The notes beneath the pieces are model-generated. The model was not told the origin of the DNA and ran no database searches. It saw nothing but the letters and a program-made list of their open reading frames with translations. Shown here in pieces: positions 1 to 64,000 of a DNA stretch of 64,000 nt; positions within the stretch are counted from its first letter, which is position 1, and each line of letters opens with the position of its first letter. The position numbers and the translations under genes were made by a program. The DNA comes from Hirundichthys speculiger (Eukaryota; Chordata; Actinopteri; Beloniformes; Exocoetidae). Where the stretch lies: contig JAGFBZ010000342.1 of the NCBI GenBank assembly GCA_018398805.1, positions 1,262,001-1,326,000 on the forward strand, read 5' to 3'.

Positions 1-847
1 TCACTCATACGCAGCACTGTGGGAACCAGAACGGACCCAGCTAAAACATCCCGGGTCTCCAGTTTACAGGGAGAGTTTAATTTGCTGTGAGGACCGGACC
101 AAATATTGCTCCGAAAGGTGCTGATGTGCCAGATCAAACATGCTGAGATGTGGAAAAGACTCTTATTCAAACCTTTGCAGTGTTTCGGTTAGAGCGCAAT
201 CACTTTGTCCCATTGGTCTCATTGTAGTAAAATTTCATTCACTCAGGTCCCTCCAACTAAGCAGTTTCGAGCTCTGGATGCTACTACAGCAAGGCGTCGC
301 CGTCCCGGTTCCCTGCTGGACCACCAACGCAAAGCTTCCCTGCATGTGCGTTCACTTTCACACGTCTGCTTTATTACAACAACCTCGTTTTCCTGTGGAG
401 ACGCCCAACACACATCTACAGCCACAGAGACGATACAGAGAGGTCAGTGAGGAAAAGAGGAAGTGAGATCAGCCTACTCGCAGATAAAGACCAGCTGCAA
501 CTTCAAAAGATAAAGACGTAGAAGGAGAAAAGGGAAGCGCTCAGCTTTTCTCCAGTTGGTCTCTATGGGTTAATTAGAGCACCGGGCCTCACCTCATCTG
601 CCTTCAAGTTGCATAGTTTGCATTCACGCACGTAAAGCGACTGCTTTGTGCTCTATAAAACAACACGCGCTCTCCACAACACCCGCAAACAAATGAGGCG
701 GAGGCTGATCAGTCCACCGGTGCCCCGGGCGAACTAACACCAACTATAATCACTGTCTGGTCAGTCCGAGTCCACGCTCAGGCTCGCTCAAGTCAGGTCG
801 ATCCGTCTAAATGCTGCAGAAGGGACTGGAAAGCCTGTTGTCAAGCT
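1..847. other. SND1 intron, no gene seen
   Basis: This is downstream SND1 intron (the gene runs leftwards). Only short unconvincing reading frames occur on both strands. No recognised repeat or RNA gene is seen before the hAT target duplication at 848. Confidence 0.6.
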
Positions 848-1097
848 GTAAAGGGTAGTGATGCGCGGTAATTATCGACCAGATAACTATCGGGCCGATA
901 ACAGGAAATTAGGGCGTCATCTCGATAAGTCCGAGATCACGACAAATAGCCCCGATAACATATATATTTTTGTCAACACAGCAGTGCCTCGCTCCCTCTG
1001 AGCCTTGAATGACCGGCAGTGAATGTTATGTTCAAGTGACGTTGGCATAATCAGAAAAACGATTTCTCAGTAAGGAAAGTCAAGAATACCCCCTCAT

Positions 1098-1863
1098 TAG
1101 AGGTCTTCACGGGTCCACTTTTATGGACCGGAACCTGAATGGACCCATAAAAATTCGACCCAAATCCGACCCGACCCGAGCTATTATCATAAGTCTGGGA
1201 GTCCGAACCCGAATGGATCCGAAATATTTGGACCCGGAACCGACCCAACCCGTAGTTTTTCGATCACGACACTTACCCGAATAGAACCGAGACAATCCAG
1301 CCCATAGTTGCTCATGTTAAAGTTGTCTAGCGTTGAATAAAACTTGATTTTCTTACCTAAAGTTGTCTTCTTCTACCGGTTCAGTTGCTACATAGGCTAC
1401 GTGATGTAAACAACAATAAACCCACGTTGTTATTTTCTTTGTGGATACAGATGCTATTGGTAGCAACTGCTAACGCTAATAGCCTACACCAGTCAGGACG
1501 TGTCGTGAATATGTTCTCTCATCCAGCGTTGTCATGTTGGTGATCTGTTGTGCTTTACAGCTGCTAGGGCAAACCGCTAATAACACGCTACGGCAACACG
1601 ATTGCTTCTTGACAAACACGCCACGTTAAATAATTAATTTAACTGCCCAGAGTCCTGACATTGGCTGCCACCGCCAATATCTTTACCTTTCTCGAGTCAA
1701 CGCGGACCCAGCCTGTCAGAGAGCACCGACCGGACCCGAGACTAACTGTATCGATTCAGACCCGAACTCGAAGTCACATCTTTTGAATGGACCCGAGACC
1801 CGATTCGGGTCGGGTCAGGAACCTCGGGTTTTCGGGTTGTCAGGTAGTTCCGAAGACCTTCTA
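1098..1863. mobile_element. hAT-like MITE nested in family C copy 1
   Basis: This 766-bp insert is absent from the other family C copies, which run straight through the site. It starts TAGAGGTCTTC and ends with the near inverse (GAAGACCTTCTA), and is flanked by CCCCTCAT (1090-1097) and CTCCTCAT (1864-1871), 7 of 8 identical. Subterminal parts are rich in GACCCG / CGGGTC words. No coding capacity was recognised. Confidence 0.85.
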
Positions 1864-2077
1864 CTCCTCATGCCAGAAAAAAATTCGTTAACTCGGTCAT
1901 AATTTTAGTAGTTGCTGACTTTGATATTCGTAGTATTTTGTACATGTTACACATAAAAAATAGAAAAAAATGGATAAGGCCAAGAGAACGACTAGCAAAC
2001 GAGGGAACGGAGGAATTTACATTACACCTTGAATGCAGCATTGCGGCACAGTGCGCTGATAAAAACAAACAAAAATC

Positions 2078-2252
2078 ATGGAGGCGATTGTATGGAACTT
2101 TGTTCAAGTTTCAGAGGAAGATAGTTCGCTGGTTATTTGTGACAAATGCTCCAAGCGAAGGAGGGAAAAGTAGCACAAGCTTTAATACGTCAAACCCGAC
2201 CAGCCACCTGAAACATAACCATCGGTTCCATGGAGTTTTTAAATCGCGCTAA
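2078..2252 (+). pseudogene. BED zinc-finger remnant in hAT family C copy 1
   Basis: From the ATG at 2078 the sequence reads MEAIVWNFVQVSEEDS, then a C-x2-C pair (VICDKCSKR). After a frame change it continues with SFNTSNPTSHLKHNH, giving the H-x4-H pair. This order (aromatic W, CxxC, SNxxxHLxxxH) is that of BED fingers at the N-terminus of hAT transposases and ZBED proteins. The frame break and the missing catalytic region make it a relic. The equivalent segment is also seen near 4280 and, reversed, at 57790-57955. Confidence 0.75.
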
Positions 2253-2446
2253 CGTGAGCTAACGTGAGCTAACGTGAGCAAGCCAGCAGCAAATCTCCCC
2301 TCCGCTCTCCTCTCCTCTCCATCATCTCTCTCATCTAAAGCTTCCATGAAATTAAAAAAAGCCCCAAAACTACCGAACCTCATTTACTTTAATTAAAGGC
2401 ATTTATCGGTTTTAAAAAACAGTTATCGTGCATCCCTAGTAAAGGG

Positions 2447-3619
2447 TGTCAACGTGCTTGTTTGCTTTTGCCTGGGTAAGATTCAACTTGGCAGGACCGG
2501 TGTGTTCTCATGGCCAGAAAGATGCTTTTTTTTTTTTTTAAGACAGTTGGTTCACCTGCACACAAGTATAATATATAGAGCTCCTTCAGTGGTGGAGGGG
2601 GGGAAAAAAACCCAGATGGAGAGTAATTGTAACAAAAAAAGAGGAGCGCCGAGAGCAAACGCCGTAGAAACACACACAGCATGAACATGACCGATTCTGC
2701 GGAGGGAGAAAGAACACAACCTCTTCTTAGCTCCAGCAATACATCACATTTATACGGGCAGAGGAGGCATTTGTGTGTCCTCAAGGACCCGAATAAGTAG
2801 AAGCGAGCGGGGAGAGAGAGAGCAGCGGAGAGCGAGTGAAAGAAATAAGTTACGGAGATAGAGAGAAAGAGGACAACGATGACAGCTGGCTGGGCACTTT
2901 GTGCATCTGCCAGGGGTGACTCGTGGAGCCATAATGAAAATGCAAGGCGAGATCAGGATCACTGTGGGAAGGGCCTCCATCCATCACAGGACTCCCATTG
3001 AGGAGAGACAGCCTCAATGATAACAGGAAATGTGGCTATTTGCAATCTTGGATGGAGCAATTTTACAGCGCTGCAGTTTAACTAATATCGGTTCTGACTG
3101 TATGTTAATACGTTCAAGCTCGATTTATGTTCTCCAAACGATGACCCGCTGCCATTTCTCACGGCCGATGTATCTTTATTAGAACAAAGAGCTTTTTATT
3201 TCTGCGCCTTGGTTCCCTCAGAGTGCACCTTTACCTCTGCTAATGAGCCTCTAACGCAAAGCGATGTGGCAGGTAGGAAAGCGAGGAACGGACCTAAAAC
3301 ATTACAGCTCGGGGAGGTGACATCCAAGAAAATATACGCTGATTCGGTCGGCCGTGCTGCCGGCCGCCGTGACACGGGGCCGTTTCTCATAAAAAGAGAC
3401 GGCGCAGTGACTGTGCGGGATTACGTCCCGAGCTTTCGGCGCACCTAAACAACACAAAACTAGATGTTATCCATGTCCCCCCCCCCGAATGAAATTTACT
3501 GTGTGATTAAAGTGAGGGATGTTCACCACCTGAAATCTTCATGGGAGCGGTTTGTCATCCAGAGGTTTTTTTTTTTTTTTATTTTATTATACGTACAGTA
3601 GCACCTGAGCGACACGCAC
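2447..3619. other. SND1 intron between hAT C copy 1 and the SND1 exon
   Basis: This is intronic sequence with homopolymer runs (T-run about 2526-2539, C-run at 3477-3486, T-run about 3567-3580). No gene or bounded repeat was seen. The SND1 donor site lies at its right edge. Confidence 0.6.
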
Positions 3620-3808
3620 CTTCTCTTTCCTCTGTCGGCACGGCTCCTCCGCCGACACCAGGGTTTTGTAGTACGGGCTGCGCTCCGCCGTGAAGTGGAC
3701 TTTGGACAGGGCGTTCTCGACCAGCGCCACGGACAGATTCACGCCCTCGATGTGCAGCCAGCCGATGAAGTTCCCGGCTTTGTCCATGCTCTCCACTTCG
3801 ACTTCCAC
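3620..3808 (-). CDS. snd1: SND1 (Tudor-SN) internal exon, 189 bp, 63 codons
   Basis: This is one internal exon of SND1, a cytoplasmic and nuclear RNA-binding protein with repeated staphylococcal-nuclease-like domains and a Tudor domain, involved in RISC function, splicing and transcriptional co-activation. Read on the minus strand it is open throughout. It contains [27 protein letters not shown] and YYKTL, which match vertebrate SND1 just after the REVEVEVE segment, in the region of the fourth nuclease-like domain. The exon is bounded by an acceptor with a pyrimidine tract ending TTGTGCTTCAG (AG at 3810-3809) and a donor G|GTGCGT (3619-3614). Both boundaries are phase 0. A local change is [12 protein letters not shown] where mammals have SAEEAAKQKKEK. 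No other SND1 exon was found, so the neighbouring exons must lie outside the window on both sides. LRRC4 sits in the upstream intron on the opposite strand. Confidence 0.93.
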
Positions 3809-3862
3809 CTGAAGCACAAATGGTAAAAAAAAGAAGATGAGTTAAGTTAATGTGGTTAACGA

Positions 3863-4862
3863 TAGGGGTGCACGATAACTATCGGGCCGATAACAGGAAA
3901 TTATGATGTCATTCCGATAAGTCCGATATCACGACGAAATAGCCCCGATAACATATTTTTGTCAACACGGCAGTGCCTCACTCCCTCTGAGTCTTGAATG
4001 ACCGGCAGTGAATGTTATGTTCAAGTGACATCGGCATAATCAGAAAAACTATTTCTCAGTAAGGAAAATCAAAAATACCCCCTTATGCCAGAAAACAACT
4101 CATTAACTTGGTCATAATTTTGGTAGTTGCTGACTTGAAATGATATTTGCAGTATTTTCCTACATGTTACACATAAAAAAAGAAAAAATAGAAAAGGCTC
4201 AAAGAACGACAAGCAAACGAGGGAATGGAGGAATTTATGTTACACCTTGAATGCAGCACAGCGTGCTGATCACAACAAACATGGCGGCGATAGTATGAAA
4301 CTTCGTTTAAGTTTCAGAAGAAGATAGTTTGGTGGTTATTTGTGACAAATGCTCCAAGAGAATTCTACGAGGAGGGAAGCACAAGCTTTAATACATAAAA
4401 CCTGATCAGCCACCTACAACATAACAATCGCTTCCATGGAGTTTTGAAGTCGCGCTAACGTGAGCTAATGCTAACATGCGCAGGCCTGCAGCTAGTCTCC
4501 CCTCTCCTCATCTCTCTCATCTAAAGCTTCAATCTTTTTCAGTTAGTAATTCTGATGCATGTATTTCCATCAGTTCAAGGAGCCTTTATTTTTTATATCA
4601 TTAAGTAATGCAACTTATTTAAGTTAATGTGAGATATCAAATATGTTTGTTTGATAGCTTTAGAAAAATGTTTGAGAGGCTTGTCAATAGTTTTTCAATG
4701 GAAAAAATAAATATCTGTTCATTTAAAGAGTCAAAACTGTTTTTGATTTTGTTCATAGTATTGATGTAATGATCTTAGGTATATGTGTGTTATCGATTAT
4801 CAGGTATCGGCCTTTAGGAGCTGAAAGTTATCGGTTATAAAAAACAGTTGCATGCATCCCTA
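3863..4862. mobile_element. hAT family C element, copy 2
   Basis: This is a 1.0-kb relative of 856-2438 without the nested insert. It starts TAGGGGTGCACGATAAC and ends GCATGCATCCCTA. The flanks GTTAACGA (3855-3862) and GTTAACAG (4863-4870) agree at 6 of 8 positions, a decayed 8-bp target duplication. A degenerate BED-finger segment (CDKCSK recognisable near 4350) with several stops lies inside. Confidence 0.85.
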
Positions 4863-4870
4863 GTTAACAG

Positions 4871-5596
4871 TTTTTGTGTTGCACCTTCGTACATTTTTCA
4901 CACGCCTTCAATCAGTAGACGACCAAGTTTCCTCTCCCCTAAGCAAACAATTGAGGGCGCAGAAAGAGGCGACCTTGCTGACGGAGTAGAAACCATCTCC
5001 CACCTTCGCCCGTGACAGACTATAACCACGTTCTGCCTATTCAGGCTAATCTGCTCATTACATTTTGTTTCATGAGTGATGGACGATTGGGGGAAAGAAT
5101 TTCTTTGCAGCTCTGAAGCCTCAAGTCAGCGAGAAACTGAGAGGGCAGGTGTGCTTAAGAGATAGGGAGAAGTCGAGTGATTAAGACTTGGACTGCTTAG
5201 GCCTGCAGCCACCAGGGAAATCTGAGGAGAATTGAGTTTGTAAACTGCTCTGGCTTGTTCTCAGCTCAAGTAAAAAGCTCTCATTACTGAATGCATAATA
5301 TGTTATATTATTTAGTGCAGAACAGGAGCCCAGGCGAAGAATGGATCCCAGTTTAAGCACCCAGTTATTCTGGCTGAAAAACCATTCCCTGCACGGCGTT
5401 TCCCTTGTTCCTGGTCCCAGACGGCATCCCTGGGCAGATTACAGGAAAATGCCTGAAAACTTAACTTAAATAGGATCAATTTTGAATAATAAAAGCAGTA
5501 AAACAAACATGCACAGTTGCGAGAAGCATCTCATAGCTCCTTGTGAAACATCCCCCGAACACATCTTTTCCATTAATCGGTCTTGATTCTCAATGT
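4871..5596. other. Intron sequence, no gene seen
   Basis: Apparently unique intronic sequence between hAT C copy 2 and the coding-like segment at 5597. Only short open frames are present. Confidence 0.5.
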
Positions 5597-5788
5597 CTAC
5601 TTGAAGACGCTCATCAGGTTGTTGCTGTTGACTTGAGAGTAGAAGTGTTTTGGACGCTTTTCAAACATTAGTCGTCTGACCGTTTCGTTGCAGAGATCAA
5701 TGACCCGGATGTGCTTCTGAACGTTCAGGATGTAGGTGTCCAAGTCAGATGCATCGGGTTTATTCACCCATGACTTTAATGCGTACTC
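5597..5788 (-). CDS. Unidentified coding-like segment ending in a stop codon
   Basis: On the minus strand, 63 codons are open from 5788 down to a TAG at 5599-5597. The peptide has ordinary, non-repetitive protein composition, with stretches such as ALKSWVNKPDASDLDTY and LCNETVRRLMFEKRPKHFY, and ends NNLMSVFK. I do not recognise the family. The upstream edge is cut by a transposon composite (5794-8775). If that is removed at its CTCAGAGC duplication, the frame continues for about 15 more codons (LARSYFESGSEYA across the join) to a stop near 8826. It could be a terminal exon of a gene nested in the SND1 intron, a retrocopy fragment, or a chance open frame. No splice acceptor with a convincing pyrimidine tract was identified. 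Confidence 0.3.
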   Translation of the reverse strand, partial: EYALKSWVNKPDASDLDTYILNVQKHIRVIDLCNETVRRLMFEKRPKHFYSQVNSNNLMSVFK

Positions 5789-5992
5789 AGAGCTGAGCGA
5801 TTTTATCGATTCTGCGATATATATCGATATTTTATTTCTCCAGAGAGTTTTGATTTTTCAGCCACGGGTATCGATATTCTAAGCTTCTTTCAAAACCCCC
5901 GTGTCCCACCTTTAAAAGCTTGCAAACAACAATTTGCACTGTTTAGATAAATAAAACTATTTTTCTCAGCACATCTTTTATTCATTTTGTCC

Positions 5993-7991
5993 GTAAGGTC
6001 ATTGGTGCCTGTCGTGGCGGCAATCCCAGAACTCGTTGGTGGACACCAGCAGTGAGGGATGCCGTCAAGCTGAAGAAGGAGTCCTATAAGGCCTTTTTGG
6101 CATGTGGGACTCTGGAGGCAGCTGACAGGTATCGGCAGGCTAAGCGGGACGCGGCTTTGGCGGTTGCTGAGGCAAAAACTCGGACATGGGAGGAGTTTGG
6201 AGAGGCCATGGAGAACGACTTCCGAACGGCTTCGAAGAGATTCTGGTCCACCATCCGGCGTCTCAGGAGGGGGAAGCAGTGCTCCATCAACACTGTATAC
6301 AGTGGGGATGGGGAGCTGTTGACCTCGACTCGGGACGTTGTGGATCGGTGGAGGGAATACTTCGAAGACCTCCTCAATCCCGCCGACACGTCTTCCAATG
6401 AGGAAGCAGAGTCTGGGGACTCAGGGGTGGACTCTCCTATCTCTGGGGCTGAGGTTGCCGAGGTGGTTAAAAAGCTCCTCGGTGGCAGGGCCCCGGGTGT
6501 GGATGAGATCCGCCCGGAGTTCCTCAAGGCTCTGGATGCTGAGGGGCTGTCTTGGTTGACACGCCTCTGCAGCATCGCGTGGACGTCGGGGACAGTACCG
6601 CTGGATTGGCAGACTGGGGTGGTGGTCCCCCTCTTTAAAAAGGGGGACCGGAGGGTGTGTTCCAACTACAGGGGGATCACACTCCTCAGCCTCCCTGGGA
6701 AGGTCTATTCAGGGGTCCTGGAGAGGAGGGTCCGTCGGATAGTTGAATCTCGGATTGAGGAGGAGCAGTGTGGTTTTCGTCCCGGCCGTGGAACGGTGGA
6801 CCAGCTCTATACCCTCTTCAGGGTCTTGGAGGGGGCATGGGAGTTCGCCCAACCAGTCTACATGTGTTTTGTGGACTTGGAGAAGGCGTTCGACCGTGTT
6901 CCCCGGGGATTCCTGTGGGGGGTGCTTCGGGAGTATGGGGTGCCGGACTCCCTTATACGGGCTGTCCGGTCCCTATACGACCGGTGCCAGAGTTTGGTCC
7001 GTATTGCCGGCAGTAAGTCGGATTCGTTTCCAGTGAGGGTTGGACTCCGCCAAGGCTGCCCTTTGTCACCAATTCTGTTCATTACTTTTATGGACAGAAT
7101 TTCTAGGCGCAGTCGAGGTGTCGAGGGGATCCGGTTCGGTGGCCTCAGGATTGGGTCTCTGCTATTTGCAGATGATGTGGTTCTGTTGGCTTCATCGAGC
7201 CGTGATCTACAGCTCTCGCTGGAGCGATTCGCAGCCGGTTGTGAAGCGGCTGGGATGAGAATCAGCACCTTCAAATCCGAGACCATGGTCCTCAGCCGGA
7301 AAAGGGTGGAGTGCCCTCTCCGGGTTGGGGATGAGGTCCTCCCCCAAGTGGAGGAGTTTAAGTATCTCGGGATCTTGTTCACGAGTGAGGGAAGGATGGA
7401 GCAGGAGATCGACAGACGGATCGGTGCGGCATCTGCAGTGATGCGGGTGCTGCGTCGGTCTGTTGTGGTGAAGAGAGAGCTGAGTCGGAAGGCGAAGCTC
7501 TCGATTTACCGGTCGATCTACGTTCCCACCCTCACCTATGGTCATGAGCTTTGGGTAGTGACCGAAAGAACAAGATGGCGGATACAAGCGGCTGAAATGA
7601 GCTTCCTTCGCAGGGTGGCCGGGCTCTCCCTTAGAGATAGGGTGAGAAGCTCGGTCATCCGGGAGGGGCTCAGAGTAGAACCGCTGCTCCTCCGCATCGA
7701 GAGGAGCCAGATGAGGTGGCTCGGGCATCTGGTTAGGATGCCTCCTGGGCGCCTCCCTGGTGAGGTGTTCCGGGCACGGCCCACTGGGAGGAGACCCCGG
7801 GGAAGACCCAGGACACGCTGGAGGGACTATGTCTCTCGGCTGGCCTGGGAACGCCTTGGGATCCCCCCAGAGGAGCTGGAGGAAGTGGCCGGGGAGAGGG
7901 GGGTCTGGGCTTCCTTACTCCGGCTGATGCCCCCGCGACCCGACCTCGGATAAGCGGAAGAAGACGGGACGGGACGGGACGGACGGGTATC
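5993..7991 (+). mobile_element. 5'-truncated RTE-like LINE with a 121-bp target duplication
   Basis: This 2.0-kb insertion interrupts hAT A. The hAT sequence 5872-5992 is repeated without change at 7992-8112, giving a perfect 121-bp target site duplication. The 3' end is very short after the ORF and consists of GGACG-type repeats following GCGACCCGACCTCGGATAAG, as in teleost RTE/Rex3-like elements. The endonuclease region is missing, so the copy is 5' truncated. The clade call is from memory of motifs. Confidence 0.88.
5995..7953 (+). CDS. LINE reverse transcriptase ORF (C-terminal part, open)
   Basis: An uninterrupted frame of about 650 codons, open from the truncated 5' edge of the LINE; no authentic start exists and the first ATG/GTG-type start is not meaningful. 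Reverse transcriptase motifs appear in order: GRAPGVDEIRPEFLK, NYRGITLLS, CGFRPGRGTVDQ, VYMCFVDLEKAFDRV, GLRQGCPLSP and the catalytic LLFADDVVLLA. They are followed by a thumb-like region and a C-terminal domain with RWLGHLVRM and a basic GRRPRGRPRTRW stretch. The N-terminal endonuclease expected of RTE-type elements is absent, so the copy cannot move by itself. Absence of stops over 1.9 kb and the perfect target duplication point to a young insertion. Alternative assignments within non-LTR clades cannot be excluded. Confidence 0.9.
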   Translation, partial: KVIGACRGGNPRTRWWTPAVRDAVKLKKESYKAFLACGTLEAADRYRQAKRDAALAVAEAKTRTWEEFGEAMENDFRTASKRFWSTIRRLRRGKQCSINTVYSGDGELLTSTRDVVDRWREYFEDLLNPADTSSNEEAESGDSGVDSPISGAEVAEVVKKLLGGRAPGVDEIRPEFLKALDAEGLSWLTRLCSIAWTSGTVPLDWQTGVVVPLFKKGDRRVCSNYRGITLLSLPGKVYSGVLERRVRRIVESRIEEEQCGFRPGRGTVDQLYTLFRVLEGAWEFAQPVYMCFVDLEKAFDRVPRGFLWGVLREYGVPDSLIRAVRSLYDRCQSLVRIAGSKSDSFPVRVGLRQGCPLSPILFITFMDRISRRSRGVEGIRFGGLRIGSLLFADDVVLLASSSRDLQLSLERFAAGCEAAGMRISTFKSETMVLSRKRVECPLRVGDEVLPQVEEFKYLGILFTSEGRMEQEIDRRIGAASAVMRVLRRSVVVKRELSRKAKLSIYRSIYVPTLTYGHELWVVTERTRWRIQAAEMSFLRRVAGLSLRDRVRSSVIREGLRVEPLLLRIERSQMRWLGHLVRMPPGRLPGEVFRARPTGRRPRGRPRTRWRDYVSRLAWERLGIPPEELEEVAGERGVWASLLRLMPPRPDLG

Positions 7992-8356
7992 CGATATTCT
8001 AAGCTTCTTTCAAAACCCCCGTGTCCCACCTTTAAAAGCTTGCAAACAACAATTTGCACTGTTTAGATAAATAAAACTATTTTTCTCAGCACATCTTTTA
8101 TTCATTTTGTCCAGCATTTGCAAGCTGCCTGTCAGCCATATAATGTGTAATTGATGCTTTCAGTTCAGTTAATTCAAACAAAATCATTAGAACACTCACA
8201 AGATGTCACCAAAATCACTTTGTCCCTTTAAAATCTTTTGGAAAATTATGTAAATGTATTGTAAGATGAATATTGATATATATTGTATCGTGAGCCGAAT
8301 ATCGTGTATTGTATCGTATCGTCAGATTAGTGTATCGCTACGCCCGAGCTATTACT

Positions 8357-8688
8357 AAGGGGTGAGTATTGGCAAGGACTTCGCAATATATGTATCATGA
8401 TACTAATACCATAATATCACGAATATCACAATATATAGTGATATATTGCGATATTCTACCCAGTTAATATCAAAGTGCAGATGAAAAATCAAGTTGCTGT
8501 GTATGTTCAGATGATATTGATCATTCAGAGGACAAATTGAGTCAAACTTATTTGCTTCAAAACAACCTATTTCTTGTTTATTATTAGTGTTTTTGAAAAA
8601 AAAATTATATTAAGAGCTAAAAAAAATGATACATTTGGCGGCCGAAAATCACGATATATTGCCAAATCGTTTTTTTTCCACACCTCTA
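8357..8688. mobile_element. hAT family B element, copy 1
   Basis: A 332-bp non-autonomous element starting AAGGGGTGAGTATTGG and ending CACACCTCTA, flanked by a perfect 8-bp duplication CTATTACT (8349-8356, 8689-8696). The interior shares ATATTGCGATATTCTACCC and AAGTTGCTGTATATGTTCA-type blocks with copies at 15605, 20410, 20879, 30995 and 63823. It lacks coding capacity. Confidence 0.92.
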
Positions 8689-8783
8689 CTATTACTATAC
8701 TTCAAACGCTGGCATCCTATGAAGAGAAAAAAGAAAACGTCCTCCATCATAACTAAGTGTATCGCTACAGCCCTACTCAGAGC

Positions 8784-11055
8784 CCGACTCAAAATAGCTC
8801 CTGGCTAAAGTTTTATCAAAGCTTTACACCGTTACTTCACCCTGGACTGGTGAGTTGGTTTACAAGTCAACACATAAATCTCTGGGATCCAATAAAATTT
8901 CCATACTTTCTCTCACCGCGGCTGAAAGACGCTGCGGAGCAGCCGCGACGCCGGTCCGCCCACTCAGGTTCCCGACCGTGGAAGAGTCCAAGTTGGCTCA
9001 AATCTCATCTGAGTTTGTATAATCTGCTTTCAGTCTTTGTCATTTTCTCTTCCTCTCCCCACTTTAGACGCTAACCTCATTTCATCTTTGTCTTGAAGTG
9101 CAGAAGCGGTTGCGTAACTGGGCTATAAGAGCAGCGGCGGCGGCCCTCTGAGCATCAAAATGTCAAATGGGAAAGTGGGTGAACGTTGGAGGAAAACTAG
9201 AAAGGTGAGAACCAACTTACTTCTGCACGTCAGAAAACACCGTTTAGAGCTGAACAAAACTATGCTCCAAATCTGTGAGTATTCGAGGAAAACATGATCC
9301 TCAAGTTACATGAAGGTGATGAATTCCAGTGAGTTGGTGAGAAGCTACATGGCGGGTCAGATGAGTCCAGCTTTATTTGGGGCGTCGCAGACGTCAAAAC
9401 GGGTCAAGACTAAATTAAATTATTGGCGAGCAGAAACAATCGACTTACGCTCAGAGCTGTAACGGAGCAAGTTAATCTCTTCTTAGACGGGAACGCACGG
9501 CTCTGGTGAAGTCGTCGGTGTGTGTGAAATTAAGATATTAAATATTCCATTCACAGCGGCGCATTACAGCTGCATTGATTTTGCTGTGTCTCTTTACGTC
9601 TCCTGCCAGCGATGGAGCTGAGCGGCCGAAACGGCAAGCATGCCGGAGGAAGTGGGAGACTGTCGATGTGGCTTTGATGAACTGTGGCAGCGGCGCATCC
9701 GTTAATATCACCCATCTCTGCAATCTCTCAAAAATGAAAAGAACAGGTGAAAAATGGCGTGCAGGTCGACATCTGCGGTAATGGGTTTCAACTTCGCACT
9801 CATTCCTCTGCAGTGATTCGGTTCTCTTCTGGTCAAGGCGAAGGACTCTGGAACTCGATCCGGAGCCTCAGTTTCAAAGTTTCACGCAGAAATTTGAGTC
9901 CCTCTTTCCTTTAAAGTAAATAGGTTTGCTCACAATCGAGGGAGGAAAAAAGGAGCGGCAGAGAGGAAGCTGCTTTGAGTGGAGCCCAGATGGCTCCCAG
10001 CGGAGGCCTCCGCCGAGCCAAGATGGCTCCCGCCGGAGCACAAATGGGCTCTGGTAATCTCATAAATGCTGGGATTGTGTCAACACAATCGGGAAAAAGA
10101 GAAAAGGTGAAATGCACGTGCGCGTGGAAAACGGATACACATGTTCCGAGCTTTTCACGAGAACAAAATACAACCGCTTGCCGCTGAAAATCTGGCCCAA
10201 GGGCGAGTTTTAAAACTACTGCGGGTTTAATTCACTTAGCTGCTTGAAAGCGAACGAATGATGAACTACGAGGTGACGCATCTGCTCAGGGAAACGCCGC
10301 GCTCAAAGAAAATGGAGCATAAAAATAAATAAATAAATAAGCTTTTATCACCTCATCCACGCAAAACAGACTCTCCGTACGTGGAAAAACGAAGCAGAAA
10401 TAAGGTTAGAGAACACCGTGTGCCCATTTATGGTTGGAAGCCATTAAAGATCCCATGAGGTTCGACCTGGCACCAGTAGAAGCTTGATTCAAGTATTGAT
10501 TGGCGCATACATTATGTTGTAAGCATCGTCTCATCAGGAAAAGAGAGCAGGCTGTATACATAATGCAAGGCTCATAGCAGATTAATCCGTCAGTCAGAGC
10601 TCACGGTCGTCTCTGCCAGCAGCTCTGCCGTGATTTATATCTGAGTTTTAGTGCACGTTCCAATTACTGAGATCATAATCATCACCGCAGAGATTTAGGT
10701 TTGCAGGAAAGAGAAGAAAAAAAAAAAATCACCAGTTTGGGTCGTAAAAATTTAAAGGCCATGTTGTGGACGGGAGCAGATGTAGTGGTGAGAAAATCTA
10801 CATGCACTCGTTTGTCAAAGTGGGTTTCTGAGACGCGCAGATGCGAGCGGGAAAGACAAACCAGCAGGTGCGAATGTTTTTGGGAAAGTCTTCATTTATT
10901 CTCGTTAAGCAACAGGAAGCAGCTGCTTTTATGGCTCCCGTTCCCTCTCAGCTCCGCGGGGGCCCCCCGATTGCAGCGCAAAGCGCGAGAAATGAGATCA
11001 GCTTTATACCTTAATTCATATTCACTTAAACAAAAAAAAAAAAAAAAATTGGTGA
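8784..11055. other. Intron sequence, no gene seen
   Basis: Intronic sequence with simple runs only: (AAAT)n near 10320-10342 and an A-run at about 11030-11048. Several 60-120-codon frames exist, but none resembles a known protein or is flanked by convincing splice sites. Confidence 0.5.
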
Positions 11056-11063
11056 CTCTTAAC

Positions 11064-12233
11064 TAGGGATGGAAGGGTTACCAGTATTACGGTAAAGCGC
11101 GGTAAAATTTTATGCGATAACGATTACCGTTTATGTTTGACTTCATCTCATTATCGCAGTCGATTACCGGGATATGTAATATCAGCCTCATTCAAGTCTG
11201 CGAGCGACTCGCGACTGTGTTTCGCGTGAATATGTAGCTTGTAACATCGGCATCGTAACGTTAGCATGGCGGAAAGTGGTGATAGCACGCAGGACATTTA
11301 CCAACCCACTAAAAGTCAAAATCCGAGGTCTAGGCATATTTTTTTATTCATTTTATTTTTAAGAATGCAGAGGGACAACTGGTGGAGGACAATTATCCTG
11401 TCTCCAGAGCACTTGTTTATTTTATTGTAATTTGTACAAGCAACTTGAAGGAGCTAAGGCTAATGCTTCAAGCTACTGAGATGTTTGACCAAGAGTAACC
11501 TGGCTGATGCGCTTTGCTAACTCACATTTCGTAAACATTACCGTGATGATCGAAAAATGACCGGAACGATGTTCTTCTGATGCAGTTAAAATATTAATTT
11601 ATTCCATTAACTGATCCGACAACCATAACGCCGGCAGTAAGCGCCACAGCGGTCAAAAACCTTTTGCCCTTCCAGGTCAAACAGCTAACCAATAACAGGC
11701 AGCTACCTTTATACCTGACCCTCAGGTAACAATACAGCGACACCCACAGACACACAGAGTGAACTACAATTCAGAACAACATATTTGGCTCCTAAACAAC
11801 TGTTTCTTTATTTGCACATTTATATGTATGTAAGGTTCATCTTAAAGTCAAAAGATTATTTCATTTGAACTTCACTATATTTTTTGTTCCTGATAATTGT
11901 TTGCATATTTTGACCTACTATGGTTGTTAAAGTGTGTATTTAAATTTGCAACAGACAAATTAGCTTTGTTCCTGTTATTTATTTTGTTCATTTAAAATAA
12001 AACCTCTTTCTGTGCCAGATATTTGCCCTTTTAATGTGAAAGTTTGATTTGATAAAATTTTGGCTTCTGATGTTTTAGTCTGACAAGAAAATCACAAGAT
12101 TTTGTGAAATTATTTAAATGTATGTGTTTTTGGACATTTGTACAGCAATGAAGAATACCGCGATAATATCGCAAACCTGATAATTTGGTCACTATTATCG
12201 CGATATCAGATTTTCTATATCGTTACATTCCTA
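11064..12233. mobile_element. hAT family D element, copy 1
   Basis: A 1170-bp element starting TAGGGATGGAAGGG and ending ATATCGTTACATTCCTA, between CTCTTAAC (11056-11063) and CTCTAAAC (12234-12241), 7 of 8 identical. Near 11265-11420 it holds a decayed BED-finger start: MAESGDSTQDIYQPTK, then in another frame KNAEGQLVEDNYPV. Copy 2 lies at 18376-19519. Confidence 0.85.
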
Positions 12234-12241
12234 CTCTAAAC

Positions 12242-12924
12242 ACTTGAGTGCTGACGGGTCGGCGTCACCGCTCTCCGAGACAAGTCATGCATGAAACTCC
12301 ATCTTGTGAGTCTGAATTCAACCAAAGTCCATCAACTCAGTAACGCACAGTGGACCCTCCTCCTCCTCCGACGCAGATCACCCGGCGCATCTGGAAACCC
12401 GGAAAGACGTATGGGAAGGAGCTCTGCAGCGATTTCAAGCGTGGCGTTATTGCATGAAGAGGTGGTGGAGATAATCGGAGATGAGCAGCTCTGTCAAAGA
12501 GCAACAGATAAGCGGGGAGCAAGCTAACACAATTACTACAAGGTGATAAATACACAGTGTGAAAGAGTTGCTTGGAGCCATGACAGCTATGTGAAAAGGG
12601 AACTTCCTCGGCGCCGCAGTGATACTCCACTGTTTGCGCGTCTCCAAGTGAGAATTCAGGATGAGTAATGTTTGAGATTGTGTCTGTTTCAGTAGGTACG
12701 CAATTGTTCGGAAAGCCGAGAGCAGGAGTGACATCACTTCAGGGCTCAAGCTGTTTGGCAAAGTGGAGCTGGCAGTTATTTGGGGAAATGAACAGAAGCC
12801 ACAGTAGGAGGATGTTTGCCCATGGCGGCCCCTTAAATCATCCCTCCGTCTATTATCAATAGTTCCTTGCCGTTGCTGGGCTTCAGAATATTCCAGTGAC
12901 CGGACAGCAGACGTGTTTCAGTTC
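12242..12924. other. Intron sequence, no gene seen
   Basis: No recognised gene, RNA or bounded repeat between two hAT elements. Confidence 0.5.
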
Positions 12925-12932
12925 CTCTAGAT

Positions 12933-13597
12933 CAGGGGTGTCAGACTCATTTTCACTGAGGGCCACACCAGCATCATGGTCGAAGGGCCAGATTGACATC
13001 ATTGAATGTAACTAAATGCAATGTAAATCAAAATAAAATTAAACTACACCTTAATATAAATGTTAAATCATGGTGTCTGTATTTATTACGTATTCAAGTT
13101 TCAAATATTTAAGTCATAATTATATGAAACTCAGGGTTTGTGGTTGTAAGATTTTGGGTTTTAGAAGCAGAAGCGATTCTTCGTTTTTCTTGCAGGCTAA
13201 ATTTAGCATACTTAGCTCCATGTTTGCTGTCAAAATGCCGACGTAGATTAAACTCTTTCACGACTGACACACATTACACAAACGTTACACTTTTGTGCAT
13301 CAATTTTTCTTTTCTTGGACATGTTGGGATTGGTTAGTAAAAGTTTTTTCTTAAGTCCATCAGGTCTAAAAAAAATCGTCTTGCTCATAAGCTGCCGTTA
13401 TCATTGTGGGTAACGACGAAATGCATGATGGGAGATGTAGTTTTTTGTCAATATGCACTTTAAAGCGGTGTAAGCTTATTTTAAGTTTTAAAGTATTGGT
13501 TTAAAATTTAAACCAATAATGCCCAAGCTCTCGAGGGCCCCATAAAATGACGTGACAGGCCACATTTGGCCCGCGGGCCTTGTGTTTGACACATGTG
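12933..13597. mobile_element. hAT-like MITE (CAGGGGTGTCAGACTCA type)
   Basis: The left end CAGGGGTGTCAGACTCA and right end TGTGTTTGACACATGTG are imperfect inverted repeats of a widespread fish hAT type. The flanks CTCTAGAT (12925-12932) and CTCTAAAG (13598-13605) match at 6 of 8. Typical subterminal words GAGGGCCACA and GGCCCGCGGGCC are present. No coding region was recognised. Confidence 0.8.
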
Positions 13598-13605
13598 CTC
13601 TAAAG

Positions 13606-13785
13606 GATTGAGCTCATCCCAGGAGGGATCCAGAGATCCAGACTCCCTTTTTTAAAACAATAAAAGTAAACGTGAGGGGAGGGGGCGAGAGAGAGAGAAG
13701 AAACTGATGAATTAAACCACTATTGATTTCTTAATGGGACAGATCAAGCAGGGATGTAAATAGCGTGTTAATGGGGCCTGTAATT

Positions 13786-13816
<31 letters not shown>

Positions 13817-15596
13817 TGACAAGGAGAGATGGGAGCCAGTGTTAAAGGGAGGAGAGTGACCAGACTGATAAACTCTGTGGTACATAAGAAAAATAAAAGG
13901 AAAACTGAATGGTATAAATGGTGATGGGGTCATCAAATTGCCAAACTTAATGATCAACATTATAATGATTAAAAAAAAAAGAAAAAAGAGAAAGGAATAG
14001 ATGTAAACATCTAGTGGAAAGAAAAAAACGTTGGTGACGACTCCACAAACAAAATACGCCTCATACAGATGAAACCACTTTTCTTTTTTCCCCCATTTTA
14101 AATTGATTTCTTTTTAATCGCTTTGGCCAGACAGGCTTATGAAAATTTTAATATGAGCAAAAGCAGAACAGATGAGTTTCTGAGACACAGACTGAATGAG
14201 GAGGTCAGGAGCCCGGGTTGCGTTCGATTTGCAGACAGCAGCTGAAACTTTACCAACAAATTAGGAAAGATGTGGACTGAATTTCAGGGTTGGATCTACA
14301 TCGACTCAAAGTTACACGTTCAGAAAACTAAACACCAAATGCAAAATTATTATCTATACCCACTTATTTAGCAGAGATCTGAAAAAATACTGTAGTCTGA
14401 CACATTTTTTTATCCCCTCTAACCAATTTGAGGCGAAGCCGGCGCAGGAGCAATAAAGCACTTACTGGACAGGAGCGGGTTTGGGGGGGTCGGCCCGTGT
14501 GCAGACTCTCCCGGGCTGATCAATGTGGCTCGGGGGGTCCCATGCATCACTGTCAGTGGCGGGCTGCTGTCTGCCGGGGGCGGGGCCGAGCAAAGTCACG
14601 CGGCTCCTCAAATGGCGAGGGGCCCATTAACGGTCGGCGTGATTCTCACCATTAAACCTGCCTCACGCTCATCGAGTTTCTTTTCTCTCATCGATAGATA
14701 ATTTATGTCTGCCCTGCTGGACTATTTTGCGTTCTCAGACTCACGACTGTGGCAGTTTGGGAACGTCCGGCTGTGATCTACCCAAAGAGAGAGAGAAAGT
14801 TTTAAAGACATTTTTTCCCCCCTCCTCCACTTCGGTTAAGTGTCTGCAGCGACGCCGCTGGCAGCTGTGGGGAAAAGTGGGTGAAATAAACGTAGAGAGA
14901 AAAGTTTTTTCCGGAAGGGACTGAAAATCGTCTGCAGAGGATGAGTGAGAGGAGACGAGGAGGAAGAGAAAGCAGACATCCTGGGTGGGTCAATAAGAGC
15001 CGGATCTGGTGCTGGCCTGAGATTGACCCGCGGTAGACGACTGAATTGAAGCAATAAATTATGAAAGATTTCCTGCTGGGTGGGGGGGTGGAGGGGGGGT
15101 CAGCAAGCTGCGCTGTGCATTTTAAGCAGGGCATTGTCAAAATAAATTTGTCCCTTTGCTCGTGGCACGACTTTACAAACAGAAAAAGTTTGTATCCGTT
15201 TGTTTTCACGAGCTGTCATATGTGTTCAACGTGTGCGTGAACATTAAAATCTGTGGCGGCGGGGAATTCAACCGGCATCCTTTAAGACGAGCTACAACTG
15301 TAAACCCATTAAAAGAGCACGAATGGGACGTGGCCGGTTCCTGCAGGCTTTCGTGATGCTCGCTGACATTTGTAATCCTGAGTATTTGTCACTCTCCCCC
15401 CCTCAAAGTCGCTGTAGTACATGTGCAGCAATTAGACACCACGGGGCCGATGGTGCTGCAGCATTTGACAAGTCTGGACGTGGCGGAAAGGTCAGCGACA
15501 CCGAGTAATGCGATACCTCCGGCGATGTAATGACGGCGGATTGGTCGCTGCGTTCTGGACCGATTTCTCTTCGGTTCGTCTTTTTTCTGGCCTACG
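13606..15596. other. Intron sequence, low-complexity runs only
   Basis: An A-run followed by (AT)n at about 13787-13816 and a G-rich run near 15080-15100. No recognised gene. Confidence 0.5.
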
Positions 15597-15604
15597 GTGA
15601 TGGA

Positions 15605-16616
15605 CGGGGGTGAGTATTGGCAAAGACCTCTCGATACGAAAAATATCATGATACTTAGGTCAGGATAAAATATAATTGTGGTATCACGATATTACAATAT
15701 ATTGCGATATTCTACCAAGTTAATATCAAAATTAAAAGTAGAGATAAAAGTCAAAACTAATTTTCTTCAAAACAACCTATTTATTGTTTATTATTAGTGT
15801 TATTGAAAAAAATCTGAAAAAAAAATCAATATTAGGAGCTGAAAAATCGATATTATATTGGGCGGCCGAAAATCGCAATATACAGTGATCCCTTATTTTT
15901 CGCGGTTAATGGGGACTGGCGCCCCCCCCCGCGAGAATCAAAATCCGCTAACTGGAGCCGGAGCCCCCCGAGCCTAAATTATGTGTTTAAAATATGTTTA
16001 AAGACTGCAAAAAAGTAGCGAGACACTGAAGTGGAACAAGACAAAGGCTCAACTGTGGTCTTTCTGTTATCTTCACAGCCTCTGGTCTCTGAACCGTAGT
16101 AAACAAACCGCTGTTTCATCTAACCTCGTTTTCATTCTGCCGTCCCACGACACACACACTACATTACCCATAAGGCCACACCATTACTCATAAGACCACC
16201 TTCTTAAAGGGGCCAGGCTGGCTCACAACATTTCTTTGCTGCGAGAGAACGCGCACAACATCCTGTGATGTTTCCGCATTTTTTTCTTGATTTTTTTTAA
16301 TATTATATATTTCTGAAAAAAATCCGCGAATTACTAAAACCGTGGAACTTAAAGCGCGAATTGGCGAGGGATCAGTGTATCACGATATTGTGATATCACA
16401 ATATATTGCGATATTCTACCCAGTTAATATCAAATTAAAAGTGGATGAAGGATAAAAAAAATCAAGTTGCTGTATATGTTCAGAAAAAAATCGAAAAAAA
16501 ATCGATATTAGGAGCTGAAAAATCGATATTATATTGGGCAGCCGAAAATGATATATGCCATTTATATTGGCATTTATATTTATATATTGCTAAATCAATT
16601 TTTTTTCACACCCCTA
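15605..16616. mobile_element. hAT family B element, copy 2 (carries a TA-flanked MITE)
   Basis: Starts CGGGGGTGAGTATTGG (first two bases diverged from TA) and ends TTCACACCCCTA. It is flanked by a perfect GTGATGGA duplication (15597-15604, 16617-16624). A 495-bp element of another superfamily is inserted at 15883-16377. Confidence 0.9.
15883..16377. mobile_element. TA-flanked MITE (Tc1/mariner-Tigger-like), copy 1
   Basis: The terminal inverted repeats CAGTGATCCC... and ...GGCGAGGGATCAGTG are bounded by TA on both sides (15881-15882, 16378-16379). The same family recurs at 49707-50379 and 59627-60284, with shared internal blocks such as GGTCTCTGAACCGTAGTAAA. The superfamily call rests on the TA duplication and on terminus similarity to Tigger-type ends. 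Confidence 0.82.
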
Positions 16617-16624
16617 GTGATGGA

Positions 16625-18375
16625 TCAATAGTGTTGTCCGTCAGCTGACCCTCACTGACGTCGACGCCTCACCTGGATCCCTCCGCTCTGAGGATCTCCA
16701 GGCAAATTAACACCGTTTAAATGTGCGCCTGTGATTGAGGAGGCTTAATGGGAGAAATGTTACATGCTGCATATCAAAAAAAAAACTTTCAGAGGAGGCT
16801 TAATGAGAAGGAAAAAAATTAGCAAGAATCAGCAAACCTAATCATGCTAAACCTGTAGGTAAATTGGATTATGGATCCTTTTGTATCCAAATGAAAGAAA
16901 AGCGCAGGTCTCGCAGAGCACAAAGCCCAGCAGAGCAAGAGCGAGGCCTCAACAAGCGAGCGTTAAAATCAATAGCAGAAATAACTACAATCAATCCACT
17001 TTTAAGAGAAGGACGACATGCCAAGTGGATCGATCGATATCGAGCGGCATTTGTAATATTGCTAATATCATATAATTTCCTTTAACTGGGCCGTGTGATG
17101 GTGCAGGTGGCAAAACATGAACTGGACTGAATTTACTGAATGCCTATAAAAAAAAAAAAAAAATGATGTGAAAATGATCGTTTTTCAAACCGATCGCATT
17201 TCAGTCACTTGACTTCCGCGGATCTAAAATGGTATCAAGGCCGGCGGCTCTGGAAATAACAGAAAAGGTCATTGTGATTTGATTTTTTTCGGCATTTTTC
17301 CACTCGGTTCCTCGAGGTAAACTGTGTTCTGGGTTCGCGCGTTCAGCTTCCTTGAGGGCCTGAGGAGAGTTAAGTGTCCAAATCTTCAAATCGCTGCCTA
17401 AAGTGGAGAAAGCTTGCTAGGAACAGTCAAGCCACATTGAGCACATCCAGAGGTGGTCAAAAATGATGGCGGGGAAGGGCATTAAGCCGCGATGCTCCGC
17501 AAAATGACTGCCCCGCTTTCTAACGGATCCATTTACATCTTCGAGTGCAGAACCAATGAGATTGGTCGTTATTTTGCAATCAATGAGCGGTGCAGCAACA
17601 AAGACGGGGGGGAAATGGAAATAAGAGAGGCATGTTTTTACAACCAAATGTGAGAGCTGAATAAATGGGAGACTCTTCCCTGAAATGAGGAGGCCATTTA
17701 AAATACTAGCTGGTGATTTTGTTCGGTTCGGCCAGCGGAGCACACCTTCCAGTTCAAAGCGGTGGATAATCTGCAAGTAGGCAACTTACATAGAAATATT
17801 AATAACTATTCACAATGCGTTTGCTTTTAAATCATCTTTAAACCCTGATATCTCACATGCTAATGTTTCTCAGTGAATGCAGTCGAGTCCCAGTCGCAAC
17901 ATTCAGAAATCCTGTTGAACATTTTCAAACCGTCGGCTCTGAAAACCGCAGGTGCATCAGGACGGCGGGAACATCTTCCAGCTACTACAGAGCAACTTTT
18001 TCAAATGAGACAAAATGGCGAAGTTTTTACCGATGTAGTCTGATACTACACATCTCTCCTACGAAGCCGTGCCAGTGTGAGGAGTTCACCTTTTCCTCTG
18101 CATTAGTCGACAACAAGATGAGCTGCAGACTTACAACTCGTCATCGTTGCCAGCTCAGCAACTTTCCCCGGGATCTTTTCCTCTAAATAAATTAAACACC
18201 GTGGCTAAACTTTGATGCAGCAACAGCACAAGCAAGTTGATTTTCCTGCCTGCCCACCAGAGCAGCTGCAGCCTGGCTGTGAGCAACACCGGTGGACTGC
18301 GTTACTCTATACTTACGCTCTGTTACGTCATGAACAGGCAGCTGTGGCTTTACAGACCATCTTAAAAGAGCTGGA
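16625..18375. other. Intron sequence, no gene seen
   Basis: An A-run near 17150-17163 and otherwise unremarkable intron sequence. Open frames up to 119 codons on the minus strand (17417-17776) show no recognisable family. Confidence 0.5.
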
Positions 18376-19519
18376 CAAATTTTATGCGATAACGATTACC
18401 GTTTATGTTTGACTTCATCTCATTATCGCGGTCGATTACCAGGATATGTAATATCAGCCTCATTCAAGTCTGCCAGCGACTCGTGACTGTGTCTCGCGTG
18501 AATATGTAGCTTGTAACATCGGCATCGTAATGTAATTATGGCAGAAAGTGGTCATGGAGGAAAGGACATTTACCAACCCACTAAAATGACAAAATCCAAG
18601 GTCTGGGGATATTTAGTTTTTTTTTTTTTTTTTTTTAAGAATGCAGAGGGACAACTGGTGGAGGACAATTATCGTGTCTGCAGAGCACCTGTTTACATTT
18701 TATTGTAATTTGTACAAGCAACTTGAAGGAGCTAAGGCTAATGCCTCAAGCTACTGAGACGTTTGACCAAGAGTAACCTGGTCGATGCGCTTCGCTAGCT
18801 CATATTTCGTAAACATTACCGTTGCGTGTTGATCGATAAATGACCGAAACAATGTTCTTCTGATGCAGTTAAAATATTAATTTATTCCATTAACTGATCC
18901 GACAACCATAACGCCAGCAGTTAGCGCCACAGCGGTCAAAAACCTTTTGCCCTTCCGGGTCAAACACCTAACCAATAACAGGCAGCTACCTTTATACCTG
19001 ACCCTCAGGTAACAACACAGCGACACCCACAGACACACAGAGTGAACTACAATTCAGAACAACATATTTGGCTCCTAAACAACTGTTTCTTTATTTGCAC
19101 ATTCATACGTATTTAAGGTTCAGTTTAAAGTCTAAAGTTTATTTCATTTGAACTTGCACTATAATTTTTGTTCCTGATAATTGTTTGCATATTTTGACCT
19201 ACTATGGTTGTTAAAGTGTTTATTTAAATTTGCACCAGACAAATAAGCTTTGTTTCTGTTATTTATTTTGTTCATTTAAAATAAAACCTCTTTCTGTGCC
19301 AGTTGTTTGCTCTTTTAATGTGAAAGTTTCATTTTGATAAAATTTTGGCTTCTGATGTTTTAGTCTGACAAGAAAATCACAGGATGTGGTGAAATTATTT
19401 AAATGTATGTGTTTTTAGACATTTGTACAGCAATAAAGAATACCACGATAATATCGTAAACCTTGATAATTTGGTAACTATAATCGGGATACCACATTTT
19501 CCATATCGTTACATCTCCA
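18376..19519. mobile_element. hAT family D element, copy 2 (left end truncated)
   Basis: Homologous to 11064-12233 from ATTTTATGCGATAACG onward, but lacking the terminal 45-50 bp on the left. The right end reads ATATCGTTACATCTCCA. The BED-finger remnant is at about 18538-18690, with the VWGY block followed by a T-run and KNAEGQLVEDNYRVC. Because the left end is missing, no target duplication can be defined. Confidence 0.8.
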
Positions 19520-19529
19520 GTATGTACTA

Positions 19530-20401
19530 TGTACTAGTATATTGTATATAGCATTGTGACAGATATTTAAATACAGCTTGGCAATATGAGACATAATTTG
19601 GGCACAGTGACCTCGGGATGTCAAGGAAACACGAGACACGTAACGGAACAATCATGGCTGTACAATCACCATTTGTCCACCAGCCCCTCCTTCACCAGTC
19701 GACACGTCAAATCGCAGCACCAGTTTCTGTCACTCAAAAAGCCATTTCTGTCTTTGCGAACTCTGCCTGTGCTGACAAAGTGTGGGAATGAAAGTGGGGG
19801 GGGGGGGGGGGGGCGGAAAATAGCCGACTGAGGCATTTTTCAACATGGCTTTTTGTCAATTTCTGTGTGCTTGTCAGAGCCAGATGCAGCTGCCCGGTTG
19901 CTAGGCTGGCTGGCTGGAGAGTCGTCAGGCGGAGGTTGGAGTTTGAGTGTGAGACGAGTGGCAGAGACAATTTGCAGAAGAGCTACTCCATGTTGCTGGT
20001 AACGTAGTAGTAAGGAGGCGTCTCAACAGGCTGGAGGATGCCAGGGCGTGCCAGAAGGGCAATATTCCTATTTCTAAGAGGAACAACAGAGGGGGGGGAC
20101 CTAAACCAGTTTATGATGAAGGAAATGCCTCCATCATTCAACAGCATTCCAGAAAACCTCCAGAGAAATCACTGTATGATCATGCTTCACTTTTGGCAAT
20201 TTAACCCAGCTTTTCCTCACATTCAATTAAATGTAAAATCATCAGTGATAAATGAAAATGAGGATCCACAGTGGTGGTGAGCGAGTGTAAGAGGCGGGGA
20301 AGGAAGGACAGACTAAAACAAACCCCTCCCACTCAGGAACCGTACAGTCGGTCTGACGCTGGAGCAATCGTATTGTAATAGTGGACTCCTACGATATGCT
20401 G
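19530..20401. other. Intron sequence with a long G-run
   Basis: The G-run at 19796-19813 is followed by CGG. No recognised gene. Confidence 0.5.
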
Positions 20402-20409
20402 CTGTTTAG

Positions 20410-20794
20410 TAGGGGTGAGTATTACCAAGGACCTCACTATATGATATATATCATGATACTTGGGTCGCAATGCAATATTATCACGATATCACGCTGTATT
20501 GCGTTATTCTGCCCATCAAAATTAAAAGTAGAGATGAAAAATCAAGTTGCTGTATATGTTCATCAGATGATATTGATCATTCAGAGGACAAATTCAGCCA
20601 AAACCATTTGCTTCAAAACAACCAATTTATTGTTTATTATTAGTGTTTTTGCACATTTAAGTAACCATTACAACATACTGACAAAAAAAAAAAAAAAAAA
20701 AAAAAATCTATATTGGGAGCTGAAAAATCTATATTATATTGGGCGGCCGAAAATCGCGATATATTGCCAAATTGTTTTTTTTCCCACACCCCTA
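20410..20794. mobile_element. hAT family B element, copy 3
   Basis: A 385-bp element TAGGGGTGAGTATTAC...CCACACCCCTA between perfect CTGTTTAG duplications (20402-20409, 20795-20802). It contains an A-run at about 20683-20706. The intact target duplication suggests a relatively recent insertion. Confidence 0.93.
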
Positions 20795-20878
20795 CTGTTT
20801 AGATGGTTGGTTAAACTTCACCTCGACCATGTTTTGAGTCTGGACATGCACACATCATCTAACTAATCACCTAGAGAT

Positions 20879-21230
20879 TAGGAGTGAGTATTAGCAAGGA
20901 CCTCGCAATACGATATGTATCATGATACTTGGGTCACGATACAATATTATAAAGTTATCGCGATATCACAATATATTGTGATATTCTACCCAGTTAATAT
21001 CAAAATTAAAAGTAGAGATGAAAAAACAAGTTGCTGTATATGTTCATCAGATGATATTGATCATTCAGAGGACAAATTGAGTCAAAACTATTTGCTTCAA
21101 AACAACCTATTTATTATTAGTGTTTTTAAAAAAAAAAAAAAAATTTGATACTAGGAGCTGAAAAATCGATAACATATTGGGCGGCCAAAATCCCGATATA
21201 TTGCCGAAGCGATTTCTTTTCACACCCTTA
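20879..21230. mobile_element. hAT family B element, copy 4
   Basis: A 352-bp element TAGGAGTGAGTATTAGC...CACACCCTTA between perfect CTAGAGAT duplications (20871-20878, 21231-21238). It lies only 84 bp from copy 3, in the same orientation, with an independent target site. Confidence 0.93.
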
Positions 21231-21326
21231 CTAGAGATTCACCAAAGATGTGCAAGGAGTGACGTGCACGATATGCAGCGGATTAATCTGAATATATAAG
21301 GAAAGGAAAGTTCATTCGTATTGAAC

Positions 21327-22498
21327 TAGGGCTGTCAATTTCTCAAAATAATTAATCAGATTAATCGCATGACTGTCAATAGTTAATCATGATTAATCGC
21401 AAATTAATCGCATATTTTTATCTGTTCTAAATCTACCTTATACAGATCTTTTTCAAGTTGCATTACTCAAGTCTGTCACTCAGAGAATAGACTTTAAAAC
21501 AGCTCTACTTGTGTTCAAGTCTCTTCATGGCCCCAAAGTCCATCTCTGACATGTTAGATCCATATGAACCAACCTGGACTCTGAGAACCTCAGGGAGTGG
21601 TCTCCTGCTGTTGTCCAGAGTCAGGACTAAACAAGGTGAAGCTGCATTTCAGTTTTATGCTCCTAAAATCTGGACCAGTCTTCCAGAAGATATGAGACAG
21701 ACCTGAACTCTGACAATGTTCAGATCCAGACTGAAAACAGTTCTGTTTAGATGTGAAGATGATGACTGGAAGGATTCTATCTGCACTCTTCATTTTTAAT
21801 TTAATTAATTATTTTTTTTATTAATTAATTTTATTTATTATTGATTATTTTTATGCTTGTATGGAATTATTCTATTTGCCTTCTTGTGACTTTATGCATC
21901 TGTAAAGCACTTTGAATTGCCTTGTGTACGAATTGTGCTCTACAAATAAAGTTGCCTTTCCTAATATGAGAGTACACAAATGCTAGCCTTATGCAAAACA
22001 AATCCAAATCCATTATACATTATTATCTCTTATGTTCTTCATACAAAATATTTTTGCATCCGTGCTCTGATTAGCTGACAAGTGATATTTCAGTAGTCGG
22101 GACTCCGGTGGTAACTAAATTCACACCGACAGTAAACACAAACAACATTTATCTTGTGGAGTTAGCCATCAGGCAAGGTTTTGAAGCTAAACTTACCATT
22201 CAAAATAGTATCTTTTTTATCCATTTTTATCCCAGCTACTGCTAACGGAGGTTTGTTTACGTCTGTCTGTCTGCGTCATTGACGTCGACGTCACTGCATG
22301 GCTTCCTGTTTTGACAAACTACGGAGGACTACAGGACTACCACTACGGAGGCTCATGAGGCCTGGAGGCAACACCTAATCTCCTCTCTACTATTGTACAT
22401 CAACGGCCGGCTCGCGTTAATCGCGCGTTAAAAAATTAGTTGCGTTAAAATTATTTTTGCGTTAATCACGTGTTAACGCATTAACTTTGACAGCCCTA
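21327..22498. mobile_element. hAT-like element (TAGGGCTGTCAA type) carrying a LINE fragment
   Basis: The ends TAGGGCTGTCAATT and AACTTTGACAGCCCTA form inverted repeats. The flanks are a perfect TATTGAAC duplication (21319-21326, 22499-22506). The subterminal parts are rich in TTAATCGC / GCGTTAA words. A LINE 3' fragment is inserted at about 21440-21962. Confidence 0.92.
21440..21962 (+). pseudogene. CR1/L2-like LINE, 3' end fragment with decayed ORF
   Basis: This fragment has the 3' part of a non-LTR element. A short frame at 21509-21706 reads LDPYEPTWTLRTSGSGLLL, RVRTKQGEAAFQFYAPKIW and LPEDMRQT. The remainder is in other frames. It ends with TTGAATTGCCTTGTGTACG and a CAAATAAAGTTGCC tail, typical of L2/CR1-like fish LINEs. 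Strongly 5' truncated and not functional. Confidence 0.75.
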
Positions 22499-22506
22499 TA
22501 TTGAAC

Positions 22507-23940
22507 ATTTCATACAGAGAAGCAACTCAAAGTGCTTTACAAAAGGTATTGAAATGAAAGAAAAGTGAAAAAAAAAAAATAACGAAATTAATTAAAAACA
22601 AATAAAATGCAACAACAAAAAAATGGATTTGGACAGAAAAGGAAGCGAGCAGAGCTCAGAACAGATGAGTAAAAACAGTGCAATAAAATAAGATTAAAAA
22701 CAGTATGATCCTATCCCTCACCGACTGTCTTCCTGGGACTATTTTTTTATTTTAAATTGTCCCTTTCCATTGTTTTTCTCCCAACTTTTATGAAAAAAAA
22801 GCACTTTTAATCACCTCCCTAACGAGGCGACGAGGAAGCAAAATGAGGTCATCATTTGCGGAATAAGATTTAGCACGAGAGCAGAAAACGGGCCAGAAAA
22901 GGGAAAACAGACGAAAACAACGGCGTTGCAGGGAATTTGTCTTCAGTTCGTCCTCTTTGTACCTCAAAATGCTGCTGAAATGTGGCGACGGACCCTTGGA
23001 GAGGAAACGTGCGACTGCAGAAATGGGAGACGAGTGATCAAACGAGTTCAGATCCATTTAGCTTTAAGGCTGAGGTGGCGGGAAATAACATTAATAATAA
23101 AAGTATAATTTAAAAATGACACTGACAGCATTTCTCCCCATGACTCAATTTGCTCAGGATTCTTTAACACTGGATCGTATTGGTTGAAGGAATATGAGTC
23201 ACCCATGACTCAGTCACCAATGTTACTGTTGCATTCTGGGTTTTATTTTGTTTCCCCTCTCTTTCAGAGCATCTATTGGACTAAGACTCGTGTCAGAGGT
23301 GGAACGCATTAATGGCCGCTCCTTTGACTTGTGCTTTAGCATGTAAACAAAGATCCCAGCTCATTCGCGCCACAATATAACACACTACGGGAACAAAAGG
23401 AGAATGAGTCACTACTGGGATTAAACGAAGGAAGGAGCTTCAAATGTGTCAACTCGCAACATCAAAATCAGGAAAACACATGCCGTCTACAGTTGAAACG
23501 TGATCACGCCAGTAATCAGGGAAGTTCACTTGACTAACAACACAATTAACAGGAGATAATGCGACGGCCCAGCCAACGCTGGCAGGACTGTTGAGCATTG
23601 TGTGGAGCACAAAAGACGAGCACACTTGTAATGCATCAAATATAATCTCTAATTTACACGGGATCATTGGAAACATTTGGCCTGGGATGCACCATTTGCT
23701 CCGGAGAAGCTTCCAACACCACCATGTGTGCAGTGTGATATCAGCACTCGCACACAAGATGGATAACGATCACAAAACAGACAGCGGCGCGCACACTCAC
23801 ACCCCCTCAAAGTCGATTTCAGCAACGCAGCCACAAGAAGAGGGAGGAGAAAAGAAGAAAGAAAGAAAAAAAAAATTCCTGCCCGGCTCCCAACTGTAAA
23901 GCAGCATTGCATAAACACTCATACTGCCTGTATGCCCATC
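22507..23940. other. Intron sequence; repeat tail at left edge
   Basis: 22507-22700 continues the short repeat interrupted by the hAT at 21327 (CAAAGTGCTTTACAAAAGG block, A-rich). The rest shows no recognised gene. Confidence 0.45.
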
Positions 23941-23941
23941 T

Positions 23942-24130
23942 TTAAAGGTAGGGTAAGCAATTTCTGGATTATGTTCGAAATGAATGGGGTTTGGCCGAAT
24001 TCTCGAGAAATCAGTCAAAAACCCAGCCCTGTTTGGAGCAGTTCAGCCATTTTTAATCGCAGCAACATCATTGAAACTACGAGTCACGACATCTTGGACT
24101 AGAACCTGCTGAAGCCACGTTTTGATTACG
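23942..24130 (+). repeat. Solitary terminal segment of a TTAA-type element
   Basis: TTTAAAGGTAGGGTAAGCAATTTC at 23940-23963 resembles the left terminus of the TTAA-flanked element at 52142. No inverted partner was found downstream, so only one end seems to remain. The right limit is approximate. Confidence 0.35.
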
Positions 24131-24169
24131 TCTTCGGTCTTTGATAAATCACCATTCAAGTTTCAAGAT

Positions 24170-24800
24170 TATTTCAGCCTTGATCTTACCCTTGTTACCC
24201 TGTTAGCCTCTATGCTAATGGACACCATAAACTGTTAGCGTTTGCCAGCTTAATTGCTAACAAACAAAAACCCTTGATATCCAATTTTATTTGACAAATC
24301 CTCAATTATGACTAATTAACAATGTTAGCCTTAAGCATGTGTTAGCTGTTAGCATATGTTAGCCAAGATAACAGACAATTAGCAGCTGCTTAACTAAATT
24401 TATTTCACATGTCCTCAGTCACCAACTAATTTGTGATGTGTGAGACCTCAGCATGTGTTAGTCGTTAGCATCTGTTAGCATCCACTAGCTGCACTACAGA
24501 CAGACAGAACAGCAAGACATGTACAATAAAGTTACTCATCTTCAATCGGTGGCTAATTTATACCATATCCCTCAACTTCTTTGTGTGAGATGATGTGTGA
24601 GACATTAGCATGTGTTAGCCGTTAGCATATGTTAGCATCCACTAGCTGCACTACAGACAGACAAAGAAGAGCAAGACATGTACAATCAAGTTACTCATCT
24701 TCAATCAGTGGCTAATTTACACCATATCCCTCAACTTCTTTTAGCAGTTAGCATCTGTTAGCTGTTAGCATATGTTAGCTGCAATGCTAGCTAAAAAGAA
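24170..24800. repeat. TTAGC-rich minisatellite with a tandem duplication of about 156 bp
   Basis: Many copies of GTTAGCATATGTTAGC-type words occur. Within it, about 24434-24590 and 24591-24742 are two diverged tandem copies of one unit containing CACTAGCTGCACTACAGACA and CTCATCTTCAATC. Confidence 0.7.
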
Positions 24801-25107
24801 GAGCCAGACGGAGGAAGCCTAAATGGCTATACGTCTTCAGAAATGTACTTCTTATTATACTATTTCTATACGTTACTCATCATTGCCATGTTATCTGTGA
24901 AATATAAAAATTGGTTTGGTTTTTTGCTTAGAGTTGAAACTATTATCTGGGCACCACTGCAGTAATTGTAATCAATACCATTTGTCATCAAATATCGACT
25001 ATCCGTGCCACCATCTTTAATATCTGCTTCCTTCATAAGTTCCTTTTTGTAGAGACGTAAAAAAAAAGAAACACGAGTCACTGACGAAGTGATTTCAAGA
25101 CAAAATT
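24680..25107. repeat. Duplicated segment, probable source copy
   Basis: Begins GTACAATCAAGTTACTCATC and ends TTCAAGACAAAATTA. An otherwise collinear, highly similar copy lies at 28033-28453, about 3.3 kb away. Which copy is the source is inferred from the clean direct repeats around the other one. Confidence 0.7.
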
Positions 25108-26177
25108 ATGATTTTCATCAGGATGTCAAACAAGGTGGTTTAATGAAAGTTAAATCAATGTCTGCCTTGGGAAATTACCGCTGTTCATCCATGTGTCAAG
25201 CCGGTCCTGTGAGCGCTGTGCATGTGAAGCGGGAGGTTATTATTGAAAAAGTAACTGGGCCACACGCCAATAACCACAACTAGTGTGCAAGTGACCTAGA
25301 CTGATGGCATCAGTCAGAAATGACAGCGAGGGGAGGAAACGCAGACGTACGAGCGGGTTGAGGGCAGTGGCCTGTGAACAACGTGGATCTATGAATCCAC
25401 CAGGAGACGACCAGTAAATGACAGAACAAAAGCACCAGATAATGTCCACAGATGGCAGGCACTTTGCTACTAAAAAGTGCACTGCAAATTAATTTCTCTT
25501 TGCCCTTCACGTAAAATTTAAACATTTTGATCAGCCTTTCTCAACCTTTTTTCAGTCACGACACCTTTCAAAAGTGAATATAAACTCTCACGACACCCCA
25601 GAGTAAAATATAATCCAAAGCCACACTGCATCACTCCGACTGTAAATGCATACGTCCTGTTTATTTAGTTTAAATAACCTGAACACCACAACTGCACCAG
25701 AGTAGGCCTCAGCCGGAAAGCTTCTTTTCATCCGTGATGTGCTTGCTTCCATCCATCATCCTTGTATTGCCTCTTTTTAGCCTTATCGCTAGCAGCTAGC
25801 TTTGGTACCTATGGAGCAGATTCAGAGCTGGTGGATGAAGGCTTGATGAAGAAGTCAGCTCCTCTGTGATGTTCCGTTCCTGTGGGGCTTTTCTTTTTAG
25901 AAAACCATCCATGATGCTGCTAAAAAGTTCTCTTTGCAATCTGTAAAATAAAATTCCGGCGGTTAAATGATTTTACGACGTAAGCTAAGTGGGTAGTCAC
26001 GTTGACCTTACGCTGACCCCATACTGATGTTGTAACATTGGGAAATGGGCATGTGAGACATATTTTATCATTCATTTCATGTCCGATTATGCATCTTATT
26101 TATTTATTTATTTATGTATTCATTCATTCATTCAAAGGAAAAAAGTATGTATTTATGTATGCATTCATATATTTATA

Positions 26178-26871
26178 CAGTGCTACCTCTACTTATGAAA
26201 ATTAATTCGTCTGGAAGTAGTTTCGTAACCTGAAAATTTCGTAAGTAGAGACGTGTTTCCATGTAAATGTTCTAATCCGTTCCAAGCCCCGCAAAATTCA
26301 AACATATTTTTTAAATAAATTATAAATAATACATGAAATGACATAAAAAGCCCTAAGAAATACATGTTAGAACTAGAAAAGCACTCAGAGAGCGCAGACC
26401 TCCACTAAACGCAACAATTATCGAAAATTTCAGATTCATATTTCTGACAACTCCTGAAAATTTCATCAAAATCCATCCATAACTTTTTGAGTTATCTTGA
26501 AAACAGACAGACAGATAAACGCCGGCAAAAACATAACCTCCTTGGTGGAGGTAAAAATTGTTCGTTTACCTGGTTGCTGGGTTACGCTCATACAGACAAG
26601 GGGCCCTCCTAGCCAATGGGATGCCAGGAAGATGCTAAGCGATAGCCAATGGCAGAGCAGCTCGGACGCACCTCTTTCAAACCAAGATACAGAGCCGACA
26701 GCTATGTTTACGTTCAGTAAACTCTGGGAGCTGCGAGTAGCAGCGCTACTGTATTTTTGACTTTCGTATCCTGAAATTTCTTTCGTAACGAGAGGCAATA
26801 TTTTCCCATTGAGGCATTTCGTAAGCTGAAAATTCCGTACGTAGAAACGTTCATAAGTAGAGGTACCACTG
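26178..26871. mobile_element. Tigger-like MITE nested in the hAT at 25532
   Basis: The inverted termini CAGTGCTACCTCTACTTATG and CATAAGTAGAGGTACCACTG are typical of TA-targeting Tigger-like elements. The left flank is TA; the right flank reads GATA, so one duplication has mutated or shifted. It carries a further short repeat at about 26345-26553. Confidence 0.75.
26345..26553. repeat. Short dispersed fish repeat, innermost layer
   Basis: Contains AAGCACTCAGAGAGCGCAGA, a TTCATCAAAATCCATCCATA block, a GACAGACAGA run and ends CCTCCTTGGTGGAGGT. It resembles a common short teleost repeat. The edges are approximate. Confidence 0.6.
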
Positions 26872-26928
26872 GATATGAAATGTCAGAATAGGTCATTTTT
26901 TTGACGACACCCCGGTTGAGAAAGGCTG

Positions 26929-27907
26929 TTTTAGAGCTTCATGCGTAGAGCGCCTGGAGTCTGAAACTGAAATTTGAGTTCTGATCATGAAAGACCACAA
27001 ACACACAAACACACCAAAGCAGGTCAGCAGCAAACACCGATGGAAAACTGCAGTCGATCGACTCTAAATGTTCAGCTCAGCAAATGAAGGCAGAAAGTGC
27101 AAGCTCCCAAACGAGGCATGCCCGTTTCACGCTGCGCGGATGTGCCTGCAGCCATTAACGCCGTTGCCGCACACACAAAAGTGTGTCAGCTCGCGGCACG
27201 TGCGCCGACACAGGCCCATCACGTCAGCCGGATGTCTCCCGTCTAACCAGTCAGTAATTTCCTTTCTTACCCGCGCTCAGAGGAGGCCAACTATACCAGT
27301 TTTAATCCCCCTAAGCTTTGCAGAAGTGCTAACACGCGGAAAGGGATTAAAGGCAAAATAAGGCTGCGTGTGCATGTGTTTCAAATATGCCAGCATTGGC
27401 AACATTGCACGCAACAGTGAGACGTACAATTAAAAAAAAAAAAAAAAAAAGTGGCTTTCATGTGTAGGTCCGTGTTATCAGGCTTGGTAAGTCAAACTGT
27501 TTGCACCAATGTCACTTTCGCGTTATATCGTTCACGCTGGAACAACCGCTCCACTTTAAACAAGCTCCTTAAATGTGCGGCGCTGCTCGCCCCACACTCG
27601 TCACCGCCAGTACTCCCTCCGCTCATGTGTTCACCGCAGAAACACATGTTGCCATCCGCGGTGTTGCTCTGGAGAACTCTATCGACGTTGCAGCCTCGGG
27701 TCCGCTTGTTGACTGTTAGCGCTGTGTGGGTGGATCTGCTCTGATAGAACGAGCTGCTGCGTTATTGACTTCAATTTAGAAAGTGCTGCCTGCTGCTTTT
27801 TTTTTTTTAATCCCTCCTTCCTCCCCTCCTTTGTTCAGGACCGGGACCCCGCTGATCCACAGCCCACCTCCAGGGGAAATCCTTGATCGCATTCCTACGG
27901 AAAACGT
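26929..27907. other. Intron sequence, no gene seen
   Basis: An A-run near 27432-27450 and a T-run near 27800. A 97-codon frame at 27451-27744 has no recognisable family. Confidence 0.45.
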
Positions 27908-28577
27908 AATTAAGTGGGGTTGAAGGACCTCGATGGGGTGGGGGGTGTGTCCTGTTTTTCCCGCCACCCAGTTTGATCAATCTGCATCCCTGCTTTCCTC
28001 TTTATTTCACATTACTGAGGTCCTTGAGACTTGTACAATAAAGTTACTCATCTTCAACGGGTGGCTAATTTATAGCTAATCCCTCAACTTCTTTTAGCAG
28101 TTAGCATCTGTTAGCTGTTAGCATATGTTAGCTGTGATGCTAGCTAAAAAGAAGAGCCAGACGAGGGGCAGCCTCAATGGCTAACGTCTTCAGAAATGTA
28201 CTTATTATACTATTTCTATACGTTACTCATCATTGCCATGTTATCTGTGAAATATAAAAATTGGTTTGGTTTTTTGCTTAGAGTTGAAACTATTATCTGG
28301 GCACCACTGCAGTAATTGTAATCAATACCATTTGTCATCAAATATCGACTATCCGTGCCACCATCTTTAATATCTGCTTCCTTTATAAGTTCCTTTTTGT
28401 AGAGATGTTAAAAAAAAGACACACAAGTCACTGACAAAGTGATTTCAAGACAAAATTAAGCGGGGTCGAAGGAACTCGATGGGGTGGGGGGCGGTCTTGT
28501 TTTTCCCGCCACACAGTTTGATCAATCTGTATCCCTGCTTTCCTCTCTATCTCGCATTACTGAGGTCCTTGAGACTT
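27908..28577. repeat. 421-bp copied segment flanked by 124-bp direct repeats
   Basis: The flanks 27908-28032 and 28454-28577 are near-identical direct repeats beginning AATTAAG(T/C)GGGGT and ending GTCCTTGAGACTT. Between them, 28033-28453 is a copy of 24680-25107. The arrangement looks like an insertion with a very long target duplication, or a template-switch duplication. Confidence 0.75.
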
Positions 28578-30986
28578 TTCATGGTCTTTGAACAATAAAG
28601 CTGCTGTCTTCCCGGGAAACGTCTCAATCTTCCCGCCGCCCTCCCACCCTGCGCCGTCTTCCTACCTGCTCGGGTGAACAGCTGCTGACGCGCCGTATTG
28701 TTGGGAGGCTGCAGGTACGGCGGCGCCAAACATTTGACGCTGTGCTGGTTGCGCTCATAGATTAGACACACTTAGCTTGGTCCCTCAAATCCCCGGTGCA
28801 GGAGAAACATTCAAAGAAATGTAGGATATTATGTGCTGGGGGAGGGGGGAGGGGGGTAGTATTTGCACTGGAAAATAGGTACACAATAATGCGAGTTGAA
28901 TGTTGACATCACACCAGTGTATTCCAACCTAACCCTAACCCTATTAGGTTATTTTAGTAACCTAAAATATGGTTACTGATGGTTATGCTAACGTTGGAAA
29001 GATCATTTGAATACAGATAAAATAGAAAAACTGAGACGAAGTCCAGCTTGCGAACGTATTAGGAAGAAAAAAAACCCTGTTTACTCTTTTTCCTCTTATC
29101 TGCTTGGATATTACCTGGAATCGGTCTCCTGCCTTGCGTGATGCCTGCTGTCACACAAGACTTCCAGGCGTACTGCCACAATCTCGGCGCGGCCAGCTGG
29201 ATTTAATAATGTGGAGGGGAAGGGGGGGGTTGGGGGGTCTCTGGGTTTTTCCGCTTGAGTGCATTTATTCAAGCGTTCAAAGTCACTGCCGTTGAAAAGC
29301 TCCACCGACAGCCCCGCCGTATTCTTTAGACTGGTCCGGGTCTGAAATCCTCTCATTCGCTAAACGATTCTGCGACATTATAGACCCAGTTCAGAAAAAG
29401 ATTTACCCAGCCACAAAGCTGCGACACCGGTTTCTAAAGAGGCACGCCGCTGTAGACCGGGCTGGTGGAGTGAAGTGGCCCCTCCGTCCCCTTAAACCCG
29501 CTACTGGGAAGACGTGGTTGAAAAGGAAGCGTTTACGTCGCATCTTGGTGGTATTTCGACCGAAGCGCGTCGCTGACATTTAATTAATCCCCGGGACATT
29601 GTGTCAACTTTTGAAGGAAAGTCGTGTCTCACTAAAGAGTTATGAAAAGCAGTTAGTTTGTTTCCCTGCGCTGTAAACAGCCTCAGAATGGCTAATCCTC
29701 TCAGATTAAACTGGATGCTTTCAAGTATTAGCCGTTTCATAGATGCAACACTGTAAAGACGCTGGTGGAGACTCTCAGTCGTCCAGGCTGTAACAGCTCT
29801 TCTCTTGATTCAAAGCTTCCAGGAAAAACACTGTTAAAAACAAAAACAAAAAAAAAACACTCCATTTTTTATGGGGGAAAGGGAGTGTTTTATTTTCTTT
29901 ATATCGACTTTGACCATAAAAAAGAAGCAGGAAGTTTTGTAAACTGCAAAATTTAAAAAGGGATCTCACTGTTTCGGAAGCTTTACAGGAAACTCCAAAG
30001 TGTTAGCACGTTTGATCCTGCTGCACGTAGAAGCAAACCTTTCAAACACGGCGTTAACTAGAAAAACCAATCGCGTTTATATTATGATGCAAACATATTA
30101 AGTGGGCAGAGACAACCGAAAGTATTGCAGAAGCCTAAAGGCAAATACATAATGGTGCAGAATAACAATTTACTGGTCGAGGCATCTATCCCGGCCTGCC
30201 CGAGGTACACGGCAGGAAGGGGGGGGGGGGGGGGGGGGGGGGTTCGGTGTCGATGAAGGAGGTGTCTTTGGTCCCTGGGATCTGGGAGTCCAGAAGATTT
30301 AGCTGCTCTCCTCTGCAGTGAGTTACTATGTTTTTACCCTCACATTGCTCAGAGAAAGAGACATCAATTTCCCAGGTCTAGCAGTTGGCAAGGCAACATT
30401 GTAATGAACACAAGGATGCTCTGTGAATCCAAATGGGCCCTGCTGACCCGCGCCGCGCTGAGGACACAGGACATTTGCATAGGCCTAGAAAAATGAGAGG
30501 GTCATCACTTATTTGCTATGTTAAAATAAGCAATAATTACAATTACTCCACATAAGGATTCATAGATGCTGCTCGAGAGGTTTAGAGTTTCAACTCCATC
30601 CATCCATCCTCATCCTGACTGGGTTGACAGTGCTGTCCTCACATTATCCGTCCTCTACCTCCAACTAGCGCAGCGCTCGAGCTAATCCCTGCTCTGGCAG
30701 CCGGTATGAACACAGTTAACCCAATTAACTCGATACGAGGCTGTAAGCAGAAGCACAGAAAAAGGAAAAACTGTGTTCGGAGGGTTTCAAGGTTAGAATG
30801 AAATAAAATAAAATGAAAAGGCAAAGGACCGGTGGAGACGACCTTTTTGCATGCGTGTGATTCACGTCATCGACCGAGGCTCTGTGAACGTCCATGTTCA
30901 ACTATCAATCCACTGTGCACGTACGGGAAACATCCTTCACGAGGATGCCAGGCAGGTGTTTTAATCTGAACCCAGAAGGGGAAACG
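28578..30986. other. Intron sequence with simple repeats
   Basis: Three CCCTAA-like units lie at 28926-28942 and a long G-run at about 30219-30242. No gene recognised. Confidence 0.45.
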
Positions 30987-31084
30987 GTATTGAGTAGGTT
31001 TCAGTATTGGCAATATGTATTATGAAAATTCGGTCACGATACGATATCACGATATCGTGATATCATGATATATTACATCATTAT

Positions 31085-31828
31085 AATTGTTGATTAATGA
31101 TTATAATGTTAATTAATTAATCAACTATGTCAAAGCCCAGGTTGGCCATGCAATGGAGTAGCACTGGATAGGCAAACTGCAGTTTGCCTATCGTGAGAGT
31201 ATCCTGTACCTGCTGCACAGGTGCACTCTCACCTGGACAAAGGAGGCAGTGCTGTGAGAATCATGTTCTTTGATTTCTCCAGCGCTTTCAACACCATCCA
31301 GCCACTTCTGTTAAAAGACAAACTGCTGCGGATGGGAGTGGAGCCCGGTCTGGTGACCTGGATCACAGATTACCTCACTGAACGGCCCCAGGTCGTCAGA
31401 CTGGGGAACTTTAGATCTGAGGCTGTGGTCAGCAGCACAGGGGCGCCACAGGGAACTGTGCTCTCCCCACTACTGTTTACTCTGTACACCACCGATTTCA
31501 GCTATAACTCAGAAACTTGTCACATGCAGAAGTTCTCTGACGACACTGCAATTGTGGGGTGTATCAGGGATGGACAGGAGGGGGAGTACAGAGACCTTGT
31601 GGAGGATTTTGTTGGGTGGTGTCGGGCTAATCAGCTGCAGCTGAACACCACCAAAACCAAGGAAATGGTTGTGGACTTCAGGAGAACTGCCCCCCCACTG
31701 GTGCCTGTCTCAGTTGACGGGGTGAATGTTGAGGCAGTCTGCACCTACAAGTCCTTTGTTCACTGGGCTATACAGCTATACAACACCACACAGAGGGAGC
31801 TGAACATAATGGACTGGACCCCCCCCCC

Positions 31829-31872
<44 letters not shown>

Positions 31873-32171
31873 TGTACTATCCTGGACAACATTGTACTGC
31901 ACTGTTTTGCGTTACAATTTATTACTTGCACTAAGTACTATTCTTCAAACTCTGGACAATTTCATTAGTCACTTTAATCTGTTCACTTGGATTACTGCAA
32001 GGCACCTTATAATGACACTTCTGCACCCCCACCCCCCCACCCATTTAAGTGAATGTTGTATGTATGCTGATCTGTGCAATATGGTTGACTCATTTTGTAA
32101 TGTGTATTATGTGTATGCTACTTGACACCTTAATTTCCTTCGGGATAATTAAAGTTACTCTACTCTAGTCT
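31085..32171 (+). pseudogene. CR1/L2/Rex1-type LINE, truncated and internally deleted
   Basis: A frame at 31221-31934 encodes reverse transcriptase motifs: FFDFSSAFNTIQPLLL, GAPQGTVLSPLLFTLYTTDF, the catalytic KFSDDTAIVG and LQLNTTKTKEMVVDFR. After VCTYK the expected thumb region is missing, and the sequence jumps to the 3' region, which includes a C-run and (CA)n at 31819-31868. The 3' end CCTTCGGGATAATTAAAG is typical of this LINE group. It has no endonuclease and is non-functional. It sits inside hAT B copy 5. Confidence 0.82.
31819..31868. repeat. C-run followed by (CA)n microsatellite
   Basis: About 12 C residues followed by about 19 CA units within the LINE 3' region. Confidence 0.95.
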
Positions 32172-34390
32172 ATTGCGATATTCTACCCAGTTAATATCAA
32201 AATTAAAAGTAGAGATGAAAAATCAAGCTGCTGTATATGTTCATCAGATGATATTGATCATTCAGACAACCTATTTCTTGTTTATTATTAGTGTTTTTGC
32301 ACATTTAAATTTTAAAACATTTAAATGTGAAAATTAAACAATTTTCCTAAAAAAAAAAAAATCAATATTAGGAGCTGAAAAATCAATATATTGGGCAGCT
32401 GAAAATCGTGATATATTGCCAAATCGATTTTTTCCACACCCCTAGTATCGCGACGTCCAGTGAGCAGATTCAAAGTAGCTGGAACTCATTTCGTTCTCAA
32501 TAACAGTTTAATTGTCTGTGTTATCTGTGTGACTCTCTCATTTGGCACATTACAGTAAAATAAGATATAAATCTTGACCCGCCTCCCTGAAAGACTCTTT
32601 AAAACACACACAGAGAGAACATGTCTCCTAACTGCACTATCAAATACGACCTACCGCTGCTGAAAATGATCAAGTTCAGTCTGTTAGGTGGAGGCAACAC
32701 AAGGTCAGAGACGAGAGACGAGACAGAGCAGGTATCCTGACGAAACAGCTCGTCCAACCTTCCCAGATGGCAGCCATGAACACACCCTATTGCCCATTAT
32801 AATCTTTTAATTCGCTAGCATATGATTTGTGTATGTGATCGTAAAAATGATTAAAAAAGTAAAAATCCCCAGCAGTTTAAGCCTTTACCAGGCCACTGAT
32901 AGTGTCTCTGCGTGTGTGTGCGCGCTACACGTAATCTCTAGCAGAATTAATTCCTGGAAATTGAAATGAAAATTGGAAAAATGACTGTCTAGTGGCACAT
33001 CCTTCACCTCAAGGTCAATATCAAAGTTTAGGGTTCGTCCGAGTCGGGAGTTTGTGAAACAGATCGCCGGGACTTTGATGGATCCTTGGAGGACATGCTT
33101 GCTCACACACACCTATGCGCCTAACGTCTGCAACAGCACACAAAACAAGACGATAAACTGTCTCGTGCATCCCTCAGAAACCCAGGACTGGTGACCCGGT
33201 GGCGTAAATCTGTGATCCCGTTGATGACATCATCATTAGCTCCATCTCTGGAGCGCACATCTGATCCGGTCGTCATTGCTCCGAGACCGTTCACCCAAAT
33301 GGAAACGCCGACGCGCAAGCTCACGCTCGCAGACACAGGCTGGTGACCTACATGCGACTGGCCGCAGCCCAGATTTGCGAGCACTTCCTCCCCTCCCCCC
33401 CGGGGGATGGGTTCTGAACTGACTGCATATACCCCCTTACATATGCTGGTGGACAGGCCACACCGAAGTAGGTCACACAGCACCCCCCCTACACACACAC
33501 AGCACACCCAGTGCTCTGCTGGTCTGATGCAGGGGGGTGGGGGTGGGGGGGCTCGAGGCGAAGCAGCGAGGGGCAGGGGTCAAACAGCAGCCGGATGGGG
33601 CTTGCATGACAGCACAAAGGTCCGACACATCTGACAGCTCATCAAGTTGTCATTGTCCGGCCAGTCCAGAAGGTGAGTCCGGAAGGTGAGCCCGGACGGC
33701 GCACTTGGTCGAACTCGCGAACACAAGGGCACGTGGTTTGACCTTGACGGAGACGAGCCGCTGTGAACACGCACTGGCACGATCTGAACTTTGAAGAAAC
33801 TCCCAGTTTAAACCGTCCAATCGTCCTTTAAGCACCGAATTAGTGGCAGCATAGATTTTAGACGTGCCGAACATAATCAGGCCAACTCGACTCAACGCGA
33901 GGTCCGGACTGCCACCGAGACCCGGTCCCTGAGAAAACGTCATCAGGTAATCTTGGCCAACTCCGGATCAGGATCAAATCATGATAAAAGGCGATAGCAA
34001 CTTTTAGTCGATGGAGGTTGACAAATCTGCGCGTTGACCAAAAGACAAAAAGTGGAGCGAGGATATGGCGGCCAGGGAAGAGAGAGAGATGGAGAGCGTG
34101 AGGTTGAAAAGAGGACAGCTGCCCTTGCAGCTCATGGTACAGGTCAGCGGATGATTTTTGGTGAGGTTGCGGTCTGGGGTGCGCTGTGATGGGGGCTCAT
34201 TCTGGGTCACCTGCTCATCAAATGGTGGCACATCATACGGGCGCCGCTCGGCAAACCCGGCACCGCCGCTGTGCATGAACGACATCCGACGATATCAACG
34301 GTCGAAGCCCGCGCAGCCGACTCATGGAGCACATTTGCCAATAACTTGCCTTTTTTTTTTACTTTTTGGCTACAAAAATAAAAACTGACG

Positions 34391-34423
34391 CCCTAACTCT
34401 ACCCTAACCCTAAACCCTAACCC
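34391..34423. repeat. Interstitial telomere-like (CCCTAA)n
   Basis: Five imperfect CCCTAA units on the plus strand. Confidence 0.7.
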
Positions 34424-35132
34424 ATGGGAAAGGAAAGGGCCTTATTTCATCATGCAGGAAGATCTCTCGGCTGCCACCTCACTGTAACGCGTGCTTCATT
34501 GAAGTCAGCTCGTATTCAACCGCAGTGAAGTCAAGGAGAAAGTCTGTGTGTATAATATAGGAGTTGGCTCTATACTCCTGCGCCGGAGGGAATAACGTAC
34601 TGCGCTACAGGCAGTGTGACCTTTACTAGCTCTCTCTCCTCTTTCCTCGTCTCTTCCACATGCTTGTTCTCCAGCTCGGATGCAAACGCACACCTAGCAG
34701 CGACGCCACAGCTAGCTTAACCAGCCATCAATTACCCTCACTGCTACCTAATCTGATAAAGAAAACGCTGGCGCTGAGGATGTGAGATAGGGGTGATGCA
34801 GGTTGCGTTTGTTTTGCCTCTTCTCCTATGGCGGGAGGGGGGTAGAGCAGGTCTTGTTTTCTCCCGTTTACCTTCTTTAACGTGACCTTTATGGCTGTGC
34901 GCTTCCTGGAGCGACAGTTTGTGCTCAAATTGAGGGTTATTGCCTGCCTGGTTAAAGCGCTCCAACTACATTCAAAGACAAACGTGATGGAAAAGGGATT
35001 TCTGCTCCTCAATGTTCACGGTGGCTGGTAAACAGGGGAGAGGTTATACTTTCAGATTAAAAAATAATCTCAATATGCTGCGGCTAACGATAACTGATAA
35101 CAGTCCCTTGGACTGACGGGATTTAAGTCGCT

Positions 35133-35155
35133 GGGGTTAGGGTTAGGGGTTAGGG
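35133..35155. repeat. Interstitial telomere-like (TTAGGG)n
   Basis: Three to four GGTTAGGG units, inverted relative to 34391-34423. Confidence 0.65.
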
Positions 35156-35418
35156 ACTGCCGTCACTGTTTTCGATGATTTACGCGTAAAAATCATACAT
35201 CCGTCAAGATTTTGACAAATAAAGGGATAACAGGCAGACTGGTTGGAGATGACAGGAAGGCAACGGTAACTCCAATAACCGCTCGTTACAACCGCGGCAT
35301 GTCGACAACCACGCACAGCACGTGGAAACTTGAAGCAGGTGGGTTGCAGCAGCAGAAGACCACACTGCTGTCAGCTATGAGTTCACGCAGACGCAACCAA
35401 AACCGGACAACAGGAGAC

Positions 35419-35762
35419 TAGAGCTTAGCGATTTTATCGATTCTGCGATATATATCGATATTTTATTGAGTATCAATTTTTCAGCCACGGGTATCGATAT
35501 TCTAAGCTTCTTCCAAAACCCCCGAGTCCCACCATCACCCATGTCCCACATGTGTCAATTGATGCCGCAATTTTTTCTTGAGTTAACAATAAATTCAATC
35601 AAAGTCACTGGAACACTCACAAGATGTCACCAAAATCACTTTGTCCCTTTAAAATCTCAGAAAATGATGTAAATGTATTGTAAGATGAATATCGATATAT
35701 ATCGTATCATGAGCCGAATATCGTGTATTGTATCGTGCGATTAGTGTATCACTACAGCCCTA
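35419..35762. mobile_element. hAT family A element, copy at 35.4 kb
   Basis: A 344-bp element TAGAGCTTAGCGATTTTATC...ATCACTACAGCCCTA between perfect CAGGAGAC duplications (35411-35418, 35763-35770). It defines the family A termini most clearly in this window. Confidence 0.93.
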
Positions 35763-35770
35763 CAGGAGAC

Positions 35771-36850
35771 TGGAAAAAAACGTCGTCTGGTTTGACAAGT
35801 TTCGACGTTCAGACCGCAGGATCAGGATTTGGCGTTAACGGCATGAAAGCATCGGGTCCGCTCTGCCTCGCATCAACGGTTCAGCCTGGTGGTGATGGTG
35901 TAACGGGGGCATCATTTAAACATCACATGCTACCTGAGCATTGTTTCCGACTGTGTCCAACCACAGCGTAAACATCTTCTGATGGACGCTTCAGGCACGA
36001 TAACGCGCAAGGCTCAAATCATCTCCAACTGGTTTCTTGAACGTGACAAGGAGCTGCTCCGATGGCCTCCACAGTCACCCTTCTGAGGAACGTTTCCAAC
36101 ACCTCGTTGAATCCGTGCCATGAAGAATTAGGGCAGCGTTGAAGGCAAAAGGCCGTCCAACCCGACACGACCAAGGTGGACCTAATGAAGTGGCCGGTGG
36201 GTGCGTGTGGACGGAGAGAGGGAGAAGATATACGTACGTATGTACACTTACATGCATGGGGGGGAGTGACACGGTGATGGGCAAAGAGTGAGCAGAAGAG
36301 GAAAGACGGAGAGGAGGGTGAGGGTGGGGGGGAGTTAATGCACATAACACACTGCATCAAACGAAAGCGCTGCTCCGAGCAGAATGCGTCAGCGCTCCAT
36401 TCATGTCCCTTTATTTTCCACGAAAGGACAGCGCGAAAAAAAAAGAGATAATGAAAAAAAAAAATTTGTGTGTGTGTGTGGGGGGGGGGGAGAAGAAGAG
36501 AGGGGGCATCATGAAAGAGAGGGAGCCAGAGAGAAACAGAGTGCCCATCTGCCTGCTTTACCGCCACGGCAATGCTGGAAAGGTTTGCCAGGCTCGATTG
36601 AATGTTTGGACTTTTTTTTTTTAACTGGAGAGAGTGTGGGGATGGAAGGGGGGTGGGATGGGGTCACATCTAGCTGCTGTGGGGGATGCCACAGTCAATC
36701 TCTGCCTTTTGCTCGGACGGCCTCGTCTATTCCCTGAAGCCACAAACGGCCCCGAAAAGCCACAGAACAAGAGACGATGAGCACTAAAGAGGAGAGAGGA
36801 GGACGGCTGGAGCAAACTGGTTTTCCAAGAGGTAGATTTCTAAAAAAGGT
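35771..36850. other. Intron sequence upstream of LRRC4, low complexity
   Basis: Short TG repeat and G-run at about 36468-36490 and a T-run near 36610. No gene recognised. It could hold distal LRRC4 regulatory sequence, but nothing specific is visible. Confidence 0.4.
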
Positions 36851-38337
36851 CTGAGTGCTTTGAGCTCACCCAACTATCTCAGGACACTGCAGAAAGCAAG
36901 AGGGAGACGGAGAGAGAGGGTGAGAGAGAGAGAGAGGGAGAGAGAGAGAGCAAGTGAGCGAGAGAGACGGCACACGCTCTCTTTTGCTGCTACAACGGAT
37001 CCTTTCCACATCGACGCTGCTGCTAACGTCACGCCTGTAAGCCGCGCTCGCCCGGCGCTCGCCTCCTCTGCCTTGCTCCCTTCCCCAGTCGGATGCTGCA
37101 TTAGCAAGGGGGTGCTTATTACCACAAGAAGAGGAGCGGGGGGGTAAAAAGAAAAAAACAAGGAAACAAGAAGAAAAGAAGCCAGAGAGGGGACAGAGAA
37201 ACTGTGCACCATCCCTCCTCCTTCAAACCAACCAGCTACGATACCCCCCCCAACTACTTCCAGCACCCCCCCCCCTACTCGACCTCCACCCCGCTCTCTC
37301 CTCCTGAAGAAATTGACGGATTATTGGGAAGTACACGGAGGGCTGGCGGCAGCTGCTGCGCGCTTCGCAGGGATGGTGTGCGTTCGTTTGCATTCGCTGC
37401 TGTCGCAACCGCGGCTGCAGAGGCTGGAGCGTGCGGCTAGTTAAGAGGACTAATAAAGCTGATAAAAGGCAGCGTTTGTCCTTTTCAAACCCTGCCAAGC
37501 GCTCCGAAAGAATTTCAGAGCGGGGGGGAGAAACAAAAAAAACGAGCGGGCACAAACGGCGCTATCAAGAGGAAAAGCGAGGAAAAGAAGTGCGAGAGAC
37601 GGGGAAGGGCTGTCAAGACTGACCAACCGAGCAACTGATTGACTACTAAAAAGTGAACAGAGGAATACAGAGGTGGGGGGGGGGGGTCCTCTCTTTCTTT
37701 TTTCCCACGGCTTGTCATCCTTTCCTCCTAAACGGAGCAAACAAAAGAACATTGGAAAGAACTGTGGAATTTTCATTCAACCTTCTTCAATCCTACCCCC
37801 ACCTTTTTTTTTTCTTCTCCTTTCTGATTTCGGTGCACAGAACCGAAACAAAAACAACGACGAGAACTTCATGTGCGTTTCTATGGCTGTCTGTACGATA
37901 ATGGAGATCTGGGTAACGCGTCTCGCGGGGGGATCGACTGTCGGATTCCAAGGACAAGCGAGCGAAGAGGAGCCGACGGCGAGAAGCGAGCAGGAGAGCA
38001 CCGCTGCTGCTTTGGGAGCCTGACTGGATTTCTTTCTATCGTCTTTTTTTCCTTTCTCTTTTTTTCCTCTCAACAGCACGGAAGAGGAAAATTAAAAAAA
38101 AAGACACTCACATAAAGGGCTTCGAACCTTTCTATTTGGATGTATGGATTTACAAAAGGGCTGATTTTGATTAAGTCTTTGGCATTGGTACCTATTTTGA
38201 CAGGGCACACACAAAGTGGTTTTCTTTGCTGCTCCTGGATATAAATGCATCTGATGCAAAAACCACAGCTCTGTCTGATTGCAAAAAAGGAGGGAAGCTA
38301 TATATCTCAGTTCAAGGACCTGTAATAATAAATTGAG
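36851..38337 (+). promoter_or_regulatory. lrrc4: Probable LRRC4 promoter region and non-coding first exon
   Basis: This stretch has a (GA)n tract at 36900-36966, a CpG-containing GC-rich segment around 37015-37080 and many purine/pyrimidine runs. It ends in a donor-like GAG|GTAGGT at 38337/38338. Mammalian LRRC4 has a non-coding first exon followed by one coding exon, which this layout would match. The transcription start is not defined. No TATA box in a convincing position was identified. Confidence 0.4.
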
Positions 38338-38679
38338 GTAGGTGGCTAGCGTTTCAACCCCTCTTTACATCAATTTGTAACACCTTACTACCCTCTGTCT
38401 TGTAATACTATTTTTCGGTTTGCTTAATTTGCCATAATGTTGCACACGCATTTCAGAAACGCCAGTCCTCTGCACCCTCCCCTGCCCCTCTGCCCCGACA
38501 GTTCATGGAAATAAAATCACTACCTAAGTGAGGATAGATCAAGTCCTCTTGTTCCATAAACCCACCATCTCTTCTCTTATCAGTTTTACTGTGTTCTCCT
38601 CATCGGTGCAGTTAGCCATCCAGCTACTACCCCAATCCCACCAAAACCCTACCCCAAACATCCCCATCCTCCCCCCCAG
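38338..38679 (+). other. lrrc4: Probable LRRC4 5'UTR intron (342 bp)
   Basis: The candidate donor GTAGGT at 38338 and acceptor with a C-rich tract, CATCCTCCCCCCCAG, ending at 38679 lie 29 bp before the start codon. The placement agrees with the non-coding first exon of mammalian LRRC4. It is predicted from sequence only. Confidence 0.5.
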
Positions 38680-38712
38680 ATGATGCTGAATTATGAACGT
38701 GCCACATCATGA
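38680..38712 (+). CDS. 10-codon upstream ORF overlapping the LRRC4 start codon
   Basis: ATG at 38680 opens [10 protein letters not shown] and stops at TGA 38710-38712, which overlaps the LRRC4 ATG (38709-38711) as ATGA. If the predicted splice acceptor is right, these are the first bases of exon 2. Such an arrangement could dampen LRRC4 translation or require reinitiation. Function is inferred only. Confidence 0.4.
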
Positions 38713-41539
38713 GTCTCCTGGGGCGGGTAGCTGTGCATCGTGCCAGGAAAGCCGCCCTGCTCTGTGTATTCTTCCTCATGGCACGAGCGTGGAGCAGCGC
38801 CTCCCTGGCCTTGGCGGGGGCGGCGGTGTCTCAAGGACCCCAGGGCTGTCCGCCACAGTGCTCCTGCAGTAGCCAGCAGGGGAAAGTGGTGTGCACCCGG
38901 AGGGGCCTGACCCGCGTGCCCCCGGGAATCCCCGCCAACACGCGGCACCTCAATCTCATGGAAAACGCCATCGAGGCGGTGCAGGCTGACTCGTTCCGCC
39001 ATCTGCACCACCTTGAGGTGCTCCAGCTTGGGCGAAATGCCATACGGCAGATTGAGGTGGGCGCGTTCAACGGACTGACCAGTCTCAACACGTTGGAGCT
39101 GTTTGACAACAGGTTGACGGTGGTGCCCAGTGGGGCCTTCGAGTACCTGTCCAAACTGAGGGAACTGTGGCTGAGGAACAACCCCATCGAGAGCATTCCC
39201 TCCTATGCCTTCAACCGGGTGCCCTCGCTGATGCGACTGGACTTAGGGGAGTTGAGGAAACTGGAGTACATCTCAGAAGGAGCTTTTGAGGGCCTCCAAA
39301 ACCTCAAGTACCTCAACCTGGGAATGTGCAACGTGAGGGGCGACATGCCAAACCTGAGCCCCCTAAAGGGCCTGGAGGAGCTGGAGATCTCGGAAAACCT
39401 GTTCCCGGTGATAAAGCCGGGCTCCTTCAAAGGCCTGCGCTCTCTGAAAAAACTATGGGTGATGAACTCACAAATCACAGTAATCGAACGTAATGCTTTC
39501 GATGACCTTTCTTCGCTGGTGGAGCTTAACCTGGCCCATAATAATCTGAGCGCTGTGCCACATGACCTGTTTTCTCCGCTGAAGTACCTGGTGGAGCTCC
39601 ACCTCCACCATAACCCTTGGAACTGTGGCTGCGAGGCTGTGTGGTTAGCACGCTGGCTAAGAGAGTACATCCCTACCAATTCAACCTGCTGCGGACGCTG
39701 TCATTCCCCTGCCACCATGAGAGGACGACAGCTAGTTGAGGTGGACCAAGGCGAGGGGGCTGCGGTCCAGTGCTCTGCACCTTTCATCGCCGATGCACCG
39801 CGGGACTTGAACATCTCTGCGGGGAGAGTGGCCGAGCTCCGGTGCCGCACCGCCCCGATGTCTTCGGTGCGCTGGCTTCTACCCAATGGGACCGTCCTGA
39901 CACATGCCTCTGGTCACCCTAGAATATCGGTCCTCAACGACGGCACTCTCAACTTCTCAAACGTCCTAGCGGCGGACACGGGAACCTATACCTGCATGGT
40001 GTCCAACGCAGCGGGGAACTCTAATGCCTCGGCCTACCTCAACGTGAGTGCAGCTGAGCTCAACACGTCCAACTTGAGTTACTTCACCACAGTGACTGTG
40101 GTGCTCGTGGGCACGACGACTGAAATGCCCAAAGCTAAGACGACCACGACGACAGCTGCTGGCGTTGCTGTAGGCGGGGGAGTAGGCATAGGGACGACAA
40201 CTACAACGGCCTCTCCGTCCGTCTTTCAGCCAGTTTTATCTCAACGCCGACTGTGCTCCTGCAAAACACCGACAGTCCAGCGAGCGCCGCTAAGCCATCT
40301 GTTTTGCCAGGGGTCCGAGGTGCCACAGGCAAGCCAGGCAAGCCCGGCCCAAGCCTGGACGAAGTGATGAAGACCACTAAGATCATCATAGGCTGCTTCG
40401 TGGCAGTGACACTGATGGCCGCGGTCATGCTTATTGCCTTCTACAAACTCAGAAAGCGCCACCAGCAGAGGAGCACGGTTGCGGCAGCCCGTACAGTAGA
40501 GATCATCCAGGTGGACGAGGAAGACCTTCCACCACCGGCGTCTGCGGCCCAAGAGTCGTCTTACGCATTGCCTGAAATCAGAGACCACAACAGCATACAC
40601 AAACTGGACTTTATTAGCCACAAGACTGACTACAGCTTCCACAAACCCAAGGCTGAATACAAAACCCAACCTGATTTCACCCTGCACAAGCCCAAGGCTG
40701 AATATACAACCTACAAGCCAAATATGGACTACAGCAGCCACAAATCCATCCCAGACTGCAACACACACAAGTCAACTCCTGATTTTAGCCTTCACAGACC
40801 AAAGCTCGACTGCAGCCCGTTTAGACAGGAATACATCCCTCAGAAACCTAAATCAGAATACAGCCCGTTTAAACCAGACTTTGGTACCCACCCGAAGGTT
40901 AAAACAGACTATAGCCCCTTCAAACCAGACTACAGCACCCATCCTAGGCAGAGAGCCGAGTTCAGCCCGTTCAAACGAGACTACAGCACCCAACCGAAAC
41001 CGAAACACGATTACAGCCCGCTGAAATCCGAATACAACACACAGCATAAACCTAAAGCTGAATACAGTCCATTCAAACATGACTTCGGCACTCACCCGAG
41101 ACCTAAACCTGACTACAGCCCGTTCAAGCCCGACTACAGCACTCAGCCTAAACACAAAATGGACTACAGCGCCCAGAGACAGAAAACAGACATTGCCTAC
41201 AAGACCAAGGACCATTACACCCCCCTTAAGACTGCGCCCGACTACAATGCCTTCAAGACCGACTTCAGCCCCCACAAAGTGGATTACAGCGCCTTTAAGT
41301 CCGACTTCAGCCCGCACACGCAGAAACCCAAGCTCGACTACAGTCCTCATAAGATGGACTACAGCACCCTGAAGCCCAAATACAACACCTACAAACCGAC
41401 CGGCCACGGCGCCAAATGGACAGAGAACAACGTCGGGAACTCTCTGCCTCGAACCCTCCCCAGTGCCGTCACGGCAATGGCCGAGCCCTTTGTCATAAAG
41501 ACTCACACCAAGGAGAAGGTGCAGGAAACTCAGATTTAA
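38709..41539 (+). CDS. lrrc4: LRRC4 / netrin-G ligand 2, with a one-base frame break and an expanded cytoplasmic tail
   Basis: A postsynaptic adhesion protein that binds netrin-G2 and anchors PSD-95. Frame 1 (38709 to about 40237) gives the signal peptide (1 to about 41), LRRNT cysteines (CPPQCSCSS, 47-53), about nine LRRs to residue 300, an LRRCT (NPWNCGC...CCGRCH, 303-332), a C2-type Ig domain (ELRCR 376-380, TYTCMV 427-431) and [14 protein letters not shown], all typical of LRRC4 rather than LRRC4B or LRRC4C. Frame 2 (about 40238-41539) gives the transmembrane helix [40 protein letters not shown], the tandem-repeat tail, [11 protein letters not shown] and the PDZ ligand ETQI. A one-base deletion near 40237 (GTTTTATC) explains the break, because the flanks then align without gaps to mammalian QPAYTTSTTVLIQ. 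The product is about 943 residues against 653 in human. The start agrees with the mammalian N-terminus. The break may be a sequencing error. Confidence 0.95.
40583..41400 (+). repeat. lrrc4: Tandem-repeat coding array in the LRRC4 cytoplasmic tail
   Basis: About 272 codons consist of some 33 units of 7-10 residues, each ending D/E followed by Y, F or C and continuing S/T/N-x-x-K. Examples are [27 protein letters not shown] and SAFKSDF. In the centre two units pair into a 17-residue (51-bp) period, [20 protein letters not shown]. DNA copies are diverged, so the array is not recent, yet the frame is open throughout. It directly precedes the conserved YNTYKP of the LRRC4 tail. Confidence 0.9.
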
Positions 41540-42155
41540 GAAGGCCCCGCCCCCAACCCCACCCCCCAAACTCCTAAAGACTCTCACTCCTTTTTGTCCC
41601 CATCCGCCCTAATTGAACCCCCTCTTCTTTTTCTCATGAGAATCATGCAATATAATGCACAAGAAAAAAAAAAAAGGACAGGAACTACTTTTTTTGTACA
41701 GAGTGCAAACTTTAAAAGACTGGTGATTTATCGTTGTACATGCTTATAAATAAATTATATATATATAAATATATATATGGACACACTGAAGCTACCATGG
41801 GTTGGTGATAGAGAAACATATATTAAAAAGAAATTGAAACTATTTTCTAACTTGTAACTTCTATTTAAAATGAGTTGTTTAAGACGATGTCTCGACTTTG
41901 ACAAATGAGGGTAGTCTTGTTTTAAAAAAAAAAAGGAAAAAAAAAAAAAGAAAAAGGGGCATTCTGTGTGATTTTTACACCGGGCTACAGAGAATGCAGT
42001 GATAGGAAAAATATTTATACAGAGAAGACTTTCTTTAACAGAAACCTGAGCAAAAAAAGGTCACTGTCGATCTTTACAGGTTTATCTTGTAAAAGCACCA
42101 AGAATTTGTACTGTGCCAAATGTTATAAATGCAATAAAAATGATTTTTGGAAGAA
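41540..42155 (+). other. lrrc4: LRRC4 3'UTR, A/T-rich
   Basis: Follows the TAA stop. It contains an AATAAA-like signal at about 41748-41753 followed by (TA)n, and long A-runs near 41923-41955. The end is set by the signal at 42133. Confidence 0.55.
42133..42138 (+). terminator. lrrc4: Polyadenylation signal AATAAA (LRRC4)
   Basis: Canonical AATAAA about 590 bp after the stop codon, followed by a T-rich stretch. An earlier AATAAA near 41748 could serve as an alternative. Confidence 0.5.
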
Positions 42156-45100
42156 AAAAAAACAGAAAAGGAACCATTAGGTGTTTTTTTCCCCCTTCTG
42201 TTCTTCTCCCAGTGTAAAACTGTAACGCTAACGATCAGCCGAACGCTTTAGACACTGCAGCAAGATGCTGCAGCTAGACTTTAACCCTCGCTGTGCTGAA
42301 TTTCTGGGGCAGGATGAATCACGCTGCTGATGTTTCCTCTTTAATCTCACCACTATCACATTTATTTTCATGTAAGTGAGTTTATGTCTGATGTCAGTGA
42401 CTGTTGATATGCTTCATCGATCTGTGGCTGATAAAAAAAAGAAAGAAAAGAAAAAAACATTTGCTCAACTTTCACAAATGCATTGGAGGTGTTAATTCTG
42501 ATGATGTTAAATGAGATGCTCATCATTGTTTCCATCTCACGGTGACAGCATTTTTCATGTATCTAATGAGGGGGAAAGATTAGAGATGAAGGCTTGTTTT
42601 TTTGTTCTTTTTTTAAGGTGTGTGGTGTTTTTTTTTCTGGGTTGTTTGATCCAGTTAATGTCTCACTGTACTTCTGACTGTTGGGCTGTCAATCAGTATG
42701 AGAGAATTTGGCGTTAAGAAACGGATCTCTCAACGTGAAATAGCTGCACGGCTCAAGTCCAGGACGTTAAGACAACAGCCTGCATGTGCATCGATGAAGT
42801 AACGTCCCAGGCGGTGTTAGATGAGCCCGTTTGCTTCAGGAAAAGAGAATACGTAATACTATCAATCAGTGAACACGTGTGCTGTATTGTCTTCTGTTAC
42901 TCTTTTTTCTTGCTTCTATTTGAAAATATCAGGGAGAGTGTGTGAAGCTTGGGATATTTAAATCATAAAGAGAGGAGGGGAGGGGGGGAAATATCCTGGC
43001 AGCACATTTCAGTGTCTAGTCAACATGTAGCTTAAAGATCACTGCAGAAAAACTTGTTCCGTCTGTCACAAATACTCCCTCTCTCATTAACCTTTATAAA
43101 AAACCTAACATCTAAGAGCCTAACAAAGACACAAACATTGGCCTGAGATGAGAGAGGTGATCAACAGGGCAGCTTGGCCGACGGGACGACTTCACAAAAG
43201 CAGTCAGCACAGCGGCAGATCAAGAGACGTTCAGGAAGAGCACCTGTGAGGGCAACAAGAGGAGCCGACTAACATTTCTGACATTTGAGGAAGCCGAGTG
43301 ACTGATAAGATGCTTTTAATGAGTGCGGCCATTACCGCGGAGGCTGTTAGGGAGTTAATATGCAGTAGAGACTGACAGGGGAGGACAGGTATGTGTGTTT
43401 ACGGGAATAAGGCCGCGTTCTCTGAGAAATACAAGCGACGGGACGAAAAAAAAACGAGACTGTTAAAAGGGAAAATGGAGGATGAGGAGGACAGAGGAGA
43501 GGAGATGAGAGGACAGGCTGCACTAGTGTTTTCATGTCTAATGCTGATAGTTTCAGAATTAAAGAGCTGAAAATAGGGGGAAAAAATAAAAATCAAGCAT
43601 AGCATGACCCTTTAAAAAAAATAGAGGTGCAATGCAGAAGTGTCTGCAGGAATATAAAATGTAAAAGAAAAAGTCCTCGTCATGCCACAACACATATCGA
43701 TGGTGCAGCACATCAAGTGCTCATGATTGCATCAGTGTTCATCATTAACCCAAGACAATTTCTAGCAGTCAACATCTAATTGGAATAAACATGACCTACT
43801 GCAATGGACCCGGCGCTGTCACAAGTGATCAGCTATGCAAACGTCTGACGTGAGTGATTCTCTCCGTCCTGCAGCCGTGATTTAAATGTTGGGAGGATTT
43901 TCTGCGGCAGATCCGTCAGACGTGTGAATATTGTGAACCGTGGTGATCGAATAGGGTCGGCTGAAAGAGCTCCACGCCGTGAAGGAGATAAAATGCGTAG
44001 GGGGGGCTGGAGGGAGCGACGGTGGTTAATCCGAAATTCACAACTGACGCGACCATTTGGTGTTGCAGAGAACATTTGCCTCGTTACCGCTTCTGAAAGA
44101 ATACGTGTTGTCGATTATCTCTGACGTGACGTGCGCACCCAAGCACGCTGATCGTAGGCGGCAGATGGGTTTTGACTACCTGAACGTGTGCTAAAGCCGT
44201 TACCGTCAGCTTAGCACGACGGAGGTGAATTTCCGGTGAAGCAGGAACTGAACGTTACAGCGTCCTGCTCAGTGGTGAAGTGTGTTGTGCTATGTGGTCG
44301 CATGCTGCTTGTGCTATAAAAGGCTCTGACATCCCACTCGGTCAAAATGGCTACGGGGTCATCAATCAGCCAATGAGCTCGCCCGCCACTCTAGGCGCCC
44401 CCGTCTCCATGGGAAACACTTCTCCATCCCTTCCTTTCTCCACGTCATGTTATCTGACTGTGTGCTTTATTAACAATTATGAAGCCGATGGAAAGAGGAA
44501 GCACGGCGAGATGAACTTGCTCACAGAGCCGCAGGGATTGGGAGGGAGGGAGGGAGGGAGGGAGGGAGGGGGGGCTGTAATTGAAATGTAAGAGGAAAAA
44601 AAAAATTGAGAGGGACACAAAAGAGCACTGCATATTACTAGACAGTAGAAGTGAAAACAGTTAATGCTTGAAAGGAAGCCAACATCATACAGAGAAACAC
44701 GGCAGTCGGGTCTGACGCTGGCAAAAGATGCGTTTCAGAGGAAAAAAAAAGAAATGAGAACAGAACATTGCAATTATAGAAGGATTAGGACTCAACAGAA
44801 ACTTAAGTAAGGAGGGGAGAAGATGCAAAAGCAAAAACAGAAACAGGAGAAAACTGATTGTCGAGTGAGAAATGGAAGGTCGAGCTACCAGAGGAGAAGC
44901 AGAGCGAAGAGGCTCGGTTACAGACTGAGCGGAGCAAACGTGATGCAAGAGTGCCAGCTACAGATGGAATTGGGTAAATATATATATATATTTATATATA
45001 TAGCCACAGTGAATGGCCTGGGCTGCACCATGGCGGCTGCGTCGGGGGGGCATGGGGGGGGACGGAGGAAAGCAGCAGATAAGAAGCGCTGATACAGGGA

Positions 45101-45765
45101 ACAGACCGGGCCGCTGGGGGTACTTGAGCAAAGGAAGTGGCGCGCCCGGCTGTGGCGAGGGTGAGGCTGGAACGAATGGAGTGTAACCGCGTGTGCGCAC
45201 GCTGCCGGCGACAAAGGTCAAAGGTCAAAGCCTCCGAACGAGCAGCAGGGCCGAACATTATTACCTGCTCTCCCAGACGATCTGAGGCAGGACTGAGACT
45301 GGATGTTCTGACATCCAGTCGCTTTGATCCAATCACCTAATTAGTGTTTCTTCCTCACGTTAATCACCGTTCAATGCGGAGCATTTCAATGACCGACACC
45401 CGGAAGTGTTGCAGCTGCCATTTATCAACTTCATCAGCAATAAAAGACAATTACAATTTTCCCTTTTGAAATTTTCTCTCTTTTTTTCCCCCCTAACTAG
45501 TTATATTGTTGTAATCAGTGTCTTCTTACGGTATAAGATGCACATCAGTTTAAGTTGATTACAGAAGGAAATTCATTTAAATACACTTGTTTTCCTCTTG
45601 TAAACGATGAACTCAACTCTTGGTTGACAAGTGTGGACGCGTGTCCTTTTCTGGGTAAGTCAATCCCAGCTAAGAGATCTGGACAAGGATGTGAGGGCAG
45701 GTTTCAGCGGCACACGACCGGGCCTGACCGCTGCGCTGTACAGGGTTATTTACATGTCCTGCATG
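42156..45765. other. Intron sequence downstream of LRRC4
   Basis: Contains a (GGGA)n microsatellite at about 44540-44571 and a TATATA run near 44980-45001. A 103-codon frame at 44280-44591 has ordinary composition at its start but no recognised family. Nothing else was identified. Confidence 0.45.
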
Positions 45766-45773
45766 GTTCTAAT

Positions 45774-46698
45774 TAGGGCTGTAGCGATACACTAATCTTG
45801 CGATACGATACACGATATTCAGTTTACGATACAGTATATATCGATATTCATCTCATTTTCTGAAAGATTTTAAAGGATTTTATGCATTAGGGCTGTAGCG
45901 ATACACTAATCTCATAATACGATACGATATGATACATAATTTTCAGGTCGACCCAAAGGGGTTTCGGTCATGAATGTGGTTCACTCGGGTCAGAATGGGA
46001 AACCCCATCTTCCGACCGCTCTCGAACTAGGGATGTAGCGATACACTAATCTCACGATACAATACACGATATTCAGCTCACGATACGATATATATCGATA
46101 TTTGTCTTAAGATACATTTACATCATTTTCCAAAAGATTTTAAAGGGACAAAGTGATTTTGGTGACATCTTGTGAGTGTTCCAATGACTTTGTTTGAATT
46201 AATTGAACTGAAAGCATCAATTACACATTATATGGCTGACAGGCAGCTTGCAAATGCTGGACAAACTGAATAAAAGATTCGTTGAGAAAAATAGTTTCAT
46301 TTATTCAAATAGTGCTAATTGTTGCTTGCAAGCTTTTAAAGGTAAGGGCACAATGGAGAGTTAAAGTACAGCTAGAGACCTTCTTTGGTAGCTTTTTTGG
46401 TTTGATACTGAACATATGAGGTAGCTACTAGCCATTCTAGCCACCAGGTTCAGTAAAAACGAATCATGGCAGCCAATAATTCAAGTCCATTGGAGCAACA
46501 TTTGAGCCATCTTAAAATTGCACCCATCTCAGCAGAGTAGCTGGAGGACTTAATGGCTGCAAAGTGCAGGAAGAGCAAACCTGCAGGACATGGGGGGTTT
46601 TGAAAGGAGCTTAGAATATCGATACTCGCGCTGAAAAATCGATACTCTCTGGGGGAATAAAATATTGATATATATCGCAGAATCGATAAAATTGCTCA
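45774..46698. mobile_element. Three successive hAT family A left ends, the last a nearly full copy
   Basis: TAGGG(C/A)TGTAGCGATACAC begins at 45774, 45888 and 46028 in the same orientation. The first two are truncated after about 114 and fewer than 140 bp. The third runs to ATTGCTCAGCCTG near 46698 with family A interior blocks, but its right terminus is diverged and no clear target duplication is visible. Confidence 0.75.
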
Positions 46699-49170
46699 GC
46701 CTGCCTTCTGGTAGTTGCATGTGCTCGTTTCCTCTGGCTCGAACTCTCGAGCATCACAGCCTAAGAGGTGGGTTGGATCCAGAGTTTAAATCTGTGCGTG
46801 TAGGAGCTTACCGGCGCTCTTGAAGCAACTGACCATAAGGAACTGCACCAAAAGCACTGCGGGCCTCGCCGCTGTGGAGGACGAGTCCTACGCAGCTGCA
46901 GAGGCTAGAATCTTTGTGTAAACACTAGTTACTGTGCTAGTGGAGCAGAGAGGAGGCTATTCTCAGCAATCCTTTGAGCGTAATGCTTTGTGACTCAACA
47001 TGAGTCAGGGCCAAAGAGTTGTTTGGTCCTCACGTCAAACAGAGAGACTGTACACAGGGCAGAGCCAAAAGACAGAGACGTAGAGGAGAAAACGGACAGA
47101 TGTAGAGGGGACAAGGGCGTAGCATCTGGCGGACCGGAGGAAGGTGCGTGCTCAGGTGCGTCTGTCCATCAGCGTGGAAATGAATGCAAGCTGCTGTTCT
47201 CGGCAGCCGGCTGGTTGTGTGACTTTCTGCTTCTGAGGTCAATAGAGACGAAGCTAAACTCCTCTCGGTACACCGTCGGCAATAATCGCAGAGTGGCTGG
47301 AGCTCTAGTTTATACCAAAGGGAAAACAACAACATATATCACACACAGACACACACGGTGGTCAAAAGAGCAGAAATTTTGCAGCTAGAAGTGAGATTGA
47401 ACTGCAGGTGGGCTGTGTGGCCTATTAGCTGCCATGAGGTGAGCCGCTCGAGTGTGTTACTCCCTGGGAGACGGACTTTATTGCTCTTTTGGAGGGTGAA
47501 AAACATCCCTGTGTTTTCTTTGCAGCCAGGAACGGCAGAGCCCCACTTTTATGATCGCGTCCTGCAGCACCAGGCCGAGGGAGGGGTGGGGGGGGGCAGT
47601 AAATCAGGTCCACGAGGAGCAGCAAACGGGGGTGGCCGAGATGTGAGATAGGGTACGTGACACAAATTAAGACATAAAAAGCACACACGCTCACAGAATG
47701 CACATGCACACAGGTAAAAGAAAAAAAATTAAAAATTAAACCCAGCGACCATTAATTTCACTGCTTTTTGCACGATTTATGTGTTGAAGAAATCACGATG
47801 GCAGACTCAGCATCACCCTTGCAGGAAGAAAAGCCATGAAGAAAAAAAACTTAAAAGCCCGTGTACGATATGGCCGATAAGAAAATCCACGCTTTTATGC
47901 TGCAAGAGAAGAAAAGCAAATGAGGACAAAGAGGGGAAAGCCTGGAAACCGCTGCTACATGGTAGTAAACAGGGCAAATTCAGGAAATTCATTATTTTCA
48001 AGGATGACAAGGTGGATGCAGAGAATCGGGGTTACAAAAATGGACTCCTGCAGAGCCAAAGGCAGAAGACCGGAGTTAAGAGAGTAACTTGGGTGGACGG
48101 AGGGTGAAAGAGCTGCAGAAGGTACATACAGCAAGGAGAAACAGCAGAGATGAGGCACGAAGATCAGTTTCAGCAGAAATAACATCAGAACTGGAAACAA
48201 ATAAAAAGCCACTTTATAGATTTATTTTTTTTTTAGATGGGATCAAACTGGGGAGCGGAGTGCTAATGTCGAAGAAAATGCGCGCTGCCGATCAAAGGAC
48301 GGTTGAGATGAAAGCCCTAAAAATGCAGCATCCATGGGCTGAATCCGCTTTCCTGTGGAGGCAAAATTATTCAGCTGCTGCAGCAAATTGCTGCGAGCGC
48401 TTAAATCGCTGCGTGCACGTGTAGTTGAGTCAGCTGTGATCTTTAAGAATCAAACGAATCAATAGCGAACGTCTGCAGTGGATAACTGAAGCTTTGCTGC
48501 ACCAACTCCAGTTCTCATCATGCAGCGGGGGGCATTTGATTCTCTCTTCTTTTTTTCCTCCTTTTATTTCCAGGATCTGTTTATGTGGTAATTAAGCAGA
48601 GTGAAATGCAGATATGCGTCTGATGCACCAGAAGCAGAAAGGGAATGGAAATGATGTGAGAGAAGCTCCAGTAAGTCAGTAGGATCCAGACGTGGAGCTT
48701 TAATTGCTCCCAAAAAATAAATAAAGGGTCTTCCTTTCTTTCACTTCAGAGCAAAAAAACAAAAGAGGCCGGAGGACTGAAGTTGGCTGCAACTTCTCCC
48801 CCCCCCTCCCCCGTTAAACTGAACCTCTAACAAATCAGGACACACTTCAGCGTAACGAGGAAGACGAGAGCACGAGCGCTGAAGTGGTCCGTGCGCTCGA
48901 GTCTGATGTGGGGAGCCATTAAAATCAGAGGTCTCGTATAAAACGTTTTTTTTTTTTTCATGTTTTCATCTCATCGGTGTCGAACATTCTGCAGCTGTGG
49001 CTGAAACACATTTTACAGCGCTCGTTTAGCAGCCTGATGATACCACGAACAAATAAATATTGATAAAAGCATACAAGATCTGAGAAAACAGAAAATAAGA
49101 GCATTTAAACCCAGCAGCTGCCTAGTGATACCACGGAGTATTAAAAATTGAGAGATCATCGGGCCTGACG
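46699..49170. other. Intron sequence, no gene seen
   Basis: Several open frames of 90-130 codons on either strand lack recognisable families. A G-run near 47588-47596 and C-runs near 48799-48810 are present. Confidence 0.45.
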
Positions 49171-49178
49171 AGGCATAC

Positions 49179-49613
49179 TAGAGCTGAGCGATTTGATCAA
49201 TTCTGTGATATATATCGATATTTTTTTCCCCAGAGAGTATCAATTTTTCAGCCTTGAGTATCGATATTCTAAGCTTCTTTCAAAACCTCCGTGTCCCACC
49301 TTTAAAAGCTTGCAAGCAACAATTTGCACTGTTTAAATGAATGAAACTATTTTTCTCAACAAATCTTTTATTCAGTTTGTCCAGCATTTACAAGCTGCCT
49401 GTCAGCCATATAATGTGTAATTGATGCTTTCAGTTCAATTAATTCAAACAAAGTCATTGGAACACTCACAAGATGTCACCAAAATCACTTTGTCCCTTTA
49501 AAATCTTTCAGAAAATGATGTAAATGTATTGTAAGATGAATATCAATATACATCGTATCGTGAGCCGAATATCGTGTATCGTATCGTGAGAGTAGTGTAT
49601 CGCTACACCCCTA
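49179..49613. mobile_element. hAT family A element, copy at 49.2 kb
   Basis: TAGAGCTGAGCGATTTG...CGCTACACCCCTA with flanks AGGCATAC (49171-49178) and ATGCATAC (49614-49621), 7 of 8 identical. Confidence 0.9.
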
Positions 49614-49706
49614 ATGCATACACCTGCAAAAGAAAAGCAAACCGGAAGTATGAAGATTTGATCAATAGTGGTAAAGGTGCAACTTAAACACGGTCAAATC
49701 TGTATA

Positions 49707-50379
49707 CAGTGATCCCTCGCCAATTCGCTCTTTAAGTTCACGGTTTTAGTTATTCGCAGATTTTTCAGAAATATATAATATAAAAATCAAGAAAAAATCG
49801 TGGAAACATCACAGGATGTTGTGCGCGTTCTCTCGCAGCGAAGAAATGTTGTGAGCCAGCCTGGCCCCTTTAAGAAGGTGGCCTTATGGGTAATGTAGTG
49901 TGTGTGTCGTGGGACGGCAGAATGAAAACGGGGTTAGATGAAAAGTGTAGTGAGCATCAACAGCAGCCCAGCGTGTATAGATTTACATTCTCTGTTAACC
50001 GACAGGAGCCCAACAATACAACCTGTGTGATGTTACAAGTTCCTGCAGTGCCAGAATAAAGTGCTCGTTCCATGCAGAGAAAACCAGACTGTTTCTTTTG
50101 TTGTTGTTAGCCTGTTAGCCGCTAATTACTAGCCAAAAATAGCACAATAGCAGCAGTTTGTTTACTACGGTTCAGAGACCAGAGGCTGTAAAGGTAACAG
50201 AAAGACCACAGTTGAGCCTTTGTCTTGTTCCGCTGCAGTGCCTCGCTACTTTTTTGCGGTTTTTAAACATATTTTAAACACATTATTTAGGCTCGGGGGG
50301 CTCCAGCTCCAGTTTGCAGATTTTGATTTTCACGGGGAGGCGCCGGTCCCCATTAACCGTGAAAAATAAGGTATCACTG
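49707..50379. mobile_element. TA-flanked MITE (Tigger-like), copy 2
   Basis: CAGTGATCCCTCGCC...AAGGTATCACTG with TA on both sides (49705-49706, 50380-50381). Inverted in orientation relative to the copy at 15883; shares GTCGTGGGACGGCAGAATG-type blocks. Confidence 0.87.
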
Positions 50380-50381
50380 TA

Positions 50382-51294
50382 AAACCTTAACAGTAACGGT
50401 TCTGGATTTGCTCTTCACTGACGCTGCAAAGCTCTGCAGAAATAAAATCCACCTGCTTGTGCTTCCTGCTGCCACTTGGGGGCAGCATCAAAAACATGGA
50501 ACGATGCCACACAAAATAAACACTTCTGTTCCGACGTAAATGACACGTAACTCTTCCACTACCGGTTTTCTTGTCCCGGCGCGTCCCAGCGCCACCGTTT
50601 AAGGCTCCGTGAAGCCATTCAGAACCAGGAAGCCCTGCAACAGGTGGAGCTTTTTCGTTCCTCGCTCCCACTGATTAAAACGCAATCAAAAACGGAGACG
50701 TGCATTTGCATGGCCGCTTGTGTTCGTCCATGAATAATAGATTTCATGTTGACGGAGTAAAAAATGACTTCAAACCACAGAGCACAAACATCAGGAAAAT
50801 GATCTAAAAAGAAACAACAACATGAAAATGAAAGAGAAGAGTTGGAGTTTGGGGAGCAGAAAGGAGAGAAGATGAAACTCAGGGTAGCAGAGACTTGGCA
50901 ACGCCGTCACCCTCCCACTGTTGGCAGCAGAGGCACAAACTGTTAGCTCACAGCGGTACATGCATCTATTAGTATTGTTCCAGGAGATAATAACTGTGTG
51001 TGAGACTTTCTGCGGGGGCAAGTGTGTGTTCGGGTGTCGATTCCACGCTTGGAGCGAAAAGGCAGGTGGCGGCGAGGTGGCAGACAAACTGCACGAAACG
51101 CCATCGGAAAAAAAAACATTTAGAGACGAGCGTTGGACTGTCTTGGAGCGTTGCCGGGCGACGGCGGAGACGGCAGTGCACGTGGAGCGCTTCCATCGAA
51201 GTTGACGGCAGAGGTCGCACTTTCTGGATTTTGTGTAGTTGTGCTCATGAATGAAGCGTTTGATTTCTATGTCGGTCCCATTTCATCGTAGAGC
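50382..51294. other. Intron sequence, no gene seen
   Basis: No recognised gene or bounded repeat. Confidence 0.5.
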
Positions 51295-52070
51295 CACGAC
51301 TGTAGTGATACGCTAATCTCACGATACACGATATTCAGCTCACGATACGATCACGATTACGATATATATCGATATTCATCTTACAATACATTTACATCAT
51401 TTTCCCAAAGATTTTAAAGGGACAAAGTGATTTTGGTGACATCTTGTCAGTGTTCCAATGACTTTGAATTAATTGAACTGAAAGCATCAATTACACATTA
51501 TATGGCTGACAGGCAGCTTGCAAATGCTGGACAAAATGAATAAAAGATTGCTTGCCTGCAAGCTTTTAAAGGTGAGACACGGGGGTTTTGAAAGAAGCTT
51601 AGAATATCGATACCCACGGCTGAAAAATCGATACTCTCTAAAACAGTGATTCCCAAAGTGTGGGCCGCGGCCCCCTGGTGGGCCGCCGCGGTACTGCAGG
51701 TGGGCGGTGAGAGGTCATTAAAATTAAACAAATGTGTTTTAAATCCTCGATCTTTTTTAAATATGTTTTTAATTACTGTAAAATATTCATGACATGATTA
51801 AAAAAAACATTAAGAAGTAATAAAACAAACCAGTTAAGTGTTATTCTACTGTCATCTTAACGACAAGTGTCACCTTATTTGTTGACCCCTTACATTAATA
51901 TCAAAACATAGCGTCTAGTCCTGTATGTTGATCACAGTTGTGATTCAAGATTTCTGTGGGCCACGGAGATTTTTCACATTTCAAATTGGGCCTTGGTATT
52001 CTGAAGTTTGGGAATGGCTGCTCTAAAATATCGATATATATCGCAGAATCGATAAAATCGCTCAGCTCTA
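51295..52070. mobile_element. hAT family A element with a nested hAT-like MITE
   Basis: Begins with the diverged CACGACTGTAGTGATACGC and ends AATCGCTCAGCTCTA. Interior blocks match family A. The target duplication is unclear (GCCAC shared at both flanks). An element is inserted at 51644-52020. Confidence 0.82.
51644..52020. mobile_element. hAT-like MITE (CAGTGATTCCCAAAG type), copy 1
   Basis: The termini CAGTGATTCCCAAAGTG and AGTTTGGGAATGGCTG are imperfect inverted repeats. A perfect CTCTAAAA duplication (51636-51643, 52021-52028) lies within hAT A. 377 bp, no coding capacity. Confidence 0.93.
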
Positions 52071-52141
52071 GCGGCCACGACGGTGGCTCAAACTCCTTCG
52101 GACTGGATGCAAAGTTCAGAGTTGCCAGGATGAGAAATTAA

Positions 52142-52547
52142 AGGTGGGGTAGGTGTTCTTTGAAAAAATGGTTCCAGCAATCCAACTCAAGTGAGATTTT
52201 GAAAATATACACTCCCTCCCTCCTCTCAAAGACTCCGCCTCCTCCTCTTCAGCTCATCCCTCGAAACCACGCCTTCACACGATTCACGACTACATGAACC
52301 GCAGGGAGGGAGGGAGGGGTGGGTGGGAGTGCATTGATATTTGATGGACGTATTAGGCATCCAATGAAAGTAATGATGATCACTATTTTGATTGGTCAGA
52401 GTTTTTCTCTGATTATACCCTCTAGACTGGACCAAAACGTTTAGTTTTTTTTGCAAACATTTTATTTCAGTGGGTGCAATGGGAATGTGAAAAGGTTTTC
52501 AAGCAATATTGTAAAAGTGCTGCAAAAAAACAACACCTACCCCACCT
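52142..52547. mobile_element. TTAA-flanked MITE (piggyBac/Kolobok-like)
   Basis: Perfect inverted termini AGGTGGGGTAGGTGTT / AACACCTACCCCACCT bounded by TTAA on both sides (52138-52141, 52548-52551). 406 bp, no coding capacity. The superfamily is inferred from the TTAA target. Confidence 0.85.
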
Positions 52548-52551
52548 TTAA

Positions 52552-54157
52552 GGTTTCAACGACAGCGCCTGAGCTTTGGGAGCTCAATTAAAAAACTCCT
52601 AGTTTGACGTCAAGGCAATAAATAACACCACAAATAAAAACACCTCAAGTCAGGCTTCTTTTTCCCTCCAGGTTTAGGAACAAAACACGATGGTTATGTG
52701 GTGCAACATCAGCGAACCAGCGTTTGGGGCAGTTGTATTAAATCCTGCAGGGAAGGCTGCTTCCTGCAGAGAAACGCGTCCCTCAAGGGAACGTCGAACT
52801 CCAACTGAAGCTACCAGACGTATCTCAGGATGCATTAAACGGTGGGACGGTTTTTTTGTTTTAGCTGCGGGCATTCCCACCAGAGAGGGCTTCCAGGCAC
52901 CATTAATCAAACTAAGCTCTTTAACATGTAAACACTAAATACAAAATGAATATTTTACAAGCAACTCATGCAAATGCTTTAGTTGGATCTTGTTTAGAAT
53001 AACAGTTAGGTTGCAGCCATTCGTGTAAATGTGGTCAATGTGAAGCAGTTTCAGGGCCTTGATGTATTTTCAGATATCGAGGTCGAGACTGCTGCAACGT
53101 CTGTGGTATTTTCTGACGTAAAGGAATATAGTTTTATTTATTTATTTATTTTTTGTGGGAGTGTGAAGGTGAATGTGTCCTTCACCAGTCCTTTATTAAC
53201 ATCTTAAATCCTGATTTCGTCAGAGAGGACTCAAAAACACCAGCAGTGAAAGAGTTAAAGACAAGACAGTTAAAGAGATGCAACAGTGGGGGTGTGGTGT
53301 GTGCTGGGTTGTTAAGTGTGAGTATGATATAGTTTTATTGAACTGAATACTTGAATACTGACGTTGCTCTACAGGATATTAAATGGTGGAGCCTTGACCT
53401 CTGAGACCTTTCACCTTTCCGTGTACCTCGGTAGCAGGTGACGCTGTGCCAGAAACCTTTTAATGGCCTCGTTTTTCTGACATGCAAGAGTGAACGCGCT
53501 ACAACAACTGAACACGCTCGGAGATCCAGCTGGCGGCTGAAGCATCCCGAGGACTGCAGCGTCCCCGACAACCTTTCCTGGCAATGCCTCCGCAAACTCC
53601 CCTGCACGCTGTGGGGGGGGGCAGACGGCGGTTTAAAGAAACCACATTTCTAAAGATGGCTCAATCCTAGATATGCCACTTCTCCTATTAGCTTTATCTG
53701 AGAATTCAAAGATGATCGCTAAATCGTTTTTTTCTCCTTTTTGGTTAAATAGATTTTGCAAGCCCCGTTCTTCCCTTTATGCCCCCCCAGTGTCCTCTGG
53801 GAAACATAGAGAAAGGAGGGAAGGGAGGGGGAGTGAGGAGATGCTGATCGCTGACACAGCGGCTGAGATGGCCTCTCTTGTTGGTAAGGGATATAAAGAA
53901 ATGGAACGAGAGAAGAAGTAGATGGAAGGATATGCTTAGACGGGGACAAGAGTCCAGGTGTGAGAAAATTATGCCGGGGGTGAACTGGGGAAGGATTCCC
54001 ACCTCAAATCTCTCCTCTTTCCAGCCTTGATTTGGTGCTTATTTGTTAGTATCCTTAAAAGCTACAGTGCATTTCTTGTGACACCAGGTAGAGTGGAGGG
54101 AAGACTGGAGAAGGAGATGAGACGAGGGGACGGGGTAGACGTGTCCCCTCTGGTGCA
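52552..54157. other. Intron sequence, no gene seen
   Basis: A (TTTA)n tract lies near 53131-53152. No recognised gene. Confidence 0.45.
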
Positions 54158-54165
54158 CCGACAGC

Positions 54166-55338
54166 CAGTGTTGTACCTGATCGCATTCATTTAACGTTCA
54201 CGAACTAGTTCATATTTTTTGCGAACGTGAACTGAGCGCGCTCTCTTTCTCCTTCACCAGCGGGGGGCGTGAACGAGTTCATTTGGGCAGTTGTGAACGA
54301 CACTTTTTCAAAGTTCACGCACGGTCAAAACCGTTTCAGGTTTCCAGCGAACCTCATTTAAAATCCACCACAAACGAGCCTGATATGTATCTGAGGAAAT
54401 CAATCAAACATGGCAACACGGCTGTCGCTGCTGTCACGCTAACAATTGTGTCATCAAATGTTTAAAACAAGCAGGAAGATGAAAGCTGCAGTCACCCAGA
54501 GCTGGAGGAGACCCCCGACTGCTGGGGGGATTGAAATATTGAAATGGGGGGAAAAAACATTTGCACCTTAAGGACCTGTTTTTGTCTGATAATAAAGATC
54601 ATTTGGCAGCAAGTTGTTCCTCATATTTTTAATCTACTGTAGAGCAGTGATTCCCAAAGTGTGGGCCGCGGCCCCCTGGTGGGCCGTCGTGGTACTGCAG
54701 GTGGGCCGTGAGAGGTCATTAAAATTAAACAAATGTGTTTTAAATCAATGATCTTTTTCAAATATGTTTTTAATTACTGTAAAATATTCATGACATGATT
54801 AAAAAACATTAAGAAGTAATAGAACAAACCAGTTAAGTGTTATTCTACTGTCATCTTAACTTAATATGACAAGTGTCACCTTATTTGTTGACCCCTCACA
54901 TTAATATCGGATCATGGTTCCTGGTCCTGAATGTTGATCACAGTTGTGATTAAAGGTTTCGGTGGAGTGTGGAGATTTTTCACATTTCAAATTGGGCCTC
55001 AGTATTCTGAAGTTTGGGAATGGCTGCTGTAGAGAGAAACTGAAACGGAAATTACAGTTTTACATGCTAATGTGAACCCTGGTTGGTTCAGGATTCAGAA
55101 TTGGACCAATAGTTTTCAACAGATAAAATGGATAAATTTATTGCTATTTGTGGTGGTGTAGTATATGGGCAGTGGCAATCAATTTGACAAATAATTGCAC
55201 GCAGCAACATAATTTTTTTTTTTTTAAATGAACTATTTTAGTTCATTTTTTGAAATGGTGAACTGAACTAGTTCATTTTAATTTCTCTGAACTATGAACT
55301 GAACTAGTTCGTGTAGAAAGTGAACTTGCCCAACACTG
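54166..55338. mobile_element. hAT-like element (CAGTGTTG type) with a nested MITE
   Basis: The termini CAGTGTTGTACC and CTTGCCCAACACTG are bounded by a perfect CCGACAGC duplication (54158-54165, 55339-55346). Interior GAACTAGTTC words recur in both arms. It holds the 54645-55026 insertion. Confidence 0.92.
54645..55026. mobile_element. hAT-like MITE (CAGTGATTCCCAAAG type), copy 2
   Basis: 382 bp, highly similar to 51644-52020, with a perfect CTGTAGAG duplication (54637-54644, 55027-55034). Again inserted into another hAT. Confidence 0.93.
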
Positions 55339-55346
55339 CCGACAGC

Positions 55347-57184
55347 TCAATAAATGATCAGGTGATGGCAGACTGACGTGAAGCACGCAGACGCTCGTGA
55401 TGAAGATGTGTGGAGGGAACAAGTGAGGATGGATGGATGGATGGATGGATGGATGGATGGATGGATGGATGGATGGATGGATGGATGGGCGGCAGCGTCC
55501 ACGCCCTCGTGTCTTTAGGCCTCGTGTCTTAAAGTACCGACAGGGATCAGCGGAGGAAAAGGCTCAGAGGATGAGCGTCTACGATGACAGCTGACTTCAG
55601 AGAGAGAGTGTTGTGTATTTAAACCCTGCAGCCCAGACATCACTGATGTGTGGCCACTGCTGTGTTGTCAAGGGAACTATTAGCACTGAGAGGCCAGTGT
55701 CTGGTTTGTCCTTGTACATGCACACAATCCTCCAGCACGAACAAATGAATCCTTTTCATAATCCTCACATATGCATCCGCGCCGCAGAAGTCAAATGTGA
55801 ACCGATGCTGACCACGAAGCAGGTGCAGCGGCAGCGTCGACACCCCGCCGCATCACGGCCACCGCATCGCGCCTTTGATGTATACGTGGAGCGAGATGAA
55901 TAAGTGTCTGTCTGTCGAAAACTGTCACCGCGTCACACCGTCGTGTCAGAGGCAACGGAGAGGAATCAATCTGAGCGTAAATAAATCATGGACGCCTGGA
56001 GCCGTTTGCTCAGGCTGGCTCATCACATTCAGATGACACACGGTCAAGGACACGCCGCCGCCGCGACGGCACGCCACCAAGAGCAGAGGAGGAAAACACG
56101 GCGAATGCACAAAACAAAAAACCAAAGGAGTCCAAGATTGTTTTTCTTTGTTTCTGATGAACGCTAGGCCCCGCCCCCCAGTCACACACCCTTTTACTAA
56201 ATCTTGAGGCGGCGTTGAGAGGCGTCACGTGGCGAGCGGCTCCTCAGAACCGCGGCGGCCTTTGAGGGCACGGTCCGAAAGCGCCGCGCACGCAAGCTTG
56301 ACTAAAAGGCGAGTCGGGGTAACCGCGAACGTGAAGAGGGGGACGGGGGCGCGTCTTTGTGTGAAGACGCCGGCGTTGGTTTTGATAGGAAACATAAAAT
56401 GCTAATGAGGTAAACAACAATAGCAGCAAATGGAGAAATAAGCAGTAAAAGCGAAAGTGCTCCGCGGAGCAGAACAGTAGATGAAGGAGAGTCAGTTGAC
56501 CGCGGAGAGATTAACGAGACGACTCACCAAGAATAAAAATCACAATCAACGCTGAGACATTTGCAGACTTGTTTATGGGCCGCGTCGCTTGATTATGAAA
56601 ATGCCTCGTCGGAATGAACTTTCTTATTATTCTAATAATTCAAACACGATTTCCAAACGCGGAAGATGACATTTAATCATGAAAGTCCCCGCGGATGACA
56701 GAGGAAAGTCCTGTGAGACGGCTCCACTGAGTCCAGACTGGAAATGTTAACTTTGTCTCTCCAGTTCTTGTGATCGCTCGTCTCCACCGTCCCTGCGTCT
56801 CAGAGCGATCCGGACGGAGACGAGTCCAGTTGAGACACAAACGGTTCAGATGTTCTGTGTTGGATCCAGGAGGAAACCAGACGAGTGGTGACGCATCTCC
56901 TGAGGCGTCCTGGCTGGTGCCTGAGAAAAACTCTAGATGTACCCGAGTTACTTTCCTTTCATGTGAGGGGGAGATGAAGAGGCAGCGTCTAAAATAATAA
57001 TAAAATACCAGGATTCTTCTCCTTCTCTTCAGAATTCAGTTTTTTTGTAGTTTTATGCACATTTTATACAATATGGAATGAAAATTGGGGGGGAAAGGAA
57101 ACCTTCAGGGCCGACGCAGAACTGGTCACATCGGTCTGTTCAGACAGTTAACGGCACAATGAGCGACACCATCTTTGAAATATG
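55347..57184. other. Intron sequence with a (GGAT)n microsatellite
   Basis: (GGAT)n at about 55427-55488. No recognised gene; GC content is higher around 56200-56380. Confidence 0.5.
55427..55488. repeat. (GGAT)n microsatellite, about 15 units
   Basis: Uninterrupted tetranucleotide repeat, the type left by tails of fish RTE-like LINEs, although no LINE sequence adjoins it. Confidence 0.95.
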
Positions 57185-57192
57185 AACCATTA

Positions 57193-58374
57193 TAGGGATG
57201 CACGATAACTGTTTTTTAAAACCGATACCGATAACTTTCAGCTCCTAAAGGCCGATACCGATAACCGATAACACACACATATACCTAAGATCATTACATC
57301 AATACTATGAACAAAACCAAAATCAGTTTTGACTCTAAAATTAATAATTATTGACAAGCCTCTCAAACATTTTCATAAAGCTATCAAACAAACCTATTTG
57401 ATATCTCACATTAACTTAAATAAGGTTCATAAGTGACTGGTATAAAAAATAAAGGCTCCTTGAACTGATGGAAATACATGCATCAGAATTACTAACTGAA
57501 AAAATACATTCCTCAATGACAATAAAAAATAATCCACAGTGCATAATGTACTGACACAAGTTAAGAGTTATCTGGGTCAATAAACTGAAAAAGCGCACTC
57601 CATAGTAACAAATTATGTTTAAAGGATTTTGGCTTGTGGTTCCATTCAAATGAATGCCTTTAATTAAAGTAAATGAGGTTTAGTAGTTTAATCTCATGGA
57701 AGCTTTAGATGAGAGATGATGGCGAGGAGCGGAGAGGAGAGGGGAGGAGACTTGGTGCTGCTTCCTCATGTTAGCTCACGTTAGCGCAATTTCAAAACTC
57801 CATGGAAGCGATGGTTATGTTTCAGGTGGCTGATCAGGTTTGACGTATTAAAGCTTCTGCTATTTTTCCATCTTTCTCTTGGAGCATTTGTCACAAATAA
57901 CCAGTGAACTATCTTCTTCTGAAACTTTTAGAAAGTTCCATACAATCTCTGCCATGTTTTTTTTTTGTGCCGCAATGCTGCATTCAAGGTGTAATGTAAA
58001 TTCCTCCGTTCCCTTGTTTGCTAGTCGTTCTTTCCGCCTTTTCTATTTTTTCTATTCTTTATGTGTAACATGTGGAAAAATACTGTGAATATCGATTCAA
58101 GTTAGCAGCTACCAAAATTATGACCGAGTTAACGAGTTGTTTTCTGGCATAAGGGGGTATTCTTGATTTTTCTTACTGAGAATTAGTTTTTCTGATTATG
58201 CCGACGTCCCTTGAACATAACATTCACTGCCGGTCATTCAAGGCTCAGAGGGAGCGAGGCACTGCCGTGTTGACAAAAATATATTGTTATCGGGGCTATT
58301 TGTCGTGGTATCGGACTTATCAGGATGACATCATAACTTCCTGTTATCGGGCCGATAATTATCGTGCACCCCTA
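57193..58374. mobile_element. hAT family C element, copy 3 (inverted)
   Basis: TAGGGATGCACGATAACTG...ATTATCGTGCACCCCTA with flanks AACCATTA (57185-57192) and AATGATTA (58375-58382), 6 of 8 identical. 1182 bp, opposite orientation to copies 1 and 2. Confidence 0.88.
57790..57955 (-). pseudogene. BED zinc-finger remnant in hAT family C copy 3
   Basis: On the minus strand from the ATG at 57955 it reads MAEIVWNFLKVSEEDSSLV, then ICDKCSKR and, after a frame break, SFNTSNLISHLKHNH. The order of W, CxxC and HxxxxH is that of a BED finger. This is the best preserved of the three copies. Confidence 0.75.
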
Positions 58375-58382
58375 AATGATTA

Positions 58383-59175
58383 TGCTCTCTTTATGTTCAC
58401 AGCTCACAAGATCAAAGATGCTCAAGTAGGTAAAATGACAAGAAGTTGTTTGACACCGCAGGTTAAGAAAAAAAAAGATGCCCATCCATTTCTTTCATTC
58501 CTAATGGTTTTATCAGATTTGCTTGACAATTTTAAGCAAAGAAAGTTTATAAATGTGAGTCAGCGGACTAGCGAGCCTCCTTGAAAATCTAGATAAGACC
58601 GGAATGAAAAGGAGGAATACAAAGAGACGGGAACGATCGGGACAGATAACGACAAAAACTGTACTTTTAGACAGCGAGGTGCGAGTCCATGAAGAGCATT
58701 AACCTCTCACCCTGGTTGAAGTGAGAGTGCTGCAGTGCCCTTCACGTAGAGGCTAAGAGGATTCGCTCCGTCCCCCACTACAGCGGCTGCCTGGCTTTTT
58801 GTGGGCTGCGCTTATCAGAGCGAACGTCAAAGTTGCAACTCCGTCACACACGCTTTAAACACAAGGTCGCGCTCGTAAAGAGAATTGCGGCGATAAAGCG
58901 GCGGGCAGGTTTCTGCCTTCCTCTCATCTCTCCATTCAGGCCTCTCTCTCTCTCTCTCTCTCCGTCGTCGCGGATGCTTTTATGTGGGCCACTCGGTTCA
59001 CCTTCAGGCTATAATTCACTACTTTCAAGGAGCAAAGCTTGTCGGCAGTGGAACCGATGCACATGAGGAGGCCTGAGCATCGCTTCACCGCTGCAGAAAC
59101 CAAACCAAGAACTCTTCCTGTGACACCAATCACTCCAAAAGGGATGCAGATGGGCCACTGTGAGGAAGCAAATGT
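58383..59175. other. Intron sequence with a (TC)n tract
   Basis: (TC)n at about 58943-58962. No recognised gene. Confidence 0.5.
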
Positions 59176-59183
59176 ATGGTCAC

Positions 59184-59587
59184 TCGGGCTGTAGCGATAC
59201 ACTAATACGATACACGATATATATCGATATTCATCTTAAGATATATTTACATCATTTTCTGAAAGATTTTAAAGGGACAAAGTGATTTTTGGTGACATCT
59301 TGTGAGTGTTCCAATGACTTTGTTTACATTAATTAAGCTAAAAGCATCAATTACACATTATATGGCTGACAGGCAGCTTGCAAATGCTGGACAAAATGAA
59401 TAAAAGATTTGTTGAGAAAAATAGTTTCATTAATTTAAAACATTGCAAATTGTTGCTTGCAAGCTTTTAAAGGTGGGACAAGGGGGTTTTGAAAGAAGCT
59501 TAGAATATCAATATCAAAAATCGATACTCTCTGGGGAAATAATATATCGATATATATCGCAGAATCAATAAAAATCGCTCAGCTCTA
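59184..59587. mobile_element. hAT family A element, copy at 59.2 kb (inverted)
   Basis: TCGGGCTGTAGCGATACAC...ATCGCTCAGCTCTA with flanks ATGGTCAC (59176-59183) and ATGGTCAG (59588-59595), 7 of 8 identical. Confidence 0.9.
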
Positions 59588-59626
59588 ATGGTCAGTGCTC
59601 AACTGCAACAACCGTTAACGGCGTTA

Positions 59627-60284
59627 CAGTGATCCCTTATTTTTCGCGGTTAATGCACGAAGATCAAAATCCGCGAACGGGAGCCGGAGCCCACCAAGCC
59701 TAAAAAATTTGTTTAAAATATGTTTAAAAACCCCCAAAAAGTAGCGAAACAAGACAAAGGCTCAACTGTGGTCTTTCTGTTACCTTCACAGCCTCTGGTC
59801 TCTGAACCGTAGTAAAGAAACCGCTGGTATTGTGCTATTTTTAGCTCCTAATTAGCGGCTAACAAGCTAACAACAACAAAAGAAACAGTCTGGTTTTCTC
59901 TGCATGGAACGAGCACTTTATTCTGGCACTGCAGGAACTTGTAACATCACACAGGTTGTATTGTTGGGCTCCTGTCGGTTAACAGAGAATGTAAATTTAT
60001 ACACGCTGGGCTGCTGTTGATGCTCACTACACTTTTCATCTAACCCTGTTTTCTTCTGCCGTCCCACGACACACACACTACATTACCCATAAGGCCACAT
60101 CATTACCCATAAGGCCACCTTCTTAAAGGGGCCAGGGTGGCTCACAACATTTCTTCACTGTGAGAGAACGCACACAACATCCTGTGATGTTTCCGCGATT
60201 TTTTTATTATATTATATATTTCTGAAAAATCCCTGAATAACTAAAACCACGGAACTTAAAGCACGAATTGGCGAGGGATCACTG
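59627..60284. mobile_element. TA-flanked MITE (Tigger-like), copy 3
   Basis: CAGTGATCCCTTATTTTTCG...GGCGAGGGATCACTG between TA dinucleotides (59625-59626, 60285-60286). Same family as 15883 and 49707. Confidence 0.87.
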
Positions 60285-60286
60285 TA

Positions 60287-60993
60287 TACTCCTAACGTGG
60301 CTTTCAAGGCCAGCTTTTAAATTACAGATAAAATCTCCATTTAAATTGCAAACTAGCAACGCTCGCCACTGGTTCTGCAGCTCCGGTTCTGTTCCACTGA
60401 GCGACACATCCAGCGCCAACGATGACGGACCTGAAAGACGACAGCTGGATAACCGACTCCTGCAGAAAACGCTCAGCAGAGTTCCTGGGAGCTCGACTCA
60501 GGTTTGTTTCATCATTAAACTAATTGCACGACGTGGGACTCTCTGGGAGGATCAATCGACAACTGTACGGCGAGATTTACAATTTTTAATATCCTCGTCT
60601 GCCACCGAGGATTGATTTCACTGCTGTTACTCTCCTGAAGTCATTAAAGCTCCATCTGGGTCACACATTACCATTAGTTAAAAACACACACATTTGTTGC
60701 CATGTTTCTGGCAACAAGTTAGCAAATTATGGCAGAGAGAGGAAAAAAAAAAAAATCACATTTATGGATGCAGTCCAAACGACTCATGGCGTTCACACTG
60801 ACAGTCGTAAATGGATGGGGACAGTAGCGGGAATCTGGATGCAGAGCCGTCTTTTTTTTGCACTCGTGGTTTGTTTAAACTAGACAACGTGATGGGAGAA
60901 GAGGACCTGAGGGACATCTCGGTCCCCACCGTCTGTCTCTCTGACCAGGAAACCACACCATGAATTATTCATGATGCCTACTCATTCGATTTG

Positions 60994-61026
<33 letters not shown>

Positions 61027-61342
61027 CAATGTGTGCACCAGGGTACAAGGGAGCAAAAACAAGTCACAAATACACAAAACCAAAGTCGGGAGATAAGGTC
61101 AAAATGGAAACGTGTGAGTGTGGGCGCGCCGGAGAGTGAAGGAGACGTGAAGTGACGTGGCCAAGGACTGAGATCTGGGACTGGAGCGAACGACCTCACG
61201 CCAAAATAATTTAAGTTTGATCGGAAATCAATGTGAGACAACGGAAGATGTGAAGAGATTTGACGCTGGTCTGCGGCCGTGAGCGGCAAAATAGGACACA
61301 TAAAAAAAAAAAAAATCAGATTCTTAAAAAGGATCCAATCTG
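60287..61342. other. Intron sequence with a (CA)n microsatellite
   Basis: (CA)n at about 60995-61024. No recognised gene. Confidence 0.5.
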
Positions 61343-61769
61343 GTTGGCAGCAGGGTTATAATAGTTTTGGATTTTCCATTAGTTTTAGTTTTTATTTAGT
61401 TTTTAGTTTAGTTTTTCAAATTCAGTTAGTTTTAATTCATTTTTAGAGCAGTTTTGCTAGTTTTTATTAGTTTTTGTTTTGAAATATTTAGTTTTAGTTT
61501 AGTTTTTATTAGTTTCAGTGTTATTTTTAGTTTTATTTTGTAAATTAGGGTTGTAATTTTGGTTCGAGTGAAGCACTGAACTTTTTGAAGGCTATCGAAT
61601 CACATAGTCGTGTTTACATTCCGGTCTCAATAAACATATTTATCAATTGCATCTTCTCTCTTGTGGTGTTCCTGCGTATTTACTGACCAGCAGCTATCTG
61701 GTCTCCATGGAAACAGTCCATTATAGTTGCTGTTTTCTCCCGTTCCTTCCCAACGCTGACTGGCCTGCA

Positions 61770-61915
61770 GCTGCAGCTTCTCTTTCCAGGGGGCTAGCTT
61801 AGGCTAGCTTATCCAGCTAGTCTTGGTTAGCCTAAACTAGCCCCCTGCAGCTGTAGCTTCTCTTTCCAGGGGGCTAGCTTAGGCTAGTTTATCCAGCTAG
61901 TCTTGGTTAGCCTTC
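61770..61915. repeat. Tandem duplication of about 80 bp, CTAGCTTAGGCTAG units
   Basis: Two consecutive copies of a GC-richer block containing CTCTTTCCAGGGGGCTAGCT and CCAGCTAGTCTTGGTTAGCC, inside the hAT element. Confidence 0.75.
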
Positions 61916-62098
61916 TTGTGCGAGCTTTTCAAATGGACTTTCAGATTCGTGGGTTTTTTTCTCCTTAAAAAGTATTCCACACATTGTATCACCTGCTTCT
62001 ACAACAAGGGACTTATTTTTATCGTTAACACAGTCATAGTCAAAGAAATCCCAAATAGGACTGAGATGCTTTCTCCCAACTTTTGCCGCAGCCATCAC
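61907..62098 (-). pseudogene. hAT transposase N-terminal BED-finger fragment
   Basis: A 63-codon minus-strand frame starting MMAAAKVGRKHLSPIWDFFD, followed by DTMCGILFK, matches the start of BED-finger hAT/ZBED proteins (W-x-F-F then a cysteine in the finger). The histidine half and catalytic domain are missing. Confidence 0.65.
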
Positions 62099-62388
62099 TG
62101 CTGATCACTTTAAAAAATATGTTTTTAATTTTGCGGTTGTGTTGTACGGCGGAGCGAAGTTAATAGATTTCAAGCGTTTGAGAAAAATTACAAACACGAA
62201 AATGAAGGACGTTCTTGACATTATTATAGTTAATATTAGTTCGTTTATAAACACATAATACAGTTTCAGTTATCGTTTTTTTTTTTAAAACTCTCGTTTT
62301 TATTTTATTTCAGTTAACAAAAATGTTTTCAATTCTAGTTTTCGTTATTTAGTTCGTTTTCGTTAACGATAATAACCTTGGTTGGCAG

Positions 62389-63111
62389 TGGTCAAAAATG
62401 TGCAGAGAAACAGAAGTAAAGACAGACGAGCTCAGCGTCTCCATTTATTCATGAGGCAGCGGTTTATTAAGGATGACCAGAGAGAGAAATCCTCTCCATA
62501 TCACAAAGGTAAAGGCTTTTATAAGCGCTTAATTAAAACGCTCACCGAGAGCAGCTACTGAGACGGAGATCTACAGGCAGACATTAGCGAGGCATCTGTG
62601 GTGCCACGCTGGCATGGTGACTCATCAACGCTCCCCCAACACGGTCTCCTGCAGGTCTGGAGGCAGCCTGCGCCAAATCCTGCCAACGGCAGCCTGATGC
62701 ATGCAGTTTTCATCTCACCAGGTGGGGAACGTGGGTGCAGGAGGACCCCTTTTAACCACGGCTGGGCCGGGTTTAAGACGGCACACGGAGACGCGCAACA
62801 ACCGCTCACACTGCTCTCCTGAGTGTTTTATGTGTACGTGTACCCAAATACCCCCGGTGGCTACAGCTGCAGATCAATGTACTTAGAAGAAATAAGAAGT
62901 GAGGCTGCGTGGAAAGAGAATGCGCTGCTTTTTATTTGTGTTATCTGGGATTTAGTCAAATATAAAAATCATCACAATGCAGGCTCCTAAACACAAGCAG
63001 CTTATTTGTCCATTCACCACACTCAGCGGTATAACCGACCCCTGCTGATCCATGGACGTGGTCAGAGGATCACTTGTGAAGTTTCTAACGGTGATGTGAG
63101 CACAGTTATTT
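62389..63111. other. Intron sequence, no gene seen
   Basis: No recognised gene or bounded repeat. Confidence 0.5.
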
Positions 63112-63305
63112 TTTTTAATTCAATTCAATTCAATTCAATTTTATTTATATAGCGTCTGTTACAATGACAATTGTCTCTAGGCGCTTTACAGAGACCCAGA
63201 GCATGACCCCCGAGCAAATATCATCAACTAAGATTATATAATTAAATCCAATCAATGATAATGGCAGGTAAAAAACTCCCACGTAGGGAAAAAAAAAAAC
63301 CTTTA
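63112..63305. repeat. Dispersed fish repeat (AATTC)n-TTTATTTATATAGCG type
   Basis: (AATTC)n leads into TTTTATTTATATAGCGTCTG, GGCGCTTTACAGAGACCCAG and GGTAAAAAACTCCCACG, a common teleost dispersed repeat. The edges are approximate. Confidence 0.6.
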
Positions 63306-63822
63306 TACCAAACAGTGGCAGTGGTTAATTACCTTAAAAGGAAGTTCAACCATAGATTGTATAAAAAGAAATGGACAAAGCATAGTTGCTGGCTTGCTGC
63401 TTAGCTAAGCGTCGCCCCAGACCCATCAACGCCAACCCAGAGCCGTCCACGGCAGACTGAAAGTACAACAGCGGAAGGTAGGATCCACTGGGTGGCAGCA
63501 CCGGTCGAAAACGTTGCATCAAAACTCACAAGAAATCCCAGGCCATGTTCCCGCCAAGTCGCCGACTGAGAGACGAGCTGTGATCCCGTCTGCTCCTGCA
63601 GGAGGCCATAGTGGAGAGGAGCCAGTAATAAAAGTCCACGTCATGTGCCACGGTGGTCGGGGAGCCCCGATTAACAGCAAAATAAATCATTTTATCTTTA
63701 AAATCGTTCCTCCCCCAAGCACGAAGCAAAATGTCCCGCCTCTCCTAGCTTAATCCTTCATATATATGCTGTTACACTGATGCTATAAACATTCTTCCAA
63801 AGAAGTTGAGGTCATTTATTTA
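63306..63822. other. Intron sequence, no gene seen
   Basis: No recognised gene. Frames of 67-79 codons at 63514-63753 lack family resemblance. Confidence 0.45.
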
Positions 63823-64000
63823 TAGGGGTGTGAAAAAAAATCAATTTGGCAATATATCGCGATTTTCAGCCACCCAATACAATATCGATTTTTCAGCTCC
63901 TAATATTGATTTTTTTTTTTACAATGCTGTCAGTATGTTGTAATGGTTACTTAAATGTGCAAAAACACTAATAATAAACAATAAATAGGTTGCTTTGAAG
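63823..64000. mobile_element. hAT family B element, copy 6 (inverted, cut by the window edge)
   Basis: TAGGGGTGTGAAAAAAAATC at 63823 is the reverse of the family B right end. The interior matches through the ATAAACAATAAATAGGTTG block, up to the window end. Confidence 0.85.

Follow-up and report, generated by a model that had tools for sequence, protein, structure and literature searches.

We propose that the cytoplasmic tail of Lrrc4.1, a fish copy of the synaptic adhesion receptor LRRC4 (NGL-2), carries an array of 30 units of the form [D/E]-[Y/F]-x-x-x-[K/R], likely derived from a single YNTYKP motif and predicted to be disordered, and that this array is a multivalent docking strip that would bring receptor and partners together beneath the synaptic membrane, a reading to which we assign a probability of about one half. 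The array is present in lrrc4.1 of the sampled Clupeocephala with full-length gene models and is absent from the sampled outgroups.

The gene occupies positions 38709-41539 on the plus strand of the window, by which we mean the whole 64-kb stretch of DNA that was analyzed, and it is the lrrc4.1 copy of fish lrrc4, in agreement with the initial annotation, which had named it LRRC4 (NGL-2). The closest solved chain to the ectodomain is that of LRRC4 (3zyi, E 2.2e-236), with LRRC4B and LRRC4C ranking behind, and the ectodomain contains leucine-rich repeats, an LRRNT and one Ig domain, of which LRR_8 (1.1e-45) and I-set (1.8e-10) are above the Pfam cut-offs and LRRNT barely clears its own (26.3 vs 25.8 bits). 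These are followed by a single predicted membrane helix and a PDZ-binding C-terminus, as in LRRC4, and the reading frame is interrupted once, at 40233-40238 (Table 1). Vertebrate LRRC4 sits inside an SND1 intron on the opposite strand; an snd1 exon was found on one side of lrrc4, and tblastn with the same human probe found none beyond its other side within the 64-kb window.

Table 1. Features of the lrrc4.1 locus, in window positions.
Feature	Position	Strand	Basis
snd1 exon	3617..3835	-	tblastn, human SND1 probe, 76% identity, E 1.7e-27
ORF 1: signal region, LRRNT, leucine-rich repeats, Ig domain, stalk	38709..40367	+	Pfam, 3zyi match; shares the tail frame only to ~40235
Frame break, GTTTTATC where relatives have V-F-I (QPVFISTPTV)	40233..40240	+	Alignment with relatives
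Second frame: remaining stalk, membrane helix, entire tail, stop	40238..41539	+	ORF reading, alignment
Predicted helix: membrane span and KLRKRHQQR juxtamembrane stretch	40355..40480	+	Model residues 40-81
Tandem array, 30 anchored units, consensus [D/E]-[Y/F]-S-x-[H/F/Y]-K	40589..41380	+	Unit parsing, alignments
Six 17-residue (51-base) blocks	40856..41161	+	Tandem Repeats Finder, alignment
Terminal YNTYKP unit, the copy common to single-copy vertebrates	41381..41398	+	Sequence, tail comparison
C-terminal ETQI, the family's PDZ-binding end	41525..41536	+	Sequence; VQETQI invariant in 47 aligned rows

ORF 1 and the open reading frame of helix plus tail lie in different frames in the assembly, and the break between them, which is upstream of the array and was absent from the initial annotation, has one base fewer at 40233 than the V-F-I codons of relatives, with a T4 run at the break; the joined reading across it is 943 residues. 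Were this one-base break real, the individual or the species would be left with no membrane-anchored Lrrc4.1, and the two frames do truly differ while a second copy of the broken stretch was not found in the assembly (1.04 Gb, 3002 contigs). We regard such damage as very improbable, given that the remainder of the gene is open and conserved, that the break is a T4 run at which the residues of relatives imply one extra base, and that two of the five other LRRC4-family loci in the same assembly are also broken at conserved places, L003 between NLAHNNLT and LPHDLFTP (near 750-780) and L006 after HHGPAR (near 1630-1670). Hence the break at 40233-40238 is a probable assembly error. Counted with lrrc4.1, three of the six LRRC4-family genes of the assembly are frame-broken at conserved places, which suggests assembly indel errors.

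The array comprises 264 residues (628-891 of the joined reading) between LPEIRDH and the YNTYKP that begins at 41381, with WTEN further on. The initial annotation had described a tandem array with a 17-residue higher period in its middle, lying immediately before YNTYKP...WTEN and adding about 270 residues, and each of these points stands, although its approximately 33 units become 30 when anchored units are counted. The 30 anchors ([D/E/K][Y/F/C]) are at first mostly spaced by 7 or 9 residues (7, 9, 6, 9...), then by 7 plus 10 six times over and then mostly by 7, with one irregular stretch of 26, and residue self-identity is 0.22, 0.20, and 0.23 at lags of 17, 34, and 51, compared with 0.01-0.16 at the other lags up to 59. 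Tandem Repeats Finder reports 6.3 copies with a period of 51 and 68% matches at 40849-41170. The motif [DE][YFC][STNGI]xx[KR] occurs 21 times in the window array, whereas 2000 shuffles that preserve composition average 0.20 and never exceed 3, and these shuffles together with the array-bearing orthologues rule out chance or a repeat artefact as the source of the array. Its composition is 47 K/R, 31 D/E, 18 H, 22 Y, 17 F, 35 P, and 18 I/L/V/M/W. An AP-2 type YxxPhi motif occurs nine times in the window array against a shuffle mean of 3.16, yet it was not adopted as the unit because H (0.37) is commoner at +3 than either F (0.20) or L (0.07). Binding of human LRRC4 to AP2A1 is reported in a 2026 paper, the main text of which does not contain the word "motif" (PMC13360104). 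The ERK docking D domain, residues 499-513 of human LRRC4 (PMC5123285), was likewise left aside, as its residue numbers would place it before the tail.

A first search, from which the best 120 of 482 matches were used, was joined by a tail-restricted search with full-length size limits, and the latter returned 106 proteins, 45 of them from the first search and 61 new (P0121-P0181). All 61 new proteins are at least 774 residues long and bear the array, and together with the window they hold 8-31 motif copies (median 19; 28 in the window by that count), with 22-31 strict copies in the 22 rows P0121-P0142 and 8-22 in the 39 rows P0143-P0181. Among the matches listed, 119 of the 120 shorter rows could be counted, and 118 of these, truncated clupeocephalan models included, hold 0-3 copies, the other being a 430-residue partial with 17. 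Among the carriers identified by name are Micropterus, Pungitius, Hippocampus, Gadus, Cynoglossus, Lampris, Osmerus, Esox, Oncorhynchus, Chanos, Colossoma, Triplophysa, Cyprinus, Danio, Ictalurus, Clarias, Denticeps, Alosa, and Engraulis, which between them represent Otomorpha and Euteleosteomorpha, the two arms of Clupeocephala, and extend from herrings and carps as far as cod and percomorphs, their finer placement within these arms being that of general taxonomy. Only 0-3 copies are present in the sampled gar, bowfin, sturgeon, cartilaginous fishes, tetrapods, eels, tarpon, and bonytongues and in lrrc4.2, and a search from the tarpon tail gave no long-tailed protein outside the known set among the matches listed (best 120 of 516). 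The initial annotation had named absence of the array from close relatives as one observation that would speak against it, and orthologues across Clupeocephala carry it. The unit-level parse took in 47 of the 62 tails (15 were unmatched by the pattern, and P0161 was incompletely parsed), and all 62 were recounted under a second rule. Few strict units (8-15) are found in P0163-P0164, P0169, P0171-P0173, P0175-P0176, and P0178-P0181, of which the named ones are catfishes, and since these rows retain the array at such numbers a high copy number is not necessary everywhere. The low-count catfish-type arrays look as if they are decaying in that lineage.

While the full-length models all bear the array, 32 inspected clupeocephalan models (P0002-P0032 and P0034) are without most or all of it, and two of them (P0015 and P0018) are NCBI isoforms X2 and X3 with an identical junction, as might be expected if the array were a retained or facultative intron, spliced from part or most of the mRNA such that the common form is short-tailed like that of other vertebrates. 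The DNA of the window, on which the splice-site scan was made, contains 47 GT-AG and 103 GC-AG pairs that would delete most of the array in frame, and some of these reproduce observed joins, GT 40540 with the AG ending 41343 giving that of P0006 and P0017 and GC 40565 with the AG ending 41353 giving that of P0019. The 32 models have more than 10 different junctions, however, unlike a conserved intron, and both the commonest join (NSIH or NSIQ then NTLK, in seven models) and that of P0015 and P0018 fall on non-canonical bases in the window (AC-AG and AC-GC, respectively). Moreover, the array could hardly be conserved as protein throughout the clade unless it were translated, and we judge the intron reading to be decidedly unlikely. 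Automatic placing of the 32 junctions was weak upstream of ~40565, and those were matched by eye. Because the joins differ among species, many of the short models are probably gene-model repairs, and the scattered junctions disfavor alternative splicing as their general cause; a spliced short isoform of lrrc4.1 may nonetheless exist.

A single array locus was found in the 1.04-Gb assembly, and the five LRRC4-family paralogues found there (L002-L006) are all without the array. L002 is lrrc4.2, with one open frame of 656 residues, and L003, L004, and L005 we take, by resemblance, to be LRRC4B/LRRC4C-type paralogues. LRRC4B and LRRC4C (NGL-3 and NGL-1) have VQETQI ends as in lrrc4.1, but the copies in this genome have no array. 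Two weak matches, L007 (G000:C105:1527724-1531374) and L008 (G000:C72:1051969-1055829), are lengthy tandem repeats in which more than one frame is open, with units such as SSETAGWETSSSSLAS, and are apparently unrelated to lrrc4. The LRRC4/NGL-2 proteins of tetrapods, gar, bowfin, sturgeon, and cartilaginous fishes share with array-bearing lrrc4.1 the LRR-Ig ectodomain, the membrane helix, the juxtamembrane RSTV..RT.EII, the YNTYKP...WTEN block, and the ETQI end, and they differ in usually having one YNTYKP-like copy in a tail of ~100-160 residues after the membrane helix, whereas the 62 long rows have 8-31 copies in 192-386 residues counted from KLRK. The other fish copy, lrrc4.2, is of the same family and domain order but has no array, a doublet at most (by eye), and is serine-rich in percomorphs, pike, and salmonids.

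Tails compared by eye form a series from a single HMNYNTYKP in bowfin, sturgeon, sawfish, and chimaera, through NSTYKPGYNTYKP-like doublets in tarpon, bonytongues, and otophysan lrrc4.2 and a triplet in the second tarpon copy, to the many copies of the array. We infer from this series that the array likely grew by duplication of a YNTYKP-like unit, much as the initial annotation had suggested for an NYNTYKP-like one. Single stretches are also present in the tails of this genome's paralogues (HYNTYKTAY in L003, HYNAYKSTY in L004, and HYYKTHH in L005), and they suggest that the YNTYK motif predates the split of LRRC4, LRRC4B, and LRRC4C. One review describes the cytoplasmic domains as sharing essentially the PDZ-binding motif alone (PMC4349622).

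In a 52-row tree of the ectodomain, a single clade of 20 (SH-aLRT 100, quick method) unites the array rows and excludes the lrrc4.2 copies, eels, tarpon, bonytongues, bowfin, gar, and other rows. The sole arrayless row within the clade is a short Clupea model, the neighbors of which, Alosa and Engraulis, are array-bearing, and the window groups beside Micropterus (support 96), confirming its membership of the lrrc4.1 clade. Three groupings of the array copy relative to the eel, tarpon, bonytongue, and lrrc4.2 copies were compared, one of which was already in the best tree with a support of 32, and the two others were not rejected (p-AU 0.397 and 0.663). As the deeper order of the copies is weakly supported, an origin of the array directly after the genome duplication is something that we infer rather than observe. 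The stem of the array clade is long (0.16 changes per column vs 0.055 for clupeocephalan lrrc4.2), and hence the ectodomain may have changed fast at about the time the array arose.

The units align one to one across species, with orthologous 17-residue units of the window and seven other species 0.68-0.89 identical, compared with 0.57-0.61 for non-orthologous units and 0.58 for units within the window, and their register across the clade rules out a recent lineage-specific expansion. Constraint on the array as a whole is moderate, since in comparison with 14 euteleosts it is no more identical than the extracellular stalk (0.76 for each) and far less so than LRR plus Ig (0.94), with the C-terminus at 0.91, and against 12 Otomorpha, where 63% of columns are filled, its identity is 0.53. 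The window's six 51-base blocks give pS 0.734 and pN 0.212, and third positions take 36 of the 60 departures from consensus among the window units (random mean 20.0, maximum 33 in 5000).

Within the units, the constraint is unevenly distributed. With tree-based changes counted per column in the 59 rows that passed the filter, and like residues grouped, the ring position changes 1.60 times, the acidic -1 position 1.77 times and the basic +4 position 2.43 times, against an array mean of 3.54 and values of 7.17, 4.33, and 4.30 at the freer -2, +1, and +2 positions, and none of 10000 random draws of 30 columns was as low as the ring columns. This pattern indicates that selection keeps an acidic residue, a ring (Y/F) and a basic residue in each unit while the neighbors drift. 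The initial annotation had called the array old and selected and had named neutral change in the segment as evidence to the contrary; the single clade of register-keeping units speaks for its age, and constraint was found in both the window's own units (the third-position excess) and the proteins (the retained rings and charges).

The tyrosines, preceded by acidic residues and often with F at +3, and the S/T-P-x-K sites could together be multi-site kinase targets, in which case the array would recruit SH2 or other readers or tune charge, by analogy with neurofilament KSP repeats. The window array has 10 [ST]Px[KR] sites (shuffle mean 1.16, maximum 6 in 2000), 46 of the 47 counted rows have 4-11 (the other row is incompletely parsed), and Y accounts for 1066 of the 1530 anchor letters across aligned rows. 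We consider phosphorylation unlikely to be what the array is for, however, because the usual replacement for tyrosine is the non-phosphorylatable F, F predominates in some anchor columns (40 F vs 21 Y in the DFTLHK unit) and the S at +1 and the P/T at +2 vary comparatively freely. Changes away from Y end in F in 41 of 68 cases over the 59 rows, where BLOSUM62 would lead one to expect 0.18, such that tyrosine is not kept site by site as phosphotyrosine docking would have it; these are Fitch counts in which the root was assigned Y wherever permitted, and they are thereby biased toward changes away from Y, and the Y to F share alone is not special since ectodomain tyrosines of the same proteins give 6 of 14. 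Redundancy among the sites could still permit phosphotyrosine docking. Neurofilament KSP repeats are repeated S-P-x-K sites in a neuronal disordered tail, and the array shares the repeated S-P-x-K with them but differs in that S and P are freer and the ring is kept.

Another possibility is an entropic spacer, in which only length and disorder count, the PDZ-binding end is moved off the membrane and the motif is a relic of duplication. Predicted disorder is what such a spacer would have, and array length does differ by species (196-295 residues in 45 of the 47 parsed rows). Both the position-specific constraint within units and their preserved register would be unexpected if length alone counted, and we therefore view a pure spacer as quite unlikely, more so than phosphorylation.

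Multivalent docking is preferred over either site-by-site phosphorylation or length because the rings and the opposite charges are held and S and P are freer. A model of the tail based on 47 aligned rows has a mean pLDDT of 46.8 with the membrane helix as its sole secondary structure (mean pLDDT 81, 93, and 92 in the ten-residue blocks of residues 41-70), and the array is predicted to be disordered, as judged by low model confidence and the lack of secondary structure; a folded repeat (solenoid) was discarded as the model shows no repeat structure. The order of membrane helix and KLRKRHQQR would place the array on the cytoplasmic side. Sticker-and-spacer proteins are disordered tails with regularly spaced aromatic residues, and the array is like them in its predicted disorder, which is a matter of low model confidence, its evenly spaced and constrained Y/F units, the opposite charges that flank them and its few aliphatics (18 of 264 I/L/V/M/W). 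It is unlike them in that it sits on a single-pass synaptic adhesion receptor. In the mechanism we envisage, each ring-plus-charges unit would make a weak contact, with another copy of the unit or with the partner that the ancestral YNTYKP motif binds, and 8-31 such units would bring about clustering, adding to the single PDZ-binding end, ETQI. The C-terminus of LRRC4 is a PDZ-binding motif (PMC4349622) and the NGL family binds PSD-95 (reference title in PMC4349622; PMC6528442; PMC6550391), and hence the array would add a second contact. Binding of LRRC4 to netrin-G2 has been reported (PMC4349622). A screen of retinal ganglion cell receptors lists expression of zebrafish lrrc4.1 at 2 dpf, a statement about the gene and not the array (PMC4618557), and a zebrafish myelin paper concerns Lrrc4ba rather than lrrc4.1 (PMC6739339).

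A bolder version, which we offer tentatively and think fairly unlikely, is that after the fish genome duplication one copy of LRRC4 multiplied its lone docking motif to as many as 31 units and became a receptor with a built-in scaffold, in which ring-and-charge stickers make up a membrane-tethered strip that could nucleate a postsynaptic cluster without relying on PSD-95, with the innovation undescribed because many gene models hide the array. If this were true, it would be an undescribed synaptic innovation of Clupeocephala. The array-bearing group amounts to close to half of vertebrate species. The proteins themselves are known in that they sit in public databases as LRRC4, some at full length, and we found no published description of the array in the open-licence literature on LRRC4/NGL-2, fish lrrc4.1/lrrc4.2 and tyrosine-rich repeat tails. 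Within one major vertebrate group, to which Danio belongs, a conserved synaptic adhesion receptor has gained a tail some 2-3 times longer, and as many public fish LRRC4 models are without the array tail, constructs or knockouts based on them could miss it. If the array does cluster the receptor, it would represent a natural experiment relating motif copy number to synapse assembly, with lrrc4.2 as the arrayless control in the same animal. Elsewhere in the window there are near-perfect tandem duplications at 24434-24741 and 61764-61913, with units of 159 and 80 bases, respectively.
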